From the NCBI GenBank assembly GCA_017308235.1, contig JAFKFL010000011.1, forward strand, positions 124,001-188,000: DNA of 64,000 nucleotides, given 5' to 3'. Source of the DNA: Alphaproteobacteria bacterium (GTDB taxonomy: Bacteria; Pseudomonadota; Alphaproteobacteria; Reyranellales; Reyranellaceae). The position numbers and the translations under genes were made by a program. The notes beneath the pieces are model-generated. The model ran no database searches. It was not told the DNA's origin and saw only the letters and a list, made by a program, of their open reading frames with translations. Position 1 is the stretch's first letter. The number at the start of each line of letters is the position of its first letter. Positions 1 to 64,000 of this stretch are shown here, piece by piece.

Positions 1-436
1 CGGGATGGATCGAGCGGAAGCTGATCGCGAAGCGGTTCCAGGCATTGATCGTCGCCACCAGGAGCGTGAGCTTCACCAGTTCCTCCTCCGAGAATTCGGC
101 CCGCGCCTGCTCGTAGACGTCGTCTGGCACGTGGGTCTGGCTCACCAGGGTCACCGCCTCGGTCCAGGCAAGCGCCGCCCGCTCGCGCGCCGAATAGAAT
201 GGCGATTCGCGCCAGGCGTCGAGCACGTAGATCCGTTCCTCCTTTTCGCCCTTGGTGCGAGCGTCGCGCGTATGCATGTGCAGGCAGAAAGCACAGCCGT
301 TGATTTGCGAGGCCCGGATCTTCACCAGCTCCATCAGCAAGGGCTCCAACCCGATACCAGCAGCCTGACTTTCGAGTGCCATCATTGCCTTCATGACCGG
401 AGGGGCGGCCTGGTAGGCATTCAATCTCGGTTTCAT
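1..436 (-). CDS. AhpD-like carboxymuconolactone decarboxylase family protein (partial)
   Basis: The visible 145 residues start at an ATG preceded by a textbook AAGGAGG Shine-Dalgarno; the C-terminus runs off the left edge. The motif INGCAFCLHMHTRDA carries the CxxC plus His pattern of the AhpD/carboxymuconolactone decarboxylase fold, which in AhpD supports peroxidase/disulfide reductase chemistry. The downstream part (LAWTEAVTLVSQ, then TINAWNRFAISFR) matches alkylhydroperoxidase-like core proteins. Family assignment is strong. The actual substrate is unknown; many members are peroxidase-like and few are true decarboxylases. It lies 26 bp downstream of the emrB-like gene on the same strand, so it may be the last gene of that efflux operon. 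Confidence 0.85.
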   Translation of the reverse strand, partial: MKPRLNAYQAAPPVMKAMMALESQAAGIGLEPLLMELVKIRASQINGCAFCLHMHTRDARTKGEKEERIYVLDAWRESPFYSARERAALAWTEAVTLVSQTHVPDDVYEQARAEFSEEELVKLTLLVATINAWNRFAISFRSIHP

Positions 437-462
437 GGTGATCCTCCTTTCGGTTGAGGGAG

Positions 463-2022
463 TCAGTGCGCCCCGCCGGCCGACGTCGATCCGGCCTTCT
501 TGAGCAGCAGGGCAGACAGTAGAGCGGCCACTAGTGCGACGCCGAGAAGGTAGAAAGTATCGGCAAAGGCCATGGTATAGGCTTGCTGGTGAACGCGATT
601 GGCAATGGCGACGACCGCCTTGTGCCAGGCGATGGACGGATCGCTGACGCCGTGGCCCAGGAAATAGTGGGTGAGCTGGTCGAGGCGGTGACGGGTCGCT
701 TCATCGAAGATCGAGACCGATTGGCCGAGCACGTTGGAATGGAACTGCTCGCGCTTGGTGAGGAAGGTCTGCAATCCGGCAATGCCGATGGCGCCACCAA
801 GGTTGCGCGTCATGTTGAACAGCGCTGAGGCCGAGCCGGCGTTGGCCGCCTCGATGCCCGCGGTGGCGACGGCAGAGAGCGGCGTCATCACCAGCGCCTG
901 GCCGATCGCCCGCACGACATTGGGCAGCAGGAGCTGATCAGCCGCTGTGTCCGCGCTCATGGTGATGAGTATGAAATTGCTGCCGGCGAACAGAGCGAAA
1001 CCCACGGCGATCAAGAGGCGGGCGTCGAATTTTTTCATCAGTCGCGGTACCAGCGGGATCAGGGCGAGCTGCGGCAGGCCGGTCCAGGCCAGCACCAGGC
1101 CGATTTGCTCGGAGTTGTAGCCCTGGATGCGCGAGAGATAGAACGGCAGGATGAAGACCGAGCCGTAGAGGGCGACGCCCAGCAGGAAGTTGGCGCTGAG
1201 GCCGAAGCCGAAATTGCGCCGCAGGATCAGCCGCAGGTTCAGGAGTGGATGGCTGCTCTTGAGCTCGATCCAAACGAAGAGGCAGAGCGCGGTCGCCGCC
1301 ACGACAGACAGACGCAAGATGAAGGAAGAGCCGAACCAGTCGTCCTTGTTGCCTTCCTCCAGCACCGTCTGCAATGCGCTGAGCCCGATCGCCATTGTGG
1401 CGATGCCCGCCCAGTCGCCGGTGCGCAGCAGGCCGAGCTGCATCGGCGCGCGCTGCAACGAGAACCACAGCATACCGAGCATCACCGCACCCGGCACGAG
1501 GTTGACGTAGAAGATGAATTGCCAGCCCCAGTTCTCGGTCAGATAGCCACCGATCGTGGGGCCGATCGCCGGGGCGAAAGTGGCGGACAGCGCAAACAGG
1601 GCAAGGCCGATCGGCTGCTTGGCCGCAGGCAAGAGCGTGATGATGAGAGTGAAGGCCATCGGGATCAGCACGCCACCGGTAAAGCCCTGGAAGGCGCGCA
1701 GCACGATCATCTGGCCGAGGTTCTGCGCCAAAGCGCAGGCGGCCGAGAAGGCGAGAAAAAGCGCGGCATTGGTGAGCAGGTAAACGCGAACCGAGAAGAC
1801 GCGCGCCAGCCAGGCGCTGAGCGGGATAACGACGATCTCCGCCACCAGATAGGCCGTCGAGATCCAGCCGCCATCGTCGATCCCGGCGCCGATCGCGCCC
1901 TGGATATCGGCGAGCGAGGCATTGACGATCTGGATATTCAGCACCGCCATGAACGCGCCGAGCGTGGAGCCGATCACGGCGATCCAGGTCCGTGCGGTGA
2001 CGGGTGCAGCGACGGCGGTCAT
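463..2022 (-). CDS. EmrB/QacA-type MFS multidrug exporter (DHA2 family)
   Basis: A 519-residue polytopic inner-membrane protein of the 14-helix DHA2 drug:H+ antiporter family. The N-terminal segment GAFMAVLNIQIVNASL corresponds to the conserved first-helix LDxTIVNVAL motif, and GGWISTAYLVAEIV to the conserved region of helix 2. The ATG is preceded by GGGAGG seven bases upstream. The HlyD-type fusion protein gene ends 10 bp upstream on the same strand, so the two should be translated together and form the inner-membrane and periplasmic parts of a tripartite pump. No outer-membrane TolC-like gene is next to them. The substrate cannot be read from sequence. A divergent LysR gene is the likely regulator. 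Confidence 0.9.
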   Translation of the reverse strand: MTAVAAPVTARTWIAVIGSTLGAFMAVLNIQIVNASLADIQGAIGAGIDDGGWISTAYLVAEIVVIPLSAWLARVFSVRVYLLTNAALFLAFSAACALAQNLGQMIVLRAFQGFTGGVLIPMAFTLIITLLPAAKQPIGLALFALSATFAPAIGPTIGGYLTENWGWQFIFYVNLVPGAVMLGMLWFSLQRAPMQLGLLRTGDWAGIATMAIGLSALQTVLEEGNKDDWFGSSFILRLSVVAATALCLFVWIELKSSHPLLNLRLILRRNFGFGLSANFLLGVALYGSVFILPFYLSRIQGYNSEQIGLVLAWTGLPQLALIPLVPRLMKKFDARLLIAVGFALFAGSNFILITMSADTAADQLLLPNVVRAIGQALVMTPLSAVATAGIEAANAGSASALFNMTRNLGGAIGIAGLQTFLTKREQFHSNVLGQSVSIFDEATRHRLDQLTHYFLGHGVSDPSIAWHKAVVAIANRVHQQAYTMAFADTFYLLGVALVAALLSALLLKKAGSTSAGGAH

Positions 2023-2032
2023 GGTCGCCTCC

Positions 2033-3136
2033 CTACCGGGCAGACTTGGTATCGATGGTCGGTTCGACCGACATGCCGGGCCGCAGCAGACCTTCGAGCT
2101 TCTCGTCGTCCAGCGCGATCTTCACCGGGATGCGCTGCACGATCTTGGTGAAGTTGCCGGTGGCGTTGTCGGGCGGCAGGAGCGCGAACTCCAGGCCGCT
2201 TGCCGGCGACAGGCTGTCGACATGGCCCTTGAGCATCACGCCCGGGAAGCCGTCGATCTCGACCTCTGCCGGCTGCCCGGGGCGTACATGGGCGAGCTGC
2301 GTTTCCTTGTAGTTTGCGACGATATAGACGGCATGTAGCGGCACCACTGCCATCAGGGCCGTGCCGGCCTGCACGAACTGGCCGACGCGCAGTGACCGGG
2401 CGCCCACCGTGCCGTCGACCGGCGCGCTGATCGTCGTGTAGCTGAGATTCAGCTCGGCCTGATGCCGGTTGGCGAGGCTGCGATCGCGGGCCGCCTCGGC
2501 CCGCGTGCGCTCCGTTTTGAGCACATCGACTTTGCGCTTGGCCACCAAGAGGCTCGCCCGATCGTGCTGGAGCAGGGCGGTCTTCTCCTTCAGCGCCGTT
2601 TCGGCCTGCTGGGCACGCTGGACCGTGCCGTAACCGGTCTTCACGAGTGCGCCGTAGCGCGCATTGTCGGCCTCGGCGAAGGTGAGCGCTGCTTGGGCAG
2701 AAGCGATGTCAGCTTTGGTCTGGTCGATAACGGACTGCTGCTGGGCGATCTGTGCGTCGAGATTGCGCAGCGTCGCTTCCGCTGCCTCGACGTCGGCATT
2801 GGCTTGATCAAGCGCGACCCGGAAGTCGCGGTCGTCGACGCGCGCCAGCACCTGACCGGCCTGGACCTTCTGATTATCCTCGACCCGCACTTCGGTGACA
2901 TAGCCCGAGATCTTGGGCGCAATCGTCGTGTAGTCGGCCTGCACGTAGGCATTGTCGGTCGACACCTGATACTGGCCGACCTTCCAATAGTCGTAGCCGC
3001 GGTCGATGCCGATCCCGAGGGCCGCCAGCAGGCCAATGCCGAGCGCCGAGCGCTTCAAGGCGGCGGCCTTGGAAAGAAGCGGGGCACCGCTTTGACGGGC
3101 AAGGCCGGCAATGGCGGCATAGGAAAGCAGGGACAT
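2033..3136 (-). CDS. EmrA/HlyD-family membrane fusion protein
   Basis: A 367-residue periplasmic adaptor of a tripartite efflux pump. One membrane helix lies at about residues 30-48. It is followed by a lipoyl/barrel-sandwich half (TIAPKISGYVTEVRV, then VQAGQVLARVDDRDF), a long alpha-helical hairpin rich in Ala, Gln and Glu at about 95-215, and the second lipoyl half (LSYTTISAPVDGTVG). The C-terminal beta domain follows (VNYKE-like VANYKETQLAHVRPGQPAEVEIDG split over residues 270-300). The start has GGAG five bases upstream. It is the first gene of the emrA-emrB-like pair and faces the LysR gene across an AT-rich 107-bp gap holding repeated palindromic boxes. Confidence 0.9.
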   Translation of the reverse strand: MSLLSYAAIAGLARQSGAPLLSKAAALKRSALGIGLLAALGIGIDRGYDYWKVGQYQVSTDNAYVQADYTTIAPKISGYVTEVRVEDNQKVQAGQVLARVDDRDFRVALDQANADVEAAEATLRNLDAQIAQQQSVIDQTKADIASAQAALTFAEADNARYGALVKTGYGTVQRAQQAETALKEKTALLQHDRASLLVAKRKVDVLKTERTRAEAARDRSLANRHQAELNLSYTTISAPVDGTVGARSLRVGQFVQAGTALMAVVPLHAVYIVANYKETQLAHVRPGQPAEVEIDGFPGVMLKGHVDSLSPASGLEFALLPPDNATGNFTKIVQRIPVKIALDDEKLEGLLRPGMSVEPTIDTKSAR

Positions 3137-3181
3137 GGGTACTCCACGCGTTTCGACGGCGGAGAGATGCGCCTTGTCTAC

Positions 3182-3236
3182 GGAATTGATAATTATCCTA
3201 ATTTTTGAAAGATTATCCCCTATTAATTGATAATGG
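3182..3236. promoter_or_regulatory. Candidate LysR operator region
   Basis: An AT-rich island in otherwise GC-rich DNA between the divergent LysR and emrA-like genes. The decamer AATTGATAAT occurs twice in direct orientation (3184-3193 and 3225-3234), 41 bp apart. The first copy extends into the perfect palindrome GATAATTATC (3188-3197), and a related half-site GATTATCC sits between them at 3211-3218. Two or more related sites in a shared divergent promoter are typical of LysR-type regulation (recognition and activation sites). Seen: the repeats. Inferred: binding by the adjacent LysR protein. Confidence 0.55.
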
Positions 3237-3243
3237 AGGCTCT

Positions 3244-4155
3244 ATGGATCGACTTACGAGCCTGACGGTTTTTGCCCAAGTGGCTGAATCAGGTGGATTT
3301 TCGGCCGCCGGGCGCCGTCTCAACATGTCCACCACCATGGTGAGCAACCATGTCCAGGCGTTGGAGGACCGGTTGGGCGCACGGCTCCTGAACCGGACAA
3401 CCCGGCGCGTGAGCCTGACCGACGTCGGCCGGACCTACTACGAGCGCTGCCGGCGCGTCCTGGCCGAACTTGAGGACGCCGACCAGGCGGCCGGCCTGCT
3501 GCAATCCACGGTGCGCGGTACGCTGCGGCTCTTTGTCGGCACGCATCTCGTGCCGTTCATCGCGCCTGTCGTGCTCGATTTCCTCGGCCGGCATCCCGAA
3601 GCTTCGGTTGATCTCAATGTTGGCGAGCGCAACGTCGACATGGTCGAGGAGGGACTGGACCTCGCGATCCGCGCCGTCCAGCCGCCGGACGCCAATCTGA
3701 TCCTGCGCAAGCTCGCCAGCTGGCACCACATCCTGTGTTGTGCGCCGTCTTATCTCGAGAAGCACCCTGTGCCGCGGCAGCTCCAGGACTTGGCGCACCA
3801 CAATTGCTTGCGCTTCGCGCTCTATCCGTTTGGAGAGGAATGGCAGTTCATCGGACCGGGCGAGGCGCAGGTTTCTGTCCGCGTTTCGGGCAATCTCGTC
3901 ACCAACAGCGCGACGACGCTGATGGAAGCAACGCTGGCGGGCCACGGCATCATGCTCGCGGCAACGTTCATCGGCGTGGCCGACGACGTACGGGCCGGCC
4001 GCCTTGTCCAGTTGTTGCCTGACCACCGGCCCATCGATTTCTCGATCAATGCGACCTATCCGACGCGACATCACCTTTCGAGCAAGGTGCGTGCCTTTCT
4101 CGATCTTGCCGCCGAGCACATCGCCCGCCACCGCGAGGAGCTGGGTTCCAGCTAA
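3244..4155 (+). CDS. LysR-type transcriptional regulator
   Basis: A 303-residue LysR protein. The winged helix-turn-helix occupies residues 1-60 (FAQVAESGGFSAAGRRL, then MVSNHVQALEDRLG, then LLNRTTRRVSLTDVG). The remainder is the periplasmic-binding-like effector domain of the CrgA/DsdC-like group. An in-frame ATG exists at 3205, but the ATG at 3244 follows GGAGG with correct spacing and begins the conserved MDRLTSLTVF start, so it is preferred. It is divergent from the emrA-emrB-like genes, which it probably controls together with itself. Its stop overlaps the stop of the convergent carotenoid oxygenase gene by 4 bp. Confidence 0.92.
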   Translation: MDRLTSLTVFAQVAESGGFSAAGRRLNMSTTMVSNHVQALEDRLGARLLNRTTRRVSLTDVGRTYYERCRRVLAELEDADQAAGLLQSTVRGTLRLFVGTHLVPFIAPVVLDFLGRHPEASVDLNVGERNVDMVEEGLDLAIRAVQPPDANLILRKLASWHHILCCAPSYLEKHPVPRQLQDLAHHNCLRFALYPFGEEWQFIGPGEAQVSVRVSGNLVTNSATTLMEATLAGHGIMLAATFIGVADDVRAGRLVQLLPDHRPIDFSINATYPTRHHLSSKVRAFLDLAAEHIARHREELGSS

Positions 4156-5552
4156 AACTGCGACGCAAAGAAGCCGTGCAGGCCGAAGGGCACGTGGTGC
4201 CTGAGCCGCGCGGTGAACAGAGGCTTCGCAGCGACGTCTCGCGCATCGAGGCCGACAAGAACGCTTCGCTGCGTGTTCGCGTCGAAGACAAGCGTCACGA
4301 GGGTACCATCCTCTTCGGTGCCGCCACCGGTCGGAATGAACACGGCTTCGCCAGGATAGCCATCCGGACCGAAATCGTGGATCGCCACTGTGCCGCTGTC
4401 GACATCGATGCGGGCGATCTGTTGCTGCAGGCCCAAGGTGCGATCGGCGGGATTGCAGGCGATATAGGCGAACTGGTGACGCCTCCCGACATAGGCAGGA
4501 TTGATGGTTGGAAATTCGTTGGCCGTTCCCGCAGCGAATGCTTGTGTCTCAACCTTGCTGTTGGCGAGGGCCACACGCAGCCGGGTGAGGGCGGCCATGC
4601 CTTCAGCCGGCCAGTCGGAGCGCCAAAAGTCGCGCAGCGCCTGGCCGACTACCGCATAGTCGGGATAGCGCGCGAGATCGAGCACGAGAGCGCCGTCCTC
4701 CTCATAGCCGTTGGCGAAGTGGAACTGGAAGAAGGGCTCGGTCTCGATGATGCGCGGTTTTCCTCTGCCGTCGCGCGGCACAAGCAGGATCAGCGTGGGC
4801 TTGCCGCCATCCCAGTGCAGGGCGCCGTCGAAGCTCGTGAGTCCCAGGACCATCTTCAGCGAGCGGACCAGGATCGGGCCAAGGCAGAAGACGAGATGAT
4901 GCCGCGTGAGTACGAAATCATGGTTCATCAGCGGGTAGGGCAGCGTCACAGCCGGCAACGCAGTCGCCACGCCACGATGGATGCGATAGGGGGTGAGAGT
5001 CGTCTTGCGCCCGTAGTCGATTCCGAAATTGAACAGCTCCCCGCTTTCGGGATCGATTTTGGGATGGGCCGAGAACGCGCGAACCGCGCCGTCGAAGTCG
5101 GCGATGCCCTTGGTCACGAGCGTTTGCGGATCGAGCTCATAGGGCGGCCCGCCTTCCCATAGGGAAAGCAGGCGTCCGCTTTCAACCGCGACCGACGTGT
5201 TCGAAACATTGGCGGGCTGGCGGAAGATGTTTGTGAGCATGCCGCCGGGACGCATCTTGCCGAAGCCGCGATAGACGATCCGGCCAGCGCGAGTCTCGTC
5301 GATATAGTTTGTCGTCGCGATATAGCGGTTGCGATAGCGGATGCCGTCCGCTCCGAAGCGGATCGCCTGGACCATGCCGTCGCCGTCGAACCAGTGCGCG
5401 AACCAACGGCCGCCGAGCATGTTGCGGCCCGAGCCATTGCGGAACAGCGTGCCGCGCACGGCAGCCGGCACGACGCCATCGATGTCGTCGATTTGATAGT
5501 CGAATTCCTCGGCGAGGGAGCGAAACCCTCCGCTCCAGGGATGGAGGGCCAT
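4152..5552 (-). CDS. Carotenoid cleavage oxygenase family protein
   Basis: A 466-residue protein of the carotenoid oxygenase/RPE65 family, non-heme iron enzymes that split carotenoids, apocarotenoids or stilbenes. The N-terminal hallmark PAAVRGTLFRNGSGRN and the GDGMV segment near residue 57 fit. The four iron-binding histidines can be placed at about His163 (SAHPKID), His211 (MNHDFV), His278 (FQFHFANGYEE) and His459 (FGLHGFF). Full length for the family, so probably active. No carotenoid synthesis gene is in the window, so the substrate may be exogenous (carotenoid, stilbene or lignin-derived). It overlaps the LysR gene by 4 bp at the 3' end and lies 14 bp from the outer-membrane protein gene upstream. 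Confidence 0.88.
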   Translation of the reverse strand: MALHPWSGGFRSLAEEFDYQIDDIDGVVPAAVRGTLFRNGSGRNMLGGRWFAHWFDGDGMVQAIRFGADGIRYRNRYIATTNYIDETRAGRIVYRGFGKMRPGGMLTNIFRQPANVSNTSVAVESGRLLSLWEGGPPYELDPQTLVTKGIADFDGAVRAFSAHPKIDPESGELFNFGIDYGRKTTLTPYRIHRGVATALPAVTLPYPLMNHDFVLTRHHLVFCLGPILVRSLKMVLGLTSFDGALHWDGGKPTLILLVPRDGRGKPRIIETEPFFQFHFANGYEEDGALVLDLARYPDYAVVGQALRDFWRSDWPAEGMAALTRLRVALANSKVETQAFAAGTANEFPTINPAYVGRRHQFAYIACNPADRTLGLQQQIARIDVDSGTVAIHDFGPDGYPGEAVFIPTGGGTEEDGTLVTLVFDANTQRSVLVGLDARDVAAKPLFTARLRHHVPFGLHGFFASQF

Positions 5553-5566
5553 CCCGATCGCCGGGT

Positions 5567-6904
5567 TTAGTTGCCAACCCCGAACTTATAGGAAAGTCCG
5601 GCACGCACCGTCTGGTTCGAGGGCTGGAAGGTTGCGCCGTACGCCGACGCCTGACCGAACTGGGTGTAGCGATATTCGACCCGTGTCGACCAGCCGTCGG
5701 CAATACGCATTTCCACGCCGGGTCCGATCGTCCAACCGCCAAGCGTGGTGTCCTGGGAAGAGCTGGCGAAGGCACCACCCGCTCCCGCCGAAACGGACGT
5801 GGTGAAGGTCGTGCCGGTGTAGCCGGCGGCGGCATAGAGAAGCGTCGACGGTGTCGGGAGGAAGCCGACGCGGCCGAGCACGCTCCAGGTCATGTTCTGG
5901 CGCGAGTTGACCGAAGCGAATGCATTGCCACCCGCCGAGCTGGTCGTCGTTTGCAGGTTGGGCCACGTGAGGTCACCCATCAGGCCGACGAGGACGTGGT
6001 CCGTGAACTGGTAGTCAGCGCCGACGAAGACCGAACCCAACAGCCCTTGGCCGCCGGTATTGGCGTTCGCCGAGGCGCCGCCGAAGGACGCATTCACGTT
6101 GTTGTTGAGTGCACCCGCGCCGGCTGCGCCGCCGAGATAGATCCCCGTCCAGTTGACCTTGCGCTCGGACGCCGCCTGCGCGGCCTCCGCCGTCGCTCCG
6201 CCGGGAGCGCCGAAGCGATAGGAGAGACCGAGGCGGGCGGTGTGGATCGAGGGCCACAGGCTCAAATTCGTGTTGGGCAGGGTCTTCTGTTCGTACTGGC
6301 TGTAGCGATACTCGATCTTGCCCGCCCAGCCAGCTCCAAGCTTGGTTTCGATACCGGTGCCGATCGTCCAGCCGTTGAAGGTGTCGCGGCTGTCAAGGAA
6401 GGCCGATCCGCCGCCACCGAACGCCGACGCGGTCGTATGGATGCTCTGCCCGGTATAGCCGCCGATGGCGTAGAGCAGGGTGGATGGCGTGGGCAGCACG
6501 CCCGCACGCAGCAGCAGGGCCCAGCCGAGATCTGGATGCGTCGTCAGGTTCGCGCCGGCACCGGGCACTTGGGCCGATACTGTCGAATCAAGACCGCCGT
6601 AGGAGAGTTCAGCCAGCGCACCGATCAGGGCTTGGGGCATGAACTGATAGTCGAAGCCGCCGTAGATCGAGCCAAAGGCACCTTGGCCGCCGAGGCCGTC
6701 GACGTTGAGCGAGGAGCCGAAGCCGGAGAGGTTCGCCCGATTGACCATTGCCTCGATGCCCACGGCGGCGCCGAGATAGGCGCCTGTCCATGTCGGCCCG
6801 TAGGCGGAACTAGGAACGTCGATGGGTTGGGTTTGGGCAAAGGCCGTCGAGCCAATGCTAAGGCTCGCCAAAGCGATGGCGAGATGTATCTTTTTTGATG
6901 TCAT
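5567..6904 (-). CDS. Outer-membrane beta-barrel protein with two tandem Omp25-like barrels
   Basis: A 445-residue protein with a Sec signal peptide ending at about AFAQ (residue 24). It contains two homologous beta-barrel units in tandem. Each opens with W-T-G-x-Y-L-G (WTGAYLGAAVG near residue 38; WTGIYLGGAAG near 250), continues with GSIYGGFDYQF or GSVFVGADYQF, and a PTPSTLLYAxxGYTG hairpin. Each closes with LSYRFG or LSYKFG. Each unit matches the 8-strand Omp25/RopB-like porin family of alphaproteobacteria. The protein ends in VGN rather than a terminal aromatic. Function is probably structural or adhesin-like; a transport role is not shown. The tandem arrangement suggests an internal gene duplication. 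Confidence 0.85.
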   Translation of the reverse strand: MTSKKIHLAIALASLSIGSTAFAQTQPIDVPSSAYGPTWTGAYLGAAVGIEAMVNRANLSGFGSSLNVDGLGGQGAFGSIYGGFDYQFMPQALIGALAELSYGGLDSTVSAQVPGAGANLTTHPDLGWALLLRAGVLPTPSTLLYAIGGYTGQSIHTTASAFGGGGSAFLDSRDTFNGWTIGTGIETKLGAGWAGKIEYRYSQYEQKTLPNTNLSLWPSIHTARLGLSYRFGAPGGATAEAAQAASERKVNWTGIYLGGAAGAGALNNNVNASFGGASANANTGGQGLLGSVFVGADYQFTDHVLVGLMGDLTWPNLQTTTSSAGGNAFASVNSRQNMTWSVLGRVGFLPTPSTLLYAAAGYTGTTFTTSVSAGAGGAFASSSQDTTLGGWTIGPGVEMRIADGWSTRVEYRYTQFGQASAYGATFQPSNQTVRAGLSYKFGVGN

Positions 6905-6952
6905 TTCATTTAGTTAGAATAGAGGGTTAATGAAATCTAACATAACGCAGGC

Positions 6953-7582
6953 CTAGCGACAAATGGCCGGGACCATGGAAGCGGCGAAAGCCTTTAGGTC
7001 CGGTGCCGAAATCCCGATGCGGGCCCGAATGGCCAGTGTATCCAGCAGGGAGCCTGCGATACGCGCGCGCGCGGCCGGGCCCGGCGACCGACCAAGCTCG
7101 CCGGCTGCCACCGCCTTGTCGAAAGCCGCCTCGAAGCATCGCTCGAATTCCCCGAGAAGCGTCTGCGCCATGGCAGCGATCCTGGGATGGGTCGGCGCTT
7201 CGACCGCAGCAGTGCCCACGATCAGGCAGCCGCGCGGGCGAGGTGGCGCCGTGTAGAGATCGATTGCGGCGTTGAAGACCTGGCCCAGACGACGTTCGAT
7301 TGAGCCCTTGCCGCCGAGGATGGCCTCGAGACCCTCGCGGCTCTTGTCGCCGTAGAACCGCAGGGTGTGAAGATAGAGTTGCTCCTTGTCGCCGAAGGCG
7401 GCGTAAAGGCTTGGTCGGTTGAGGCCGGCTGCCTCGGCCAGCTCGTCGAGCGATGCGGCGGTGAAGCCCTTGTCCATGAACACGACGCGCACACGGTCAA
7501 GTACCTCCGGGGTATTGAACGATCGCGGCCGGCCTCGCGCTCGCTTGGGAGGCGCCTCAGTCAATTTTGTACTATTTCGCAT
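6953..7582 (-). CDS. TetR/AcrR-family transcriptional repressor
   Basis: A 209-residue regulator. The DNA-binding domain spans about residues 25-70, with the helix-turn-helix at 45-64 (LDELAEAAGLNRPSLYAAFG) and the typical continuation DKEQLY. The C-terminal half is the ligand-binding domain with PRGCLIVGTAAVE, common in this subgroup. The reading frame stays open further upstream, but the start at 7582 fits because earlier starts would cover the promoter of the divergent glutathione S-transferase gene. Regulation of that gene through a palindrome in the 67-bp gap is likely. The effector is unknown; electrophiles or quinones would be plausible. Confidence 0.9.
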   Translation of the reverse strand: MRNSTKLTEAPPKRARGRPRSFNTPEVLDRVRVVFMDKGFTAASLDELAEAAGLNRPSLYAAFGDKEQLYLHTLRFYGDKSREGLEAILGGKGSIERRLGQVFNAAIDLYTAPPRPRGCLIVGTAAVEAPTHPRIAAMAQTLLGEFERCFEAAFDKAVAAGELGRSPGPAARARIAGSLLDTLAIRARIGISAPDLKAFAASMVPAICR

Positions 7583-7612
7583 ATTAATCCTTGACTCGAT
7601 CGCACCATCGGA

Positions 7613-7636
7613 TTTTTGTACAGCATCGCACAAAAA
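7613..7636. promoter_or_regulatory. Candidate TetR operator upstream of the GST gene
   Basis: A perfect inverted repeat with 7-bp arms, TTTTTGT - 10 bp - ACAAAAA, ends 13 bp before the GST start codon. The octamer TTTTGTAC in its left arm recurs in direct orientation at 7565-7572, inside the first codons of tetR. This is the position expected for a repressor acting on both divergent genes. Seen: the repeats. Inferred: binding by the TetR protein encoded at 6953-7582. Confidence 0.6.
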
Positions 7637-7649
7637 CATGGAGGATGCG

Positions 7650-8270
7650 ATGGAACTGTTTGCTTCACCAATGGCCTGCTCGCTTGCCTCGCACATCACC
7701 GCCCTCGAAGCCGGTCTGCCGGTCAAGGTGCGGTTCGTGAAGGACAAGAAAACCGACGATGGCAGCGACTTCTTCGCCATTGCAGGCAATGGCTACGTTC
7801 CGGCGTTACGGCTCGACAATGGCGAGGTGCTGAATGAGGGCTCCTCGGTGCTGCAGTACCTCGCCGACCGCAAGCCCGAGGCGGGCCTTGCGCCGGCCTG
7901 GGGCACGATCGAGCGCTATCGTCTCATCGACACGCTGAACTACCTCGCCACAGAGGTGCACAAGAAGCTGTTCCAGCCGATCTTCACGCCCGATGCGCCG
8001 GCCGATGCGAAGGCAGCGGCCAAGGCGCAGCTCGAGCCGACGCTCGATTACATCGTGCGGCGGCTGGGCAAAAGCAGCTATCTCGTGGGCGAGAAATTCA
8101 CCGTTGCCGACGCCTATCTCGTAACCTTGCTCAACTGGTTCAGCTTCGTGGGCTGCGATCTCAAGAAGTGGCCAACGATCGGCGCTTATCACCAGAAGCA
8201 CCTGCAGCGGCCGGCGGTCGCCCAGGCGATGGGCGTCGAGATGGAAGAGCGCAAGCGCCGCGCGGCATAA
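7650..8270 (+). CDS. Glutathione S-transferase (beta-class-like)
   Basis: A 206-residue GST. The N-terminal thioredoxin-like domain starts MELFASPMACSLASH, which matches bacterial beta-class GstA proteins and includes the characteristic Cys10. The cis-Pro region (GNGYVPALRLDNGEVL) and the ES-equivalent NEGSSVLQYLADR that binds glutathione follow. The all-alpha C-terminal domain has the conserved FTVADAYLVTLLNW N-capping box and hydrophobic staple. The ATG at 7650 sits five bases after GGAGG; an in-frame ATG at 7638 would overlap that site. It probably conjugates or reduces electrophilic xenobiotics in the cytoplasm. The divergent TetR gene likely controls it. Confidence 0.93.
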   Translation: MELFASPMACSLASHITALEAGLPVKVRFVKDKKTDDGSDFFAIAGNGYVPALRLDNGEVLNEGSSVLQYLADRKPEAGLAPAWGTIERYRLIDTLNYLATEVHKKLFQPIFTPDAPADAKAAAKAQLEPTLDYIVRRLGKSSYLVGEKFTVADAYLVTLLNWFSFVGCDLKKWPTIGAYHQKHLQRPAVAQAMGVEMEERKRRAA

Positions 8271-8318
8271 TCATCTCTCTTCCGGATCGCGAGTCTCTGG
8301 CTCGCTCATGATCATTCG

Positions 8319-8357
8319 GCGCATTCATATGCGCCTGTAGCGCGCAAGATGCGCGCG
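8319..8357. terminator. Double hairpin between convergent genes
   Basis: Two adjacent strong stem-loops lie in the 98-bp gap between the convergent GST and enoyl-CoA hydratase genes. The first is GGCGCAT-tcat-ATGCGCC (8319-8336), the second GCGCGCA-aga-TGCGCGC (8341-8357). Neither is followed by a T-run on either strand, so they are not classical intrinsic terminators. They could still stop or protect transcripts from both sides. Confidence 0.45.
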
Positions 8358-8368
8358 GTCTGGAAGAC

Positions 8369-9199
8369 TCATGATTTCTTGTTCAACACCCCGAACCGTT
8401 CCTTCGGCGCCCTCTCGCGCGCTGCCGGCCCATAGGTGCCGAGCTCGATGCGATGCGGGATGGTGAGCATATAGTTCTTGAAGGCGCCTTCCATTGCCTG
8501 GCGCCAGCCTTGCGCATCCTGCATTTCGTTGACCGATGCCTTGGCGAATTTGAGCGCGAACGGATCGCGCTCGGCGATCCGTTGGGCGAGCGCCATCGTC
8601 TCGTCTTCGAGTTCGGCGCGTGGCACCACCCGATTTACGAGCCCTGCCTTTTCCGCCTGAGTCGCGGTGATGAAGTCGCCAGTGAAGAGATACTCCTTGG
8701 CCTTGCGCGGGCCCAAGTCCCACGGCATCGAGAAATACTGCACATGCGCGCCACCCCATTTCACCGCGCGGTCGGCAAACAGCGCATCGTCGCTCGCGAT
8801 GATGAGATCGCACGCCGAGGCGATCATCATGCCGCCCATGATGCAATAGCCCTGGACCTGGGCGATGGTGGGTTTGGGCAGGTCGCGCCAGCGCATCGTG
8901 TTTTCGAAGAAGCGCTCCCAAAGACGCCGGTACTCGCCCTTGAAGCCGGGTTCGAGCAGCGTCTTCTTCTGGTCCTCTATCTCCTGAGGGCTGCCGAGAT
9001 CGTGGCCGGCCGAGAAATGCTTGCCCGCACCTGCGAGGATGATGACCCGAATATGGTCATTATCGACCGCCGCCTTGAAAGCGTCGTCCAGCTCGTCGAG
9101 CAGGATCCGGCTTTGCGCATTCAGGACCTCGGGCCGGTTGGTCGTGATCTTGAGCACCGCGCCGGTGCGTTCGATTAAAAGTGTCGCATAGTTTTTCAT
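8369..9199 (-). CDS. Enoyl-CoA hydratase/isomerase (crotonase) family protein
   Basis: A 276-residue crotonase-fold enzyme acting on an acyl-CoA thioester. The two oxyanion-hole segments are visible: AGKHFSAGHDLGS at about residue 60 and VQGYCIMGGMMIASACDL at about residue 115. The usual catalytic Glu pair of true hydratases is not obvious in the WDLGPRKAKEYLFTGD stretch, so isomerase, hydrolase or decarboxylase activity is possible. Its start codon overlaps the stop of the upstream amidohydrolase gene (ATGA), so the two are translationally coupled and probably act in one catabolic route. Confidence 0.88.
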   Translation of the reverse strand: MKNYATLLIERTGAVLKITTNRPEVLNAQSRILLDELDDAFKAAVDNDHIRVIILAGAGKHFSAGHDLGSPQEIEDQKKTLLEPGFKGEYRRLWERFFENTMRWRDLPKPTIAQVQGYCIMGGMMIASACDLIIASDDALFADRAVKWGGAHVQYFSMPWDLGPRKAKEYLFTGDFITATQAEKAGLVNRVVPRAELEDETMALAQRIAERDPFALKFAKASVNEMQDAQGWRQAMEGAFKNYMLTIPHRIELGTYGPAARERAPKERFGVLNKKS

Positions 9200-10374
9200 G
9201 CCGCGGCTCGCAGTTCCGGCGCGAGACCCGCGCCCATGAGATCGACAAAGTTGTCGCAATAGAAGCGCTGTTTCTGCGCTTCGGTGATGCCAGCCTTCTC
9301 CATCGACGTCTCGAAGCGTTTGATCGGATGGCGCCCGCCCTCGACATGCGGATAGTCCGACGAGAAGAGGCACACCCCGTCGCCCGAATTGGCGATGATC
9401 CAGCCTGCATCCTCGTGCGGGTAGGGTGTGACGCGCACTTGGCGCTGCACGTACTCGCTGGGTTTGAGCGACATCTTCTGCAGCCGCTCCTCGTTCTTGT
9501 AGAAAGCATTGTGCGCCGAATCCATGTTGCGTATCCAGCCCGGCACCCACGACGCGCCCTGTTCGATGACGCCGAACTTCAGCCGGGGGAAGCGGTCCAG
9601 CACGCGGTCGACAATCAGCGCCGTCATCGTCTTCATCGGCGGATAGGCGATCGCCATGTAGTCGATAGACTTGAAATTGTCGTCGCCGCCGTGGAAGTCT
9701 GGCACCGGAGGCAGGCCGTTGTTGAAGTAGGCATCCTCCAGAAGCTTCCCGCCGCCGCCGACATGCAACACGATCGGCAGGCCCGCGTCCTGGGCGATCG
9801 CCCACAGCGGGTCGAAGCCGATATGGCTCGGCGAATGATTGTCGGGGCAGCGCGACGGGATCAACAGCGCCTTCGCGCCAAGCTCGATCGCCTCGCGTGC
9901 TGCCGTGGCCGTGCGTTCGAAATCGAGCAGCGGCACGTAGCCGGTCGGCAGGAGCCGGCGGTCGACCGCGCAGAAATCGACCATATGGCGTGTGTGGGCG
10001 CGCGCGACGGCATAGGCGAGATCGTGGTCGCGGCCGCTCTCCAGCACGGTGGAATAGTTGAGGAGCGCCGTCGTGAACATGAGCTGGCTCGAGAAGCCCA
10101 GAAGGTCGATCGATCGCGTCCGGTCCTGCCGGCGATAGGAGCCGAGCGCGTCCCAGTTCTTGGCAATCATGATTTGCGATTCGTCGAACGTCTCGGATGC
10201 GCCGCTGCGATGCGCATCGGTGAGATGACTGTGAAAGCCCTCGCGCCGCGGAAACAGGACGGTGTTAGTGACGATGGCGCGATATCTCGCCTCGAGGTGC
10301 TGTTCGAGAAAGCCCGGCACTTCCATGATGTGCGCGTCGGCATCGTGAATGACACGGCCACTCGCGTAGGGCAT
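9196..10374 (-). CDS. Amidohydrolase-2 family metal-dependent hydrolase/decarboxylase
   Basis: A 392-residue TIM-barrel protein of the amidohydrolase-2 group, which includes ACMSD and aromatic-acid decarboxylases. The N-terminal metal motif is DADAHIMEVP, the variant DxDxHxxE seen in many environmental members. A barrel histidine lies in PIVLHVGGGGK and the C-terminal signature is LFSSDYPHVEGG. These point to a mononuclear metal enzyme that hydrolyses or decarboxylates a small ring-derived acid. It is the first gene of a two-gene operon with a crotonase and faces a 2-oxopent-4-enoate hydratase-like gene, which fits breakdown of an aromatic or cyclic compound. The substrate is not known. Confidence 0.85.
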   Translation of the reverse strand: MPYASGRVIHDADAHIMEVPGFLEQHLEARYRAIVTNTVLFPRREGFHSHLTDAHRSGASETFDESQIMIAKNWDALGSYRRQDRTRSIDLLGFSSQLMFTTALLNYSTVLESGRDHDLAYAVARAHTRHMVDFCAVDRRLLPTGYVPLLDFERTATAAREAIELGAKALLIPSRCPDNHSPSHIGFDPLWAIAQDAGLPIVLHVGGGGKLLEDAYFNNGLPPVPDFHGGDDNFKSIDYMAIAYPPMKTMTALIVDRVLDRFPRLKFGVIEQGASWVPGWIRNMDSAHNAFYKNEERLQKMSLKPSEYVQRQVRVTPYPHEDAGWIIANSGDGVCLFSSDYPHVEGGRHPIKRFETSMEKAGITEAQKQRFYCDNFVDLMGAGLAPELRAAA

Positions 10375-10412
10375 GTTTCCTCCGACCCTGCTGGTGTTGA
10401 CCGGAGCTTATC

Positions 10413-11156
10413 ATGACGTCCGACATTTCCCATGCCGTCAGCGTGCTGCTTGAAGCGCGCCGGTCCGGCCGACAGGTGGCGGCGCCGTTCGCTTTGCAGG
10501 ACCGCGATGCGGTCTACGCCATTCAGGATGGCGTCGCTCAGGCAACGGGGCCGGTAGCGGGCTGGAAGACCGGCGCGCGCACGCCTACGGCCGAACCTAG
10601 CGCCGCTCCATTGCTCGCGGGCTCGCTCGTCAGGTCGCCGGCCAAATTCGACGGCAAGGCGATGCACATGATCGGCGTGGAGGTCGAGATCTCGTTCCAC
10701 ATCGTGCGCGATATCTCATCGCGCAGCGACCCGGTGGGTCGCGACGAAGCGCTCGATGCCGTGGGCGATGCATTCGTCGGCATGGAGGTAGTCGACACGC
10801 GGCTGGCCGACTTCACGAACGTCAGCCCCGAATGGCTCATGGCCGACAACCAGATGAACGACGCGCTGGTGATCGGCGACAGTATCAAGGCGTGGCGCGC
10901 GCTCGACTGGCCGAACCTGCAGGTGAGGCTCGTGATCGACGGCAAGGTCGAGGTCGACCAGAGAGGCGGGCTGGGGGCGGTCGACCCGGTGCGGCCGCTC
11001 GCCTGGATGATCGACCACGCCGTGCGGTTTCGTGGCGGCATCCGCAAAGGTCAGGCGATCACGACTGGCTCCTGGACCGGTTTGCGTTACTACTCGCCTG
11101 GTACAAGCGTGCTTGGCGAGTTCGTGGGGCTCGGCACTGTCGAGGCAAGTTTTTGA
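10413..11156 (+). CDS. 2-oxopent-4-enoate hydratase-like protein (MhpD/FAH superfamily)
   Basis: A 247-residue protein of the 2-hydroxypentadienoate hydratase/4-oxalocrotonate decarboxylase group in the fumarylacetoacetate hydrolase superfamily. Metal ligands are visible as the E-x-E of IGVEVEISFHI at about residue 92. The conserved DVxADN-like stretch (EWLMADNQMNDALVIG) and the C-terminal GQAITTGSWTGLRYYSPG loop are also present. Such enzymes act near the end of meta-cleavage pathways, adding water to 2-hydroxypenta-2,4-dienoate. It is slightly shorter than MhpD (about 265 residues). Divergent from the amidohydrolase/crotonase pair with only 38 bp between, so joint regulation is likely. No ring-cleavage dioxygenase is nearby. 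Confidence 0.83.
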   Translation: MTSDISHAVSVLLEARRSGRQVAAPFALQDRDAVYAIQDGVAQATGPVAGWKTGARTPTAEPSAAPLLAGSLVRSPAKFDGKAMHMIGVEVEISFHIVRDISSRSDPVGRDEALDAVGDAFVGMEVVDTRLADFTNVSPEWLMADNQMNDALVIGDSIKAWRALDWPNLQVRLVIDGKVEVDQRGGLGAVDPVRPLAWMIDHAVRFRGGIRKGQAITTGSWTGLRYYSPGTSVLGEFVGLGTVEASF

Positions 11157-11191
11157 CGCTTCGGTTGTGGTCGTAACCTCAGCCATGTTGC

Positions 11192-11209
11192 GGGTGGCAA
11201 TGTCCACCC
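11192..11209 (+). promoter_or_regulatory. Hairpin abutting the start codon of the DUF1127 gene
   Basis: GGGTGG (11192-11197) pairs perfectly with CCACCC (11204-11209) across a 6-base loop, and the second arm ends directly before the ATG at 11210. The left arm is also the only Shine-Dalgarno-like purine stretch for this gene, so folding would hide the ribosome site. This suggests translation control (temperature, small RNA or protein). Seen: the pairing. Inferred: the role. Confidence 0.4.
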
Positions 11210-11422
11210 ATGCAAAACGCCCTTCGCTTCTCCCTTCCCGCGGCCGAGCCGCCGTGGGCAACACACCTCTGGCCGTCCGTCGTGTCGACGCTGACGCTAT
11301 GGCGCCAGCGCAGTCGGTCGCGCCGGCAGTTGGCTCTGCTCGACGACCGTACGCTCGCCGATGTCGGCATCAGTCGCGCCGAACAATGGCAGGAAAGCCG
11401 CAAGCGCTTCTGGCAGGCCTGA
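11210..11422 (+). CDS. DUF1127 (YjiS-like) small protein
   Basis: A 70-residue basic protein. The C-terminal half RQLALLDDRTLADVGISR matches the DUF1127 signature (LxxLDDRxLxDIGISR), a family widespread and multicopy in alphaproteobacteria. Some short members are known as RNA-binding or stress- and phosphate-related proteins. The N-terminal 30 residues contain several Trp and Pro and are not conserved. A stable hairpin ends right before the ATG. It stands alone, 61 bp before an MFS gene on the same strand. Function here is unknown. Confidence 0.85.
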   Translation: MQNALRFSLPAAEPPWATHLWPSVVSTLTLWRQRSRSRRQLALLDDRTLADVGISRAEQWQESRKRFWQA

Positions 11423-11483
11423 CTGTCGATAGTTCGGCGGAGACCGTAGCTAGGGGCGGCGTCGCGACGGCAAGGTCCGCCGC

Positions 11484-12731
11484 ATGCAGGCTTCCTTCTT
11501 TGGTTGGCGCGTCGTTGCCGGTGCATTCGTTCTCGCCGTCTTCGGCTGGGGGCTCGGTTTCTACGGGCCTCCCGTCTATCTTCACGCCGTCCAGGAAGCG
11601 CACGGATGGTCGGTCGCGCTCGTTTCGGGAGCGGTAACGGTTCACTTCCTGGCGGGCGCGATCGTCGTTGCGAATTTGCCTCGCCTCTATCGTCGATACG
11701 GCTTGCCCGCTGTCACCAAAACGGGCGCCGCCCTGCTCGCGCTCGGCATGCTTGGCTGGGCGATGGCGGATGAGCCATGGCAGCTCCTGCTTGCGACCTT
11801 GCCGAGCGGTGCGGGCTGGGCCGCGATGGGAGCGGCGGCGGTTAATGCGATCATCGCACCGTGGTTCGTCACCAAGCGCGCGGCAGCCCTCGCAAGCGCC
11901 TACAATGGCGCCAGCATTGGTGGCGCGATCTTTTCGCCGTTATGGGTTGTGGCCATCGCTTGGCTTGGCTTTCCTGCAGCGGCACTCGCGATCGGCGGCG
12001 TGATGGCGGTTGCCATCTGGCTGCTGTCCGACCTGATATTCTCACGCACGCCGGAAAGCTTGGGGCAGTCACCCGACGGGATTGGCTTGGCGTCTGACGT
12101 CGCTGCGGTCGGCCGCACCGCGGGCATGAATCCCTGGCGTGATCTGCGCTTCCTCACGCTCGCAGCAGCCATGTCGCTCGGGTTGTTCGCGCAGATCGGC
12201 CTGATCGCACATCTTTTCTCGCTGATCTCGCCGGCATTGGGAGAGCAGACTGCCGGGATCGTGATGGGGGTCGCGACGGCAGCTGCCATCGTCGGCCGGA
12301 CGATGGTCGGCTGGCTGATGCCCGAGGGAACGGACCGCCGTCTCGTGGCGTGCGCCAACCATGTCGTGCAGATCATTGGCTCGGTAACGCTCTTCATGGC
12401 CGCAGGCGACAACGCCGTGCTGCTGATCGCGGGTGTTCTGCTGTTCGGCGTGGGAATCGGCAACACGACTTCCTTGCCGCCGCTGATCGCCCAGGCCGAA
12501 TTCCACCGCGGCGACGCGCTTCGTGTTGTGTCGCTGATCGTCGCAATCAGCCAAGGCACTTACGCTTTCGCGCCGGCCGTCTTTGGCGCGTTGCGTGGCT
12601 TGTCAGCCAGCGAAGGGGCGGCCGTGTTCATCGCTGCGGCCGTCCTTCAAGGATTGGCGATTCTGGCTTTCTTCGCAGGCCGTCGCGCTGTCCGGCCCGT
12701 TCGCGCGGCGCATCAGCCGCCGAGGGCGTAG
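11484..12731 (+). CDS. MFS transporter
   Basis: A 415-residue, 12-helix major facilitator protein beginning FFGWRVVAGAFVLAVFGWGLGFYGPPVYL. It resembles the oxalate/formate-antiporter-like and monocarboxylate-type MFS proteins common near organic-acid catabolism genes in alphaproteobacteria. The mid-protein segment PWFVTKRAAALASAYNGASIGG fits the helix 4-5 region of that group. Its last 19 bp overlap the 3' end of the convergent aspartate racemase-like gene. The substrate is unknown; an organic acid is plausible given the neighbours. Confidence 0.85.
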   Translation: MQASFFGWRVVAGAFVLAVFGWGLGFYGPPVYLHAVQEAHGWSVALVSGAVTVHFLAGAIVVANLPRLYRRYGLPAVTKTGAALLALGMLGWAMADEPWQLLLATLPSGAGWAAMGAAAVNAIIAPWFVTKRAAALASAYNGASIGGAIFSPLWVVAIAWLGFPAAALAIGGVMAVAIWLLSDLIFSRTPESLGQSPDGIGLASDVAAVGRTAGMNPWRDLRFLTLAAAMSLGLFAQIGLIAHLFSLISPALGEQTAGIVMGVATAAAIVGRTMVGWLMPEGTDRRLVACANHVVQIIGSVTLFMAAGDNAVLLIAGVLLFGVGIGNTTSLPPLIAQAEFHRGDALRVVSLIVAISQGTYAFAPAVFGALRGLSASEGAAVFIAAAVLQGLAILAFFAGRRAVRPVRAAHQPPRA

Positions 12732-13408
12732 TCGACCGCCGCGGTTGCGTGGATTTCGGTCGTGTCGAAGACGAGCAGATCGATATCCCGTTGGCCGATC
12801 AGCATGCCAACCTCGGTGCAGCCGAGGATGACGCTGTCGGCGTCTTGCCGAGAGAGCTTGGCGATCTCGGCCAAATAGGTTTCTTTGGACTCGGGCCGGA
12901 CGATGCCTTGGCAGAGCTCGTTGTAGATGATCGCGTGAACCGACGTCCGGGCGGCCTCATCCGGCAGCACGGTTCGGATGCCATGCACGTCGCGAAGCCG
13001 ACCGGTATAGAATTGCTGTTCCATCGTAAAACGCGTGGCGAGCAGGATCGGATTCCGGCAGCCCTTCTTCAGCATCGCGGCAGCGGTGGCGTCGGCAATA
13101 TGCAGAACGGGAACGGTGACCGACGCTTGCACGGCCTCGTAAAGCTTGTGCATTGTGTTCGAGCAGATAAGCAGCGCCTCTGCGCCCGCATTCGTCAGCC
13201 GGCGCGCCGCATCCACCATCGCTGTCTCGAGGTCGCCCCATGCACCGGCCATCTGATGTTCGGCGACGGGCGCGAAGTCGAATGACCACAAGAGCATGGG
13301 CGCGGAGTGAAGGCCTCCGAGGCGCGCCTTGGTCGCTTCGTTGATGAGGCGATAATAGATGGCCGTGCTTTCCCAGCTCAAACCGCCGATCAGTCCCAGG
13401 GTTTTCAT
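12713..13408 (-). CDS. Aspartate/glutamate racemase family protein (YgeA/RacX-like)
   Basis: A 231-residue PLP-independent amino-acid racemase homologue. The N-terminal GLIGGLSWESTAIYYRLIN is the YgeA/aspartate racemase signature. The two catalytic cysteines are present as Cys82 (LLICSNTMHK) and Cys197 (VILGCTEVGML), so both half-sites are intact. E. coli YgeA is a broad-specificity racemase, and the substrate of this one cannot be told. The gene overlaps the MFS gene by 19 bp tail to tail and is followed by a crotonase gene 40 bp further upstream on the same strand. Confidence 0.9.
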   Translation of the reverse strand: MKTLGLIGGLSWESTAIYYRLINEATKARLGGLHSAPMLLWSFDFAPVAEHQMAGAWGDLETAMVDAARRLTNAGAEALLICSNTMHKLYEAVQASVTVPVLHIADATAAAMLKKGCRNPILLATRFTMEQQFYTGRLRDVHGIRTVLPDEAARTSVHAIIYNELCQGIVRPESKETYLAEIAKLSRQDADSVILGCTEVGMLIGQRDIDLLVFDTTEIHATAAVDYALGG

Positions 13409-13447
13409 GGATCGCGTTGCCCAATCGCTTCGAGAGATGATTGACGT

Positions 13448-14227
13448 CTAGCGGCCGCTCCACTTTGGCGGCCGCTTCTCCAGGAACGCGCTCATGCCTT
13501 CGCGGAAGTCGGCGCTGCCGTAGGTGCGGCGGATCAGGTCGTCGATGTTCTCGTCACCGATCTTCGCCTGAAGGCGGCGCAGCGCTTCCTTGGTTGTCTG
13601 CAGCGTGATGGGCGCATGGCCAGCAAGCGTCGAGGCAAGCTCCTGTGCGCGGGCCTGCAGCGTTGCCGTGTCGGGCAGTACCTCGCTCACGAGCCCGACC
13701 CGCAGCGCCGCCGGCGCATCCATCATCTTTGCCAGCAGCAACATTTCCTTCACATGTTGCGGTCCGATCAAGGTGGTAAGTCGAGCGTAGTTGGCCATCG
13801 ACAGGCAATTGCCGAGGGTGCGGGCGATCGGGAAGCCGAACTGCGCCGAGACCGAAGCGATGCGAAAATCGCAGACCGCGGCGATTGCGGCGCCCCCTCC
13901 CGTGCAAAACCCGGCGACGGCGGCGATTGTGGGCACCGGGCAGCGCTCGATCGTGTCGAGGATGCGGTCCATCTTGCGTTCGTAGGCAATGCCGTCCTCG
14001 CCGTCCTTGAACGACTTGAACTGCGCGATGTCGGTACCGGCGGCGAAAGCCTTGTCGCCAGCGCCGGTGATCACCAGCGCCTTGGCCTCGTGCGTCGTGG
14101 CGACGCGGCCACAAATTTCGGCCAATCCTTCATACATGGCAAAAGTGAGGGCGTTGCGGGCCTGGGGCCGATTGAAAGTGATCCAGCCGATATCGCCGCG
14201 CTTGTCGTAGAGCAGTTCCTGGGTCAT
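13448..14227 (-). CDS. Enoyl-CoA hydratase/isomerase family protein
   Basis: A 259-residue crotonase-fold protein. Oxyanion-hole segments are AGDKAFAAGTDIAQF at about residue 57 and VAGFCTGGGAAIAAVCDFRIA at about residue 104. The C-terminus ends with FLEKRPPKWSGR, typical of bacterial enoyl-CoA hydratases. The residue normally used as second catalytic Glu is not clear, so isomerase or hydrolase activity is possible. It is 39 bp upstream of the racemase-like gene on the same strand and divergent from the carbonic anhydrase gene (41 bp). A role in beta-oxidation or in a branched acid route is likely but not specified by context. Confidence 0.88.
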   Translation of the reverse strand: MTQELLYDKRGDIGWITFNRPQARNALTFAMYEGLAEICGRVATTHEAKALVITGAGDKAFAAGTDIAQFKSFKDGEDGIAYERKMDRILDTIERCPVPTIAAVAGFCTGGGAAIAAVCDFRIASVSAQFGFPIARTLGNCLSMANYARLTTLIGPQHVKEMLLLAKMMDAPAALRVGLVSEVLPDTATLQARAQELASTLAGHAPITLQTTKEALRRLQAKIGDENIDDLIRRTYGSADFREGMSAFLEKRPPKWSGR

Positions 14228-14268
14228 GTCCTTGTCCGTGGATTGGCCATCATCGTAGGCGAGACACC

Positions 14269-15009
14269 ATGGCGTTTGAACGACTTCTGAAGGGCTTTGA
14301 GGATTTTCGCCTGGGCTACTACCGCGAGAATCTCGATCTGTTCGAGAAACTTGCCACGGAGGGCCAGTCGCCGGAGGTCCTCGTCATCGGCTGCTCTGAT
14401 GCGCGCGTCGATCCCGGCATCCTGACGCGGACCCGACCGGGCGACATCTTCACCGTGCGCAACATCTCCGCGATGGTGCCGCCGGCGCAAATCCCGCCCG
14501 ACGAGCGCCAGCACGGGACATCGGCTGCGATCGAGTACGCGGTGCGCGGCCTTAAAGTTGGACATGTCGTCGTGCTGGGCCACGCCCTCTGTGGCGGTAT
14601 CGCCGCCCTGGTCGATGCCGAGAAATCGAGCGCCTATGCGAACTACGACTACCTCTCGACCTGGACTTCGGTGGCGCGGTCGGTGCGCAATGTTGCCGTG
14701 CGCGAGCTGAGGGGGCGGCCACGCGAGCAGGTTCACCGCGCCGTCGAACAGGCCGCTGTGCTGAACAGCGTCTTCAATCTGATGAGCTTTCCCTGGCTTG
14801 CTGAACGCGTCGATGCGGGCGACCTTCGCCTGCACGCCTGGTGGTTCAATCTCGCCGAAGGCCAGCTCTATGCCTACGATCCCGTGACGGCCCGTTTCGA
14901 ACCCGTCGAGGGCGTCAAAGTGAAGCCGGCTGTCGCTGTCGGCACGTCGCTAGCGTCGATCAGGCCCGAACGCCTGATCGCCACCATCGCGGAGAAGCCT
15001 GCGTTCTAG
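14269..15009 (+). CDS. Beta-class carbonic anhydrase
   Basis: A 246-residue beta carbonic anhydrase, which interconverts CO2 and bicarbonate with one zinc per active site. The zinc ligands are Cys42 (VIGCSDARVDP), His105 and Cys108 (VVLGHALCGG), and the Asp44-Arg46 dyad of the active site is intact. Length and the internal IRNIAN-like segment (FTVRNISAMVPP) fit the plant/bacterial type. The stop codon shares the tetranucleotide CTAG with the stop of the convergent aminotransferase gene. It probably supplies bicarbonate for carboxylases or balances pH. Confidence 0.93.
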   Translation: MAFERLLKGFEDFRLGYYRENLDLFEKLATEGQSPEVLVIGCSDARVDPGILTRTRPGDIFTVRNISAMVPPAQIPPDERQHGTSAAIEYAVRGLKVGHVVVLGHALCGGIAALVDAEKSSAYANYDYLSTWTSVARSVRNVAVRELRGRPREQVHRAVEQAAVLNSVFNLMSFPWLAERVDAGDLRLHAWWFNLAEGQLYAYDPVTARFEPVEGVKVKPAVAVGTSLASIRPERLIATIAEKPAF

Positions 15010-16244
15010 GCCCGGCCCGCCAGCGAGTCGATCGCGGCATCCACGCCGCCTGGCGCGAAGGGCACGCCGGCTGTCTTCATCGCAAGCTCGGTCGTGGCGA
15101 GGCAGCCCAGCAGCATGGGCTCGTTGAGGTCGCCGAGATGGCCGATGCGGAACACCTTGCCCATCAGGGGGCCAAGCCCGCCGCCCAGCGACAGGTTGTA
15201 GCGTTCGAGCGCAGTCTTGCGCAGCCCGTCCGAGCTCACGCCCTCGGGCATCAGCACTGTCGTCACCGAGTTGGAGAGACGATCCGCCGTCTGGCCGTAA
15301 AGCGTCGGCCCCTTGCCGTTGGCGCCCCAGGCATGCACCGCCGCGCGCGTCGCCTCGGCGAGCCGCGCATGGCGCGCGAAGACGGCGTCGAGGCCTTCCT
15401 CCTCCAGCATCTTGATCGACTCTTCGAGACCGAAGAAGAAATGGACGGGAACGGTGCCGATGAAACGCTGCGGCATGCGCGAGTTCATCAATTGCCAATT
15501 GAAATAGTACTTGGGCATCTTCGACGTGCGCGAGGCTTCCATCGCCTTGTCGCTGACTCCGGTGAGCGCCATGCCCGTGGGCATCATCAGGCCCTTCTGG
15601 CTGCCGCCGATCGTGACGTCGACGCCCCAGGCGTCCATCTTGTATTCCATGCTGCCGAGCGACGAGATCGTGTCGGACAGCAGCAGCGCCGGATGCCTCG
15701 CCTCGTCGATCGCTCGGCGAATCTCGGCGAGCGGCAGCACCATGCCGGTCGCGGTCTCGTTGTGCACGGCCAGCACGGCCTTGATCGCGTGCGCCTTGTC
15801 CTTGGCGAGGTGCTCGGCAACCTTGGCGATCTCCACGCCCTTGCGCCAATCGGCCGGCACGGTTTCGACCTTCAGCCCCAGCGTCTCGACCATCTCCTTC
15901 CAGCCGAGCGAGAAATAGCCGGTCTCGACGACCAGCACGGTATCGCCCGGCGAGAAGAGGTTGGCGACGGCGGCCTCCCAGGCACCGTGGCCGGTCGAGG
16001 CGTGCATGAAGAGGGTCTGGTCGGTCTTCAGGACGCGCTTCACACCAGCCATGCAGGCGCGCTGGATGTCCAGGAACTCGGGCGCCAGGAAATCCATCAC
16101 CGGCCGATCCATCGCCCGCAGGATGCGGTCGGGAATGTTAGTCGGGCCGGGATTATTGAAGAATTGCCGTCCACGCGGCTTCACGTTCACAGGGGCGTTC
16201 ACTTGAGACTCCGGTCTGCGAAAGGGTGAAAACGATAGGGCCAT
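15006..16244 (-). CDS. Class V aminotransferase (alanine/serine-glyoxylate type)
   Basis: A 412-residue PLP enzyme. The N-terminal NNPGPTNIPDRILRAM and the PLP-lysine segment TIGGSQKGLMMPTG match the alanine-glyoxylate/serine-glyoxylate aminotransferase family, as does DTISSLGSMEYKMD. Likely reaction: transfer of an amino group from serine or alanine to glyoxylate, linking glyoxylate, glycine and hydroxypyruvate. Other members act on purine-derived ureidoglycine or on aspartate. It is divergent from a class III aminotransferase gene (61 bp) and overlaps the carbonic anhydrase stop by 4 bp. An alternative start at residue 14 is possible, because the first dozen residues are poorly conserved. 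Confidence 0.88.
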   Translation of the reverse strand: MALSFSPFRRPESQVNAPVNVKPRGRQFFNNPGPTNIPDRILRAMDRPVMDFLAPEFLDIQRACMAGVKRVLKTDQTLFMHASTGHGAWEAAVANLFSPGDTVLVVETGYFSLGWKEMVETLGLKVETVPADWRKGVEIAKVAEHLAKDKAHAIKAVLAVHNETATGMVLPLAEIRRAIDEARHPALLLSDTISSLGSMEYKMDAWGVDVTIGGSQKGLMMPTGMALTGVSDKAMEASRTSKMPKYYFNWQLMNSRMPQRFIGTVPVHFFFGLEESIKMLEEEGLDAVFARHARLAEATRAAVHAWGANGKGPTLYGQTADRLSNSVTTVLMPEGVSSDGLRKTALERYNLSLGGGLGPLMGKVFRIGHLGDLNEPMLLGCLATTELAMKTAGVPFAPGGVDAAIDSLAGRA

Positions 16245-16305
16245 GCCCCTTGGCGAGACAAGCGAGGCTTGCGATGTTCTGCCATTAGCTGAGTTGAGGG
16301 CAAGT

Positions 16306-17706
16306 ATGAGCGCGCAAAAGAAAGATTCATCGCAAACGAACTCCGCCGTGGTCGCCGACTACAAGGCCCGCACCGGTGGTTCAGCCGCCCTCTACGAGAG
16401 GGCGCGCAAGGTCCTGCCGAGCGGCATCACGCACGATGCGCGCTATCTCGATCCTTATTCGATCCACGTCTCGCGTGCCAAGGGTGCGCGCAAGTGGGAC
16501 GTCGATGGCAATGAGTATGTCGACTATTTCGGCGGCCATGGCGCGATGCTGTTGGGCCATTCGCATCCCGCCGTTGTCGAGGCGGTGAAGCAGCAGATGG
16601 ATCTCGGCACGCATTATGGCTCGAGCCACGAGCTCGAGGTGCGCTGGGCCGAGCTCGTCTGCGAGCTGATCCCCTCGGCGGAGAAGGTGCGCTTCACGGC
16701 GTCGGGCACCGAAGCGTCGCACATGGCGATCCGCCTCGCGCGCGCCCACACCGGCAAGGAAAAGATCGTGCGCTTCGTCGGCCACTTCCACGGCTGGCAC
16801 GACAACGTCGCCGCGGGCGCCGTCTCGCACTACGACGGCACGACCACGCCCGGCGTGCCGCAAAGCGCCACTGATCTCACCATCCTGATGCCGGCCGACG
16901 ACGTGAAGCCGGTCGTGAAGCTTCTCGAGGAGCGCGACGACATCGCGGCTGTCATGTTCGAGCCGTCCGGCGCGTCGTGGGGACAGGTCCCGCTGCCGCC
17001 AGGGTTCGCCCAGGCGATCCGCGAGGTGACGGCGCGTCGCGGCATCGTGATGTTGATGGACGAGGTCATCACCGGCTTCCGCTGGTCCTCGGGCGGCGCG
17101 CAGAAGGCACAGGGCGTCACGCCCGACCTCTGCATCCTGGCGAAGATCGTGGCCGGTGGCCTGCCCGGCGGCGCGGTTGCGGGCAAGCGCGAGATCCTCG
17201 ATCGCATCGACCACGCTGCAACGACCGCGAAGAAGCAGGAGAAGATCGCGCATCCCGGCACCTACAACGCCAATCCGCTGTCCGCTGCGGCGGCGGTGAC
17301 GGCGCTGTCTCTGGTGCGCGACGAGGATCTTGCCGAGAAAGCGAACAAGACGGCGGCCGAACTTCGTGCGGCGCTGCGCCAGGTGCTGATCGAGGAGAGC
17401 GTGCCGTGGGGCATCTACGGCCAGTCCTCGACCTTCCTGATCTATCCCAATCCGACCGGCGAAGCGATCGACCCCGCGACCTTCGATCCGCTGAAGCTGG
17501 GCTTCGCCAAGCTGAAGGGCGCGCGTTCGGGCCCACTCACCGGCAAGATCCGCATGGGCCTGATGACTCACGGCGTCGATGTGATGGGCTCACCGGGTGG
17601 CTTCGTCTCGGCCTTCCACGGCGGCGCCGAGATCGAGAAGACCGTGCACGCGTTGCGCCAGACCGTGCGTGCGCTCAAGGCCGAACGCGAGGTGAAGGCG
17701 GCTTAG
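16306..17706 (+). CDS. Class III aminotransferase related to glutamate-1-semialdehyde aminomutase
   Basis: A 466-residue fold-type I PLP enzyme. Visible features are DVDGNEYVDYFGGHGAMLLGH near residue 65, the TASGTEASHMAIRLAR phosphate-binding loop, VGHFHGWHDN, the LMDEVITGFR cofactor Asp motif and the PLP lysine in LAKIVAGGLPGGA. These match the HemL-like subgroup. The internal insertion with AATTAKKQEK and the long N-terminus argue that it is a paralog with another substrate, not the heme enzyme. The start at 16306 is chosen over an in-frame ATG at 16243 because the latter would lie on the first bases of the divergent class V gene. It is followed by a hairpin and a convergent RidA gene. Confidence 0.85.
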   Translation: MSAQKKDSSQTNSAVVADYKARTGGSAALYERARKVLPSGITHDARYLDPYSIHVSRAKGARKWDVDGNEYVDYFGGHGAMLLGHSHPAVVEAVKQQMDLGTHYGSSHELEVRWAELVCELIPSAEKVRFTASGTEASHMAIRLARAHTGKEKIVRFVGHFHGWHDNVAAGAVSHYDGTTTPGVPQSATDLTILMPADDVKPVVKLLEERDDIAAVMFEPSGASWGQVPLPPGFAQAIREVTARRGIVMLMDEVITGFRWSSGGAQKAQGVTPDLCILAKIVAGGLPGGAVAGKREILDRIDHAATTAKKQEKIAHPGTYNANPLSAAAAVTALSLVRDEDLAEKANKTAAELRAALRQVLIEESVPWGIYGQSSTFLIYPNPTGEAIDPATFDPLKLGFAKLKGARSGPLTGKIRMGLMTHGVDVMGSPGGFVSAFHGGAEIEKTVHALRQTVRALKAEREVKAA

Positions 17707-17716
17707 AACTGGGGGA

Positions 17717-17757
17717 GCGCCACTGCGCGCGCAGTAACCTGCGCGCTGAAGTGGCGC
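17717..17757. terminator. Long interrupted hairpin between convergent genes
   Basis: Nested inverted repeat: outer arms GCGCCAC (17717-17723) and GTGGCGC (17751-17757), inner arms GCGCGCAG (17727-17734) and CTGCGCGC (17739-17746) with a TAAC loop. It fills most of the gap between the convergent aminotransferase and RidA genes. There is no T-run, so termination is inferred from position and stability only. Confidence 0.45.
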
Positions 17758-17772
17758 GATCCCACGCCTAAT

Positions 17773-18174
17773 CTAGCGCGGTCCCTTGCCGATATGAGCG
17801 ACGGCGTTGATCTCGACCAGGATTTCGGGCGTCGCGAGCGCGCGCACTTCGACCAGGGTCGAGGTCGGGAAGTTGCCAGTGAAGAATTCGCTTCGGGCCG
17901 CCCAAACCTTGGTGTTGTTCTTGATGTTGGTCACAAAGACCGTGATCTTGACCACGTCTGCCATCGTGCCGCCGGCTGCTTCCAGCAAGGCCTTGATCTT
18001 GGCGAAGATCAGCTTGGCCTGCTCGTATTCGTCCATGCCGGCCAGCTCCTTGGGATCGACCCCGCGCGCGACCATGCCCGAGACATAGGCGATGCCATCG
18101 CACACCAGGCAGTTGGACCAGCGTTCCGGCGGCGGCTCGGGTGCGGCAGGTGAAGTCACGCGACGAATGGTCAT
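17773..18174 (-). CDS. RidA (YjgF/YER057c) family protein lacking the canonical arginine
   Basis: A 133-residue Rid-superfamily protein. Canonical RidA proteins deaminate reactive enamine/imine intermediates released by PLP enzymes and use a conserved Arg (Arg105 in Salmonella RidA) in a P-A-R-[ST]-T-V motif. Here the aligned segment reads NFPTSTLVEV, so Ser105 replaces the Arg, while the later EILVEINAVA stretch is normal. This fits the Rid4-Rid7 groups, in which deaminase activity is absent or altered. The start has the expected MTIRRV opening. It faces the acyl-CoA synthetase gene with 40 bp between, and lies tail to tail with a PLP aminotransferase. Confidence 0.88.
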   Translation of the reverse strand: MTIRRVTSPAAPEPPPERWSNCLVCDGIAYVSGMVARGVDPKELAGMDEYEQAKLIFAKIKALLEAAGGTMADVVKITVFVTNIKNNTKVWAARSEFFTGNFPTSTLVEVRALATPEILVEINAVAHIGKGPR

Positions 18175-18214
18175 GAGCGTCTCCCCAATTTCCACGGACG
18201 AGTATACTTCGGCC

Positions 18215-20326
18215 ATGACTGATCCAAAGACTTTGTTCACCGCTCTTTTTGAACCCAGGCGCCTCGCGCTGATCGGCGCTTCCGCCGACGAGAAGAAGAC
18301 CACGTCCCGCCCGCAACGCTTCCTGAAGAAGCACGGGTTCGATGGTGAGATCCTGCCGATCAATCCAGGCCGCAGCGAGGTCCTGGGCGCAAGGGCCTAC
18401 AAAAGCCTCGACGTGATCGAAGGCAGGATCGATCACGCCTATATCCTGCTGAACGGCAAGGATGCGGTCGCGGCCCTCGAGGCGTGCGGCAAGCGGGGCG
18501 TCACAGTGGCCTCGATCCTGGCCGGCGGCTTCGCCGACGGCGGTGCCGCCGGCGCATCGATGCAGGACGACCTTTCGCGCATCGTGCGCGAGACAGGCAT
18601 CCGCCTGGTCGGCCCCAACAGCATCGGCACCGTCAGCACCGATCCCGCCGTCGCACTCACCGCTAATGCTGCCTTCGCCATCGACAAGTTGCGCATCGGC
18701 GACTGGGCGCTGGTAAGCCAGAGCGGCAGCTTGATCGGCGCACTGCTCTCTCGCGCCGATGCGCGCGGCATCGGCTTCTCGCGCCTGATCTCGGTCGGCA
18801 ACGAGGTCGACCTTGCCGTGGGCGAGATCGCCGACCTGCTGGTCGATGATCCTAAAACGAAGGCGATCGTGCTGTTCATGGAGACGCTGCGCGACGGCGA
18901 TCGCCTGGCACGGGCGGCGCGTCGCGCGCGAGCCGCCGGCAAACCGATGGTCGTCTACAAGCTCGGCCGCTCCGATGTCGGCCAGGAATTGGCCAAGTCG
19001 CACACCGGAGCCATCGCCGGGTCGGATGCGACTTTCGATGCTTTCTGCCGCCGCCATGGCATCGCGCGCGTATCGATGTTCGAATCGCTGGTCGACGTCC
19101 CGGCCCTGCTGGTCGATCGGCCGACTGCGAAGGGCAAACGCGTGGCGGTCGCTACCACGACAGGCGGTGGCGCGGCCATGGTCGTCGACAGCATGGCGAT
19201 GGCGGGTCTCGACATCGTCGGTCCGCCCCAGGCGCTGGTGGACTGGCTGAAGCCGCTCGGCATCGCGGCCGGCGAAGGCAAGCTCGTGGATCTGACCCTG
19301 GCCGGTGCCAAGCCCGAGATCGTGTCAGGAACCATCGAGCGCTTGCTGGCGGACAACAACAATGACGCCGTGATCTTCGTCGTCGGTTCGTCGGCGCAGT
19401 TCAATCCCGAGCTGGCGGTCGAACCCCTGCTGCGCTTTGCAGGATCGGAAAAGCCCTTCGCCGTGTCGCTGACGCCGGCGGCGGAGAAATCGCTCGCCCT
19501 GCTGACGGCAGCCGGTGTGCCCGCCTTCCGTCATCCCGAGTCATGCGCCGAGGCGATGACGCTCTGCCTCTTGAACCCGACACCGCGCGTCGAGCCGAAG
19601 CTCGAGGCACCGGCACGTGCCGCGATCGAAGCGCTGGAGGCCGGTCGCAAGTCAGGCTTCGACGAACGTCGGGCCGCCGCGCTGTTCGCGGCCCTGGGCG
19701 TTCCGATGGCCAGGGCTTTGGCAGTGCCCGATGCGCGGCGAGTCGCGGCCGCAGTCGATGAAGTCGGAAGCCCGGTCGCGCTAAAAATTCTTTCCGCTGA
19801 CATCGCCCACAAGACCGAAGCAGGCGGCGTCGCGCTCGGCCTGCCCGACGGTCCGTCGGCGGCAATGGCGGCACGCGAGATCGAGAAGCGCGTGAAGGCA
19901 CATGCGCCCGGCGCCCGGCTCGACGGCTTCCTGGTGCAGAAGATGGAACGCGGCCTCGCCGAGGTGATCCTGGGCTTCCGGCGGGATCCGCTGGTTGGGC
20001 CCACGGTCACGGTCGGTCTGGGCGGCGTTCTGGCGGAAATCTACAAGGACGCCGCGACGCGCATCGCGCCGGTCGACGAGGTCGAGGCGCTGGAGATGAT
20101 CGGCGAGGTCAAGGGACTCGCGACCATCCGCGGCTACCGCAATCTGCCGAGGGGTGACGTCGCGGCTCTGGCCAAGGCAATCGCTGCCTTCTCGACTCTC
20201 GCACATTCAGCTTTCGGCGACGTATCGGAGGCGGAGATCAATCCGCTGCTGGTGAAACGCGACGGCGAGGGCGTCGTCGCTGTCGATGGCCTGGTGGTGC
20301 TGAGACCTCAGGCCAGCCGGGTCTGA
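18215..20326 (+). CDS. NDP-forming acyl-CoA synthetase (fused alpha-beta)
   Basis: A 703-residue protein of the acetyl-CoA synthetase (ADP-forming)/succinyl-CoA ligase-like superfamily. Order: CoA-binding Rossmann domain (LALIGASADEKKTTSRPQR), succinyl-CoA ligase-like flavodoxin domain with LVSQSGSLIGAL, the phosphohistidine region KSHTGAIAGSD at about residue 265, and a C-terminal ATP-grasp domain (ALKILSADIAHKTEAGGV). All three parts are intact, so it should make acyl-CoA from a carboxylate with ATP or GTP, or run in reverse. In this lineage such enzymes often handle aromatic or branched acids. Start at 18215 gives the conserved short N-terminus. Its 3' end overlaps phhA by 19 bp. Confidence 0.87.
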   Translation: MTDPKTLFTALFEPRRLALIGASADEKKTTSRPQRFLKKHGFDGEILPINPGRSEVLGARAYKSLDVIEGRIDHAYILLNGKDAVAALEACGKRGVTVASILAGGFADGGAAGASMQDDLSRIVRETGIRLVGPNSIGTVSTDPAVALTANAAFAIDKLRIGDWALVSQSGSLIGALLSRADARGIGFSRLISVGNEVDLAVGEIADLLVDDPKTKAIVLFMETLRDGDRLARAARRARAAGKPMVVYKLGRSDVGQELAKSHTGAIAGSDATFDAFCRRHGIARVSMFESLVDVPALLVDRPTAKGKRVAVATTTGGGAAMVVDSMAMAGLDIVGPPQALVDWLKPLGIAAGEGKLVDLTLAGAKPEIVSGTIERLLADNNNDAVIFVVGSSAQFNPELAVEPLLRFAGSEKPFAVSLTPAAEKSLALLTAAGVPAFRHPESCAEAMTLCLLNPTPRVEPKLEAPARAAIEALEAGRKSGFDERRAAALFAALGVPMARALAVPDARRVAAAVDEVGSPVALKILSADIAHKTEAGGVALGLPDGPSAAMAAREIEKRVKAHAPGARLDGFLVQKMERGLAEVILGFRRDPLVGPTVTVGLGGVLAEIYKDAATRIAPVDEVEALEMIGEVKGLATIRGYRNLPRGDVAALAKAIAAFSTLAHSAFGDVSEAEINPLLVKRDGEGVVAVDGLVVLRPQASRV

Positions 20327-21060
20327 GCGGCTTCGAAAAGCTGCCTGAAGTCGTCGAGCACGAAGTAGGTGTTCTGCAGCTTGTCGATCTCGTAGGGCCG
20401 GCGCATCACGCGTGCAGCCTCGAAGGGCAGGCGCTCGACGCCGTCGTCTTCGATCGCGTGTCGCACCTCGCGCGCAGAGGAGAGAATGCCGGCGCCATAG
20501 ATCTTGAGGCCCTGTGGCGTGCGGATCAGGCCGAATTCGACCGTGTACCAGTAGAGCCGCGCCAGCAGGTCGATCTGCGGACCCGCCTCGATGCCGCGCT
20601 GGCCGTAGAGCTGCATGTAGTCGGCGAACACCGGATTGCTGAGCAGCGGTACATGGCCGAAGAAGTCATGGAACAGATCCGGCTCGACGAGATAGTCGAT
20701 CTCCGAGCGCTTGCGGATCCAGACCGTGACCGGAAATCGCCGATGGGCGAGATGGTCGTAGAACGCCTGGTCGGGAATGAGGCCCGGCACGCCGACGACG
20801 CGCCAGCCGGTCAGCGTTTCGAGTCTCCGGTTCACCTCGGCGAAATCGGGAATCGCCTCGTTGATGCCGAGCGTGCGCAGTCCCTGGATGAATTCGGGGC
20901 AAGCGTGGTGCTCGGCCAGCCGCGTCTGCCGTTCTGCGAGCAGGCGCCATACGGCCTGATCCTCGGTTGAATAGGAGTCGAGATCCTGTGGCACCGTCCA
21001 ATCGGCTGCCATCGCACGGTAGTCACCGCGCAGCGTGTCCAGAGGAGCGAGGGTTTCCAT
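20308..21060 (-). CDS. phhA: Phenylalanine 4-hydroxylase
   Basis: A 250-residue monomer-type bacterial phenylalanine hydroxylase, which uses tetrahydropterin, O2 and non-heme iron to make tyrosine from phenylalanine. The iron ligands are His131 and His136 (PDLFHDFFGHVPLL) and Glu175 (YWYTVEFGLI). The family segments VPGLIPDQAFYDHLAHRRFP and GAGILSSAREV are present. There is no N-terminal regulatory domain, as usual for bacteria. No pterin-4a-carbinolamine dehydratase (phhB) gene is adjacent. It is divergent from an Lrp/AsnC gene across 111 bp containing a perfect 15-bp palindrome, so amino-acid-responsive control is likely. Confidence 0.95.
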   Translation of the reverse strand: METLAPLDTLRGDYRAMAADWTVPQDLDSYSTEDQAVWRLLAERQTRLAEHHACPEFIQGLRTLGINEAIPDFAEVNRRLETLTGWRVVGVPGLIPDQAFYDHLAHRRFPVTVWIRKRSEIDYLVEPDLFHDFFGHVPLLSNPVFADYMQLYGQRGIEAGPQIDLLARLYWYTVEFGLIRTPQGLKIYGAGILSSAREVRHAIEDDGVERLPFEAARVMRRPYEIDKLQNTYFVLDDFRQLFEAAQTRLA

Positions 21061-21108
21061 GGGTGGAATATGGAGGCGAGGGGTGGAGCGAATCCTGGCA
21101 AATTGAGC

Positions 21109-21123
21109 CGCGATTCGATCGCG
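21109..21123. promoter_or_regulatory. Candidate Lrp/AsnC operator between phhA and its regulator
   Basis: Perfect inverted repeat CGCGAT-TCG-ATCGCG in the middle of the 111-bp gap between phhA and the divergent Lrp gene. About eight bases further on is a GATATC-centred smaller palindrome (21131-21136). The known habit of Lrp/AsnC proteins to sit divergently and bind 15-bp palindromes supports an operator role, but binding is inferred. Confidence 0.5.
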
Positions 21124-21171
21124 TTTTGGAGATATCCTCTACGAACAAAGCCAATACGGGTGAAAACTGCC

Positions 21172-21666
21172 ATGATCGAACTCGATGACATCGATAAACG
21201 TATCGTCGCTGTTCTGCAGGTCGAGGGCCGGCTTTCGATCGTCGACCTCGCTGATCGCGTCGGCCTCTCAGCCACACCCTGCCAGCGTCGCGTGAAGCGG
21301 CTGGAGGAGGAGGGGGTGATCGGCCGCTATGCGGCATTGGTGTCGCCGGCCGCGGCGGGCATCAACCTGCAGGCGCTGGTCGAGGTCACGCTCGACGATC
21401 ACTCGGAGAAGACCGTCGAAGCCTTTGAATCGGCGATCCGCGCTCGACCTGAAGTGGTCGCCTGTTATGCGGTGACCGGCGACATGGATTTCCTGGTCCA
21501 TGTCTTCGCCACCGACCTCGCTCAGTTCAGCGACTTTGCTATGAAGGCACTGTTGCGCATGCCAGGTGTGAAGGGCACGCGCTCGTCTTTCATCATGCAG
21601 CAAATCAAGAACGATCTGGCCTGGGCGCCGCTGCCGCCGAGAGTTTCGATACAAAAACGCGCGTGA
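21172..21666 (+). CDS. Lrp/AsnC-family regulator, probable phhA regulator
   Basis: A 164-residue Lrp/AsnC protein. N-terminal helix-turn-helix: DIDKRIVAVLQVEGRLSIVD, then LADRVGLSATPCQRRVKRLE. C-terminal RAM effector domain: ARPEVVACYAVTGDMDFLVHV. The start at 21172 gives the standard opening MIELDDIDKRI; the frame is open further upstream but would enter the promoter. It is divergent from phhA, the normal place for the regulator of phenylalanine or tyrosine catabolism, so phenylalanine, tyrosine or another amino acid is a plausible effector. It is followed 75 bp later by an M20 amidohydrolase gene on the same strand. Confidence 0.92.
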   Translation: MIELDDIDKRIVAVLQVEGRLSIVDLADRVGLSATPCQRRVKRLEEEGVIGRYAALVSPAAAGINLQALVEVTLDDHSEKTVEAFESAIRARPEVVACYAVTGDMDFLVHVFATDLAQFSDFAMKALLRMPGVKGTRSSFIMQQIKNDLAWAPLPPRVSIQKRA

Positions 21667-21741
21667 TAATCGTCTGCCCATATGGCGCTGCAACCCGCGC
21701 TCCGCTTAGAATGCGCCCCTTTTTCAATCTGGAGGCGTTTG

Positions 21742-22920
21742 ATGCCCGTCTTGCCGCGTACTTTGGAAATCCAGAGCGAGATTGCTGCGATCCGCCGAGA
21801 CATCCACGCCCATCCCGAACTCGCGTACGAAGAGAACAGGACTTCCGATATCGTCGCAGCCAAGCTGCAGGAGTGGGGGCTCGAAGTTACCCGCGGCCTT
21901 GGCAAGACGGGGTTGGTCGGCACGCTGCGCAAGGGCAATGCCGTGAAGTCGATCGGCCTGCGCGCTGACATGGATGCGCTGCCGATGGACGAGACCAACG
22001 ACTTTGCACATCGCTCGCAGAATGCCGGGCGCATGCATGCTTGCGGCCACGACGGCCATACCGCCATGCTGCTTGGCGCGGCCAAGGTGTTGAGTGAGAG
22101 CCGCGACTTCGAAGGCGCGGTGCATTTCATCTTCCAGCCGGCCGAGGAGGGCGGCGGCGGTGCCCGTTCCATGATCGAGGACGGGCTGTTCGAGAAATTT
22201 CCCTGCGACGCGGTGTTTGCGATCCACAACAAGCCAGGCATTCCACTTGGCCACATCGTCACGAAGCCCGGACCGTTGCTCGCCGCCGCCGATCGCTGGG
22301 ACATCCGCATCACCGGCAAAGGCGGTCATGCCGCGCATCCGCACGCCACTCTCGATCCGATGGTGGTGGGCGCCAGTATCGTGATGTCGCTGCAGACCAT
22401 CGTCAGCCGCAACGTCGATCCGATCGATTCGACTGTCGTGACCGTAGGCTTCTTCAAGGCGGGCTCTGCCTACAACGTTATCCCGGGTGAGGCGCATATC
22501 GGCGGCACGACCCGCACCACCACGCCCGCGAATCGGGCGCTGGCGAAGCGGCGTATCGACGAGATCTGCGAGGGCGCCGAGAAGATGTATGGCGTCAAGA
22601 TCGCCGTCGAGCACAAGCCCGGCTATCCGCCGACGGTCAACAACGCGGCTCGCGCGCGCTTTGCCATCGATGTGGCGGCCGGCGTCTGCGGCGAGGGCAA
22701 CGTACGCGACAACACGCGGCCCAGCATGGGCGCGGAGGATTTCTCCTACATGCTGGAGAAGGTGCCGGGTGCGATGGTGTGGCTGGGCAACGGCGGCGAC
22801 AAGGATGCCGTCAGCCTCCACAACTCGCGCTACGACTTCAACGACATGGCGATCCCGTTCGGCGTCAGCTTCTTCGTGCGCACCGTCGAGCGCTTCCTGA
22901 GCGAACAGCCATCAGCTTGA
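21742..22920 (+). CDS. M20 family amidohydrolase (hippurate hydrolase/IAA-amino acid hydrolase type)
   Basis: A 392-residue M20D-type metal-dependent amidohydrolase, cytoplasmic and without a signal peptide. Two-metal site motifs are visible: RADMDALPM, CGHDGHTAMLLGAA, FQPAEEGGGGA and GKGGHAAHPH. Substrates in this group are N-acyl amino acids such as hippurate, N-acetyl amino acids or auxin conjugates. GGAGG lies six bases before the ATG at 21742. It is downstream of the Lrp gene and upstream of a dispersed inverted repeat that separates it from ndvA. Link to aromatic amino-acid handling (phhA side) is possible but not proven. Confidence 0.9.
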   Translation: MPVLPRTLEIQSEIAAIRRDIHAHPELAYEENRTSDIVAAKLQEWGLEVTRGLGKTGLVGTLRKGNAVKSIGLRADMDALPMDETNDFAHRSQNAGRMHACGHDGHTAMLLGAAKVLSESRDFEGAVHFIFQPAEEGGGGARSMIEDGLFEKFPCDAVFAIHNKPGIPLGHIVTKPGPLLAAADRWDIRITGKGGHAAHPHATLDPMVVGASIVMSLQTIVSRNVDPIDSTVVTVGFFKAGSAYNVIPGEAHIGGTTRTTTPANRALAKRRIDEICEGAEKMYGVKIAVEHKPGYPPTVNNAARARFAIDVAAGVCGEGNVRDNTRPSMGAEDFSYMLEKVPGAMVWLGNGGDKDAVSLHNSRYDFNDMAIPFGVSFFVRTVERFLSEQPSA

Positions 22921-22942
22921 TGTCCTGATATAAAGCACTGTT

Positions 22943-23008
22943 GTCATCCCGAGCGCAGCGAGGGATCTTTTCGGCTACCCAAGGATCCCTCACTGCGTTC
23001 GGGATGAC
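22943..23008. repeat. Dispersed inverted repeat, copy 1
   Basis: Left arm starting GTCATCCCGAGCGCAGCGAG (22943-22968) pairs with a right arm ending CTGCGTTCGGGATGAC (22981-23008), with only two changes. A loop of about 12 bases separates them. A second copy is at 62846-62917. Both lie in intergenic space after a plus-strand gene. This matches a widespread class of imperfect palindromes carrying GTCATCCCGA ends. It may act as terminator or mRNA stabiliser here. Confidence 0.8.
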
Positions 23009-23049
23009 ACCGCAATAGCGTAGCGGCATCTCGCGACAATATGCTCTGA

Positions 23050-24810
23050 ATGGAATTCTTCCGCGTCTACGGCCGTGTCCTTGGATTGCTGCGTGACGAG
23101 CGACGGCTTGCGATCATGTTGGCCGTTGCCAACGTCGTTGTGGCGGCACTGCAGTTTTATGAACCGGTGCTGTTCGGCAAGGTCGTGGACCTGCTGTCGA
23201 ACGCCCGCAACGAGACCACGGCCACGCTCTGGGACAATGCCAAGAGGCTCCTGATCCTGTGGGCGGCCGTTGGTTTAGGTGGCATCGTCGCCAATATCGT
23301 GGTCTCGCTGCAGGCCGACCGCATGGCCCATCGTCGGCGGCTGGGCGCCATGGCTCACTACTTTGAGCATGTGCTGATGCTGCCCTTCGCCTTCCACAAT
23401 GCGCAGCATTCTGGACGGCTGCTGAAGATCATGCTGACCGGCGTCGATCATCTGTTCGGCATCTGGCTCAGCTTCTTTCGCGAGAACCTCGCGACCTTCG
23501 TTGCCCTGTTCATCATGTTGCCGCTCAGTCTCTTCATGAACTGGCGATTGGGGCTCCTGCTGATTGTGCTGATCCTGTTCTTCGCCGCCGCCAATGCCTG
23601 GGTGGTCGGCAAGACCGACAAGCTGCAAGCCGAGGTCGAGGAGCATCATAGCGAGCTCGCGAGCCGCGCCGGCGACGCGCTGGGCAACATCCACCTGATC
23701 CAGAGTTTCGTGCGGCTGTCTGCCGAGACGCGGGAGCTCAACCGCATCATCAGCGAGACGTTGGCGGCGCAGTATCCGGTGCTGAACTGGTGGGCGCTCT
23801 TGTCGGTGCTGACACGTGCGGCCTCGACCGTCACCGTGATCCTGATCTTCGTGCTCGGCACCTGGCTCTACACCCAGGGTGAGGCGAGCGTCGGCCAGAT
23901 CGTGAGCTTTATGGGCTTTGCGGCCATGCTGATCGGCCGCATGGACCAGGCGTCAGGCTTCGTAAGCCGCGTGTTCTTCCAGATGCCGGCTTTGGCGGAT
24001 TTTTTCCGCGTCATCGACCACCAGACTACAGTGCCGGATCGGCCGGACGGCATCGATCTCCGTCGAGCCAAAGGTGACGTCGATTTCGAGGATGTGAGCT
24101 TCTCCTATGATGGCCTGCGGCCGGCATTGCAGCATTTCTCGCTGCACGTTCCGGCAGGAACGACCATTGCCCTGGTCGGCTCCACCGGTGCAGGCAAGAG
24201 CACGGCGCTGTCGCTGTTACATAGAATGTGGGATCCGCAGTCCGGCACCATCCGTATCGACGGCATCGACCATCGCGAGATCAAACTGGAGTCGCTTCGC
24301 CGCAACATCGGTGTGGTGTTCCAGGATTCGACGATGTTCTATCGCTCGATCGGCGACAACCTGCGCATCGGCAAACCTGATGCGACGCAGACGGAGCTGG
24401 AGGCGGCCGCCCGGCTCGCTGAGGCGCACGATTTCATCCAGCGGCAGCCGCAGGGCTACGAGACCCTGGTCGGCGAGCGCGGCGCCACGCTCTCGGGCGG
24501 CGAGCGCCAGCGGCTCGCCATTGCGCGCGCGTTGCTCAAGGATCCGCCGATCCTGATCCTCGACGAGGCGACCAGCGCGCTCGATTCCGTCACCGAAGCC
24601 CGCATCCAGAAGGCGCTCAAGGTCCTGATGAAGGGCCGCACCACCTTCGTGATTGCCCACCGCCTGTCCACGATCCGCGACGCCGACCAGGTGGTTGTCC
24701 TGGAACAGGGGCGGATGGTCGAATGCGGCGGCTATCGCGAGCTCATGGAAAAGGGCGGCGCTTTCGCCAATCTTGTCTCTACCCAGCAGATCGGCACGGA
24801 ATCTGCCTGA
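23050..24810 (+). CDS. ndvA: Cyclic beta-1,2-glucan ABC exporter (NdvA/ChvA type)
   Basis: A 586-residue half-ABC exporter with an N-terminal six-helix permease and C-terminal ATPase. Opening FFRVYGRVLGLLRDER, EPVLFGKVVDLLS and overall length match NdvA/ChvA, which export cyclic beta-1,2-glucan to the periplasm in Rhizobiales and relatives. ATPase motifs: Walker A GSTGAGKSTALSL, Q-loop VVFQDSTMF, signature LSGGERQRLAIAR, Walker B ILILDEATSALD. The short start (ATG at 23050) has no strong ribosome site. The glucan synthase gene ndvB is not in this window. Osmotic adaptation or host interaction would be the expected role. Other lipid- or glycan-exporting half-transporters are a minor alternative. 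Confidence 0.82.
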   Translation: MEFFRVYGRVLGLLRDERRLAIMLAVANVVVAALQFYEPVLFGKVVDLLSNARNETTATLWDNAKRLLILWAAVGLGGIVANIVVSLQADRMAHRRRLGAMAHYFEHVLMLPFAFHNAQHSGRLLKIMLTGVDHLFGIWLSFFRENLATFVALFIMLPLSLFMNWRLGLLLIVLILFFAAANAWVVGKTDKLQAEVEEHHSELASRAGDALGNIHLIQSFVRLSAETRELNRIISETLAAQYPVLNWWALLSVLTRAASTVTVILIFVLGTWLYTQGEASVGQIVSFMGFAAMLIGRMDQASGFVSRVFFQMPALADFFRVIDHQTTVPDRPDGIDLRRAKGDVDFEDVSFSYDGLRPALQHFSLHVPAGTTIALVGSTGAGKSTALSLLHRMWDPQSGTIRIDGIDHREIKLESLRRNIGVVFQDSTMFYRSIGDNLRIGKPDATQTELEAAARLAEAHDFIQRQPQGYETLVGERGATLSGGERQRLAIARALLKDPPILILDEATSALDSVTEARIQKALKVLMKGRTTFVIAHRLSTIRDADQVVVLEQGRMVECGGYRELMEKGGAFANLVSTQQIGTESA

Positions 24811-24819
24811 TATCCCCTT

Positions 24820-24840
24820 GGCGGATCGGCACGGTCCGCC
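24820..24840 (+). terminator. Small hairpin after ndvA
   Basis: GGCGGA (24820-24825) pairs with TCCGCC (24835-24840) across 9 bases, flanked by CTT and AAG that extend the stem with one bulge. It lies 9 bp after the ndvA stop and 35 bp before the next start. No T-run follows, so it may be a weak terminator or processing site. Confidence 0.35.
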
Positions 24841-24875
24841 TAAGAGTTGGCCGAAATCGGTCGAGGGGGGCCTGG

Positions 24876-25889
24876 ATGATCAAAAAAATGAAGGGACTGG
24901 GGATTGTCGCCGCGATGGCGGCCTTGCTGGCGGCCGCGCCTGCATCGGCACAGACGCCGATCAAATTCACGCTCGACTGGGTGTTTCAGGGCCCGACCTC
25001 GCCGTTCCTGGTGGCCCTGGAGAAGGGTTACTACAAGGCCGAGGGGCTCGACGTGACCATGGACCCCGGCCAAGGCTCGGCGGGTGCCGTGCAGCGCGTC
25101 GCGACGGGCGCCTACCAGATCGGCTTCGCCGACGTGAACTCGACCATCGAGTACAACGCCAAGAACCCGGGCAAGGAAGTGCTCTGCGTGTTCATGGCCT
25201 ACGATTTCGCGCCTTTCGGCGTCTATGCGCTGAAGAAGAGCGGGATCAAGGTGCCGAAGGATCTCGAGGGCAAGAAGCTCGGCGCGCCGGTGTTCGACGC
25301 TTCGTTCCGCCTGTTCCCGGCCTTCGCCAAGAAGAACGGCATCACCAAGTGGGAGCATGTGAACCTGACGCCGCAGCTGCGCGAGCAGAGCCTCGTGCAG
25401 GGCTCGGTCGACTTCATCTCGGGTCACTATTTCTCCTCGATGCTCGACCTCAAGGCACGTGGGGTGAAGTTCGATGACATTGTCGCCATGCGCTATGTCG
25501 ACTATGGCCTCGATGTCTACGGCAATGGCATCGTGGTCTCGCAGGAGATCGCCAAGAACGAGAAGGCCGTGAAGGGCTTCGTCGCTGCCACCATCAAGGG
25601 TTGGCGGGACGTGATCAAGGACAACAAGCTCGGCGTGGCTGCCGCCAAGAAGCGCGATCCGCTGATCGACGATGCGCTCGAGCTGGAGCGCCTGCAGCTT
25701 TCGCTGCAGACCAACATCCTGACGCCCTATGTGAAGGCGAACGGCATGGGCGATGTCGAGCCCGACCGCTTCGCGCGCTCGGTCAAGCTCGTCTCGGAAG
25801 CCTTCGGCCTGCCGCAGGCGCCGGCACCTGACAAGGTCTTTACCGACAAGTTCCTGCCGCCGAAGGCTGATCGGATGGTCGCGCAATAG
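24876..25889 (+). CDS. NMT1/SsuA-type ABC transporter substrate-binding protein
   Basis: A 337-residue periplasmic binding protein. The Sec signal peptide (Lys-rich start, hydrophobic core, APASAQ cleavage site near residue 26) is clear. The mature part opens IKFTLDWVFQGPTSPFLVA, the NMT1/THI5-like fold typical of uptake of thiamine-pyrimidine precursors, taurine, sulfonates or aromatic acids. The stretch YYKAEGLDVTMDPGQGSAGA is the usual ligand-pocket loop. It starts a three-gene operon with ATPase and permease genes (ATPase start overlaps this stop by one base). The substrate is unknown. ABC importers of this type are frequent in soil alphaproteobacteria and often annotated loosely as nitrate/sulfonate systems. 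Confidence 0.9.
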   Translation: MIKKMKGLGIVAAMAALLAAAPASAQTPIKFTLDWVFQGPTSPFLVALEKGYYKAEGLDVTMDPGQGSAGAVQRVATGAYQIGFADVNSTIEYNAKNPGKEVLCVFMAYDFAPFGVYALKKSGIKVPKDLEGKKLGAPVFDASFRLFPAFAKKNGITKWEHVNLTPQLREQSLVQGSVDFISGHYFSSMLDLKARGVKFDDIVAMRYVDYGLDVYGNGIVVSQEIAKNEKAVKGFVAATIKGWRDVIKDNKLGVAAAKKRDPLIDDALELERLQLSLQTNILTPYVKANGMGDVEPDRFARSVKLVSEAFGLPQAPAPDKVFTDKFLPPKADRMVAQ

Positions 25890-26674
25890 TGCCATTCGTC
25901 GACCTCAAAGGCGTCAGTCTCACCTATCGGCTGGGCAAGGAGACGACGCTCGCGCTCGCCGATGCGACCATGACGGTCGAGAAGGGTGAGTTCGTCGCCG
26001 TCGTCGGCCCTTCGGGGTGCGGCAAGTCGACGATCATGAAGCTCGTGACCGGCCTCCTGCCGCCGACTGGCGGTGAGGTGAAGGTCGCGGGCGAGCGCGT
26101 AACGGGACCGATCAAGGGCGTCGGCATGGCCTTCCAGAACCCGACCCTGATGCCCTGGCGCACGACGATGGCGAACATCCTCCTGCCGATGGAGGTGGTC
26201 GAGCCGCACAAACGCCGCTTCCGCCGCAATCGAGCCGACTATGAGGCGCGGGCGATGAGGCTTCTGGGCACGGTGGGCCTTGCCGACTTCGCCCAGAAGT
26301 TTCCCTGGCAGCTTTCGGGCGGTATGCAGCAGCGCTCCAATCTCTGCCGTGCGCTGATCCACGAGCCTGAACTTTTGATGCTGGATGAGCCGTTCGGTGC
26401 GCTCGATGCCTTCACGCGCGAGGAGCTGTGGGGCGTGATGCAGGCGTTATGGCTCGAGAAGCACTTCACTGGCGTGTTGGTCACGCACGACCTGCGCGAG
26501 GCAGTCTATCTCGCCGACACTGTCCACGTGATGAGCCGGCGGCCAGGCCGCATCGTGCTCACGCGCAAAATCGATATCCCGCGGCCACGCACGCTTGCCA
26601 CCACCTTCGAGCCGCACTTCGTCGGCATCGTCCACGAGCTGCGCGACCGCATCCACCAGGAGCATGCCGCATGA
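25889..26674 (+). CDS. ABC transporter ATP-binding protein (SsuB/TauB type)
   Basis: A 261-residue ATPase of the nitrate/sulfonate/taurine importer group. Motifs: Walker A VGPSGCGKSTIMK, Q-loop GMAFQNPTLMPWRTT, signature LSGGMQQRSNLCRAL, Walker B LLMLDEPFGALD, H-loop VLVTHDLREAVYL. The start is GTG, in a TAGTG stop-start overlap with the binding-protein gene. This implies translational coupling. Its stop overlaps the permease ATG by 4 bp. Together the three genes form one complete importer. Confidence 0.93.
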   Translation: MPFVDLKGVSLTYRLGKETTLALADATMTVEKGEFVAVVGPSGCGKSTIMKLVTGLLPPTGGEVKVAGERVTGPIKGVGMAFQNPTLMPWRTTMANILLPMEVVEPHKRRFRRNRADYEARAMRLLGTVGLADFAQKFPWQLSGGMQQRSNLCRALIHEPELLMLDEPFGALDAFTREELWGVMQALWLEKHFTGVLVTHDLREAVYLADTVHVMSRRPGRIVLTRKIDIPRPRTLATTFEPHFVGIVHELRDRIHQEHAA

Positions 26675-27447
26675 GCGATTGGCGTCGCAATGCGCTCAGG
26701 ATCGCCATGCCGTGGTTGGTCATCGCGGTCCTGCTTGTTATCTGGGAAGTCGCCTGCATCGTCTTCGATCTGCCCGAAATCCTGCTGCCGCGCCCGACCA
26801 AGGTCTTCGAGGTCTTCATTGCGCGCTTCGATATTCTGCTGCTCTTCTGCTGGCAGACGCTTTGGACTTCGCTGATTGGTTTTTTTATCGCCATCGCCGG
26901 GGGCCTGCTGCTCGGGCTCGCGATCGGCGCCTCGCCGTTCGTCTATTCTGGTCTCTATCCGCTGCTGATTGCATTCAATGCCGTGCCGAAGGTGGCGCTG
27001 GTGCCGATCCTGATGATCTGGGTTGGCGTCGGCGCGCTGCCGGCGGTAGTGACCGCGTTCGTGATCAGCTTCTTCCCGATCGTGGTCAATGTCGCGACGG
27101 GACTTGCCACCATCGAACCCGAGATGCGCGACGTCCTGCGCTCGCTTGGCGCCACGCACCTCGAGATCCTGACCAAGGTCGGCATCCCGCGCGCCATGCC
27201 CTACCTCTTCGCCAGCCTCAAGGTCGCGATCACGCTCGCCTTCATCGGCTCGGTGATCTCCGAGACCGTCGGTGGCAATCGCGGCATCGGCTTCCTGATG
27301 CTGTCGGCCGGGGCGCGCAACGATGCGCCGACGACTTTCGCTGGCCTGTTCGCCATCGCCATCATGGGTGTGCTGATGTACGCCGTCTGCGCTCTTGTCG
27401 AAAAGCGCATGACACGCTGGGCCTTCCGCGGCGAGATCGTGGGTTAA
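26671..27447 (+). CDS. ABC transporter permease (SsuC/TauC type)
   Basis: A 258-residue inner-membrane permease with about six helices. The cytoplasmic EAA-like loop is visible as ATGLATIEPEMRDVLRSLGA, followed by THLEILTKVGIP, which docks onto the ATPase. Start ATG overlaps the ATPase stop (ATGA). It completes the NMT1-type importer. The stop is one base from the stop of the convergent LLM oxidoreductase gene, so there is no room for a terminator. Confidence 0.92.
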   Translation: MSDWRRNALRIAMPWLVIAVLLVIWEVACIVFDLPEILLPRPTKVFEVFIARFDILLLFCWQTLWTSLIGFFIAIAGGLLLGLAIGASPFVYSGLYPLLIAFNAVPKVALVPILMIWVGVGALPAVVTAFVISFFPIVVNVATGLATIEPEMRDVLRSLGATHLEILTKVGIPRAMPYLFASLKVAITLAFIGSVISETVGGNRGIGFLMLSAGARNDAPTTFAGLFAIAIMGVLMYAVCALVEKRMTRWAFRGEIVG

Positions 27448-27448
27448 C

Positions 27449-28435
27449 TCACCGTTGGCGCAATCCGGCCAGCAACGGCATCGCCTCTGATGCAAAGCGT
27501 TCGATCTGTCGGTCGCGCTCCTCGTAGGGGCCGACGAAGTCGAGAATGACGTGGCGGACGCCCGATTCGTGAAACCGGAATATGCGTTCCGCTACGCGTT
27601 CGGGTGGGCCGAGAGCGCAATAGCGCTCGGCGGCCTTGCGGAAATCCATGGCGTAGCGCTGACTGAGTGAGATGGTCGCGGCGTCGAGCGCTTGTTCGTA
27701 AGTGTCGGCGACGCAGGTGAACAGGAGATGGGCAGTCCCGAAGCCGCGCTCGAAGGTACGTTTGGCCTCGCTTGCGGCCGCCGCGATCTTATCCAGGCCC
27801 TGACGGAACATGTCGGGCGTGACGACATAGGACATCCAGCCGTCGGTCTTGCGGCCGACACGCCGCAGCGCCGCATCCGAGCGGCCACCACACCAGATCG
27901 GTGGACCGCCGGTCTGCCGCGGCGGCGGCTGCATCGGCACATCCTTGAACTGGAAGAAGCGGCCGTCATGTGACGCTGGCGCGCCGCTCCAGAACTTGCG
28001 CAGCACATCGAGACTCTCGGAAAGGCGTGCGCCGCGTTCGCCGATCGGCACGCCGCAGGCTTCGTACTCCTTGGGAAATTCGCCACCCACGCCGACACCG
28101 AAGATGAACCGGCCTTCGGTCAGGTGATCCAGAGTCGAGACCTGCTTGGCCACCGGTGTCGGATGGCGTAGCGGCAGGAGGTAGACCGCCGTGCCAAGCT
28201 GCAGGCGCGGGCTCACCATGGCGGCCTGCGCGAGCTGCAGGAAGGGATCGAAGATCGCGAGCGGGAAGGAGATGTGATCGCCGACCCACAGCGAATCGTA
28301 GCCACAGCGGTCGACCAGCTCGACCAGCGTCCGCATCTCGTCGATCGTCGGCAGCCACGGACCGGTGGCCGGTTCGGTGCGTCGATGGATGGTCTGCACG
28401 CCGACGCGCAGCCGGTCGTCGAGTGGAAGGTCCAT
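27449..28435 (-). CDS. LLM-class flavin-dependent oxidoreductase
   Basis: A 328-residue luciferase-like monooxygenase (TIM barrel). The family segments GYDSLWVGDHISFPL, LGTAVYLLPLRHPTPVAKQ and LTEGRFIFGVGVGGEFPKEY are typical of the F420/FMN-dependent LLM subgroup related to alkanesulfonate monooxygenase SsuD. It probably uses FMNH2 or F420H2 to oxidise a small substrate. The start at 28435 is 4 bp after the stop of a second LLM gene, so the two are co-transcribed. A neighbouring ABC importer could supply the substrate, but it is convergent and the link is only positional. Confidence 0.87.
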   Translation of the reverse strand: MDLPLDDRLRVGVQTIHRRTEPATGPWLPTIDEMRTLVELVDRCGYDSLWVGDHISFPLAIFDPFLQLAQAAMVSPRLQLGTAVYLLPLRHPTPVAKQVSTLDHLTEGRFIFGVGVGGEFPKEYEACGVPIGERGARLSESLDVLRKFWSGAPASHDGRFFQFKDVPMQPPPRQTGGPPIWCGGRSDAALRRVGRKTDGWMSYVVTPDMFRQGLDKIAAAASEAKRTFERGFGTAHLLFTCVADTYEQALDAATISLSQRYAMDFRKAAERYCALGPPERVAERIFRFHESGVRHVILDFVGPYEERDRQIERFASEAMPLLAGLRQR

Positions 28436-28439
28436 CGCT

Positions 28440-29486
28440 TTATCCTTCCGTCTTGAAGCCGCGAAAGGTCCGCGGGATGCGGTGGATCTCGGCAAGCATC
28501 TCGCGCACCGGTCCGACCTCCCAGCCCGGCGACAGCGGGATGGAGATGGAATCGGCCACGCCGCCGAAACGCCGCTCGATCTCGTGCGGAATTTCAGCGT
28601 AGGTGCCGCAGGCGGCGAAGATGCGCAGCGTATCGTCGGAAATGAGTGGTGCCATGTCCTTCCATTGGCCCTGCACCGACATCTCGTGCAGCCTCTGACC
28701 AAGATCGTCCAGGCCATGCATGGCGAGGATCGGCCTGTAGGTGCGGGTCGAGCCATAGAAGGCGACCCGGAAACGCGCCGCTTCCATCGCCTTGCGGACC
28801 GTGGCTTCGTCGGGGCCGGTGCAGACGAAACCGCCGCCGTGGATGTCGAACTGCTCGCGTCGACGGCCGGTGCGCTGCATGCCTTCGAGCATCGCGGGCA
28901 GGCTGACCTCCTCGAGGTAGCGGCGACTGCAAATTGGATGAAGCCGTACGCCATCGCACAGTTCGCCGGCCAGCCGCAGCATGGCGGGCCCGACGGCCGA
29001 GATCGTGACCGGCACCATCGGCAAGCCCGTTCGCTCCGGTGAGAACTCGGGCGTCATCAAGGTCAGCGCATAGTGCTTGCCGCGATAGTCGAGCTTCTCG
29101 CCTTTCTCCCAGCATCGCCAGATCGCGCGCAGCGCTTCGATGTATTCACGCAGGCGAGGCGCCGGCGGTGTCCAGGGGATGCCGAACCGGCGCTCGTTGT
29201 GGCCTTTCACCTGGGGACCAAGGCCCAGCACGAAGCGTCCGCGCGAATTGGCCTGGATATCCCACGCCTCCGACGCGAGTACGGTCGGGCTGCGCGGGAA
29301 AGCGACGGCAATCGACGGCGTGAGCTCCACCCGCTCGGTGGCAATGGCGGCGAAGGCGAGTGGCGCCAGCACGTCATGGCCGAGCTCGGTGGTCATCAGG
29401 GCATCGAAGCCTGCCGCTTCCGCGGCCTGGGCCGCCGGTCCAACGCTACGCCAGTCGGCGGGCGGCAGCTCAGTGAACACGCGCAT
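28440..29486 (-). CDS. LLM-class flavin-dependent oxidoreductase
   Basis: A 348-residue luciferase-like protein. It shows AAEAAGFDALMTTELGHDV, ELTPSIAVAFPRSPTVLA, GRFVLGLGPQVKGHNERR and ISAVGPAMLRLAGELCDGV, a pattern common to the mycobacterial-type F420-dependent LLM family. Sequence differs clearly from its downstream neighbour, so they are not recent duplicates. Upstream gene in the likely two-gene operon. Cofactor choice (FMN or F420) cannot be decided from sequence alone. The family is often involved in breakdown of xenobiotics or sulfonates. Confidence 0.86.
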   Translation of the reverse strand: MRVFTELPPADWRSVGPAAQAAEAAGFDALMTTELGHDVLAPLAFAAIATERVELTPSIAVAFPRSPTVLASEAWDIQANSRGRFVLGLGPQVKGHNERRFGIPWTPPAPRLREYIEALRAIWRCWEKGEKLDYRGKHYALTLMTPEFSPERTGLPMVPVTISAVGPAMLRLAGELCDGVRLHPICSRRYLEEVSLPAMLEGMQRTGRRREQFDIHGGGFVCTGPDEATVRKAMEAARFRVAFYGSTRTYRPILAMHGLDDLGQRLHEMSVQGQWKDMAPLISDDTLRIFAACGTYAEIPHEIERRFGGVADSISIPLSPGWEVGPVREMLAEIHRIPRTFRGFKTEG

Positions 29487-29542
29487 GGCATCCTCCCGGT
29501 CGATTGCTTTCGTGCTTTACGATATCGCAATTCGACGGACGC

Positions 29543-29554
29543 CGCCGCGCGGCG
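29543..29554. other. Perfect 12-bp GC palindrome
   Basis: CGCCGCGCGGCG lies between the glycosyltransferase stop and the upstream end of the LLM gene pair. It could form a compact stem after the glycosyltransferase transcript, but with such GC content a palindrome of this size can also arise by chance. Confidence 0.25.
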
Positions 29555-29563
29555 AGGCGCCAA

Positions 29564-30661
29564 TCAGGCGACGGCAGGCTGGTCGACAGTCTCGCCATGC
29601 GAGCGGTGCAGCCGGGCCGCTTCGGCCTTCACCAGCGGCAGATCGGCATAGATCTTGAGATAGTCCTTTGCCATGCGTTCGGCGGCGAAGCGCCGCTCGA
29701 ACGCAGCCCGCACCTTGCGACGGTCGAGCGTGTCGAGACGGGACAGGGCCTCGACCGCCTCGTCGAGGGTGCGGACGACGAAGCCCGTCACGCCATCGTC
29801 GATCACCTCCGGCACCGCCCCGGCCCGAAAGGCGATCACCGGCGTGCCGCAGGCCATCGCCTCGATTGTCACAAGCCCAAACGGTTCGGGCCAGTCGATC
29901 GGGAACAGAAGGGCTCTAGCGTTGCCGAGGAACTCCGCCTTCTCCTGTTCGTTGATCTCGCCGACGAACTCGACATTGGAATGGGCCTTGACCATCGGTT
30001 CGATCACCGTGTCCCAGTAGGCCCGGTCGGCGCGGTCGACCTTGGCTGCCATCTTCAGGGGCAGCCTGGCGCTCGCAGCAATCTCGATCGCGCGGTCCGG
30101 CCGCTTTTCGGGGGAGATACGGCCGAGGAAAGCCAGGTAGTCGCGGCTCGGATCGGCCTTGAAGGGCAGGAGGTCGAGCGGCAGCCCGTGGTAGACGTTG
30201 CCGACCCAGTTGAGAGGATGTGGAAGAGGGCGGCGTTGATCGAGCGAAATCGAGGTCAGTGGGATATCCGGGAATGCGGCGAAGAAGGGCTTGAGATCGG
30301 GCAGATCAAGCCGTCCGTGCGTCGTCGTGATCGTGCGATCGGCAAATTCACGGATCAGCGGGAAATGCAGAAGATCGACATGGAAGTGGAGGACGTCGAA
30401 ATCGTTCGCCCGCCGCCGGACCTCGTCGAGCATGACGACATGATATGGCACAGGATCCTTGACGGCGGGATTGAGCCGCAGAGCCATGTCGCTGCAACGG
30501 ATGAGCTTCGCCGTGGTTTTCGAATCGCCGCTGGCGAACAGGGTGACCTCGTGGCCCAGCCGGACGAGCTCCTCCGTGAGATACGACACCACCCGCTCCG
30601 TGCCGCCATAAAGCTTCGGCGGGACACGCTCGAAGAGCGGGGCGATCTGGGCGATCTTCAT
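29564..30661 (-). CDS. GT4-family glycosyltransferase
   Basis: A 365-residue retaining glycosyltransferase with the GT-B fold. The N-terminal acceptor half opens MKIAQIAPLFERVPPKLYGG with the TERVVSYLTEELVRLGHEVTL split over residues 21-41. The C-terminal nucleotide-sugar half has YLAFLGRISPEKRPDRAIEI and the E-x7-E motif region in PEPFGLVTIEAMACGTPVIA. Such proteins add sugars to lipids, glycans or small molecules at the cytoplasmic face. It stands alone and gives no hint of the acceptor. The start at 30661 is the first codon of the conserved MKIAQIAP segment. Confidence 0.9.
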   Translation of the reverse strand: MKIAQIAPLFERVPPKLYGGTERVVSYLTEELVRLGHEVTLFASGDSKTTAKLIRCSDMALRLNPAVKDPVPYHVVMLDEVRRRANDFDVLHFHVDLLHFPLIREFADRTITTTHGRLDLPDLKPFFAAFPDIPLTSISLDQRRPLPHPLNWVGNVYHGLPLDLLPFKADPSRDYLAFLGRISPEKRPDRAIEIAASARLPLKMAAKVDRADRAYWDTVIEPMVKAHSNVEFVGEINEQEKAEFLGNARALLFPIDWPEPFGLVTIEAMACGTPVIAFRAGAVPEVIDDGVTGFVVRTLDEAVEALSRLDTLDRRKVRAAFERRFAAERMAKDYLKIYADLPLVKAEAARLHRSHGETVDQPAVA

Positions 30662-30722
30662 CGATGGAACTCCTGGGATGAGCGAAGCCGCAAGTTCGCG
30701 GCATGATCGGTGGGGCGCACGG

Positions 30723-31904
30723 CTAGGTTTCGAGCATGCCGTCGCGTGCAACGACGCGGCCCGCCTTGACCACCAGTTTGCGGCGAGGTCGGCTGGCAAT
30801 CGCTTCGGCGATCGACCCGGCTGCAACGACAACGAAATCGGCTCGGCTGCCGACATGCAGGCCATAGTCGGCGAGACCGAGGGCGCGCGCGGCGGCGGAT
30901 GTCACCATCTCGTAGGCCACGGACAGCTCGTGGTCGTGCCGGAAGTTGGCACGATAGCCGATCATCATGGCGCGATCGAGCATGTCGCCGTTGCCGAACG
31001 GCGACCAGGCATCGCGGATATTGTCCGAACCGCCGAACACTTCGACGCCATGTTGGCGCAGCAGAAGGAGAGGCGGGATGGTCGCTGCTCCCGGCCCGTG
31101 GCTCATGATCGCGACACCGGCGTCGGCCAGCGCATCGGCCGTTTCGGCGGCCCGCGCCGTCGGAACCGAACCCAGCGCGAAGGCGTGGCTGACGGCGACC
31201 TTTCCAGAGAGACCGGCGGCTTTCGTGCGTGCGGCGATGGCAAGCAGCTCGACGATCCCGCCTTCGCCGCCGTCGTGCAGGTGAATATCGATGCCGACGC
31301 CGCGTCTTTCGGCGATACCGAAGATCGCATCGAGGTGACCATCGAGATCGCCATCGATGCCGACGGGATCGAGGCCGCCCAGAAGATCGGCGCCGTCGGC
31401 AATGGCGGCATCCAGGAGATCGGCCGCGCCGGGTGAGCGCAGGACCCCGCTTTGTGGGAAGGCCACGATCTCGATCGTGACGAGGTCGCGGAAACGCTCG
31501 CGCACCTTCAGAATCTCGTGGAGATTGCGCAGCCCGAGCTGGTTGTCGATATCGACATGGCTGCGCATGTGCAGCGTACCGCTGGCCAGCACCTGGCGCA
31601 CGAGATTGGTGCCGGTCTCCGATTCCGGAAGGCTGCGTGCCGCACGGACCTTGCGCTCGGCCTCGATGCGATCGGCCACCTGATTGCCCGTCGCCCGGTT
31701 GGGTACCCACGGCAGGCCGAGCAAGGTCTTGTCGAGGTGGATGTGACCGTCGACCAATGGCGGCAAGACCAGCGCGCCATCGAGATCGAGGTCCTCAGCT
31801 GATGCTGCATTCCCTGAAGACGGGAGGAGGGCGGCGATCCGCCCTCCTTCGACACTGATGTCGCGCCGGCTGCCGTCGGGCAACGTGGCGTTGACGTACC
31901 GCAC
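30723..31904 (-). CDS. Cytosine deaminase-like amidohydrolase
   Basis: A 393-residue amidohydrolase of the cytosine deaminase group. The metal site is readable: HxH in LVDGHIHLDKTLLG, further His in DIHLHDGG and VSHAFALGS, and the Asp in VFGGSDNIRDAWSPFG. The start and end carry the small beta domain (RYVNATLPDGS..., VVKAGRVVARDG). Substrates in this family range from cytosine to creatinine, isoguanine, triazines and lactams. It is 3 bp downstream of an HpcH/HpaI aldolase gene and belongs to a locus with a CUT1 importer, so the true substrate may be a sugar- or lactam-type compound rather than a base. Confidence 0.85.
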   Translation of the reverse strand: MRYVNATLPDGSRRDISVEGGRIAALLPSSGNAASAEDLDLDGALVLPPLVDGHIHLDKTLLGLPWVPNRATGNQVADRIEAERKVRAARSLPESETGTNLVRQVLASGTLHMRSHVDIDNQLGLRNLHEILKVRERFRDLVTIEIVAFPQSGVLRSPGAADLLDAAIADGADLLGGLDPVGIDGDLDGHLDAIFGIAERRGVGIDIHLHDGGEGGIVELLAIAARTKAAGLSGKVAVSHAFALGSVPTARAAETADALADAGVAIMSHGPGAATIPPLLLLRQHGVEVFGGSDNIRDAWSPFGNGDMLDRAMMIGYRANFRHDHELSVAYEMVTSAAARALGLADYGLHVGSRADFVVVAAGSIAEAIASRPRRKLVVKAGRVVARDGMLET

Positions 31905-31907
31905 CGT

Positions 31908-32693
31908 CTACTTGTCCGCGACGGCGCCAGCTTCCTTGCGGGTCTGGTTGACGGCGGCACGCGCGGCTTGCGCCATCAGGCCCGAGTCGTTGGCGATGGT
32001 CACGAACCGGAAGCCCTTGCCGATCATCTTCGCAGCGTAGCCCGCGGTGCCGTTATGAATGCCGGCGAAGAGGTTGCGCTTCTTCACTGCCGCCAGAAGC
32101 TTGTCGTAGATCGCGAGGACCTGCGGCTCCTCGCGATCGAGGATCGGCTTCAGGCCGAGCGACAGGCCGAGATCGCTGGGGCCGATATAGATGCCGCTCA
32201 CGCCGGGCACGTCGAGGATGGCGTCGATATTGTCGATCGCCTCCTGCGTCTCGATCATGGGGATGACCAGCACTTCGTCGTTGGCGGATGCCTGATAGGG
32301 CGTCGCCTCGCCGTAGGCGCCGGCGCGGATCGGACCGTTGCTGCGCTTTCCCTTGGGCGGGTAGAGGCTGTAGGAGACCAGCGCCTTCGCTTCCGCGGGC
32401 GTGTTCACCATAGGGCAGATGACGCCCCAGGCGCCGCCATCCAGCACCTTGCCGATGATGCCCGGCTCGTTCCAAGGCACGCGCACCAGTGGCGTCACCG
32501 GATGCTTGTCCATCGCCTGGAAGCAGGTGACCATCGACTGGTAGTCCTGCACGCCGTGCTGCATGTCGACGGTGACGCTGTCCCAGCCGCATTGCGCCAT
32601 GGTCTCGGCCGAGAAGCCGTTGGGGATGGCGAGCCATCCATTGACGCAGGCCTTGCCTGCCTGCAGGCGCTTCTTCAGCATGTTCGACGACAT
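31908..32693 (-). CDS. HpcH/HpaI-family aldolase
   Basis: A 261-residue class II (metal-dependent) aldolase of the HpcH/HpaI/2-keto-3-deoxy sugar acid group. Visible features: VNGWLAIPNGFSAETMAQCG, WDSVTVDMQHGVQDYQS with the conserved DxEHG-like motif (here DMQHG), VRVPWNEPGII, MIETQEAIDNIDAIL with the metal-binding Glu, and IGPSDLGLSLG with the metal-binding Asp. It should cleave a 2-keto-3-deoxy acid to pyruvate and an aldehyde. Position between CUT1 permeases and an amidohydrolase, facing a sugar epimerase and a dehydrogenase, suggests a sugar-acid aldolase. Confidence 0.88.
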   Translation of the reverse strand: MSSNMLKKRLQAGKACVNGWLAIPNGFSAETMAQCGWDSVTVDMQHGVQDYQSMVTCFQAMDKHPVTPLVRVPWNEPGIIGKVLDGGAWGVICPMVNTPAEAKALVSYSLYPPKGKRSNGPIRAGAYGEATPYQASANDEVLVIPMIETQEAIDNIDAILDVPGVSGIYIGPSDLGLSLGLKPILDREEPQVLAIYDKLLAAVKKRNLFAGIHNGTAGYAAKMIGKGFRFVTIANDSGLMAQAARAAVNQTRKEAGAVADK

Positions 32694-32785
32694 ATCGGCG
32701 TTCCTTCGCTCCAGGTTGTGGCCGGATCATAGGCATCTCGCTCACCGCAGACCACGGCATCCTGTCGCACTGCGGACAGAATCGG

Positions 32786-33673
32786 TCAGCCTTTGACAGC
32801 GCCGGCGGCAAGGCCTTCGACGATGTATTTCTGCAGGAGCGCCACGAGGATCACGGTGGGCGCCAGCGCCAGAAGACAAATCGCCATCATCAGGTTGAAG
32901 AAGACGTGGACGTCGCCTACCAGGCTTGCGATCACGACCGGCAGGGTCATGAAGTCGGGACGTGCGTTCAGGATCAATGGGATCAGAAGCTCGTGCCAGG
33001 AGATAATGAAGACGATGACGCCACAAGCTGCAAGGGCCGGCGTCGCAAGCGGCAGCACGATCCTCACGAAGGCGGTAAAGCGCGTGCAGCCGTCGATGCG
33101 CGCAGCTTCCTCGAGCTCGGTGGGAATGGTGTCGAAGTATGGCGCCAGGATCAGGATGGCGTAGGGCAGTAGGAAACCGGTTTCTGCAAAGATCACGCCT
33201 TGTAGCGAATTGAGCTGCCCCAGCGAGCGCATGACGACATAAAGAGGAATCATGAGCACGATGGCCGGCACGAAGCGCGCGACGATGTTCGCCTGCAACA
33301 GGAAAAGCATCCACTTGTAGCGCTGACGGGAAATCGTGTAGGCCGAAAACGAACCGAACAGCAGTGTCAGGAACGTCACCGAGACCGCGATGATCGCCGA
33401 ATTGGCACAAGCCGCGTAGAAGTTCTTGATGTTATCCGGCAGGTAGGTGATCTGCTCGAAGATATGGCCCTTTTGTTGGCCCTTGCTCAGGATGACCATG
33501 AAGTTGTCGAGGGTGAATTCGAGCGGCAGGACGCGGCGTGTGTCGGCCTGAAGGGCCTTCTCGGACTGGATGCTGCCGATAAACACAGCCGCGAGAGGCA
33601 GCAGGATGAAGAAGATCACCATGAGATTGGCGGCATGCAGCAGCATCCGCGCCGAGATCGACTTCGCCCTCAT
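32786..33673 (-). CDS. CUT1-type ABC transporter permease (MalG/UgpE type)
   Basis: A 295-residue permease with about six helices. The EAA loop (ELEEAARIDGCTRFTAFVRI, then VLP) marks the ATPase contact. N-terminal part is typical for the second permease of carbohydrate importers (LPLAAVFIGSIQSEKAL). Its ATG overlaps the stop of the first permease gene by 4 bp, so both are coupled. The frame extends further upstream, but only the 33673 start gives the usual length. No ATP-binding protein gene lies in the cluster. Confidence 0.92.
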   Translation of the reverse strand: MRAKSISARMLLHAANLMVIFFILLPLAAVFIGSIQSEKALQADTRRVLPLEFTLDNFMVILSKGQQKGHIFEQITYLPDNIKNFYAACANSAIIAVSVTFLTLLFGSFSAYTISRQRYKWMLFLLQANIVARFVPAIVLMIPLYVVMRSLGQLNSLQGVIFAETGFLLPYAILILAPYFDTIPTELEEAARIDGCTRFTAFVRIVLPLATPALAACGVIVFIISWHELLIPLILNARPDFMTLPVVIASLVGDVHVFFNLMMAICLLALAPTVILVALLQKYIVEGLAAGAVKG

Positions 33674-34554
33674 AGCGTTACCCGTCGGTAGACGACGCGC
33701 ATGTAGAAGATCGCCATGACGATGATCATGAAGGCGAGGATGTAGGCTGATGCCGATCCCATGCCAAAATTGTTGGGTGGCGCGAAGGTAATCTTGTAGC
33801 TGTACCAGGCCGCGACCCAGGTGGCATCGCCCGGCCCTCCTTGAGTGATGGCGAGGATCTCTTCGAACACGGCGAAGGCGAAAGCTGTGCGCAGAACCAG
33901 GATGACGGCGAGGATCTGCCGCAACATCGGCAGTGTGATGTGCCAGAAGCGTCGCCACGCGCTTGCACCATCAATGGCCGCTTGCTCGTAGAGTTCGCGC
34001 GGAATGCCCTGGAGGGCCGCGTGCACCAGGATGATCGCGAAGGGCAGCGTGCGCCAGACATAAGGGATGGCGACCGCGTAGAGGGCTGTGTCGGGAACGC
34101 CCGTCCAGTTGATCCGTTCGTGGATCAGGCCGGTCGACAGCAGGATCCGGTTCAGGAATCCGAACTGGAAACTATAGATGAAGGTCCAGATTAGGCCATT
34201 GGCGATCGGCGGGACGGCGTAGGGCAGCAGGATGAGAAACCGCGTGACGCGCGAGGTCCAAATGCCGGTCTGATTGATCAGTAGGGCGATCATCACCGCC
34301 AGGACGATCTCGCTCCCGACCGTGACGGCCGTGAAGATCAACGTGTTCTTGATGGCGGTCCAGAAAAGCGGGTCGGTGAGCACGCGGCCGTAATTCTCCC
34401 AGCCGCTGAAGGCGAAGACACCACGCCTGAGTTGCGCCAGGCCAACGCGATGCACTGACAAGTAACCCGCGTAAGCGACGGGGTAGGCCAACACCAAGGC
34501 CAGGAAGACGAGCGTCGGCAGATTCATGAACAGGGCAAAGCGCGAAGCCGGCAT
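33670..34554 (-). CDS. CUT1-type ABC transporter permease (MalF/UgpA type)
   Basis: A 294-residue permease, six predicted helices, EAA loop at ELYEQAAIDGASAWRRFWHI. It is the first permease of a sugar-type importer; its stop overlaps the next permease start. Upstream the frame stays open for about 25 codons with basic residues (SRSPWYRRE), which resembles the cytoplasmic N-terminus of relatives, but no good start codon was found there, so the ATG at 34554 is used. The binding-protein gene ends 73 bp upstream. Confidence 0.9.
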   Translation of the reverse strand: MPASRFALFMNLPTLVFLALVLAYPVAYAGYLSVHRVGLAQLRRGVFAFSGWENYGRVLTDPLFWTAIKNTLIFTAVTVGSEIVLAVMIALLINQTGIWTSRVTRFLILLPYAVPPIANGLIWTFIYSFQFGFLNRILLSTGLIHERINWTGVPDTALYAVAIPYVWRTLPFAIILVHAALQGIPRELYEQAAIDGASAWRRFWHITLPMLRQILAVILVLRTAFAFAVFEEILAITQGGPGDATWVAAWYSYKITFAPPNNFGMGSASAYILAFMIIVMAIFYMRVVYRRVTL

Positions 34555-34627
34555 CTCGCGCCGATACCAGGGGCTGCGGCTTCGCCCGCGCGCCGCAGCG
34601 ATGACGTGGGCCTCGGTGGTCAGGGGA

Positions 34628-35986
34628 TCAGACCTTGCGCTTTGCCTCGGCGATCCCCTTGATCAGATTGTCACAACACTGATCGGCGGTGATCTGGCCG
34701 GTAAGGCAGTTCTGGACCTCGATGTTCAGTTGGTCGGTCCAGGGGAAATGCCAAGGCTGATAGACCGAGGAACAGACTTCGCCGATATAGGTCGCCTTGT
34801 CCCAGATCTTGAGAATGGTCGGCACGTCACCCCATGGCGCCCAGCCCGTCTTGACTGCATCGCTGTTCATCACCGAGTTGTAGCCCGATCCCAGCATCGC
34901 ATCCTTGGCAAGACCGATCGCCTGCGTGTAGTTGCCGTCTTTGGTGCGGCCGCCGAGATATTGCAACAGCTTCCAGGCCCATTCCTTGTTCCGGTTTGCC
35001 GTCGTGACGAAATAGACATGCGCGTCAGCGATCGTCCTGCCATCGCCCGGCGATTCGAGGACCTTGACCTTGCCGGCGATCGGCGACTGCGTCGGATCGT
35101 TCACGACGTTCAGGCCGTAGTGGTGGTTGGGTCCGCGATAGAGGTTTTTGCCGGCCCCGAACGCTTTGGCCGAAGTCGTGAACTGGACCTTGAGCGATTC
35201 CGGATCGGCGATATCGAGGCCCTTCTCGAAGGTGTTGGCCCACCATTTCAGCGTCTCGCGGGCGATCGAGCCCGGGCCCAGCATATGGTTGCCCTGCTTG
35301 TCGAAGAAGGTGCCGCCGCGATTCCAGGTCATCTGGTACCAGGTGCCGGGCAGCTGCTCGAGACCGACGCCCGCGACCCACAGCACCGGGTAGCGTGAGA
35401 CGCCGTCTCTCTTGGCCTTCACGCAATGCTCGATGAATTCATCGTAGGTGGTGAACGGCTTGTCGATCTTCAGTTTCTCCAGCATGTCGACGTAGTAGTT
35501 CCACACCCATACAGCTGCGAAATAGGGAAGGCCAAGCGTCTTGCCGTCGATCGTTGCGACCTGCTTGGTGAAGGCCGAGAAGTCTTTGACGTAGTCCGCG
35601 ACCCCTGGAAGGCCGTCGAGCGGTTCGACCAGTCCTTGGTTGACGAAGTTGGGAAATGAAAAAGGCGAGGATTGCGACACGTCGATTTTCTCGCCGGCCG
35701 CATACATTGTCGTGAGTTTGGTCGGATGATCGTTGAAGGACGAGATGGTGGAATCGACCGGAACGCCCCAGTCCGCCTCGAACTGCTTGGCGATGCGCGT
35801 ATAAATATCGCCATAGGTCCAGACCACGAAGTTCAGGCGATCGACTTTGCCCTTTGGCGCCTCACTCCAGGGTCCGGTCTGCTGCCCGAGCGCCCCGCCG
35901 GCGGTGCCAACGATACCAAGACTCGCGGCGGCGCCAATCACGTGCCGCCTGCTTAGCTCCCGCCGATAGATCAGCTTGTTTGCCAC
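34628..35986 (-). CDS. CUT1-type sugar ABC transporter substrate-binding protein with Tat signal
   Basis: A 452-residue extracellular solute-binding protein (family 1). The preferred start is GTG at 35986, six bases after GGGGAGG; it yields a twin-arginine signal (RRELSRRHVIGAAASLG) so the protein is probably folded and exported by Tat. The mature part begins near GGALGQQ. Family features include WTYGDIYTRIAKQFEADWG, SQSSPFSFPNFVNQG, and YFVTTANRNKEWAWKLLQYL. It leads a transcription unit of binding protein, two permeases, aldolase and amidohydrolase. The ligand is unknown. The reading frame remains open to 37039, but the extra part has no matching signal and overlaps real genes. Confidence 0.88.
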   Translation of the reverse strand: MANKLIYRRELSRRHVIGAAASLGIVGTAGGALGQQTGPWSEAPKGKVDRLNFVVWTYGDIYTRIAKQFEADWGVPVDSTISSFNDHPTKLTTMYAAGEKIDVSQSSPFSFPNFVNQGLVEPLDGLPGVADYVKDFSAFTKQVATIDGKTLGLPYFAAVWVWNYYVDMLEKLKIDKPFTTYDEFIEHCVKAKRDGVSRYPVLWVAGVGLEQLPGTWYQMTWNRGGTFFDKQGNHMLGPGSIARETLKWWANTFEKGLDIADPESLKVQFTTSAKAFGAGKNLYRGPNHHYGLNVVNDPTQSPIAGKVKVLESPGDGRTIADAHVYFVTTANRNKEWAWKLLQYLGGRTKDGNYTQAIGLAKDAMLGSGYNSVMNSDAVKTGWAPWGDVPTILKIWDKATYIGEVCSSVYQPWHFPWTDQLNIEVQNCLTGQITADQCCDNLIKGIAEAKRKV

Positions 35987-36076
35987 GTCGAACCTCCCCA
36001 AAGTCTTCGGTGCCGCCTTGGCGTCGCAAGAACCTCGCCGGGATGGACGGCACTCTGTGTTCTGGTAGACAAGGCT

Positions 36077-36940
36077 ATGACGATTCTCTCGCTGGTGACA
36101 GCCCGGATTGCCGTCGATCTCGCTCCTTCGGCCGGCGGTGCCGTCTCGCGCTTTCGTGTCGATGGGATCGACCTGCTGCGTCGCATGGCCTCGATCGATA
36201 TTGACTCGGGGCGCGGCAACAATGCCGCTGCCTATCCGTTGGTTCCGTTTTCCAATCGCATCGCGAACGGTCGCCTCGACTTCGAAGGCGAGACCTTCTC
36301 CCTGAAACCCAACTGGCCCGGCGTTGCGCATCCAATGCATGGCGACGGCTGGTCGCACAGTTGGGACATCCTGCGAGCCGACGCACAGGCAGCCGAGATC
36401 GCCTACCTCCACGAGCCGGCCGGAGCGGAGGGAGGCTGGCCGTTCCGCTATCGGGCGCGACAGAGCTATCGGCTGCAGCCGGACCGACTGACCGTCACCC
36501 TGGAGATCGACAATCTCGAAGACCGGGTGGTACCGGCCGGCCTTGGCCTGCATCCCTTCTTCCTTAGGGAGCAAGACAGCGAGCTTGCCTGCAGCACCGA
36601 GGCCGTGTGGCAGACCGACGCCGAGGTCCTGCCGGTGAAGCGGGTGCCAGTGCCGGCTGAGTGGAACTTCAGCAAGCCACGTCGCGTCAACGAGGTCGTG
36701 CTGGACAATTGCTTCGACGGCTGGACAGGCAAGGCCACCATCCTCTGGCCCAGCCGGCGCCTGCGCCTCGATCTCGAGGCCAGCGAACCGTTCCGTCACG
36801 TCGTGATCTATGTACCACCCGGCCAGCCCTATTTCTGTGTCGAGCCGGTGAGCCATGCGAGCGGGCAGGTGGGCGCGCTGCCGCTGGCGCCTGGCGCGAC
36901 GCGCCGGGGCGAGATTGTCTTCCGTATCTCCGATTTGTGA
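36077..36940 (+). CDS. Aldose 1-epimerase family protein
   Basis: A 287-residue galactose-mutarotase-fold protein that would interconvert alpha and beta anomers of a free sugar. Conserved histidines are visible in HPMHGDGW and GLGLHPFF, and the catalytic Glu in YFCVEPVSHA. NNAAAYPLVPFSNRIANGRL is the N-terminal family signature. It faces the CUT1 binding-protein gene across 90 bp and is followed 6 bp later by an SDR gene, consistent with delivery of the right anomer to a sugar dehydrogenase. Confidence 0.88.
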   Translation: MTILSLVTARIAVDLAPSAGGAVSRFRVDGIDLLRRMASIDIDSGRGNNAAAYPLVPFSNRIANGRLDFEGETFSLKPNWPGVAHPMHGDGWSHSWDILRADAQAAEIAYLHEPAGAEGGWPFRYRARQSYRLQPDRLTVTLEIDNLEDRVVPAGLGLHPFFLREQDSELACSTEAVWQTDAEVLPVKRVPVPAEWNFSKPRRVNEVVLDNCFDGWTGKATILWPSRRLRLDLEASEPFRHVVIYVPPGQPYFCVEPVSHASGQVGALPLAPGATRRGEIVFRISDL

Positions 36941-36946
36941 GGGGCC

Positions 36947-37714
36947 ATGCCGTCTTTCGCTTCCTACCCCAGCCTCAAGGACCGCACCGTGTTCGTCTCG
37001 GGTGGCGGCTCGGGCATTGGCGCCTCGATTGTCGAGCATTTTGCCGGGCAGGGGGCGAAGGTGGGATTCGTCGATATCGACGAGCCGGCCTCAACGGCGC
37101 TCGTGAAGAAGATCGCGGCGGTGGGCCACGTCGCGCCTCTGTTCCTGAAAGGCGATGTCCGCGACGTAAAGGCTTATCAGGCGGCAATTGCAGAGGTGGC
37201 GGCGAAGCTCGGCACGATCACGGTGCTGATCAACAACGCCGCACGCGACGACCGGCACGACCTTGCGGATGTCACGCCAGCGTTCTGGGACGAGCGCATC
37301 GCCGTCAACCTGCGCCATCAGTTCTTCGCCATCCAGGCCGTGGCACCGGGCATGAAGGCGGCGGGCGGCGGTTCGATCGTGAATTTCAGCTCGGTCAGCT
37401 ACCACACCATGACCGCCCGGCTCTCGGTCTACGAGGCAGCGAAGGCGGCGGTCATCGGCCTGACACGTGGCCTCGCGCGCGATCTCGGGCCTGACAAGAT
37501 CCGGCTGAACGCGATCACGCCGGGCTGGATCATGACGCAGCGCCAGATCGACCTCTGGCTCACGCCCGAGGCCGAGGCTGATCTCATGAAAGCGCAATGC
37601 CTCAAGGAGAAGGTCTACCCACCCGATATCGCGCGTATGGCATTGTTCCTGGCGTCAGACGACAGCCGCCTGATCTCGGCACAAAATTTCGTCGTCGACG
37701 GCGGGCGGATGTAA
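36947..37714 (+). CDS. Short-chain dehydrogenase/reductase, probable sugar dehydrogenase
   Basis: A 255-residue classical SDR. The cofactor motif is SGGGSGIG (residues 18-25, replacing TGxxxGIG) and D42/D44 after strand 2 suggests NAD rather than NADP. The catalytic Ser149, Tyr162 and Lys166 (SVYEAAK) are intact, and NNAA lies at 96-99. The C-terminus ends FVVDGGRM as in many sugar and alcohol dehydrogenases. Six base pairs after the aldose epimerase gene, so it likely oxidises the same aldose to a lactone as the first step of an oxidative sugar route. Confidence 0.88.
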   Translation: MPSFASYPSLKDRTVFVSGGGSGIGASIVEHFAGQGAKVGFVDIDEPASTALVKKIAAVGHVAPLFLKGDVRDVKAYQAAIAEVAAKLGTITVLINNAARDDRHDLADVTPAFWDERIAVNLRHQFFAIQAVAPGMKAAGGGSIVNFSSVSYHTMTARLSVYEAAKAAVIGLTRGLARDLGPDKIRLNAITPGWIMTQRQIDLWLTPEAEADLMKAQCLKEKVYPPDIARMALFLASDDSRLISAQNFVVDGGRM

Positions 37715-37733
37715 ACGAGGTCCTCCGTCGGCG

Positions 37734-38960
37734 CTACTTGCGGTCCTTGTAGGGAGGGATCGGGTAGACGGCTTTGGCGGTGGCGATCTCGGGCGGATAG
37801 ACCACCTCCACGCCCTCCGGCAGGTTCTGCATCACCGCGAACTCGTTCTTGAACTGCTTGCCGGTCGCGTCGATCTCATACGGGCCGGTGACGGTGACGA
37901 TCTTGTTGTTGAGCTTGAGCGCCGCCTCCTTGAGCTTGGCTGCGTCAAGCGTTTGCGCCTCCTGGATGAATTGCTCCAGCACCGCGCCCGCACCGTAGGC
38001 CAGCGCCGTCTGGAAGTCCGCCGGATAGGGGGCTTTCGGGAACAGCTTGGCGTACCGCTCCATCATCTGCGCCCGGGTGAGGCCGCCGGTGACCTTCCAG
38101 TTGATCCGGTCGTGCAGCAGGGTCTGGCTGAAGTGATAGAGCGCATCCTTGCCGATCGCGAGGAACTGCGGCTGCGAGCCATAGACGAAATAGACGCCCT
38201 TGAAATCGACATTCATCTCGCGCAGTTGGCGCGCCATCGTCATCTGGTCGCCCTCGTAGGCGGTCGGCATGAAGACGTCGGCGCCGCTCGCCTTGGCTTT
38301 CTGGATCAGGATGTTGAAGTCCTTCGTTCCCTTGGCGAACTTCTCGTCCATCGTGACCTCGATGCCGAGCTTCTTCGCCTCGTCCATCGCGCCGTTGGTC
38401 AGCGCCGCCGGGAACGGCTCGTCGAGATAGGCGAAGGCGATCTTCTTGACGCCCAGCTCGCCGAAGGCCTTCACGCCCGGCCGGCCGAGCAGGGTGCCGG
38501 CCTGCTGCGTCGCCGATACGACGTACTTGTAGCCCTGGGCATAGATCGAATCGGCCGACGCCGACCAGATCACCATGAATTTGTTGTTGGTCTCCGTCGT
38601 GTTGACCGCCGCCGCCGTCAGCGTCGAGCCGAACGGGCCGAAACAGAGATCGACCTTCTCGTCCTTGATCAGCGTCTCATAGACCTTGGGCACGATCGTC
38701 TTATCGCTGCGGTCGTCGAGCTTCACCAGCTCGACCTTGCGCTTGGTCCCGCCGAGCGCGATGCCGCCGCGGCTGTTGACGTCATCGACCCAGATCTCCG
38801 CGCCGCGCAACCCCGATTGGGCGGCGAGCGCGAACGTGCCGGTCGACGACACCGTCATGCCGATGCGGATCGGCTTGGCATCTTCGGCCCATGCCCTTCG
38901 GACGGCGATCGTGCCGACGGTTGCTGCAATCAGGGTTCTTCTTGGCAGGGCTTTTGTCAT
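37734..38960 (-). CDS. LIV-type ABC transporter substrate-binding protein
   Basis: A 408-residue periplasmic binding protein (Peripla_BP_6 type). The signal peptide ends near RRAWA. The mature part opens IRIGMTVSSTGTFALAAQSG and includes ELVKLDDRSDKTIVPKVYE, the usual lobe-1 signature. Members bind branched-chain amino acids, amides, urea or aromatic acids. It is the last gene of a cyclase-livM-livH-livG-livF cluster, 50 bp after livF, and convergent with the SDR gene (19 bp). The start at 38960 has the expected MTKALPRRT opening; the frame is open further upstream. Confidence 0.9.
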   Translation of the reverse strand: MTKALPRRTLIAATVGTIAVRRAWAEDAKPIRIGMTVSSTGTFALAAQSGLRGAEIWVDDVNSRGGIALGGTKRKVELVKLDDRSDKTIVPKVYETLIKDEKVDLCFGPFGSTLTAAAVNTTETNNKFMVIWSASADSIYAQGYKYVVSATQQAGTLLGRPGVKAFGELGVKKIAFAYLDEPFPAALTNGAMDEAKKLGIEVTMDEKFAKGTKDFNILIQKAKASGADVFMPTAYEGDQMTMARQLREMNVDFKGVYFVYGSQPQFLAIGKDALYHFSQTLLHDRINWKVTGGLTRAQMMERYAKLFPKAPYPADFQTALAYGAGAVLEQFIQEAQTLDAAKLKEAALKLNNKIVTVTGPYEIDATGKQFKNEFAVMQNLPEGVEVVYPPEIATAKAVYPIPPYKDRK

Positions 38961-39010
38961 GATGCGTTCTCCCTTCCCCTCATGGAGGCTAGCAACGGGC
39001 AGCCGCCGGG

Positions 39011-39774
39011 TCACGTATCGATGCGGTAGTCGACCCACTCGGCGATCAGTTCACGCAGGCCGGCATCCTCGCGGAATGCGCGGGCCGAGCCGTCGACCTT
39101 GTTCTGGCCGAGCTCGAGCACATAGAGATGGTCGCAGACCTGCACGCACTGGCGCACGTTCTGGTCGACCAGAAGGACGGTGATGCCCTGCGCGGGCAGG
39201 CCACGGATGAAGGCGTAGATGTCGGCGCTGATGCGCGGGGCGATCATCGCCGTCGGCTCGTCGAGCAGCAGCACGCGGGGCCTGAGCGCCAGTGCCCGGC
39301 CGAGCTCGAGAAAGCGCTGCTGGCCGCCGCTCATCGCGCCCGCCATGTCGCGCCGTCGCTCGCGCAGCATCGGGAACTGGGCGTAGGCGCGTTCCAGCGC
39401 CTCCCCGACCCGGGCGCGGTCGCCGCGGAATGACCAGCAGGCGAGCCGCAGATTGTCCTCGACCGAAAGCTCGTTGAAGAGGCTGCGATGCTGCGGCACG
39501 AGCGCGATGCCATGCTCGATGAACTTCCAGGGCGGCATCCCGGTCACGCGCCGGCCGTCGACCAGCACGTCGCCCGCGACCGGCTTCAGGAGGCCGTAGA
39601 GCGCGCGCAGCGCCGTCGACTTGCCGGCGCCGTTGGGGCCGATCACGCCGGTGATGAGGCCGCGCCTCGCCTGGAGCGAGAGTCCGCGCAGGATGCGGAT
39701 GTCGCCATGGTAGGCCACATCGACGCCCTTGAGCTCCAACGCCGCGGGCTCGTCCCGGCTCGCGTTCTCCATCG

Positions 39775-39778
<4 letters not shown>
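39011..39778 (-). CDS. livF: LIV-type ABC transporter ATP-binding protein (LivF)
   Basis: A 255-residue ATPase of the branched-chain amino acid importer family. Motifs: Walker A GPNGAGKSTALRA, Q-loop ALVPQHRSLFNEL, signature MSGGQQRFLELGRAL, Walker B VLLLDEPTAMI, H-loop replaced by VLLVDQNVRQC as in typical LivF. Start overlaps the livG stop by 4 bp. Works as a heterodimer with LivG under the LivHM channel. The true substrate depends on the binding protein and is unknown. Confidence 0.92.
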
Positions 39779-40484
<706 letters not shown>

Positions 40485-40488
<4 letters not shown>

Positions 40489-41366
40489 CGCCGCGATCTC
40501 GTGCCGAGGATGCCCGAGGGGCGGAAGAAGATCGTGCCGATCAGGATGGCAAAGCCCACGATCTGCGCCATGGCCTGGGGCAGGAACACCGTCGCCATCT
40601 GCTCGGCCAGACCGTAGATCACGCCCGCGAGCAGGGCGCCCATCGGATTGCCTAGCCCGCCCAGCACCACGACGATGAAGGCGATGATCGTGTATTCGGC
40701 GCCGGAGAAGGGATTAAACGCGGGGAACACCAGTGCGATCAGGACGCCGGTGACGCCGGCCAGCGCCGTTGCGAGCGCGAAAGCGAACGCCGACAGCCGG
40801 ACGATGTCGACGCCCATGATCTGGATCGCCTCGCGATTCATGATCGCCGCGCGCAGCGCCTTGCCGGGAAGCGTGCGGAACAGGAACCAGGCGAGCGCCA
40901 GCGACAGCACCGCGGTGATGCCGAGCGCCACCAGTCGCGCCGTCGAGACGTAGATTGGCCCCAGCGGCACCGACACCGGGCTGAACGTGTCGTCGATCGA
41001 GCGCGAATCGGCTCCGAACAGCAGCAGCATGAGAGCGGCCGCCGCGATCGACACGCCGTAGAACATCAGGAACGACATGAGTTCGGGGTCGTCGCTCAGC
41101 GCAAGGCGCGGGATCAGCACGTAGTAGAGAGCCCAACCGGCGGCGAAGAAAGCGATGGCGGCCACGGGCAGCGCCAGGAGCGGCGGCACGCCCAACCCGC
41201 TGAACAGCGCGAAGGCGAGGAAGGAGCCCGCGATCACGAACTCGCCGTGGGCGAAGTTGACCACACGTAGCACGCCGTAGAGCAGGGTGAGGCTGACGCC
41301 GACCAGGGCGTAGATGCCGCCCACGATCAATCCGTTGGCCAGCCCGTTGAGGATCAGCAGTCCCAT
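40485..41366 (-). CDS. livH: LIV-type ABC transporter permease (LivH)
   Basis: A 293-residue permease with about eight helices. Opening GLANGLIVGGIYALVGVSLT and the NFAHGEF motif near residue 37 are LivH signatures. The ATPase-docking loop contains ALRAAIMNREAIQIMGVD. The ATG at 41366 is 8 bp after the livM stop; the open frame continues upstream but lacks homology. It forms the channel with LivM. Confidence 0.93.
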
Positions 41367-41374
41367 GGCGCCTC

Positions 41375-42337
41375 CTACGGCACGTAGCGGCGCCATTGCG
41401 GTTTGCGCCGCAGCAGCGTGCCAACGATGCCGCGAGGCAGGAACAGCACCAGCGCCACCGTTGCCACGCCCAGGATCAGGAGGTTGAGCAACGGGAAGCG
41501 TCGCCAGATAAGCTCGTCGAGCCAGACCATGGCGACCGCGCCGACGACCGGTCCGGTGACGGTGCCGAGGCCGCCCGCAACGGCATAGATGACCGTCTTG
41601 GCCGTGGTCAGCGTGTTGAAGGCGGTCTCGGTGTCGACCACGTTGGTGTACCACGCCTCGACGCCGCCGCAGATTGCAGGAAAGGCCGCCGAGATCAGCC
41701 AGCCATAGAGCCGGATCCGGGGGACGTTAACCCCCATCATGTCGGCGGCATCGGGATCATCGCGGGTGGCGCGCAGCGCCTTGCCCAGCCGCGAGCGCGC
41801 GAGCCAGAGGATCGTCGCCAGCGCCGCCACCATGACGGCCATCATCACATAGAAGCTGTGCACGGGTTCGGCCCGGCTGCCGAGCTGGAGGCCGAAGCTG
41901 CCGCCGGTGAGCCAGTCCGGCAGGTTGGTGATCGTGAGCCGGCAGACGCCGGCCAGTGCCAGGTTGACGATGCCGAAATAGATGCCGGAAAGGCGCAGCG
42001 TCGGCGCGAACAGGAGCGCCAGCACGAGGCCCGCGACGCCAGCCAGGGGCAGCGCCAGGAAGATCGGCACTGCCGCCTTCTTCACCAGGATCGCGGTCGT
42101 GAAGGCGCCGACGCCGTAGAACGCCACATAGCCGAAGGGCAGGTAGCCCGCGAAGCCGGCCGCGACGTTGAAGGCCGATGCCATGGTGATCCACAGCATC
42201 AGGTAGAAATGGAAGGCGATGTTGCCTCCCAGAAAAGGCACCAACGCGAAATAGACGAGCAACACGCCGCCGATGAGGGCGGCGAGCATGAAATAGATCC
42301 GGTCGGCCGGTTCGAGAGTGCGGGAGGACAGTGCCAT
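41375..42337 (-). CDS. livM: LIV-type ABC transporter permease (LivM)
   Basis: A 320-residue permease with eight to ten helices. Conserved segments: FNVAAGFAGYLPFGYVAFYG, GIYFGIVNLALAGVCRLTI, SRLGKALRATRDDPDAADMM (ATPase-docking loop) and AGGLGTVTGPVVGA. All fit LivM. It begins 9 bp after the stop of the nucleotide cyclase gene, with no space for a separate promoter or terminator. This places the cyclase in the same transcript. Confidence 0.92.
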   Translation of the reverse strand: MALSSRTLEPADRIYFMLAALIGGVLLVYFALVPFLGGNIAFHFYLMLWITMASAFNVAAGFAGYLPFGYVAFYGVGAFTTAILVKKAAVPIFLALPLAGVAGLVLALLFAPTLRLSGIYFGIVNLALAGVCRLTITNLPDWLTGGSFGLQLGSRAEPVHSFYVMMAVMVAALATILWLARSRLGKALRATRDDPDAADMMGVNVPRIRLYGWLISAAFPAICGGVEAWYTNVVDTETAFNTLTTAKTVIYAVAGGLGTVTGPVVGAVAMVWLDELIWRRFPLLNLLILGVATVALVLFLPRGIVGTLLRRKPQWRRYVP

Positions 42338-42346
42338 CGGATGTGG

Positions 42347-43756
42347 TCAGGGGATCTCGTAGACTGCCATTTCCGAGGCGATGCCGCGCAAGGCGTGCTG
42401 ATGCACCGCAGGCGTGAGACCGTCGGCTTTGAGCAGGCTGGCGCTCAGCGCATTGCCGATCACGCTGCCGGTCGCCAGGATCGAGGGCGTCGAGGCGAGG
42501 CCCTGCACCCGCGAGGCGATGTTCACGGTCTGGCCGAAATAGTCCTGCCGCTCGTTCAGAGTCACGGCGAGGCACGGCCCTTCGTGGATGCCGATCTTGA
42601 GCAGCAGGTCGTCGCGGCCGTGCGAGGCGTTCAGCTTGCGCATGGCCTCGCGCATGCGGAGCGCGGCAGCGAGCGCATGGTCCGGCGTGAGAAAGGTCGC
42701 CATCACGGCATCGCCGATGGTCTTGACCACGGCGCCGCCCTCGGCCGCGACGATATCGTGCAGCGTGTTGAAATGCTCGCGCACGAGGTCGAAGGCGACC
42801 AGATCGCCGACCCGCTCGTAGAGCTCGGTCGAGCCCTTGAGATCGGTGAACAGGAAAGTGAGGCTGGTGATCTTCAGCCGCTGATCGATATCGAGCGTAT
42901 CGGTGCGATAGATGTCGCGGAACGTCTGGTTGGACAGCAGGCGTTTAGCGGTCAGGAACGGCCGCCGGTTGCCGATGATGCGCTGCAGAGCATCGTTGGC
43001 CACCCAGATCACGGGCAGGACCCGGCCGGAGGTGCGATTCTCGAGCGCTAGCCGCACCGGGCCCGGCCGCATCTCCGTCGTGCCGGCTGGCGCATGCAGG
43101 TCGGTATAGACAAGCGTCAGGCCCTGCCGGTCGCTGGTCGGCTCACCCTTCACGTCGATGAACTGCGCCGCGTGCATCACCGGCTCGAGGACGATGAGGG
43201 TTTCCGCCGGAAGCTGCAGCGACAGGATCGCCTTGTCGCCGGCCGGCAGCTCGACCGAATCGAGCGTTACCTGCTGGAGCGCCGCCTCGAGACTGTCCCT
43301 GGGCAGGTCGACGCCGGTGCCCCAGAAGACCTGGCGATAGTATTCCCAGATCGGAAGGTCCTCGGGATTGTGCACGCCGATCCGCCGCGCCCGCGGGCTC
43401 ACCGTGAAGCTCACCTCGACCATTTCGTCGAGCGTCGGCTCGTTGTGGACGGCGCAGAACGCGCAGTAATATTCGTCGGAGCGCACACTCTTCAACGTGG
43501 TGTTGGTATCAAGCACGCCGCCGCAGCTCGGGCAGAGCACATTCCACGACATCTCGAACAGGCCGATCCGCGCCGCATGCAAGAGCGTCGCGATGGTCTT
43601 CTCTTCGTCGAGAGTCTCGCGTCGGGCGAGGTCGAGGGCATTGATGCGGGCGAGCCGGTGGTCCGGCGCCTCCCGCACCAGCCGCTCGAGTGCGGCCACG
43701 CAATCCGCATCGGCCGATTGGCGCAGGACGGCAAACAAGGCTTGCGCTTCGCTCAT
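42347..43756 (-). CDS. Class III adenylate cyclase with N-terminal zinc ribbon (DUF5939-like)
   Basis: A 469-residue protein. The N-terminal half contains a zinc ribbon with Cys75, Cys78, Cys98 and Cys101 (VLCPSCGGVL and YYCAFCAVHN), as in the DUF5939 domain found before some bacterial cyclases. The C-terminal class III cyclase domain (about 298-469) has both metal Asp residues, Asp305 (FTDLKGST) and Asp349 (KTIGDAVMATF), the adenine-selecting pair Lys345 and Asp405, and the transition-state Asn412 and Arg416 (VNIASR). All catalytic positions are present, so cAMP synthesis is expected. No membrane helix. It is the first gene ahead of livM-livH-livG-livF. Confidence 0.87.
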   Translation of the reverse strand: MSEAQALFAVLRQSADADCVAALERLVREAPDHRLARINALDLARRETLDEEKTIATLLHAARIGLFEMSWNVLCPSCGGVLDTNTTLKSVRSDEYYCAFCAVHNEPTLDEMVEVSFTVSPRARRIGVHNPEDLPIWEYYRQVFWGTGVDLPRDSLEAALQQVTLDSVELPAGDKAILSLQLPAETLIVLEPVMHAAQFIDVKGEPTSDRQGLTLVYTDLHAPAGTTEMRPGPVRLALENRTSGRVLPVIWVANDALQRIIGNRRPFLTAKRLLSNQTFRDIYRTDTLDIDQRLKITSLTFLFTDLKGSTELYERVGDLVAFDLVREHFNTLHDIVAAEGGAVVKTIGDAVMATFLTPDHALAAALRMREAMRKLNASHGRDDLLLKIGIHEGPCLAVTLNERQDYFGQTVNIASRVQGLASTPSILATGSVIGNALSASLLKADGLTPAVHQHALRGIASEMAVYEIP

Positions 43757-43813
43757 GGTCCCACGCTACGCTGAAAAGCCAGGACCGGCAATTTTCCATC
43801 GCCGGCGTCGGCA

Positions 43814-44512
43814 TCAGCCGGTCAGCCTCGAAAGACCTTCGCGCTCGACCCAGTCGATCAACAAAGTCGCCAGCTCCCGCGGCCGCTCCAATGGCGCCAT
43901 GTGGCCGCAGTCTTCGATGACCTCGAAGCGGGCGCGCGGCAGGCATTGCGCCATTCGTTCGGTCTCGGCGAAGGTGCGCAGGCGATCCTGACGACAGGCC
44001 ACGACCAAGGCGGGGCAGGTGATGCGCTCAAGGTCGGCATAGCCATCGTTGCGAACCAGCGCCGACTGACGAGTTCGCACGTCGGGTCCCAGGCGGCGCT
44101 GCATGCCGCGCAGACGGTCGAGCAGCAAGGGATCGCGCTCGCGATCCGGGTGCAGCCCGGCCGCGACGCCGTTGGTCTTGGGCGGTCGGTTACCGGGTTG
44201 CCAGCCGGCCTGGCGTCGCGCCCGCTCTTCTGCCGAGTAGCCGCGCGCCGACGAAGCGACAAAGGCGACGCCGATAACGCGTTTGGGTGCGGCGAGCGTG
44301 AGTACACGCGCCACGAAGCCACCCATCGAAAAGCCGGTCAAAATGAACTTCTCGGGCGATTGCTCGAGGACGCGCTTGGCCATGCCTTCGAGCGTGTCGT
44401 CCTGATAGACGTTGCCGTAGTGGACGCGGCCGATCCTGGCGAGGTCGGGCAACATGTCGGTCCACAAATCGGCATCGCACATGAAGCCGGGAAGCAGCAC
44501 AAGATCGGTCAT
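43814..44512 (-). CDS. Alpha/beta hydrolase
   Basis: A 232-residue cytoplasmic alpha/beta-hydrolase. Nucleophile elbow GFSMGG with Ser62, oxyanion region LVLLPGFMCDADLW, acid in VVACRQDRL, and His204 in DCGHMAPLERP are visible, so the triad is complete. The start at 44512 gives MTDLVLLPGF; the in-frame ATG 14 codons earlier would reach into the fumC promoter. It lies 57 bp upstream of the cyclase gene on the same strand. The closest type is the small esterase/lactonase-like group; the substrate is unknown. Confidence 0.87.
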   Translation of the reverse strand: MTDLVLLPGFMCDADLWTDMLPDLARIGRVHYGNVYQDDTLEGMAKRVLEQSPEKFILTGFSMGGFVARVLTLAAPKRVIGVAFVASSARGYSAEERARRQAGWQPGNRPPKTNGVAAGLHPDRERDPLLLDRLRGMQRRLGPDVRTRQSALVRNDGYADLERITCPALVVACRQDRLRTFAETERMAQCLPRARFEVIEDCGHMAPLERPRELATLLIDWVEREGLSRLTG

Positions 44513-44517
44513 CGGCG

Positions 44518-44532
44518 CGCGCAGCTTGCGCG
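44518..44532. other. Small palindrome in the fumC divergent promoter
   Basis: CGCGCA-gct-TGCGCG forms a perfect 6-bp-arm inverted repeat six bases before the alpha/beta hydrolase start, in the gap shared with fumC. It could be an operator or a 5' leader hairpin. Weak evidence by itself. Confidence 0.25.
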
Positions 44533-44580
44533 GACCCTGTCCGTTAATCAACATCGCCGAGTCAGTGAGAGGACCCGTAG

Positions 44581-45984
44581 ATGGCCGTTCGCAAGGAAAC
44601 CGACAGCATGGGCGAGATCGAGGTGCCCGCCGACAAGCTGTGGGGTGCGCAGACCCAACGCTCGCTCACCTATTTCAGCATCGGCAAGGATCTGATGCCA
44701 CGTGAGATGATCGGCGCCTATGCCGTGCTGAAGAAAGCCTGCGCCAATGCCAATCTCGCCGGCAAGCGCCTGGCACCGGAGCTGCATCGGTTGATCGTAG
44801 AAGCCTGCGACGAGATCCTGGCTGGCCGGCACCACAACATGTTTCCGTTGCACGTCTGGATGACGGGCTCGGGCACGCAATTCAACATGAACGTGAACGA
44901 GGTGATCTCCAACCGTTGTTGCCAGCTCGCGGGCACGCCGCTCGGCTCCAAGAAGCCGGTGCATCCCAACGACCACGTCAACATGTCGCAATCGTCGAAC
45001 GACAATTTTCCGGCGGCAATGTACATCGCCGCGGCGATCGGCGTGACGCAGAGGCTTCTGCCTGCGGTCAGGGCGTTGCACGACGCGATCGACGCCAAGG
45101 CAAAGGAGTGGGCCGACATCGTCAAGATCGGCCGCACGCATCTTCAGGATGCCACGCCCGTCACCCTGGGCCAGGAATGGTCGGGTTACGCGGCGATGCT
45201 GGAAGCAGATGTTGCGCGCATCGAGCATGCGCTGAAGGATGTGTATTCCCTTGCCCTGGGCGGCACCGCCGTCGGTACCGGCATCAACGCCGCGCCTGGC
45301 TTTGCCGAGGAGTCGGCAGCTGAGATCGCGGCGCTGACCGGCCTGCCCTTCGTGACGGCGCCCAACAAGTTCGCAGTCCAGGGCGCGCATGATGCCCTGG
45401 TCCAGCTCTCCGGCACGCTGCGCACGCTTGCGGGCTCGCTCTACAAGATCGCCAATGACATCCGCCTCGTGGCTTGCGGACCACGGGCGGGGCTCGCCGA
45501 GCTGATCCTGCCGGAAAATGAACCGGGCTCCTCGATCATGCCCGGCAAGGTCAATCCGACCCAGGCCGAGGCGCTTACCATGATCGCGGTCCAGGTCATG
45601 GCCAACGACGTGGCTGTCGGCATGGGCGGGGCGGGCGGGCACCTCGAAATGAACGTCTACAAGCCGCTCATGATCTTCAATCTCATGAACTCGATCGTGC
45701 TGCTGGCCGACGGCTGCACCAACTTCCGCAAGTTCATGATCGAAGGCACGCGCCCCAACCTGAAGAAGATCAAGGAACATGTCGAACGGTCGCTGATGCT
45801 GGTGACGGCGCTGGCCCCGGTGATCGGCTACGACAAGGCGTCGCAAATCGCCCATCACGCAAACGAGCACGACCTGACCTTGAAGCAGGCCGCATTGCAG
45901 CTCGGCTACGTCAACGAAGCCGAATTCGATCGCATCGTCGATCCGGCCAAGATGGTCCGGCCGTATGTCGCACGGGAGAAATGA
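44581..45984 (+). CDS. fumC: Fumarate hydratase class II
   Basis: A 467-residue iron-independent fumarase of the aspartase/fumarase superfamily; converts fumarate to malate in the TCA cycle. The superfamily signature [13 protein letters not shown] is at about residue 320, with the flexible-loop Ser that acts as base. Substrate segments [25 protein letters not shown] and [18 protein letters not shown] are all intact. Start ATG follows GAGAGG. It stands alone between a divergent hydrolase and a convergent Crp/Fnr gene. Confidence 0.95.
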
Positions 45985-45994
45985 GGCTGAACAG

Positions 45995-46606
45995 TCAGGC
46001 TGTGGCGTCGGCGCGCCGCCGTTCCCGGGCCCTGAGGCGCGACAGCGAGACCGGCGTGATGCCGATATAGGCCGCCAGATCCTGCTGGGTGACGCGGTCG
46101 ATTAGCCAGGGTCGTTCGGCGATGGCCTGGGCGAACCGTTCAGGTGGACTCAAGGTGAGCAGCATCCGTTCGCGCTCGGAAAGATGACGGGCGGCATCGG
46201 AGAGCAACAGATTGAGGCACCGCGCCCACAACGGCTCGGTCTCGGCGAGAAGCCGGACCGGTTCGAACACCAAGGCTTCGATGGTCGTGTCCTCGCATGC
46301 GGTCGCACTGCAAGCAGCTTCGAGTGTCCCATCAAGGGTGCTCACACAGGCTGCGACTTGGCCCTCGACGATGAATTCGAGGATGCGCTCGGTACCTTCC
46401 TCCGAGAGGGCGGTGAGTTTCACGAGCCCGCTCTTGATCACGGCAAGTTGTGTGACGCGCTCACCGGCTTGAAACAGCATCTCGCCACGCCGCCACGAGC
46501 GTCGCACCAGGCGACGCCGCAAAGTGGCCGCCTGTGGCAGGGCCTCGCCCACGCGCATCTGCAGGATCTCGATCAGGTCGAGATGGGAATCGTAAACTGG
46601 CTTCAC
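45995..46606 (-). CDS. Crp/Fnr-family transcriptional regulator
   Basis: A 203-residue regulator with an N-terminal cyclic-nucleotide-binding-type beta roll (about 35-135, FQAGERVTQLAVIKSGLVKL) and a C-terminal helix-turn-helix (TQQDLAAYIGITPVSLSRLR). Cysteines occur at about 86, 99 and 103, not in the N-terminal pattern of oxygen-sensing FNR. The canonical cAMP Arg-Ser pair of CRP is not seen. The signal is therefore unknown. It is divergent from an MBL-fold hydrolase gene (75 bp) and convergent with fumC (10 bp). Confidence 0.9.
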   Translation of the reverse strand: MKPVYDSHLDLIEILQMRVGEALPQAATLRRRLVRRSWRRGEMLFQAGERVTQLAVIKSGLVKLTALSEEGTERILEFIVEGQVAACVSTLDGTLEAACSATACEDTTIEALVFEPVRLLAETEPLWARCLNLLLSDAARHLSERERMLLTLSPPERFAQAIAERPWLIDRVTQQDLAAYIGITPVSLSRLRARERRRADATA

Positions 46607-46681
46607 TTAACGAAAGATAAGGCTGCCGATGGATCGTTTCCATAGGATGGATAGCAACGTTTCAATTATCGGAGCTTCTTC

Positions 46682-47539
46682 ATGCTTACCTGGAAGATCG
46701 GTGATGTCAGCATCAGCAAGCTGGTCGAGCTCGAAGGCATCATGCCGACCGGAACGCCCGAATCGATGCTGCCCGACGGCCATCCCGAGGCGATCCGGGA
46801 AATCAATTGGCTCGTTCCTCATTTCGCCACGCCCGAGGGGCAGGTGAAGATCAGCGTCCATGCGCTTCTGGTGCAAACGCCGTCAATGCGGTTGGTGGTC
46901 GATACCTGCATCGGCAACGACAAGCCGCGCATGATGCCGATGTTCAGTATGTTGCAGACCGGTTTCCTGCGCGATCTCGAAGCGGCCGGTTGGAGCCGCG
47001 ACAGCGTCGACGCCGTCCTCTGCACGCATCTCCACCTCGACCATGTCGGCTGGAACACCATGCTGGAGAATGGCCGCTGGGTGCCGACTTTTCCCCGCGC
47101 TCGCTACTACATGGGCCGTCGCGAGCTGGAGCATACGTTGCAGGAGGCTAGCGAGCGCAATGACCCGATCGTGGCCGATTCGGTCCAGCCGATTCTCGAT
47201 GCAGGCCTGGCGACCATGGTCGATATGGATGCGCGGCTGTCGCCCGAGGTACGCCTCATGCCGACGCCTGGCCATACACCGGGCCATGTCAGCGTGGTGA
47301 TCGAGTCAGGCGGGGCCCGCGCGGTGATCACCGGTGATCTGATGCATCATCCTTGTCAGATCGCGCGGCCGGACTGGTCGTCGGGCTTCGATACCGATCA
47401 GGATGCCTCGCGTGTCACGCGACATGCCTTTCTTTCAAAATTTTCCGATACACCGACGCTGGTGATCGGCACGCATTTCGCCGGCCCGACGGCCGGGCAT
47501 GTCGTTCGCGAGGGTAACGCTTATCGCTTCCTGGTCTGA
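46682..47539 (+). CDS. Metallo-beta-lactamase-fold hydrolase
   Basis: A 285-residue MBL-fold metalloprotein. The metal motif CTHLHLDHVGWN provides His116, His118, Asp120 and His121, followed by PTPGHTPGH and TGDLMH. This is the arrangement of lactonases and related hydrolases (AHL lactonase/ methyl parathion hydrolase-like branch). No signal peptide. It faces a Crp/Fnr regulator, which may control it. Substrate not known; an N-acyl homoserine lactone, other lactone or organophosphate-like ester would be possible for the branch. Confidence 0.87.
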   Translation: MLTWKIGDVSISKLVELEGIMPTGTPESMLPDGHPEAIREINWLVPHFATPEGQVKISVHALLVQTPSMRLVVDTCIGNDKPRMMPMFSMLQTGFLRDLEAAGWSRDSVDAVLCTHLHLDHVGWNTMLENGRWVPTFPRARYYMGRRELEHTLQEASERNDPIVADSVQPILDAGLATMVDMDARLSPEVRLMPTPGHTPGHVSVVIESGGARAVITGDLMHHPCQIARPDWSSGFDTDQDASRVTRHAFLSKFSDTPTLVIGTHFAGPTAGHVVREGNAYRFLV

Positions 47540-47556
47540 CGGATCGCGTCGCTCGT

Positions 47557-50460
47557 TCAGGGCGTAGCCGGCAACGCGGCGGCCTTCGACGGCGTCGACA
47601 GGGCGGCGGCAGACGCGAGCGCCGGCAGGAGGATCTCGAAGCGCGCGCCGCCTTCTGGGCGGTTGCCGGCCGAGATGCTGCCGCCCATCTCCTCGAGAAT
47701 GCGGCGGCAAACCCGCAGGCCAAGGCCAGTGCCTTTGCCGCGCGGCTTGCTGGTCACGAACGCCACGAACAAGCGGGGCAGGATGTCGGCAGGGATGCCA
47801 TGACCGGCATCCTCGACGACGATACGGACGAAATCGCGCTCGTGATGGAAAATGGTGTCGGCGATGACGTCGATGCGTCGCCCCTTGGCGTCGCGCGCGT
47901 TGTTGAGCAGATTGACCAGCACCTGTTCCAGACGGCCGATATCGCCGGTAACATGCGGCAGGTCCGCGGCAACCGTGGACGTAAGCGTTATGCCCGCCTC
48001 GCGCATGCTGTGTGCGGTGAGATCGACGGCATTGCCGATCGCACGGGCCGGTTCGAATGGATGCGGTCTCTCGGAGCTGGTTCCCCGCACGAAGGCTCGC
48101 AGGTCGCCCACGATGCGGCTCGCCGTCTCGACCTGCTGGGCGATCCGGTCGAGTCGTGCCTGCACATACTGCTGGTCCGCCAAGGCGCCCCGTTCGATGG
48201 CCTCGGTCATCTCCTCCAGCGCCGATGCGCAGGCGATGTTGATCACCTGCAGGGGCTGGCTGAGCTCGTGCGCCATGGCGCCGGCCATTTCGCCGACCGT
48301 CGCGAAGTGCTCGGCATCGTGCAGCGCCTGCTCGGCATCGTGGCGCTCGGTTTCATCGACGCCCACAAGGACGATATTGCTGACGCTGTCGCCATCGTCG
48401 CGTATCGGCGTGGCCGTCACGGCGATCAGATGCGGGTGGCCGTCCCGGCCGGCAAGCTTGATGGCAAAGCTTACCGGTCCGCCGAGTGCGCTGTCGATCG
48501 GTGCTTCCAGAACGTCGCGCAGAGGCCGGCCGATGGCGGCGGAAGGTTCGAGGCCCGTCAAGGTCGTGAAGCCCAGGTTGACCATGACGACGTCGAGATT
48601 GCTGTCCACCAGGACGATCAGGGCGCCGCTCGATTCGACGATCGAGCGCAGTCGTTCCGTCTCGCGCTGCAGTCGTCGCTCGAGTTGGACGCGGCGTTCG
48701 ACGTCGCGGGCAACGCCGGTCACGATGCGCCGGCCATTCTCGCCGATCCTGTACCGGGCCCGGGCCTCGACATGCCTCATCGAGCCATCGGCTGCACGCA
48801 TGCGAAAGCGGCTGAGCTTCGCCCGTCCGGAGGCGTGGGAGTCGTTGCGGGCGAGCCGCTCGAGGACGGAACGGAATTCCGGCGCGACGCGGTCGAGGAA
48901 CGAGGTGCCGACGATCTGGTCGATCGGTGTGCCGAAGAAGTCCGCCGCCGCCGCATTGGCGAAAGTGATGCGCCCAGTCTCGATGTCGACGTTGTAGACG
49001 AGATCCGATAGCGAATCGACCAGCGACTGGTACTCGCCGCGGATGCGTTCAAGGGCGGCGACCTGCTCTTCAATCCGTAGCTCGAGCTTGAATCGCTCCT
49101 CGACGTCGCGGATCAATCCGGTGCTGACCACCCGTCCCCGTTCGTCTATTCGCCGGCGCGCCCTCACTTCGACATGGCGGACCTCGCCGCCCTTGGCGAT
49201 GACGCTGAACCGCGTCAGCGTCCCGGGATCGGCCGGATCATACTGTCGGGTGGTCGTGCGTTGGACGAAGTCGCGCGACTCAGGTGCGATAATGCCGAGG
49301 AAGTGCGTACCAACGATCTCTTCGGCCGGCCGGCCGAAGAATTCAACGGCGGAGGCGCTGACGAAAGTGAAAAGCCCCGTTTCGACATCGAGTGTGTAGG
49401 CCACATCGGCCAGGGCATCGATCAGGGACTGGTGCTCGAGTCGCGCCTGCTCGAGTGCGCTGGTGTCGCGGATCACGCCCACCTGGACGTCGTACCTGTC
49501 TTCCCGTACCGACTTCCGATAGCGCAACTCGACCGGGCGCACTGTGCCGTCTGCGGCGCGCATGCGGAATTTCAGGTGTCGGGTGTCGCGATTGGGTGCG
49601 TGACGGAAATCACGGCCGGCATCCATCACCTTCTGGACATCTTCGGGAACGACCCAGTCGCGAAACCGCGTGCCGATCACCTCGGCTGGCGGCACGCCCA
49701 GAAGTTCGGCCGCACCCGGGCTTGCATAGGTGAAGATTCCGTTTTCGTTGGTCGCGTAGACCATGTCGGTGAGGGAATCGACCAGCGAGTGGTATCTCGC
49801 GCCGACCCGTTCGAGCTCGATCTCCTTTTTCTTGATTTCCGTAACATCCATGCGCAATCCCACGGTCCAGCCTGACGCCGTGGCACGCTCCGACCAATCG
49901 AACCAGCGGCCGTCGATGGTCTGGCGAATGCGCTTCCTGCCCTTGCGCCTGAAGCGCGCAACCCATTCCGCCACGGGCTGTGGACCGTGGCCCGCTTCCT
50001 CCAGTCGTTTGCCAACCTCCTGCGCCAGATCGGCGTAGGTCATGCCCACGCTGCTCGACGTCAGGGGGCTCGGCGACACCGTAGCTGCCGCGGCATTGAA
50101 CATCGCAAGCCTTTCATCGTCGTCGTAGATCACGACGCCTGCCGGGAGTACCTCGAGCGCCTCGCGCAGCATCTTGGCAGACTGGCCAAGCTTGCTGGCC
50201 CGTGCCCGCTCGCGAACGAGCGCGCGGCCCTGCAGGGCCAGCAATACCAGCAATGCGCCGACAAAGCCCGCGGCGCCAGCGGCGAGAAGGAGAGTGGTCG
50301 TCCAATCGAATGGGCTGCTGTTGCGCCAAAGAAGAATGATGCTGGCGCAGGTCAATCCCAGGCCGACAACAGCGATCGCGGCCACGACGGTCGCGCCGGG
50401 GGATGCAACGGGTTGACGCCCACCAGCTGGCGTCGGATTGCGAGGACGAACCTGCTCCAT
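47557..50460 (-). CDS. Membrane histidine kinase with five PAS domains
   Basis: A 967-residue sensor kinase. Two membrane helices lie near residues 22-75. They are followed by an atypical PAS (LPAGVVIYDDDERL), then three closely related PAS units opening with LVDSLTDMVY, LIDALADVAY and LVDSLSDLVY, then a fifth PAS (VESSGALIVLVDSNLDVV). The HisKA box has His731 (GAMAHELSQPLQ) and the HATPase domain shows LLNNARDA, VEDAGHGIP and GKGTGLGL. The start at 50460 is preferred because the earlier in-frame ATG lacks a usable ribosome site. The receiver gene ends 23 bp upstream, so they form a two-component pair. The stimulus may be redox or a small ligand via PAS. Confidence 0.9.
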   Translation of the reverse strand: MEQVRPRNPTPAGGRQPVASPGATVVAAIAVVGLGLTCASIILLWRNSSPFDWTTTLLLAAGAAGFVGALLVLLALQGRALVRERARASKLGQSAKMLREALEVLPAGVVIYDDDERLAMFNAAAATVSPSPLTSSSVGMTYADLAQEVGKRLEEAGHGPQPVAEWVARFRRKGRKRIRQTIDGRWFDWSERATASGWTVGLRMDVTEIKKKEIELERVGARYHSLVDSLTDMVYATNENGIFTYASPGAAELLGVPPAEVIGTRFRDWVVPEDVQKVMDAGRDFRHAPNRDTRHLKFRMRAADGTVRPVELRYRKSVREDRYDVQVGVIRDTSALEQARLEHQSLIDALADVAYTLDVETGLFTFVSASAVEFFGRPAEEIVGTHFLGIIAPESRDFVQRTTTRQYDPADPGTLTRFSVIAKGGEVRHVEVRARRRIDERGRVVSTGLIRDVEERFKLELRIEEQVAALERIRGEYQSLVDSLSDLVYNVDIETGRITFANAAAADFFGTPIDQIVGTSFLDRVAPEFRSVLERLARNDSHASGRAKLSRFRMRAADGSMRHVEARARYRIGENGRRIVTGVARDVERRVQLERRLQRETERLRSIVESSGALIVLVDSNLDVVMVNLGFTTLTGLEPSAAIGRPLRDVLEAPIDSALGGPVSFAIKLAGRDGHPHLIAVTATPIRDDGDSVSNIVLVGVDETERHDAEQALHDAEHFATVGEMAGAMAHELSQPLQVINIACASALEEMTEAIERGALADQQYVQARLDRIAQQVETASRIVGDLRAFVRGTSSERPHPFEPARAIGNAVDLTAHSMREAGITLTSTVAADLPHVTGDIGRLEQVLVNLLNNARDAKGRRIDVIADTIFHHERDFVRIVVEDAGHGIPADILPRLFVAFVTSKPRGKGTGLGLRVCRRILEEMGGSISAGNRPEGGARFEILLPALASAAALSTPSKAAALPATP

Positions 50461-50483
50461 CGTCGTTCTCGCGACACCGCTGC

Positions 50484-50942
50484 CTAGTGGCGCGTTCCTC
50501 CTACGCCGGCCGCCAGCCATCCTTTGGAGTGCTGTTGGTCCGAGTGGCGCGTGGTATCGCCTCGCACGAGTTTAAGCACGGCTTGTCGCAACGGCCCGAG
50601 CGGCAGCGGTTTGTTCACGAAGACGCTGATGCCGAGTCGGCTCAGCGTGTGCTCGGAAAGACCATCGATGCGGCCCGACATCATGAGGATCGAGAGCGAA
50701 GGCAGCAGTGCACGGAGCTGCTCGGCAAGCTCAACGCCCGTCATGTCCGGCAGATTGAAATCCAGCAGCGCGACGCGCGGCTGGAGTGCCACCGCTTTGC
50801 GCAGCCCGGCCGCGGCATTATAGGCGGTCTCGACGGCGAGCCCGGCCCGGCCGAGGAAACCTGCCATCTCCTCGCATTGGATGATGTCATCCTCGACGAC
50901 GATGACGTCGCAGCTCAGTTCATTGGTCACGGCAGACTCCAT
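50484..50942 (-). CDS. Stand-alone response regulator receiver
   Basis: A 152-residue CheY-like protein with no output domain. Acidic pocket VVEDD, phospho-acceptor Asp61 (LLDFNLPD), switch Ser in MMSG and Lys111 (VNKPLPLG) are all present. It likely accepts phosphate from the adjacent five-PAS kinase and acts by protein contact or relay. A GTG eight codons upstream (50966) is an alternative start; neither has a strong ribosome site. The 158 bp upstream of the ATG hold no gene I can support and should contain the promoter. Confidence 0.9.
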   Translation of the reverse strand: MESAVTNELSCDVIVVEDDIIQCEEMAGFLGRAGLAVETAYNAAAGLRKAVALQPRVALLDFNLPDMTGVELAEQLRALLPSLSILMMSGRIDGLSEHTLSRLGISVFVNKPLPLGPLRQAVLKLVRGDTTRHSDQQHSKGWLAAGVGGTRH

Positions 50943-51100
50943 TACATTTCGCGACGGCACCGACACTGGAATTTGCCACGCGGATGCGGAAATGTCGTCG
51001 GCGATCCGATCCGTTATGGAGAGACTTTTGCGAACAGGAAAAGAATCAGCGTCACTGACAATGGGCTAACCGCCTGTAAAGCGTGCCGGATTTCGGTCGT

Positions 51101-52324
51101 CTAAGTCGTGCCATGCCCGATGGCGCGGCTACGGACCGCCAGCAAGATCATGGCAATGAGTGAGACCATGCCGAAAGCAAAGGTGAGCCAGAGAGCGCCT
51201 TGGGCGCCATAGCGATCGAGAACGGCCGCCAGAACGGTGGGCGCGCTCGCGGAAAGGATCCCCTGCGGCAGGGCAAGGCGGCCCATATAGGCGCCGAACT
51301 GGCTGCGGCCGAAGAAAGCCAGCGGCAAGGTCGCGCGTTGCACGGCCTTCAGTCCGTTGGAAATGCCGTAGGCCAGGATGCAGACGACGGCGACGGCGGA
51401 ATTGCTGCCGTCGATCAGCATCAAGCCGAGGCCGATCGGCAGCATGGCCGATCCCACCACGGCCGACGCCATGAACGAATAGCGATGGCCGAAAACGAGC
51501 TCGATGATGCGGATGCCGACCTGCGAGGGACCGATCATCGAAGCCAGGAACAATGCGGAGGCCGAAGGATGACCGAGTCCGCGCAGGATCTCGATGATGT
51601 GGATGATGAAGCCCGTGAAAACGAACGCCCCGGTCGAAAGCGAGATATTGAGCAAGAGAAAGGCGCGGGACCTTTCCTCGGCAGGCACGCCACCTCCCGA
51701 CGTCGGGTTCGCCGCCGCCGGCGGTAGCACCGGGGCAGCCTTGGGCAGAGCGGCGAAATGAATCGGCGCGCAAACGAGCAGATGCAGAGCAGCGTAGATC
51801 AGGACCGTGCCACGCCAGCCCACGAGCGCGATGAGGGCGCCGCTCAGCGGCCAGAACACCGTCGATGCGAAGCCGCCGATGATGGCGAGGACGGCGATCG
51901 CCTGCCGTGCCCGTGGGCCGGCGATCTGGGCAAGCGCGATGCTTGATGGCGTGCTGAGGGCCAGCGTCGAGGCGATCCCCATGCCGGCCCAGGCCAGCAA
52001 ATAGACGACGGGTCCCTGGCAAAACGCCATGACGGTGAGCGATAGAGCGTAGAGCAGCGAACCGATCGTCATGACGAGGCGTGGGCCTGTGCGGTCCATC
52101 AGTCGCCCGATGCGCGGAGAGAATAACGCGCCAATCCCGAACATCACGGTGATCCCGGCGAACACCAGTTCACTCGGCATGCCGAGCTCGTCCTGAATGT
52201 AGCGGCCGAGCACCGACGGCATCAGGAATGTAGTGCCCCAGCCGATGATCTGGGTGATGCCCAGGCCCAACGTAGCGCGCCCGACAGGCGCGAAGATCGT
52301 CCCACCGCCCAAAGCGCGTATCAT
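51101..52324 (-). CDS. MFS transporter, third gene of the mtnK-mtnA operon
   Basis: A 407-residue, 12-helix MFS protein (GLGITQIIGWGTTFLMPSVL, then RTGPRLVMTIGSLLYALSL). Its start is 7 bp after the mtnA stop, so it is almost certainly co-transcribed with mtnK and mtnA. In that setting it could import methylthioribose or export a product of its breakdown. The substrate cannot be told from sequence. The region downstream is the promoter of the receiver gene. Confidence 0.87.
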   Translation of the reverse strand: MIRALGGGTIFAPVGRATLGLGITQIIGWGTTFLMPSVLGRYIQDELGMPSELVFAGITVMFGIGALFSPRIGRLMDRTGPRLVMTIGSLLYALSLTVMAFCQGPVVYLLAWAGMGIASTLALSTPSSIALAQIAGPRARQAIAVLAIIGGFASTVFWPLSGALIALVGWRGTVLIYAALHLLVCAPIHFAALPKAAPVLPPAAANPTSGGGVPAEERSRAFLLLNISLSTGAFVFTGFIIHIIEILRGLGHPSASALFLASMIGPSQVGIRIIELVFGHRYSFMASAVVGSAMLPIGLGLMLIDGSNSAVAVVCILAYGISNGLKAVQRATLPLAFFGRSQFGAYMGRLALPQGILSASAPTVLAAVLDRYGAQGALWLTFAFGMVSLIAMILLAVRSRAIGHGTT

Positions 52325-52331
52325 GAAACGA

Positions 52332-53426
52332 TCAGGCCGCCCTGGCTTGTTCGGGGTAAAGCGAGAGGAGGCCGGCCTCGCTGGCCGCGCATGCGCCGCG
52401 TTCGGTGATCAGAGCGGTGACCAGCCGGGCGGGCGTGACATCGAAGGCGGGGTTCGCTGCCGGACTGCCCTCCGGCAAAATGTCGATGCTCAATACCTCG
52501 CCATTCTCGCCGCGTCCGGAGAGGCGCGACAACTCCGCCGCCGAACGCTCCTCGATCGGAATGTCGCGATGGCCGTCCTCGATTGTCCAGTCGATGCTGG
52601 GGTAGGGCAGACCGACATAGAACGGCACGCCGTTGTCGTGGGCCGCCAGCGCCTTGAGATAGGTGCCGATCTTGTTGCAGACGTCGCCGCGCCGGGTCGT
52701 GCGGTCGGTGCCGACGATGCAGAAGTCTACCTTGCCCCGCTGCATCAGATGGCCGCCGGCATTGTCGGCGATCACGGTATGCGGCACGCCGTGCTTGCCG
52801 AGCTCCCACGCCGTCAGGCTGGCGCCCTGGTTGCGCGGCCGGGTCTCGTCGACCCAGACGTGGATCGGGATGCCCGAGTTGTGCGCCTGGTAGATCGGCG
52901 CCAGCGCCGTGCCCCAGTCGACGGTCGCAAGCCAGCCGGCATTGCAATGGGTGAGGGCGTTCAGCCGCTCGCCTCGCGGCTTGAGGCGCTTGACCTCGGC
53001 CAGGCCATGCTCACCGATGCGGCGGCATATCTCGGCATCCTCATCGCAGATTTCGGCGGCGCGACGATAGGCAGCCTCACGGCGATCGCCTTGCGGCAGC
53101 AAAGAGAGGCGCGCACGCAGATCGTCGAGTGCCCAACGCAGATTGACCGCCGTGGGTCGCGACGCCAGCAAAACGCTGTAGGCGCGGGCGAGCATCGCGT
53201 CGGACGGGTCGGCCGCCATGGCCAAGGCCATGCCGTAGGCGGCAGCGGCGCCGATCAACGGCGCGCCACGCACGATCATGGTGCGGATGGCGCGTTCGGC
53301 GTCTTCCATTGCGCGTAGGTCGCGGATGACAAAGCGATGCGGCAGCATTGTCTGGTCGATCACCTGGACGGTCGTACTGTCGGCGCCGAGCCAGATGGTG
53401 CGATAGGGCTTGCCGTCGACCTTCAT
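52332..53426 (-). CDS. mtnA: S-methyl-5-thioribose-1-phosphate isomerase
   Basis: A 364-residue MtnA of the eIF2B-like isomerase family, converting 5-methylthioribose-1-phosphate to the ribulose form in methionine salvage. Catalytic Cys161 ([12 protein letters not shown]) and Asp241 (VGTDRTT) occupy the positions known from Bacillus MtnA (Cys160, Asp240), and the phosphate motif [10 protein letters not shown] and NKIGTYLKA are intact. Start at 53426 overlaps the mtnK stop by 4 bp; an open frame continues upstream inside mtnK but is not coding there. Confidence 0.95.
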
Positions 53427-54712
53427 GCCGACACCTTCGCGGCCTCGTGCTGCACGACGCGCGCGGCGTCGTTGACGGCCTGGATATCGGCGAAGCTTGC
53501 GCCTTCGACCATCATGGTGCGTGCAAGACGGAGCGCCCGCGTCTCGCAGGCGGCTCGGCGATCGGGATCGGCGATGCTTTCCATGTCCTCGACATGGGCG
53601 AGACCCAGGATACGACGCGTCATCTTGCAGCCACCGAAGCCCAGGGAATCGACGAACAGCCGCCGCATATAGGCATCCTGCGCAAAAGTGAACGCAGCCT
53701 GCTCGGGGCCAGTGGCAAACAGCGCCGGCATGAAGGTGTCGCCGGCATGAGCCTTGTTCCAAAGCGCGCGGAACCGCTGGTCGAACAGCGTCCAAACAGC
53801 CTCGATCGTCTGCAGGATCCAGTCACGATAGCCGTCGCGCTCGCCTGGCTTCGCCTCGTGCCCGCTTTGCGAGAGGTAGGCGAGATAGAGATTGCCGATC
53901 AACGCGCCGACGTCGTAGCCGATGGGGCCGTAGAAGGCGAATTCGGGATCGATGGCGCGGGTGTCATCCTCGGTCACCATGATCGAGCCGGAATGCAAAT
54001 CGCCGTGGATCAGCGCCTGCGCCTCACCCAGGAACTTGAGCTTGAATTCCTGGGCGGCGCGCTTCCAGGGACCATCGGTGCGCACGGCGACGGCAGTGGC
54101 ATCGAGTTGCGGGCTGGTCCAGCGGTTGCCGTCTGCGACGCGCCAGGGATCTGTGAAAACGAGATCCTCGGTGATCCGGCAGAGCTCGATATTGTCGCAG
54201 AATGTGGCCATCTGCTTTTTCTTGGCCGCTGCCGGCTGGCCGAGATCGGAAGTGCTGAACAGCGTCTCGGCCATGAAGGTCGCCATGTGATCGGCGAGCT
54301 TGGGATAGACGATGCCGCGGATCAGACCTTTGCGCAGGATGATGTGCGGATGGAGATACGCCATCACATTGAGCGCCAGGATTTCGTCGAAATGATACAC
54401 TTTGGGCACGTGCCGCGGCGCCACCTTGGCCTCGGTGGTCAGCGCCTGATATTCGAAGAACGCTCGTCGCAAGGGCAGGGGCCAGCTTTCGCCCACCAGC
54501 CGCAGATAGGGCAGGGCCTGCTTCAGGACAACGCCGCCTGCTGGCCCTTCGATGATGAAAATGAAATTGAGGTTACCGTCTCCCACCTCGCGGACTTTCC
54601 AGTCCGCCGACTTGCCGCCAAGCCTTTCGGAGACGGCTGGAATGCCTGACAGATAAGCCGATATATCGGCTTCCTTGAGGGCCCGGTAACCGGGCGGAAC
54701 GTCGAATGCCAT
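53423..54712 (-). CDS. mtnK: S-methyl-5-thioribose kinase
   Basis: A 429-residue kinase of the APH/choline-kinase fold that phosphorylates methylthioribose. [12 protein letters not shown] is the glycine-rich region, [13 protein letters not shown] the catalytic loop (Asp as base), and [15 protein letters not shown] the metal-binding DxE. Length and the long C-terminal helical part match MtnK. First gene of a mtnK-mtnA-MFS operon. Because methylthioribose (not methylthioadenosine) is phosphorylated, a nucleosidase is needed elsewhere or the sugar is imported. A perfect palindrome stands three bases before its ATG. Confidence 0.94.
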
Positions 54713-54715
54713 GAC

Positions 54716-54730
54716 GCCCGAAATTCGGGC
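54716..54730 (-). promoter_or_regulatory. Palindrome between the ribosome site and start codon of mtnK
   Basis: GCCCGAA-A-TTCGGGC, perfect 7-bp arms, ends three bases before the mtnK ATG; the likely ribosome site GTGAGG is directly on its upstream side. A second palindrome, GCCCGG-TAA-CCGGGC (54681-54695), lies within the first codons of mtnK. Either an operator for a regulator of methionine salvage or an RNA structure near the start is possible. Confidence 0.45.
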
Positions 54731-54777
54731 CTCACGGCTCGGAAATCAAGGAATATGCGACCGCGCGATGTTGGTCT

Positions 54778-55317
54778 ATGACATGCCTCGTGACCGTCTA
54801 CGTCGCTCTGCTGCGCGCTGTTAACGTTGGAGGGACCGGCAACCTTCCAATGGACGAACTCAACACCATTTGCCGGTCGGCAGGCTTCACTGCGATCGAG
54901 ACCTATATCGCGAGCGGTAACATCGTCTTCGAATGCGATGCTCCTGCTGCTCGGGTAAAAGCCGAGCTTGAGAAGCGGCTGCAGAAGAAGATGGGGAAGC
55001 CGGTTGGAGTCGCGCTCCGGACAGCAGCCGAAATCTCGGCCGTCCTGAAGGCCAATCCCTTTCCCAGCGCCCCACCGAATTACACCGTTGCCGTCTTTCT
55101 CGACGGAAAGCCTCCTGCGGATGCACTCGATCATGCCGCCGGCGTTGTCGACGAGCAGATGCGGCTTGGCCGTCGCGAGATCTACGTCCACTACGCCAAG
55201 GGGCAGGGTCGTTCCAAGCTCCGGATCCCGGCGGCCAAGGATGGAACGGCGCGGAACATGAACACGATCGCCAAGCTCGCGGAGATGGCGAAGAGGTCTA
55301 GGCCGCCAGCGCGATAG
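54778..55317 (+). CDS. DUF1697 protein
   Basis: A 179-residue protein of the DUF1697 family: VYVALLRAVNVGGTGNLPMD, SAGFTAIETYIASGNIVFE, VFLDGKPP and GTARNMNTIAKLAEM are the recurring family segments. The function of the family is unknown. A GTG at 54790 (then TVYVALLRAVN) is an alternative start because the family normally begins near there. It is divergent from mtnK and abuts the E1-like gene tail to tail, with stop codons side by side. Confidence 0.85.
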   Translation: MTCLVTVYVALLRAVNVGGTGNLPMDELNTICRSAGFTAIETYIASGNIVFECDAPAARVKAELEKRLQKKMGKPVGVALRTAAEISAVLKANPFPSAPPNYTVAVFLDGKPPADALDHAAGVVDEQMRLGRREIYVHYAKGQGRSKLRIPAAKDGTARNMNTIAKLAEMAKRSRPPAR

Positions 55318-57660
55318 TCAGGAGATGGCGCGTGCCACCGCGTCGACGATGGCCGCCGAGTCGAGCTTGTAAGTGCGGTAAAGATCGGGAATATCGCCTG
55401 ACTGGCCAAAGCTTTCGATGCCGAGCGGCACGACGCGGTGGCCGCGCACCGAGCCTAGCCAGGAAAGCGCCAGCGGATGGCCGTCGAGCACGGTCACGAG
55501 ACGCGCGTCGCGCGACAAGGGCGCCAGCAGGCTTTCGATCGGGCTCGGCTGGCGATCGACGATTCCCGCCGTACGGCCGCGCTGGCGTTGCGCGGCAAGC
55601 CAATCGCCGTGCAGGCGGTCGGGCGAGGTGAGCACCAGCAGGCCGGCGCCGGCGAAGTCGCGCGTGATGCTCTCGTGCGCGGCGATCGCTTCAGGCGTGA
55701 CCGCGCCCAAGGCGACGATGGCCACGTCGGCATCCGGCCCGGGCTCTGCATACCAATAGCCACCCGACACGATGTCGGTTTGCTGTTGGGCCGACAGCGT
55801 GCGTTCGGGCTGCGGCAGGCTGCGGGTGGAGAGCCGGAGGTAGATCGACGAGCCCTTCGGCTGCTGCATGTGCTCGAGTCCGAAGCGCATCAGTACAGCG
55901 AGCTCGTCCACGAAGGCAGGCTCGTAGGACAGGAGGCCCGGCTGGCCGATGCCGATCAATGGCGTGTGGATACTTTGGTGCGCGCCGCCTTCAGGCGCCA
56001 GCGTCACGCCGGACGGCGTCGCCACCACCATGAAGCGCGCATCCTGGTAGCAGGCATAGTTCAGCGCATCGAGGCCGCGGGCGATGAACGGATCGTAGAG
56101 CGTGCCGATCGGCAACAGGCGCGTGTCGAACAGCTGGTGGCTGAGGCCAAGCGCCGCCAGCTGAATGAACAGGTTGTTCTCGGCGATACCGAGCTCGACG
56201 TGCTGGCCACGTGGTGTCTTGCGCCAGAGCTGGGCCGAAACGACCTTGAGTTCGCGGAACACGTCCTCGGCCTCGGTGTGGCCGAACAGGCCGCGCCGAT
56301 TGATCCAGGCGCCGAGGTTGGTCGAGACGGAAACGTCGGGCGAGGTCGTGACGATGCGGCGCGCAAGCTCGCTGTCCTCGGCTGCGATCGCGTTCAGGAT
56401 CTTGCCGAAGCCTTCCTGGGTGCTGGCCTTCCGGTCGTTTGGCTTGGGCAGTGCGGGCGGTATGGCAACGGTTGGCGCTTCGGTGCGGCGCCGGCCTTCC
56501 GCATTGAAAGGCGCCTCGGCGATGAAAGCCTCTAGTTCGGCGGGCGTGGCGGTGAGGCCAGCGAACTTCTGCCATTCCTGACCGTTCTCGATGTCCATGC
56601 CCTTCTTGAAGCCCGCCATCTGATCGAGCGTCATCAAGCCAGAGTGATTGTCCTTGTGGCCAGCGAAGGGCAGGCCCTGGCCTTTGATCGTATAGGCGAT
56701 GAAGCAGGTCGGCCGATCGTCATCGATGCTTTCGAAGGCATCGAGCACGGCCTGCATGTCGTGACCGGCGAGGTTGGTCATCAGCCGATGCAGGGCTTGA
56801 TCGTCGTGCTGCTCGAGGATGCGGCGGATGCCGGGATACTGGTTGAGGTCGCGCGTCAGCGCCTCACGCCAGCCCGCGCCGCCCTTGAACACCAGCGCCG
56901 AGTAGAGCGAGTTGGGGCAGGCATCGATCCATTGCCGAAGCTGCTCGCCGTCGGGCTGGGCGAAGGCCGTTTCCAGGAGCTTGCCGTACTTCAGCGTGAC
57001 GACGCGCCAGCCGACCAGCTCGAACATCTCGCCGATGCGGCCGAACAGGCGGTCGTTCACCACGCCGTCGAGACTCTGGCGGTTGTAGTCGATCACCCAC
57101 CAAAGGTTCCGCACGTCGTGCTTCCAGCCTTCGAGCAGCGCTTCGAAGACATTGCCTTCGTCGAGCTCCGCGTCACCGACCAGCGCCACCATGCGGCCGG
57201 GCCGGCGCTTGTCCGGTGCCAGCTTCTTCAGACGCACATAGTCTTGCACGATCGAGGAGAACAGCGTCATGGCGACGCCCAATCCGACCGATCCGGTCGA
57301 GAAATCGACGTCGTCCACGTCCTTGGTGCGCGACGGATAGGACTGCGCGCCGTCCAGGCCGCGGAAACGCTCGAGCTTGTCCTGCGTCTGATGGCCGAAC
57401 AGGTACTGGATGGCGTGGAACACCGGCGAGGCATGCGGCTTCACCGCCACGCGATCCTCGGGCTTCAGCACCGCGAAATAGAGCGCAGTCATGACCGTGG
57501 CGAGCGAGGCGCAGGAGGCCTGGTGACCGCCGACCTTAAGGCCGTCTCGGTTGGGCCTGATGTGATTGGCGTGATGAATGGTCCAGGCAGAAAGCCACAG
57601 GACCTTGCGCTCCAGCTCGCGCAGAAGCCTCAGACGCTGGACGGGGGCCATCGAGGTCAT
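55318..57660 (-). CDS. AceE/MdeB-like E1 2-oxoacid dehydrogenase (transketolase-like)
   Basis: A 780-residue thiamine-diphosphate enzyme. The order is pyrimidine/pyrophosphate domain with VALVGDAELDEGN (ThDP-binding GDxxxxxGN), HKDNHSG and KGQGLPFAGHKDN, then a transketolase-like middle and C-terminal domain. It resembles the homodimeric E1 group (AceE) and MdeB of Pseudomonas, and is not a classical transketolase. MdeB is thought to act on 2-oxobutyrate from methionine. No E2 or E3 gene is adjacent, so it may use partners encoded elsewhere. The ATG at 57660 follows GGAGGG. It faces an Lrp gene, as mdeB is linked to the Lrp-type MdeR. Confidence 0.83.
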   Translation of the reverse strand: MTSMAPVQRLRLLRELERKVLWLSAWTIHHANHIRPNRDGLKVGGHQASCASLATVMTALYFAVLKPEDRVAVKPHASPVFHAIQYLFGHQTQDKLERFRGLDGAQSYPSRTKDVDDVDFSTGSVGLGVAMTLFSSIVQDYVRLKKLAPDKRRPGRMVALVGDAELDEGNVFEALLEGWKHDVRNLWWVIDYNRQSLDGVVNDRLFGRIGEMFELVGWRVVTLKYGKLLETAFAQPDGEQLRQWIDACPNSLYSALVFKGGAGWREALTRDLNQYPGIRRILEQHDDQALHRLMTNLAGHDMQAVLDAFESIDDDRPTCFIAYTIKGQGLPFAGHKDNHSGLMTLDQMAGFKKGMDIENGQEWQKFAGLTATPAELEAFIAEAPFNAEGRRRTEAPTVAIPPALPKPNDRKASTQEGFGKILNAIAAEDSELARRIVTTSPDVSVSTNLGAWINRRGLFGHTEAEDVFRELKVVSAQLWRKTPRGQHVELGIAENNLFIQLAALGLSHQLFDTRLLPIGTLYDPFIARGLDALNYACYQDARFMVVATPSGVTLAPEGGAHQSIHTPLIGIGQPGLLSYEPAFVDELAVLMRFGLEHMQQPKGSSIYLRLSTRSLPQPERTLSAQQQTDIVSGGYWYAEPGPDADVAIVALGAVTPEAIAAHESITRDFAGAGLLVLTSPDRLHGDWLAAQRQRGRTAGIVDRQPSPIESLLAPLSRDARLVTVLDGHPLALSWLGSVRGHRVVPLGIESFGQSGDIPDLYRTYKLDSAAIVDAVARAIS

Positions 57661-57763
57661 GTTGCCCTCCGGGATACGCCCGATTGGGGGGAATATCCTT
57701 GCGTTTGGACCCATTACGCCATTGTATAGGGTAAAATTGCGCGAAAAACGGGAAATTTGAGCA
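57661..57763. promoter_or_regulatory. Divergent promoter region of the E1-like and Lrp genes
   Basis: The 103-bp gap is relatively AT-rich. It contains a weak inverted repeat AAATT - 15 bp - AATTT (57734-57758), directly before the Lrp start, and the ribosome site of the E1-like gene. Lrp-type regulators usually bind such gaps. No strong promoter boxes can be assigned. Confidence 0.35.
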
Positions 57764-58225
57764 ATGATCTCCCTCGACGGTATCGATCGACGCATTCTGG
57801 AGCGGCTGCAGCAGGAAGGCCGGCTCAGCAATGCCGAACTGGCGGAGAAGGTAGGCCTCTCCTCCTCGCCCTGCTGGCGGCGCGTGAAGGCGCTGGAGGA
57901 GGCGGGCGTGATCAGGAGCTATGCCGCGCTGCTCGACGCCAAGACGGTCGGGCTGGCGGTCAATGTCTTCATGAGCATCTCGCTCTCCACCCAGAACGAG
58001 AAGTCGCTGAAGGAATTCGAGCGTGCGGCCGCGGCGAGGCCCGAAGTGATGGAGTGCTATCTGATGACCGGCGACAGCGACTATCTCCTGCGCGTGGTCG
58101 TGCGCGATCTCGAGGCCTATGAGCGCTTCGTCATGGACTTCACCAAGATCCCCGGCATCGCCCAGATCAGGAGTTCCTTCGCGCTACGGCCAGTAAAGCA
58201 AGGGACAGCCCTGCCGCTCGGCTGA
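57764..58225 (+). CDS. Lrp/AsnC-family regulator, probable regulator of the E1-like gene
   Basis: A 153-residue Lrp/AsnC protein. Opening ISLDGIDRRILERLQQEGRL, helix-turn-helix LAEKVGLSSSPCWRRVKALE, RAM domain ARPEVMECYLMTGDSDYLL. Divergent from the E1-like gene. In Pseudomonas putida an Lrp-type protein (MdeR) sits beside mdeA-mdeB and responds to methionine, a useful parallel but not proof. Followed 31 bp later by a class II aldolase gene, so it may be cotranscribed. Confidence 0.91.
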   Translation: MISLDGIDRRILERLQQEGRLSNAELAEKVGLSSSPCWRRVKALEEAGVIRSYAALLDAKTVGLAVNVFMSISLSTQNEKSLKEFERAAAARPEVMECYLMTGDSDYLLRVVVRDLEAYERFVMDFTKIPGIAQIRSSFALRPVKQGTALPLG

Positions 58226-58256
58226 TAGCCTCTCAGGCACTGGGAGGAACAGCGCC

Positions 58257-58997
58257 ATGTCGACCCCGATCGTCTTCGATCCCGCCATCGGCCGTGACTT
58301 CGTGAAATACGCGCGGCTGCTGGCCGGCCGCGGGTACGTCCACAACACGCTGGGCAACATCGTGATGCGGGTCTCCCATCCGGACTATCCGCACGGTCTC
58401 GCCTACACCAAGCATGCCGAAGTCTCGCTCGAGGAGATGGAGACGGGGAACATCGTCATCACTGACATCCCGACCAGTCGGATCCTTTGGGGCGGGCGGA
58501 TGACCTCGGTCGGCCACAATCTCAGCCGCGAGATCCTGCGGCTGCGGCCGGATATTGGCGCGACCATCCATGTCCATGACGACGCCACCATCGCGCTTCT
58601 GGGTGGCTTGGGGGAGGCCAATCAACCCGAGTTCAAGGTGCTGTCGCTGGATCCGCCGTTCGTCCTGGGCAAGCCGGTGCATTTCGTGCCGGCCCATGTC
58701 GATGTCGAGGCTGATGTGAGTTCGGTCGAGAGCTTCATCCAGAACACCAATTCGGTGGTGCTGGTCGGTCACGGAATCACCACGCTGGGGCGCACGCTGT
58801 CGGAGGCCTATCACCGCCTCAATACGCTCACAGCCGAGGTGCGCCGCTCAATCGTCGCGGAGCAGATCGCGGCGCTCAAGGGAACCCGCATCGCTTATCG
58901 TTCCCAGGCGGAGATCGAGGGGATGTATCGCTTTGCCGAGCGGATCATCTATCCGACGCGAGCGGACAATGTGATGCAGGAGGAGGCGGCCCAGTAG
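58257..58997 (+). CDS. Class II aldolase/adducin family protein
   Basis: A 246-residue zinc-dependent aldolase-fold protein (FucA/AraD family). Phosphate-loop region NTLGNIVMR, metal His in ATIHVHDDA (HxH) and a third His in VLVGHGITTLG are visible. The acid/base Glu seems present in AEVSLEEME. The GGGAGG ribosome site is nine bases upstream. Its products could be fuculose-type, a decarboxylase, or methylthioribulose-1-phosphate cleavage as in the Ald2 of methylthioribose shunts. It lies 3.5 kb from mtnK-mtnA, which keeps that option open. Confidence 0.85.
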   Translation: MSTPIVFDPAIGRDFVKYARLLAGRGYVHNTLGNIVMRVSHPDYPHGLAYTKHAEVSLEEMETGNIVITDIPTSRILWGGRMTSVGHNLSREILRLRPDIGATIHVHDDATIALLGGLGEANQPEFKVLSLDPPFVLGKPVHFVPAHVDVEADVSSVESFIQNTNSVVLVGHGITTLGRTLSEAYHRLNTLTAEVRRSIVAEQIAALKGTRIAYRSQAEIEGMYRFAERIIYPTRADNVMQEEAAQ

Positions 58998-59064
58998 CGC
59001 CAGTCGTAGCGCGCCAGTCGCAGGCTGGACACACGCACGCACCACGAAAGAACACCATCGAAGC

Positions 59065-59078
59065 GAGCCGGCCGGCTC
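59065..59078. other. Perfect 14-bp palindrome upstream of the membrane protein gene
   Basis: GAGCCGGCCGGCTC in the 113-bp gap after the aldolase gene. It may be part of a terminator for the aldolase or an operator for the following gene. Nothing else could be supported in the gap, apart from two near-direct copies of GCGCCAGTCG close to 59000. Confidence 0.3.
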
Positions 59079-59110
59079 ACCACAGCGGCCAATTCTGCTA
59101 GATTCATCCG

Positions 59111-60163
59111 GTGGAAGCGCCCCGCGTCATGTTGACCATCGATCATCGGCCGCGGCCGCCGGTCGGCACTTACGTGCTGCTCGGCGTGGCCGCTCTGCTC
59201 TATGCGCTGATGCTGGCGAACCTGGTGAACACCGGCAGCACCGATGCCGCCGGTCGTGGTCTCGACCGGGCCTTCGCTGGCCTTGCCGGCCTTCTGCTTT
59301 GGGTCGTGCTGGCAGTCCTGTTGGTGGTTGGCGGCATCAAAGGTCACATGCCTTTGCTGGCCGCGATCGTGGCTGCGATCCTGTTGCCCGCTTCAGCCGT
59401 TGCGGCCTTTGTCGCCGCCGAGCTTTACGAGCAGCAGGGAGGATGGCCGATCCTGGTGCCGGCGCTGCTGCCGCTCGTGATCGCTCTCTATGCGCTGTGG
59501 GCGCGGATGCATCAGCAGCTCAACAAATCCTTCCCGGCGCAATTGACCAGCATCTATGCGGGCGTTGCGGTCCTCGTCATGACAGCGGGACCGATCGCTG
59601 CGAAATGGTACGCCGACCGTCCTGACCCAGTGCTCAAGGCACGATCGGCGGCGGAGGAAAGAGCGCGACAGGAAGAGCAGCAGCGGCAGACGCAACAGGT
59701 GCGGACCCGAGAGGCGGCGGCGTTTGCCCAGCTCAGTCCGCAATCGTCGCTCGGCGACTATCTTCCTTATTTGCGCGGCGAACATGCCCACGCAGCGCTC
59801 ACCGATATTCGGCTGGTAAAGAGTCGCCAGACCGATGCGATCGCCTTGCTGCAGCAGGGCCGGATCGGCGATCTGACGGAGCTGCGAAATTTCAACGTCG
59901 AGCCGACGCCAGAGCTGTGCCAGGCCTATGGCAAGGCACTCGCGGCCGCGGCAACTCAGGTCTCGCCACAGCAGCGGTCGGATTATATCTCGGCCGGCAT
60001 CGAGCTCGAAGGGCAGCTGCCCAATATCAAATGGCTGGTGGGCACCCGGTGCGATCTGGGCGAAGCACTCGCCTTACTCGAGACCAACGTTCGTGCCGTG
60101 ACCGACTCGCCGCGGCTCACTCAATTTGCCGACACGCTGGGCAAGCTGCGCGCCATCAAGTGA
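59111..60163 (+). CDS. Membrane protein of unknown function
   Basis: About 350 residues with five predicted helices in the first half (about 19-38, 54-76, 81-103, 110-130, 146-167). These are followed by a charged coiled-coil-like stretch rich in Glu, Gln and Arg (ARSAAEERARQEEQQRQ) at 178-205 and a soluble C-terminal domain. I do not recognise a family. The start is uncertain: GTG at 59111 or ATG at 59129, neither with a strong ribosome site. The coiled stretch suggests partner binding or oligomerisation. Neighbours give no hint of function. Confidence 0.75.
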   Translation: MEAPRVMLTIDHRPRPPVGTYVLLGVAALLYALMLANLVNTGSTDAAGRGLDRAFAGLAGLLLWVVLAVLLVVGGIKGHMPLLAAIVAAILLPASAVAAFVAAELYEQQGGWPILVPALLPLVIALYALWARMHQQLNKSFPAQLTSIYAGVAVLVMTAGPIAAKWYADRPDPVLKARSAAEERARQEEQQRQTQQVRTREAAAFAQLSPQSSLGDYLPYLRGEHAHAALTDIRLVKSRQTDAIALLQQGRIGDLTELRNFNVEPTPELCQAYGKALAAAATQVSPQQRSDYISAGIELEGQLPNIKWLVGTRCDLGEALALLETNVRAVTDSPRLTQFADTLGKLRAIK

Positions 60164-60172
60164 GTGCGCTCG

Positions 60173-61078
60173 TCAGAGACGGATCGTCCCGCTCATGACA
60201 GGCACGCAACGTCCGCCAATATAGGTTGCGGTCACCTTGCCAGCGTTCTTCTCCGCACGAGCTTGCAGGATGCTGGGTCGCCCCATGTCGAAGCCCTGGC
60301 CGATCGTCCGGTCGAGCGTGAGATCGGCGCGGCTGTCGAAGTGTGCCAGCAAGCCGATCAGCGCCACATTGGCGCTGCCGGTCGCGGGATCCTCCGGTAC
60401 GCCGTAGAGCGGTGCGAACATGCGGCTCTGGATGTCGAGGTCTCCCTCCTTGGCCGCGACATAGAGATGGATGCCGACGGCACGCTCCATCGGCAGATGC
60501 CGGGTGAAAACATCCGTCCGAACCTGCGCCGCGGCGAGGGCCGCCCGCGAGGCAAGCTCGACCATGACGAAACCCACGCCACAGGAGGCGATGACCGGCC
60601 GATGCGTGCGGTTCACGATCTGCTCCGGCTTGAGCGAGCAGGCCTCAGCCACGATCTCGACAGCGACCTCATCGCTCAGGGTCAACGGCTGCGGTGCCGC
60701 CAGGCGGCTTGCGACCACCGCGCCCTTGTCGCGCACGATATCGAGCGGCACGAGCCCGGCTTTCTCCTCGAACACCAACCGATCGCCTGCGACCTTGCGC
60801 CCCAGGCATTCGCCGGCGCTGGCCAGCACGAAGGCGGTGCCGACGTTGGGATGGCCGGCGAACGGCATCTCGGCCTTGGGCGTGAAGATCCGCACTTTGG
60901 CGGTGTGTGCCGGTTTCTCCGGAGGCAGGACGAAGGTCGTCTCGGCCAGATTGAACTCGGCGGCGATGGCTTGCATCTGCTCGCCCGTCAGGCCGCGCGC
61001 GTCGGTGACGACGGCCAGCGGATTGCCGCCGAACTTGCGGTCGGTGAAAACGTCGACGGTCGTGAAGGGAACTTGCAT
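60173..61078 (-). CDS. PhzF-family isomerase
   Basis: A 301-residue PhzF-like protein (diaminopimelate-epimerase fold). Opening [20 protein letters not shown] and the general-acid/base Glu46 ([10 protein letters not shown]) of PhzF are present. [11 protein letters not shown] with His76 and the C-terminal [15 protein letters not shown] fit too. No phenazine operon is near, so the role is that of the wide YddE-like group (unknown metabolite isomerase). Convergent with the membrane protein gene (9 bp). Confidence 0.9.
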
Positions 61079-61152
61079 GGCTCGAACCCTACCGACTTGC
61101 GGAAGGGACCCCGAACGAGATTAACTTGAGGAGGGAGGAAAAACACTCGGCC

Positions 61153-62808
61153 ATGACTCAGATTTCCTACGACCACGGCGTTTCCCTGAAGAAGCTGATC
61201 GGCGAGACGATCGGCGCTTTCTTCGACCGCACCGTCGAGACATACCGCGAGCGCGAAGCGCTGGTCGTGAAGCATCAGAACGTGCGCTGGAGCTGGGGCG
61301 AGCTTGGTCGCCGTGTCGACGACCTCGCTGCGGGCCTCCTGTCTCTGGGCCTGGAGCGCGGCGATCGCGTGGGCATCTGGGCGCCCAACACCTCCGAATG
61401 GACGCTGACACAGTTCGCGACGGCCAAGGCCGGCCTGGTGCTGGTGAACGTCAATCCGGCCTATCGCCGGGCCGAGCTCGAGTACGCGATGAACAAGGTC
61501 GAGTGCAAGGCGCTGGTCCTGGCGCCCGCGCTCAAGACCTCGAACTATCTCGAGATCGTGGCCGATCTGGTGAAGGCCAAGAAGCTGCCGCATCTCAAGC
61601 ACATCATTCGGCTCGGCAGCGAGAAGACGCCGGGCATGCTGAACTTCGACGACGTCGCCAAGGCAGGCAGCAATGCCGAGCGGGTGAAGCTCGCCGAGAT
61701 CGGCCCCAAGCTGCAGTTCGATGATGCCATCAACGTCCAGTTCACGTCAGGGACAACCGGCTTCCCCAAGGGTGCCACGCTCAGCCACCACAATATCCTG
61801 AACAACGGCTACTTCGTCGCCGGGGGGCTGAAGTTCACGCCCGAGGACCGGCTCTGCATTCCCGTGCCGCTCTATCACTGCTTTGGCATGGTGATGGGCA
61901 ACCTCGGCTGCCTGACGCATGGCGCGACCATGATCTATCCGGCCGAGGCGTTCGATCCGCTGGCGACCCTGCGGACCGTGGCCGAGGAACGCTGCACGGC
62001 GCTCTACGGCGTGCCGACCATGTTCATCGCCCAGCTCGACCATCCCGAGTTCGACAAGTTCGATCTCAAGAGCTTGCGCACCGGCATCATGGCGGGCTCG
62101 CCCTGCCCGATCGAGGTGATGAAGCGCGTGCAGAGCAAGATGAACATGCATGAGGTCACCATCGCCTACGGCATGACGGAAACCTCGCCGGTCTCGACCC
62201 AATGCGCGACCGACGATCCGGTCGAGCGGCGCGTCTCCACGGTGGGGCAGGTACTGCCCCATATCGAGATCAAGATCGTCGATCCCGAAGGCAAGGCGGT
62301 GCCGCGCGGCGAGACCGGCGAGTTCTGCACCCGCGGCTACTCGGTGATGAAAGGCTACTGGAACGACGAGGAGAAGACAGCCGAGGCGATCGACGACGGC
62401 GGCTGGATGCACACCGGCGATCTCGCCACCATGGACGGCGAGGGCTACGTCAACATCGTGGGCCGGCTCAAGGACATGGTGATCCGGGGCGGCGAGAACG
62501 TCTATCCGCGCGAGATCGAGGAGTTCCTGTACCGGCACCCGAAGGTGCAGGATGTGCAGGTGATCGGCGTGCCTGATCAGAAATACGGCGAGGAGATCTG
62601 CGCCTGGGTCAAGCTGCGCGACGGCGAGAAGGCGACGGCCGAGGAGATCCGCGAGTTCTGCAAGGGCCAGATCGCCCACTACAAGATCCCGCGCTACATC
62701 GAGTTCGTGCCCGACTTCCCGATGACCATCACCGGCAAGATCCAGAAGTTCGTCATGCGCGAACAGACGATCAGCAAGCTCGGGCTGAAGGCGCAGAAGA
62801 CCGCCTGA
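61153..62808 (+). CDS. Acyl-CoA synthetase (AMP-forming, FadD type)
   Basis: A 551-residue adenylate-forming enzyme. Motifs: [18 protein letters not shown] (ATP P-loop), [41 protein letters not shown] hinge and the catalytic Lys in [10 protein letters not shown]. These define a full fatty-acyl/aryl-CoA ligase making acyl-AMP then acyl-CoA. A purine-rich GGAGGGAGG stretch lies 14 bases before the ATG, a little far; a TTG nine codons earlier is the only other in-frame option. The gene is followed by the second dispersed repeat. Confidence 0.92.
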
Positions 62809-62845
62809 TTGCGGGAACGGCGCCTTTGTTGATCACAAAGGTAGT

Positions 62846-62917
62846 GTCATCCTGAGGCGCAGCCGAAGGATCTTGGCCTGCGTTGAGGAAAGATCCCTCA
62901 GCATCGCTTCGGGATGA
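62846..62917. repeat. Dispersed inverted repeat, copy 2
   Basis: Left arm GTCATCCTGAGGCGCAGCCG and following bases (62846-62874) pairs with a right arm ending GCATCGCTTCGGGATGA (62890-62917). Same terminal motif (GTCATCC) and AAGGATC/GATCCCTC core as copy 1 at 22943-23008, in the same orientation. It sits between two convergent genes (acyl-CoA synthetase and monooxygenase), so it could serve as a bidirectional terminator. Confidence 0.75.
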
Positions 62918-62932
62918 ACAATTTGGTGCCTT

Positions 62933-64000
62933 CTACGACAGCGCCATCTCCCTATAACCGTTCGCCGCGACCTCATCGCAGCGCGCGCGGTAGGCGGGGG
63001 CACTACCGCTGTAGCGGGCGATGATGCGTGTCTGCTTGCCCTCGACGTTGCGGTTGATGCCGGTCATCCAGGAATCGACCTCGTTGGAGAGCAGGCCTTC
63101 CCCCAGCGACTTCACGTGCTCGGTCCAGGATTTCACGCCCTCCGGCCGGCATTCGGCGCGCGTCAGCCCATGTTCGCGCATGTGGCGGATGATGCCAGCC
63201 ACCCATTCGACATTGTACTCGATGCTGCGCGGGATATTGCCCAGTGCAGTGTGCGGGCCCATCACCATGAACATGTTGGGGAACCCCTCGACCTGGACGC
63301 CCAGGTAGGTCTGCGGGCCGCCTTTCCATTTGTCCTTGAGCCGAAGGCCGTCGGCGCCGCGGATGTCGATGCGATCGAAGCTGCCGGTGATGGCGTCGAA
63401 GCCGGTCGCATAGATGATCATGTCGAAGTCGTATTCGGCATCGCTGGTCTTGATACCCTTCGGCGTGATGCGCTCGATCGGCGTTTCCGTGATGTCGACC
63501 AGCCTGACGTTCGGCTGGTTGTAGACCTCGTAATACCTGGTCTCGAGTGGCACGCGCCGGGTGCCGAAGCCGTGGTTCTTCGGGATCAGCTTTTCGGCGA
63601 CCTTCTGGTCTTTCACGCGTTGGCGGATCTTGCGTGCCACGAAGTCGCTCACCAGCGCGTTGGCCTTGCGGTCGACGAGGATGTCGCGGAAGTTGCCCTG
63701 CCACATGCCGAAGCCTCGGTTGCCGTAGAGCTTCTCGAATACGGCTTCGCGTTCCTCAGGCGTGACCTCGCTTGTGGCGCGCGGATCGGGCGTGTGCAGG
63801 AAGCAGGAGAAGGTCTCCTGGCAACGGGCGAAGATCTCGGGATAGCGCGTCCGGATCTCGCGCATCTCTTCCTCGCCGATCATGGCGTTGTGCAACGGCG
63901 CGCACCAGTTGGGGGTGCGCTGGAAGATGGTGAGGGTGCCCGCAGTCTTGGCCACCTCCTGGATGGTCTGCACGCCGGTCGCACCGGTGCCAATAACGGC
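62933..64000 (-). CDS. Flavin-containing monooxygenase, Baeyer-Villiger type (partial)
   Basis: The visible 355 residues are the C-terminal part; the N-terminus is past the right edge. At the edge VIGTGATGVQTIQEVA is the second (NADPH) Rossmann motif, followed by FQRTPNW, the usual continuation in cyclohexanone-type monooxygenases. FDMIIYATGFDAITGSFDRIDI and MGPHTALGNIPRSIE are further family segments, and the helix-rich C-terminus fits. The BVMO fingerprint region itself lies off the window, so a class B FMO of another type remains possible. Likely substrates are ketones or steroids. Convergent with the acyl-CoA synthetase gene. Confidence 0.88.
   Translation of the reverse strand, partial: AVIGTGATGVQTIQEVAKTAGTLTIFQRTPNWCAPLHNAMIGEEEMREIRTRYPEIFARCQETFSCFLHTPDPRATSEVTPEEREAVFEKLYGNRGFGMWQGNFRDILVDRKANALVSDFVARKIRQRVKDQKVAEKLIPKNHGFGTRRVPLETRYYEVYNQPNVRLVDITETPIERITPKGIKTSDAEYDFDMIIYATGFDAITGSFDRIDIRGADGLRLKDKWKGGPQTYLGVQVEGFPNMFMVMGPHTALGNIPRSIEYNVEWVAGIIRHMREHGLTRAECRPEGVKSWTEHVKSLGEGLLSNEVDSWMTGINRNVEGKQTRIIARYSGSAPAYRARCDEVAANGYREMALS

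Follow-up and report, generated by a model that had tools for sequence, protein, structure and literature searches.

How is a sugar importer energised when its gene cluster includes no ATPase, and what do the enzymes encoded around it do? Both questions are raised by a seven-gene cluster in a genome of Reyranella (Alphaproteobacteria), at positions 30723–37714 of the window, the 64,000-nucleotide stretch of DNA that was analysed.

Gene content of the locus

All seven genes are open reading frames and each scores above the Pfam cut-off in profile searches, with matches to Amidohydro_3, HpcH_HpaI, BPD_transp_1 (twice), SBP_bac_1, Aldose_epim, and adh_short_C2. The reverse strand carries an amidohydrolase (AMH, 30723–31904) of the cytosine-deaminase/AtzC-like NCBIfam subfamily PRK05985 (NF004636, 544.5 bits; cut-off 408), an HpcH/HpaI aldolase (ALD, 31908–32693; PF03328, 112.5 bits), MalG-type (32786–33673) and MalF-type (33670–34554) CUT1 permeases, and a Tat-type sugar binding protein (SBP, 34628–35986, GTG start assumed; PF01547, 61.1 bits), recognised also by its homologs. 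Head to head with SBP on the forward strand are an aldose 1-epimerase (EPIM, 36077–36940; PF01263, 124.5 bits) and a sugar 1-dehydrogenase-like SDR (36947–37714). The reading frames and Pfam matches agree with the gene content given in the initial annotation, and the genes described there as facing the epimerase and SDR do so in the sense that the two sets are divergent.

The N-terminus of SBP (...SRRHVIGAAASLG...), with its SRRHVIG motif, reads by eye as the twin-arginine signal that had been proposed, and the arginine pair is present in all four of the other aligned SBP rows that reach the N-terminus. The permease genes overlap by ATGA at 33670–33673, and both products match PF00528 only, with no ATPase fused to MalG. 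Each keeps an EAA coupling loop, found by pattern search in MalG and by eye in MalF (EQAAIDGASAWRRFWHITLPML), where the pattern search had missed it. An SBP_bac_1 protein and two BPD_transp_1 permeases with EAA loops identify the three genes – here called the trio – as a CUT1 importer; the MalK-type ATPase gene that usually, though not universally, shares the operon is absent. Against plasmid sequences SBP gave one remote match (24%), and its AlphaFold model is poor (mean pLDDT 44.2).

The trio operon lacks an ATPase gene

No ABC ATPase gene lies inside the cluster, and those closest to it are parts of other systems: SsuB (25889–26674), which adjoins an NMT1-type binding protein, and LivF/LivG (39011–40488). 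A genome scan placed the trio at 58 loci with SBP identity of at least 51% (range 51–90%), which are not independent, since many share a genus and some come from genomes already used in the closer reading of loci. Fifty-five are complete and three partial; 35 of the 55 have at least 3 kb on both sides, a count that takes in no partial trio and none with a short flank, and the other 20 are short on one side. Searches using two motifs in reading frames of at least 180 amino acids, together with tblastn using MalK, SsuB, LivF, and LivG, identified no ATPase gene in the trio operon at any of these 35 loci. Gene calls came from a codon-usage script trained on the 64-kb window, which merged some genes, and presence rests on tblastn. 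An ABC ATPase reading frame of any kind occurs within 3 kb at 11 of the 35, on the opposite strand in nine and as a separate unit in two (L213, L215). At four related loci an ATPase gene without adjacent permease genes lies 0.8–6.4 kb upstream of the trio; that of L213, the only one of the four tested, is PotA-like and below cut-off.

The absence of an ATP-binding gene noted in the initial annotation is therefore not peculiar to this genome, and the trio represents a conserved CUT1 importer subfamily with no ATPase gene in its operon. A decaying importer that lost its ATPase by local deletion would account for the broken MalG of two genus relatives (L046, L139), the split SBP of another (G067), and the several switches of trio presence on the genus tree. 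Here, however, the trio reading frames are intact, SBP holds its identity across the 58 loci, and all 35 well-flanked operons, within and outside the genus, lack the gene; because no relative examined has an ATPase in the operon, we reject this explanation as most improbable. It is likewise hard to believe that a non-MalK neighbour, SsuB or LivF/LivG, drives the trio: these are the nearest ATPases, but both have their own permeases and binding proteins alongside, and at many trio loci neither of them is close by. Choosing a partner by proximity – a convergent system at L187/L188, or the nearby ATPases of L194 and L213 – gave nothing conserved.

Candidate driving ATPases

The genome itself encodes four OB_MalK ATPases, each within an SBP-MalF-MalG-MalK cluster. 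Among single-contig trio-bearing genomes, G021 has three plus one FbpC-like ATPase (its OB_MalK matches number three in one search and four in a second, the fourth at 27.2 bits), G242 has four, and G191 two; all adjoin permease genes of their own, one in G191 being divergent from them. The suggestion of an orphan CUT1 ATPase elsewhere in the genome thus found no candidate among the OB_MalK types of these four genomes; the PF00005 search of our genome scored 150 of 293 candidates. Nor, by identity, do the four genomes have a MalK ortholog in common. At the MsmX signature positions, placed through the E. coli MalK numbering of published work, the four resident ATPases read D/R/E/K (K055), D/K/E/K (K057), D/R/D/A (K058), and D/A/V/Q (K056).

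Since the trio recurs without an ATPase in related bacteria, we infer that it probably borrows the ATPase of other importers, and sharing appears the likeliest answer. Its permeases would run on a MalK/UgpC-type ATPase whose gene accompanies a different, complete CUT1 importer, and not on any single fixed ortholog. The argument for sharing is the absence of a dedicated gene; at least one OB_MalK ATPase is present in all 29 distinct trio-bearing genomes checked, and this adds little weight because the same holds for all 61 genus genomes. More tentatively, and with rather less than even confidence in the claim as a whole, the trio may be a three-gene cassette that spans several Alphaproteobacterial families and has neither a dedicated nor an orphan ATPase, its permeases accepting any MalK/UgpC-type ATPase of the host.

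The best-documented cases of shared ATPases come from Firmicutes, where the orphans MsmX and MsmK are the models; the multitask ATPase of Streptomyces is MsiK. The importers served by these proteins resemble the trio: each has a CUT1 binding protein with two permeases, and no ATPase gene. They differ in that energising in trans is established for the MsmX/MsmK systems and only deduced here, in that MsmX and MsmK are orphans whereas each OB_MalK found in the four genomes adjoins the permeases of another importer, and in host, Firmicutes as against Alphaproteobacteria. An ATPase encoded with another importer has some precedent: in one study, operon-encoded ATPases able to replace MsmX are reported, and the putative nucleotide-binding domains tested are described as 'either orphan or clustered' with other importer parts, one from Synechocystis being functional (PMC7658222). 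The same study states that neither MalK nor YcjV of E. coli was able to stand in for MsmX (PMC7658222), and thus not every MalK is promiscuous.

CUT1 importers on shared ATPases are known, and what would be new here is a variant for which no orphan ATPase is found, in Alphaproteobacteria; we recognised no description of this locus in the open-licence literature. If the reading is right, an old importer lineage of Alphaproteobacteria has neither its own nor an orphan ATPase, and an ATPase made for one importer would routinely drive another. The trio loci would then be material for testing which features render permeases promiscuous, and they caution against annotating importers without an ATPase gene as incomplete.

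Enzyme genes and importer also occur apart

The conserved Reyranella unit is EPIM-SDR divergent from ALD-AMH. Of 37 genus genomes, 33 have AMH with an identity of at least 74%, and among the 33 genus loci ALD is present in 32, SDR in 31, and AMH in 31, the last accompanied by ALD in 31. At 11 of the 33 the enzymes occur without the trio, and the two pairs then lie about 60 bp apart, still head to head. Conversely, 18 of the 35 trio loci with sufficient flank contain none of the four enzymes; the substrate of the importer may therefore differ from that of the enzymes. The importer between the enzyme pairs has probably been lost repeatedly, its label changing several times on a midpoint-rooted genus tree from which L140 was left out and in which L039 is labelled as lacking the trio only because its contig ends, that genome having SBP on another contig. 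It is thus the importer that varies, and not the amidohydrolase, which the initial annotation had considered the odd piece. A formamidase gene at six of the 33 loci and a RidA gene at three hint at a nitrogen-bearing substrate. In relatives, the two genes that follow SDR have no NCBIfam match at 1e-20; the second is a DUF3592 gene.

A possible catabolic route

Epimerase, SDR, and HpcH/HpaI aldolase fit the oxidative, non-phosphorylating route that had been suggested, and we consider it somewhat better than an even chance that the locus serves catabolism of a sugar or amino-sugar-like compound by the following route, with its importer on a shared ATPase. EPIM would mutarotate the sugar and SDR oxidise C1 to give a lactone; an unlinked lactonase and IlvD/EDD dehydratase would yield a 2-keto-3-deoxy acid, which ALD would cleave to pyruvate and an aldehyde; and AMH, with its AtzC-type site, would hydrolyse a C-N bond, either in the substrate or in one of the intermediates. 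The remark that dehydratase and lactonase are missing holds among the seven genes but not genome-wide, where there are five IlvD/EDD genes and 12 SMP-30 matches, seven of them strong. One IlvD/EDD gene scores 1026.6 bits to NF009560 (cut-off 684; NCBIfam name dihydroxy-acid dehydratase) and presumably resembles Caulobacter XylD.

Neither ALD nor SDR reaches the equivalog cut-off of its nearest model: ALD scores 172.5 bits to the HpaI model (368.8) and SDR 334.8 bits to the D-xylose 1-dehydrogenase (XylB) model NF053674 (400), the nearest in NCBIfam. In favour of the route, SDR keeps Asp99, Arg101, and Gln198, the residues with which PpSQDH binds the sugar (PMC12133307). ALD homologs of 61–63% identity lie near an annotated SDR and SMP-30 lactonase, or their genes diverge from one annotated as aldose 1-epimerase; the SDR concerned is 25–28% identical to ours or gives no match, and there is no EPIM match nearby at 1e-8. 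With the non-phosphorylative pathways for pentoses and deoxyhexoses (Routes I–III in PMC6336799) the locus has in common an aldose 1-dehydrogenase, a linked ABC importer and, as in Route I, the aldol cleavage of a 2-keto-3-deoxy acid; it differs in that lactonase and dehydratase genes are missing from it and an AtzC-type amidohydrolase is added.

The best PDB match of AMH is 6nbo, followed by AtzC. Of the active-site residues of AtzC (PMC4577212), 12 were compared and all are conserved: the Zn ligands H60, H62, H217, and D303 correspond to H54, H56, H208, and D294, the base H249 to H240, and H219 (in place of CodA Glu217) to H210. As AMH keeps all of these, hydrolysis of a C-N bond fits better than lactone opening. 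Of the two roles first offered for AMH, lactone opening is disfavoured by this site, typical of C-N hydrolases, and lactam opening is still compatible with it. AMH differs from the AtzC/cytosine deaminase enzymes in its sugar-type locus.

It is also conceivable, if rather unlikely, that ALD-AMH serves a nitrogen-heterocycle route with the neighbouring luciferase-like monooxygenases and NMT1/SsuBC importer, EPIM-SDR and the trio being a separate sugar unit that shares the promoter region. In the two nearest relatives (L035, L036) ALD, AMH, LLM1, and LLM2 are indeed on the same strand with gaps of less than 50 bases, the formamidase gene lies between ALD and AMH in five genus loci and adjoins ALD in a sixth without AMH, and relatives of AMH on Rhizobium plasmids (about 50% identity) are beside a questin oxidase in all three regions read and beside an 8-oxoguanine deaminase and a second amidohydrolase in two. 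The genus-wide head-to-head pairing of EPIM-SDR with ALD-AMH argues against such a division, as do the inconstancy of the LLM genes as neighbours and the annotated sugar-acid enzymes adjoining ALD homologs elsewhere. A sulfoquinovose locus of the sulfo-Entner-Doudoroff type – mutarotase, dehydrogenase, and KDSG aldolase – draws on the same families (PF01263, PF13561, and PF03328, as given in PMC9594981). SDR matches the sulfoquinovose 1-dehydrogenase 9gwu at 234 bits; SBP has a weak match to SmoF (E 2.2e-7), and to other sugar-binding proteins as well. But SDR is closer to 7wwx (306 bits) and 4lvu, the seven genes include no SG dehydratase, SGL lactonase, SLA dehydrogenase, or glycosidase, and the sulfonate-binding Arg152 of PpSQDH and the nearby Arg154 are both Thr in SDR (PMC12133307). 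On these two arginines we reject the sulfoquinovose reading, to which we give hardly any credence.

Neighbourhoods of AMH were compared as had been proposed: ALD is its constant partner within the genus, and the Rhizobium relatives adjoin complete CUT1 systems with an ATPase, which counts against the favoured reading. In Novosphingobium RL4, about 10.5 kb separates SDR- and AMH-like genes, which by the gene calls belong to different units.

Locus organization

All seven genes of the locus at 30723-37714 are present and open where the initial annotation placed them, as judged by ORF reading and Pfam. On the minus strand, a sugar binding protein gene (SBP, 34628..35986) is followed by those for two CUT1 permeases, MalF (33670..34554) and MalG (32786..33673), an HpcH/HpaI aldolase (ALD, 31908..32693) and an amidohydrolase (AMH, 30723..31904), with intergenic gaps of 73, -4, 92 and 3 bases; on the plus strand, an aldose 1-epimerase (EPIM, 36077..36940) and a sugar 1-dehydrogenase-like protein (SDR, 36947..37714) diverge head to head from SBP. 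SBP has a twin-arginine start by sequence motif, and no ATPase gene lies inside the seven-gene cluster. Two luciferase-like F420-type monooxygenase genes (27449-29486; TIGR03619 and TIGR03617, above cut-off) are separated from AMH by a glycosyltransferase gene (29564-30661); same-strand luciferase-like monooxygenase genes also come after AMH in the two nearest relatives.

An importer lineage lacking its own ATPase

In a class-wide sample of 385 genomes, eight gave an SBP match with an E-value no higher than 1e-20, six of them (the window's own included) at 63% identity or above. A profile scan of a species-genome collection gave 60 SBP loci, 58 of them at 51% or above, in Reyranella, Vineibacter, Stella, Geminicoccaceae, Acetobacteraceae and others, and in one Rokuibacteriota MAG and one Chloroflexota MAG. 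The SBP-MalF-MalG trio is complete in 55 of these 58 loci, 35 of which extend for at least 3 kb beyond the trio in each direction. In none of the 35 does the trio operon include an ATPase gene, so that the reported lack of an ATP-binding gene extends well beyond the window, and an ATPase deletion confined to this locus is ruled out. An ABC ATPase ORF of any kind lies within 3 kb of the trio in 11 of the 35, nine of them on the opposite strand: SsuB-type (L161, L166, L168, L180 and L196), TauB-like (L204), a MalK that belongs to an adjoining complete CUT1 system (L187 and L188), and one further ATPase in L194. At the remaining two loci, an opposite-strand gene stands between a PotA-like ATPase and the trio (L213), and the ATPase has a binding protein and permease of its own alongside (L215). 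At least one of the enzymes AMH, ALD, EPIM and SDR adjoins the trio in 17 of the 35 loci, and none in 18. As far as examined, the ATPase-less state is general to the trio lineage.

A second, diverged copy of the trio (L129, G076:C92; 51–54% identity), with an amidase gene after it, likewise lacks an ATPase on its 11.6 kb contig. ATPase genes without adjoining permease genes are found 0.8–6.4 kb upstream of the trio in L200, L202, L213 (the PotA-like gene) and L216; none was called in L203.

Candidate ATPases

MalF and MalG are of normal length and keep the EAA loop, and the ATPase docking site therefore remains. The orphan CUT1 ATPase that the initial annotation suggested seeking was not found among the ATPases with OB_MalK, the domain marking the MalK types surveyed, either in the window's genome or in three further trio-bearing genomes, each of a single contig (G021, G242 and G191). 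All four in the window's genome (K055–K058) lie inside SBP-MalF-MalG-MalK clusters, and those of the others are likewise placed with permease genes: three in G021 (plus one FbpC-like ATPase), four in G242, and two in G191, one divergent from its permeases. By identity, no OB_MalK ortholog group is common to the four genomes; the K055 type is shared with G021, K056 with G242 and G191 (69%), and K057 and K058 with G021 and G242.

At least one OB_MalK ATPase is present in all 29 distinct trio-bearing genomes checked (24 in the genus, G242, G191, G246, G147, and G044, whose single match scores 28.1 bits against a cut-off of 27). This is weakly suggestive of ATPase sharing, because all 61 genus genomes have OB_MalK with or without the trio (means of 4.8 and 4.0 per genome, respectively, uncorrected for genome size). 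ATPase sharing, as guessed in the initial annotation, is the likeliest explanation. Four MsmX positions are tied to multitasking in the available text of PMC7658222; at these, K055 (G000:C20) of the window's genome has D/R/E/K, K057 D/K/E/K, K058 D/R/D/A and K056 D/A/V/Q. As first guesses from sequence, K055 or K057 would be the first candidates. The same text has the motif as not decisive by its authors' own account, and reports that replacement of MsmX by E. coli MalK or YcjV failed. Importers with a shared ATPase were already known from that source (PMC7658222, in part), and the trio would be a variant of them; new here are the ATPase-less state across the lineage, as far as examined, and the lack of an orphan partner in the genomes searched.

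A conserved enzyme unit within the genus

Of 37 genus genomes, 33 have AMH at 74% identity or above; in one of these the gene carries an internal stop, and in another it is split. Among the 33 genus loci read, window included, ALD is present in 32 and SDR and AMH in 31 each, the missing calls falling at contig ends except for AMH in L139. The trio sits between EPIM and ALD in 20 loci and adjoins SDR at a contig end in L140; in 11, EPIM and ALD are directly head to head with no trio between, and the contig of L039 stops too early for a call. The two nearest relatives (L035 and L036) have no trio at this locus. SBP occurs at 82% identity or more in 24 of 61 genus genomes. On an ALD+SDR+AMH tree (32 rows, one 'no' row being a contig-end artefact), six changes of trio label are needed, at least four of them required by branches with good support; shuffling the labels gave a mean of 9.8 changes, and 6 of 500 shuffles came out as low as the observed value. 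Other genera have the trio too, which makes repeated loss the simplest interpretation, short of proof. Most genus loci have two further genes after SDR (L037:12051-13636 and homologs), first one read as a membrane protein (25 of 33 loci) and then one with DUF3592 (22 of 33); the window has neither.

Enzymes and substrate

The best structure match of SDR is 7wwx (306 bits), which we take to be L-arabinose 1-dehydrogenase; sulfoquinovose dehydrogenase of P. putida also matched. In the latter, the available text of PMC12133307 names Asp99, Arg101 and Gln198 as sugar-binding, and places Arg152 and Arg154 in the sulfonate pocket. SDR retains counterparts of the first three and has Thr at both pocket positions, which makes sulfoquinovose an unlikely substrate. 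SDR likely oxidises an aldose.

ALD scores below every equivalog cut-off shown. Its plasmid relatives (61–63% identity) have as annotated neighbours SDR, SMP-30 lactonase, mandelate racemase/muconate lactonizing enzyme, RidA and succinate-semialdehyde dehydrogenase in Agrobacterium T29, and SMP-30, SDR, RidA and amino acid deaminase in N. capsulatum; that of A. larrymoorei is divergent from an aldose 1-epimerase, with genes for SDR, amino acid deaminase and RidA next to it. Neither the SDR nor the epimerase genes there are closely related to those in the window, and what the regions have in common is thus their gene content rather than an operon. In R. massiliensis (G021), an ALD paralog with 50% identity (L242:10304-11149) adjoins the K057-type CUT1 operon.

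All of the AtzC residues compared (H60, H62, K65, F158, Q160, D188, H217, H219, H249, D303, N304 and W309; PMC4577212, in the text available) are conserved in AMH, as H54, H56, K59, F149, Q151, D179, H208, H210, H240, D294, N295 and W300. A formamidase gene (NF009803, 562.9 bits against a cut-off of 406; matched in both genes tested) lies beside ALD in six genus loci (L052, L053, L136, L137, L138 and L139), between ALD and AMH in five and next to ALD in the sixth, which is AMH-less. RidA is downstream of SDR in three genus loci; with the deaminases near the relatives of ALD, it points to a nitrogen-bearing substrate, which might be an amino sugar oxidised at C1. In L053 and L137 the formamidase gene overlaps the start of AMH by 4 bases, and in L052, L136 and L138 an NMT1/ABC/TauD-type block (domains tested in L136) lies between ALD and AMH.
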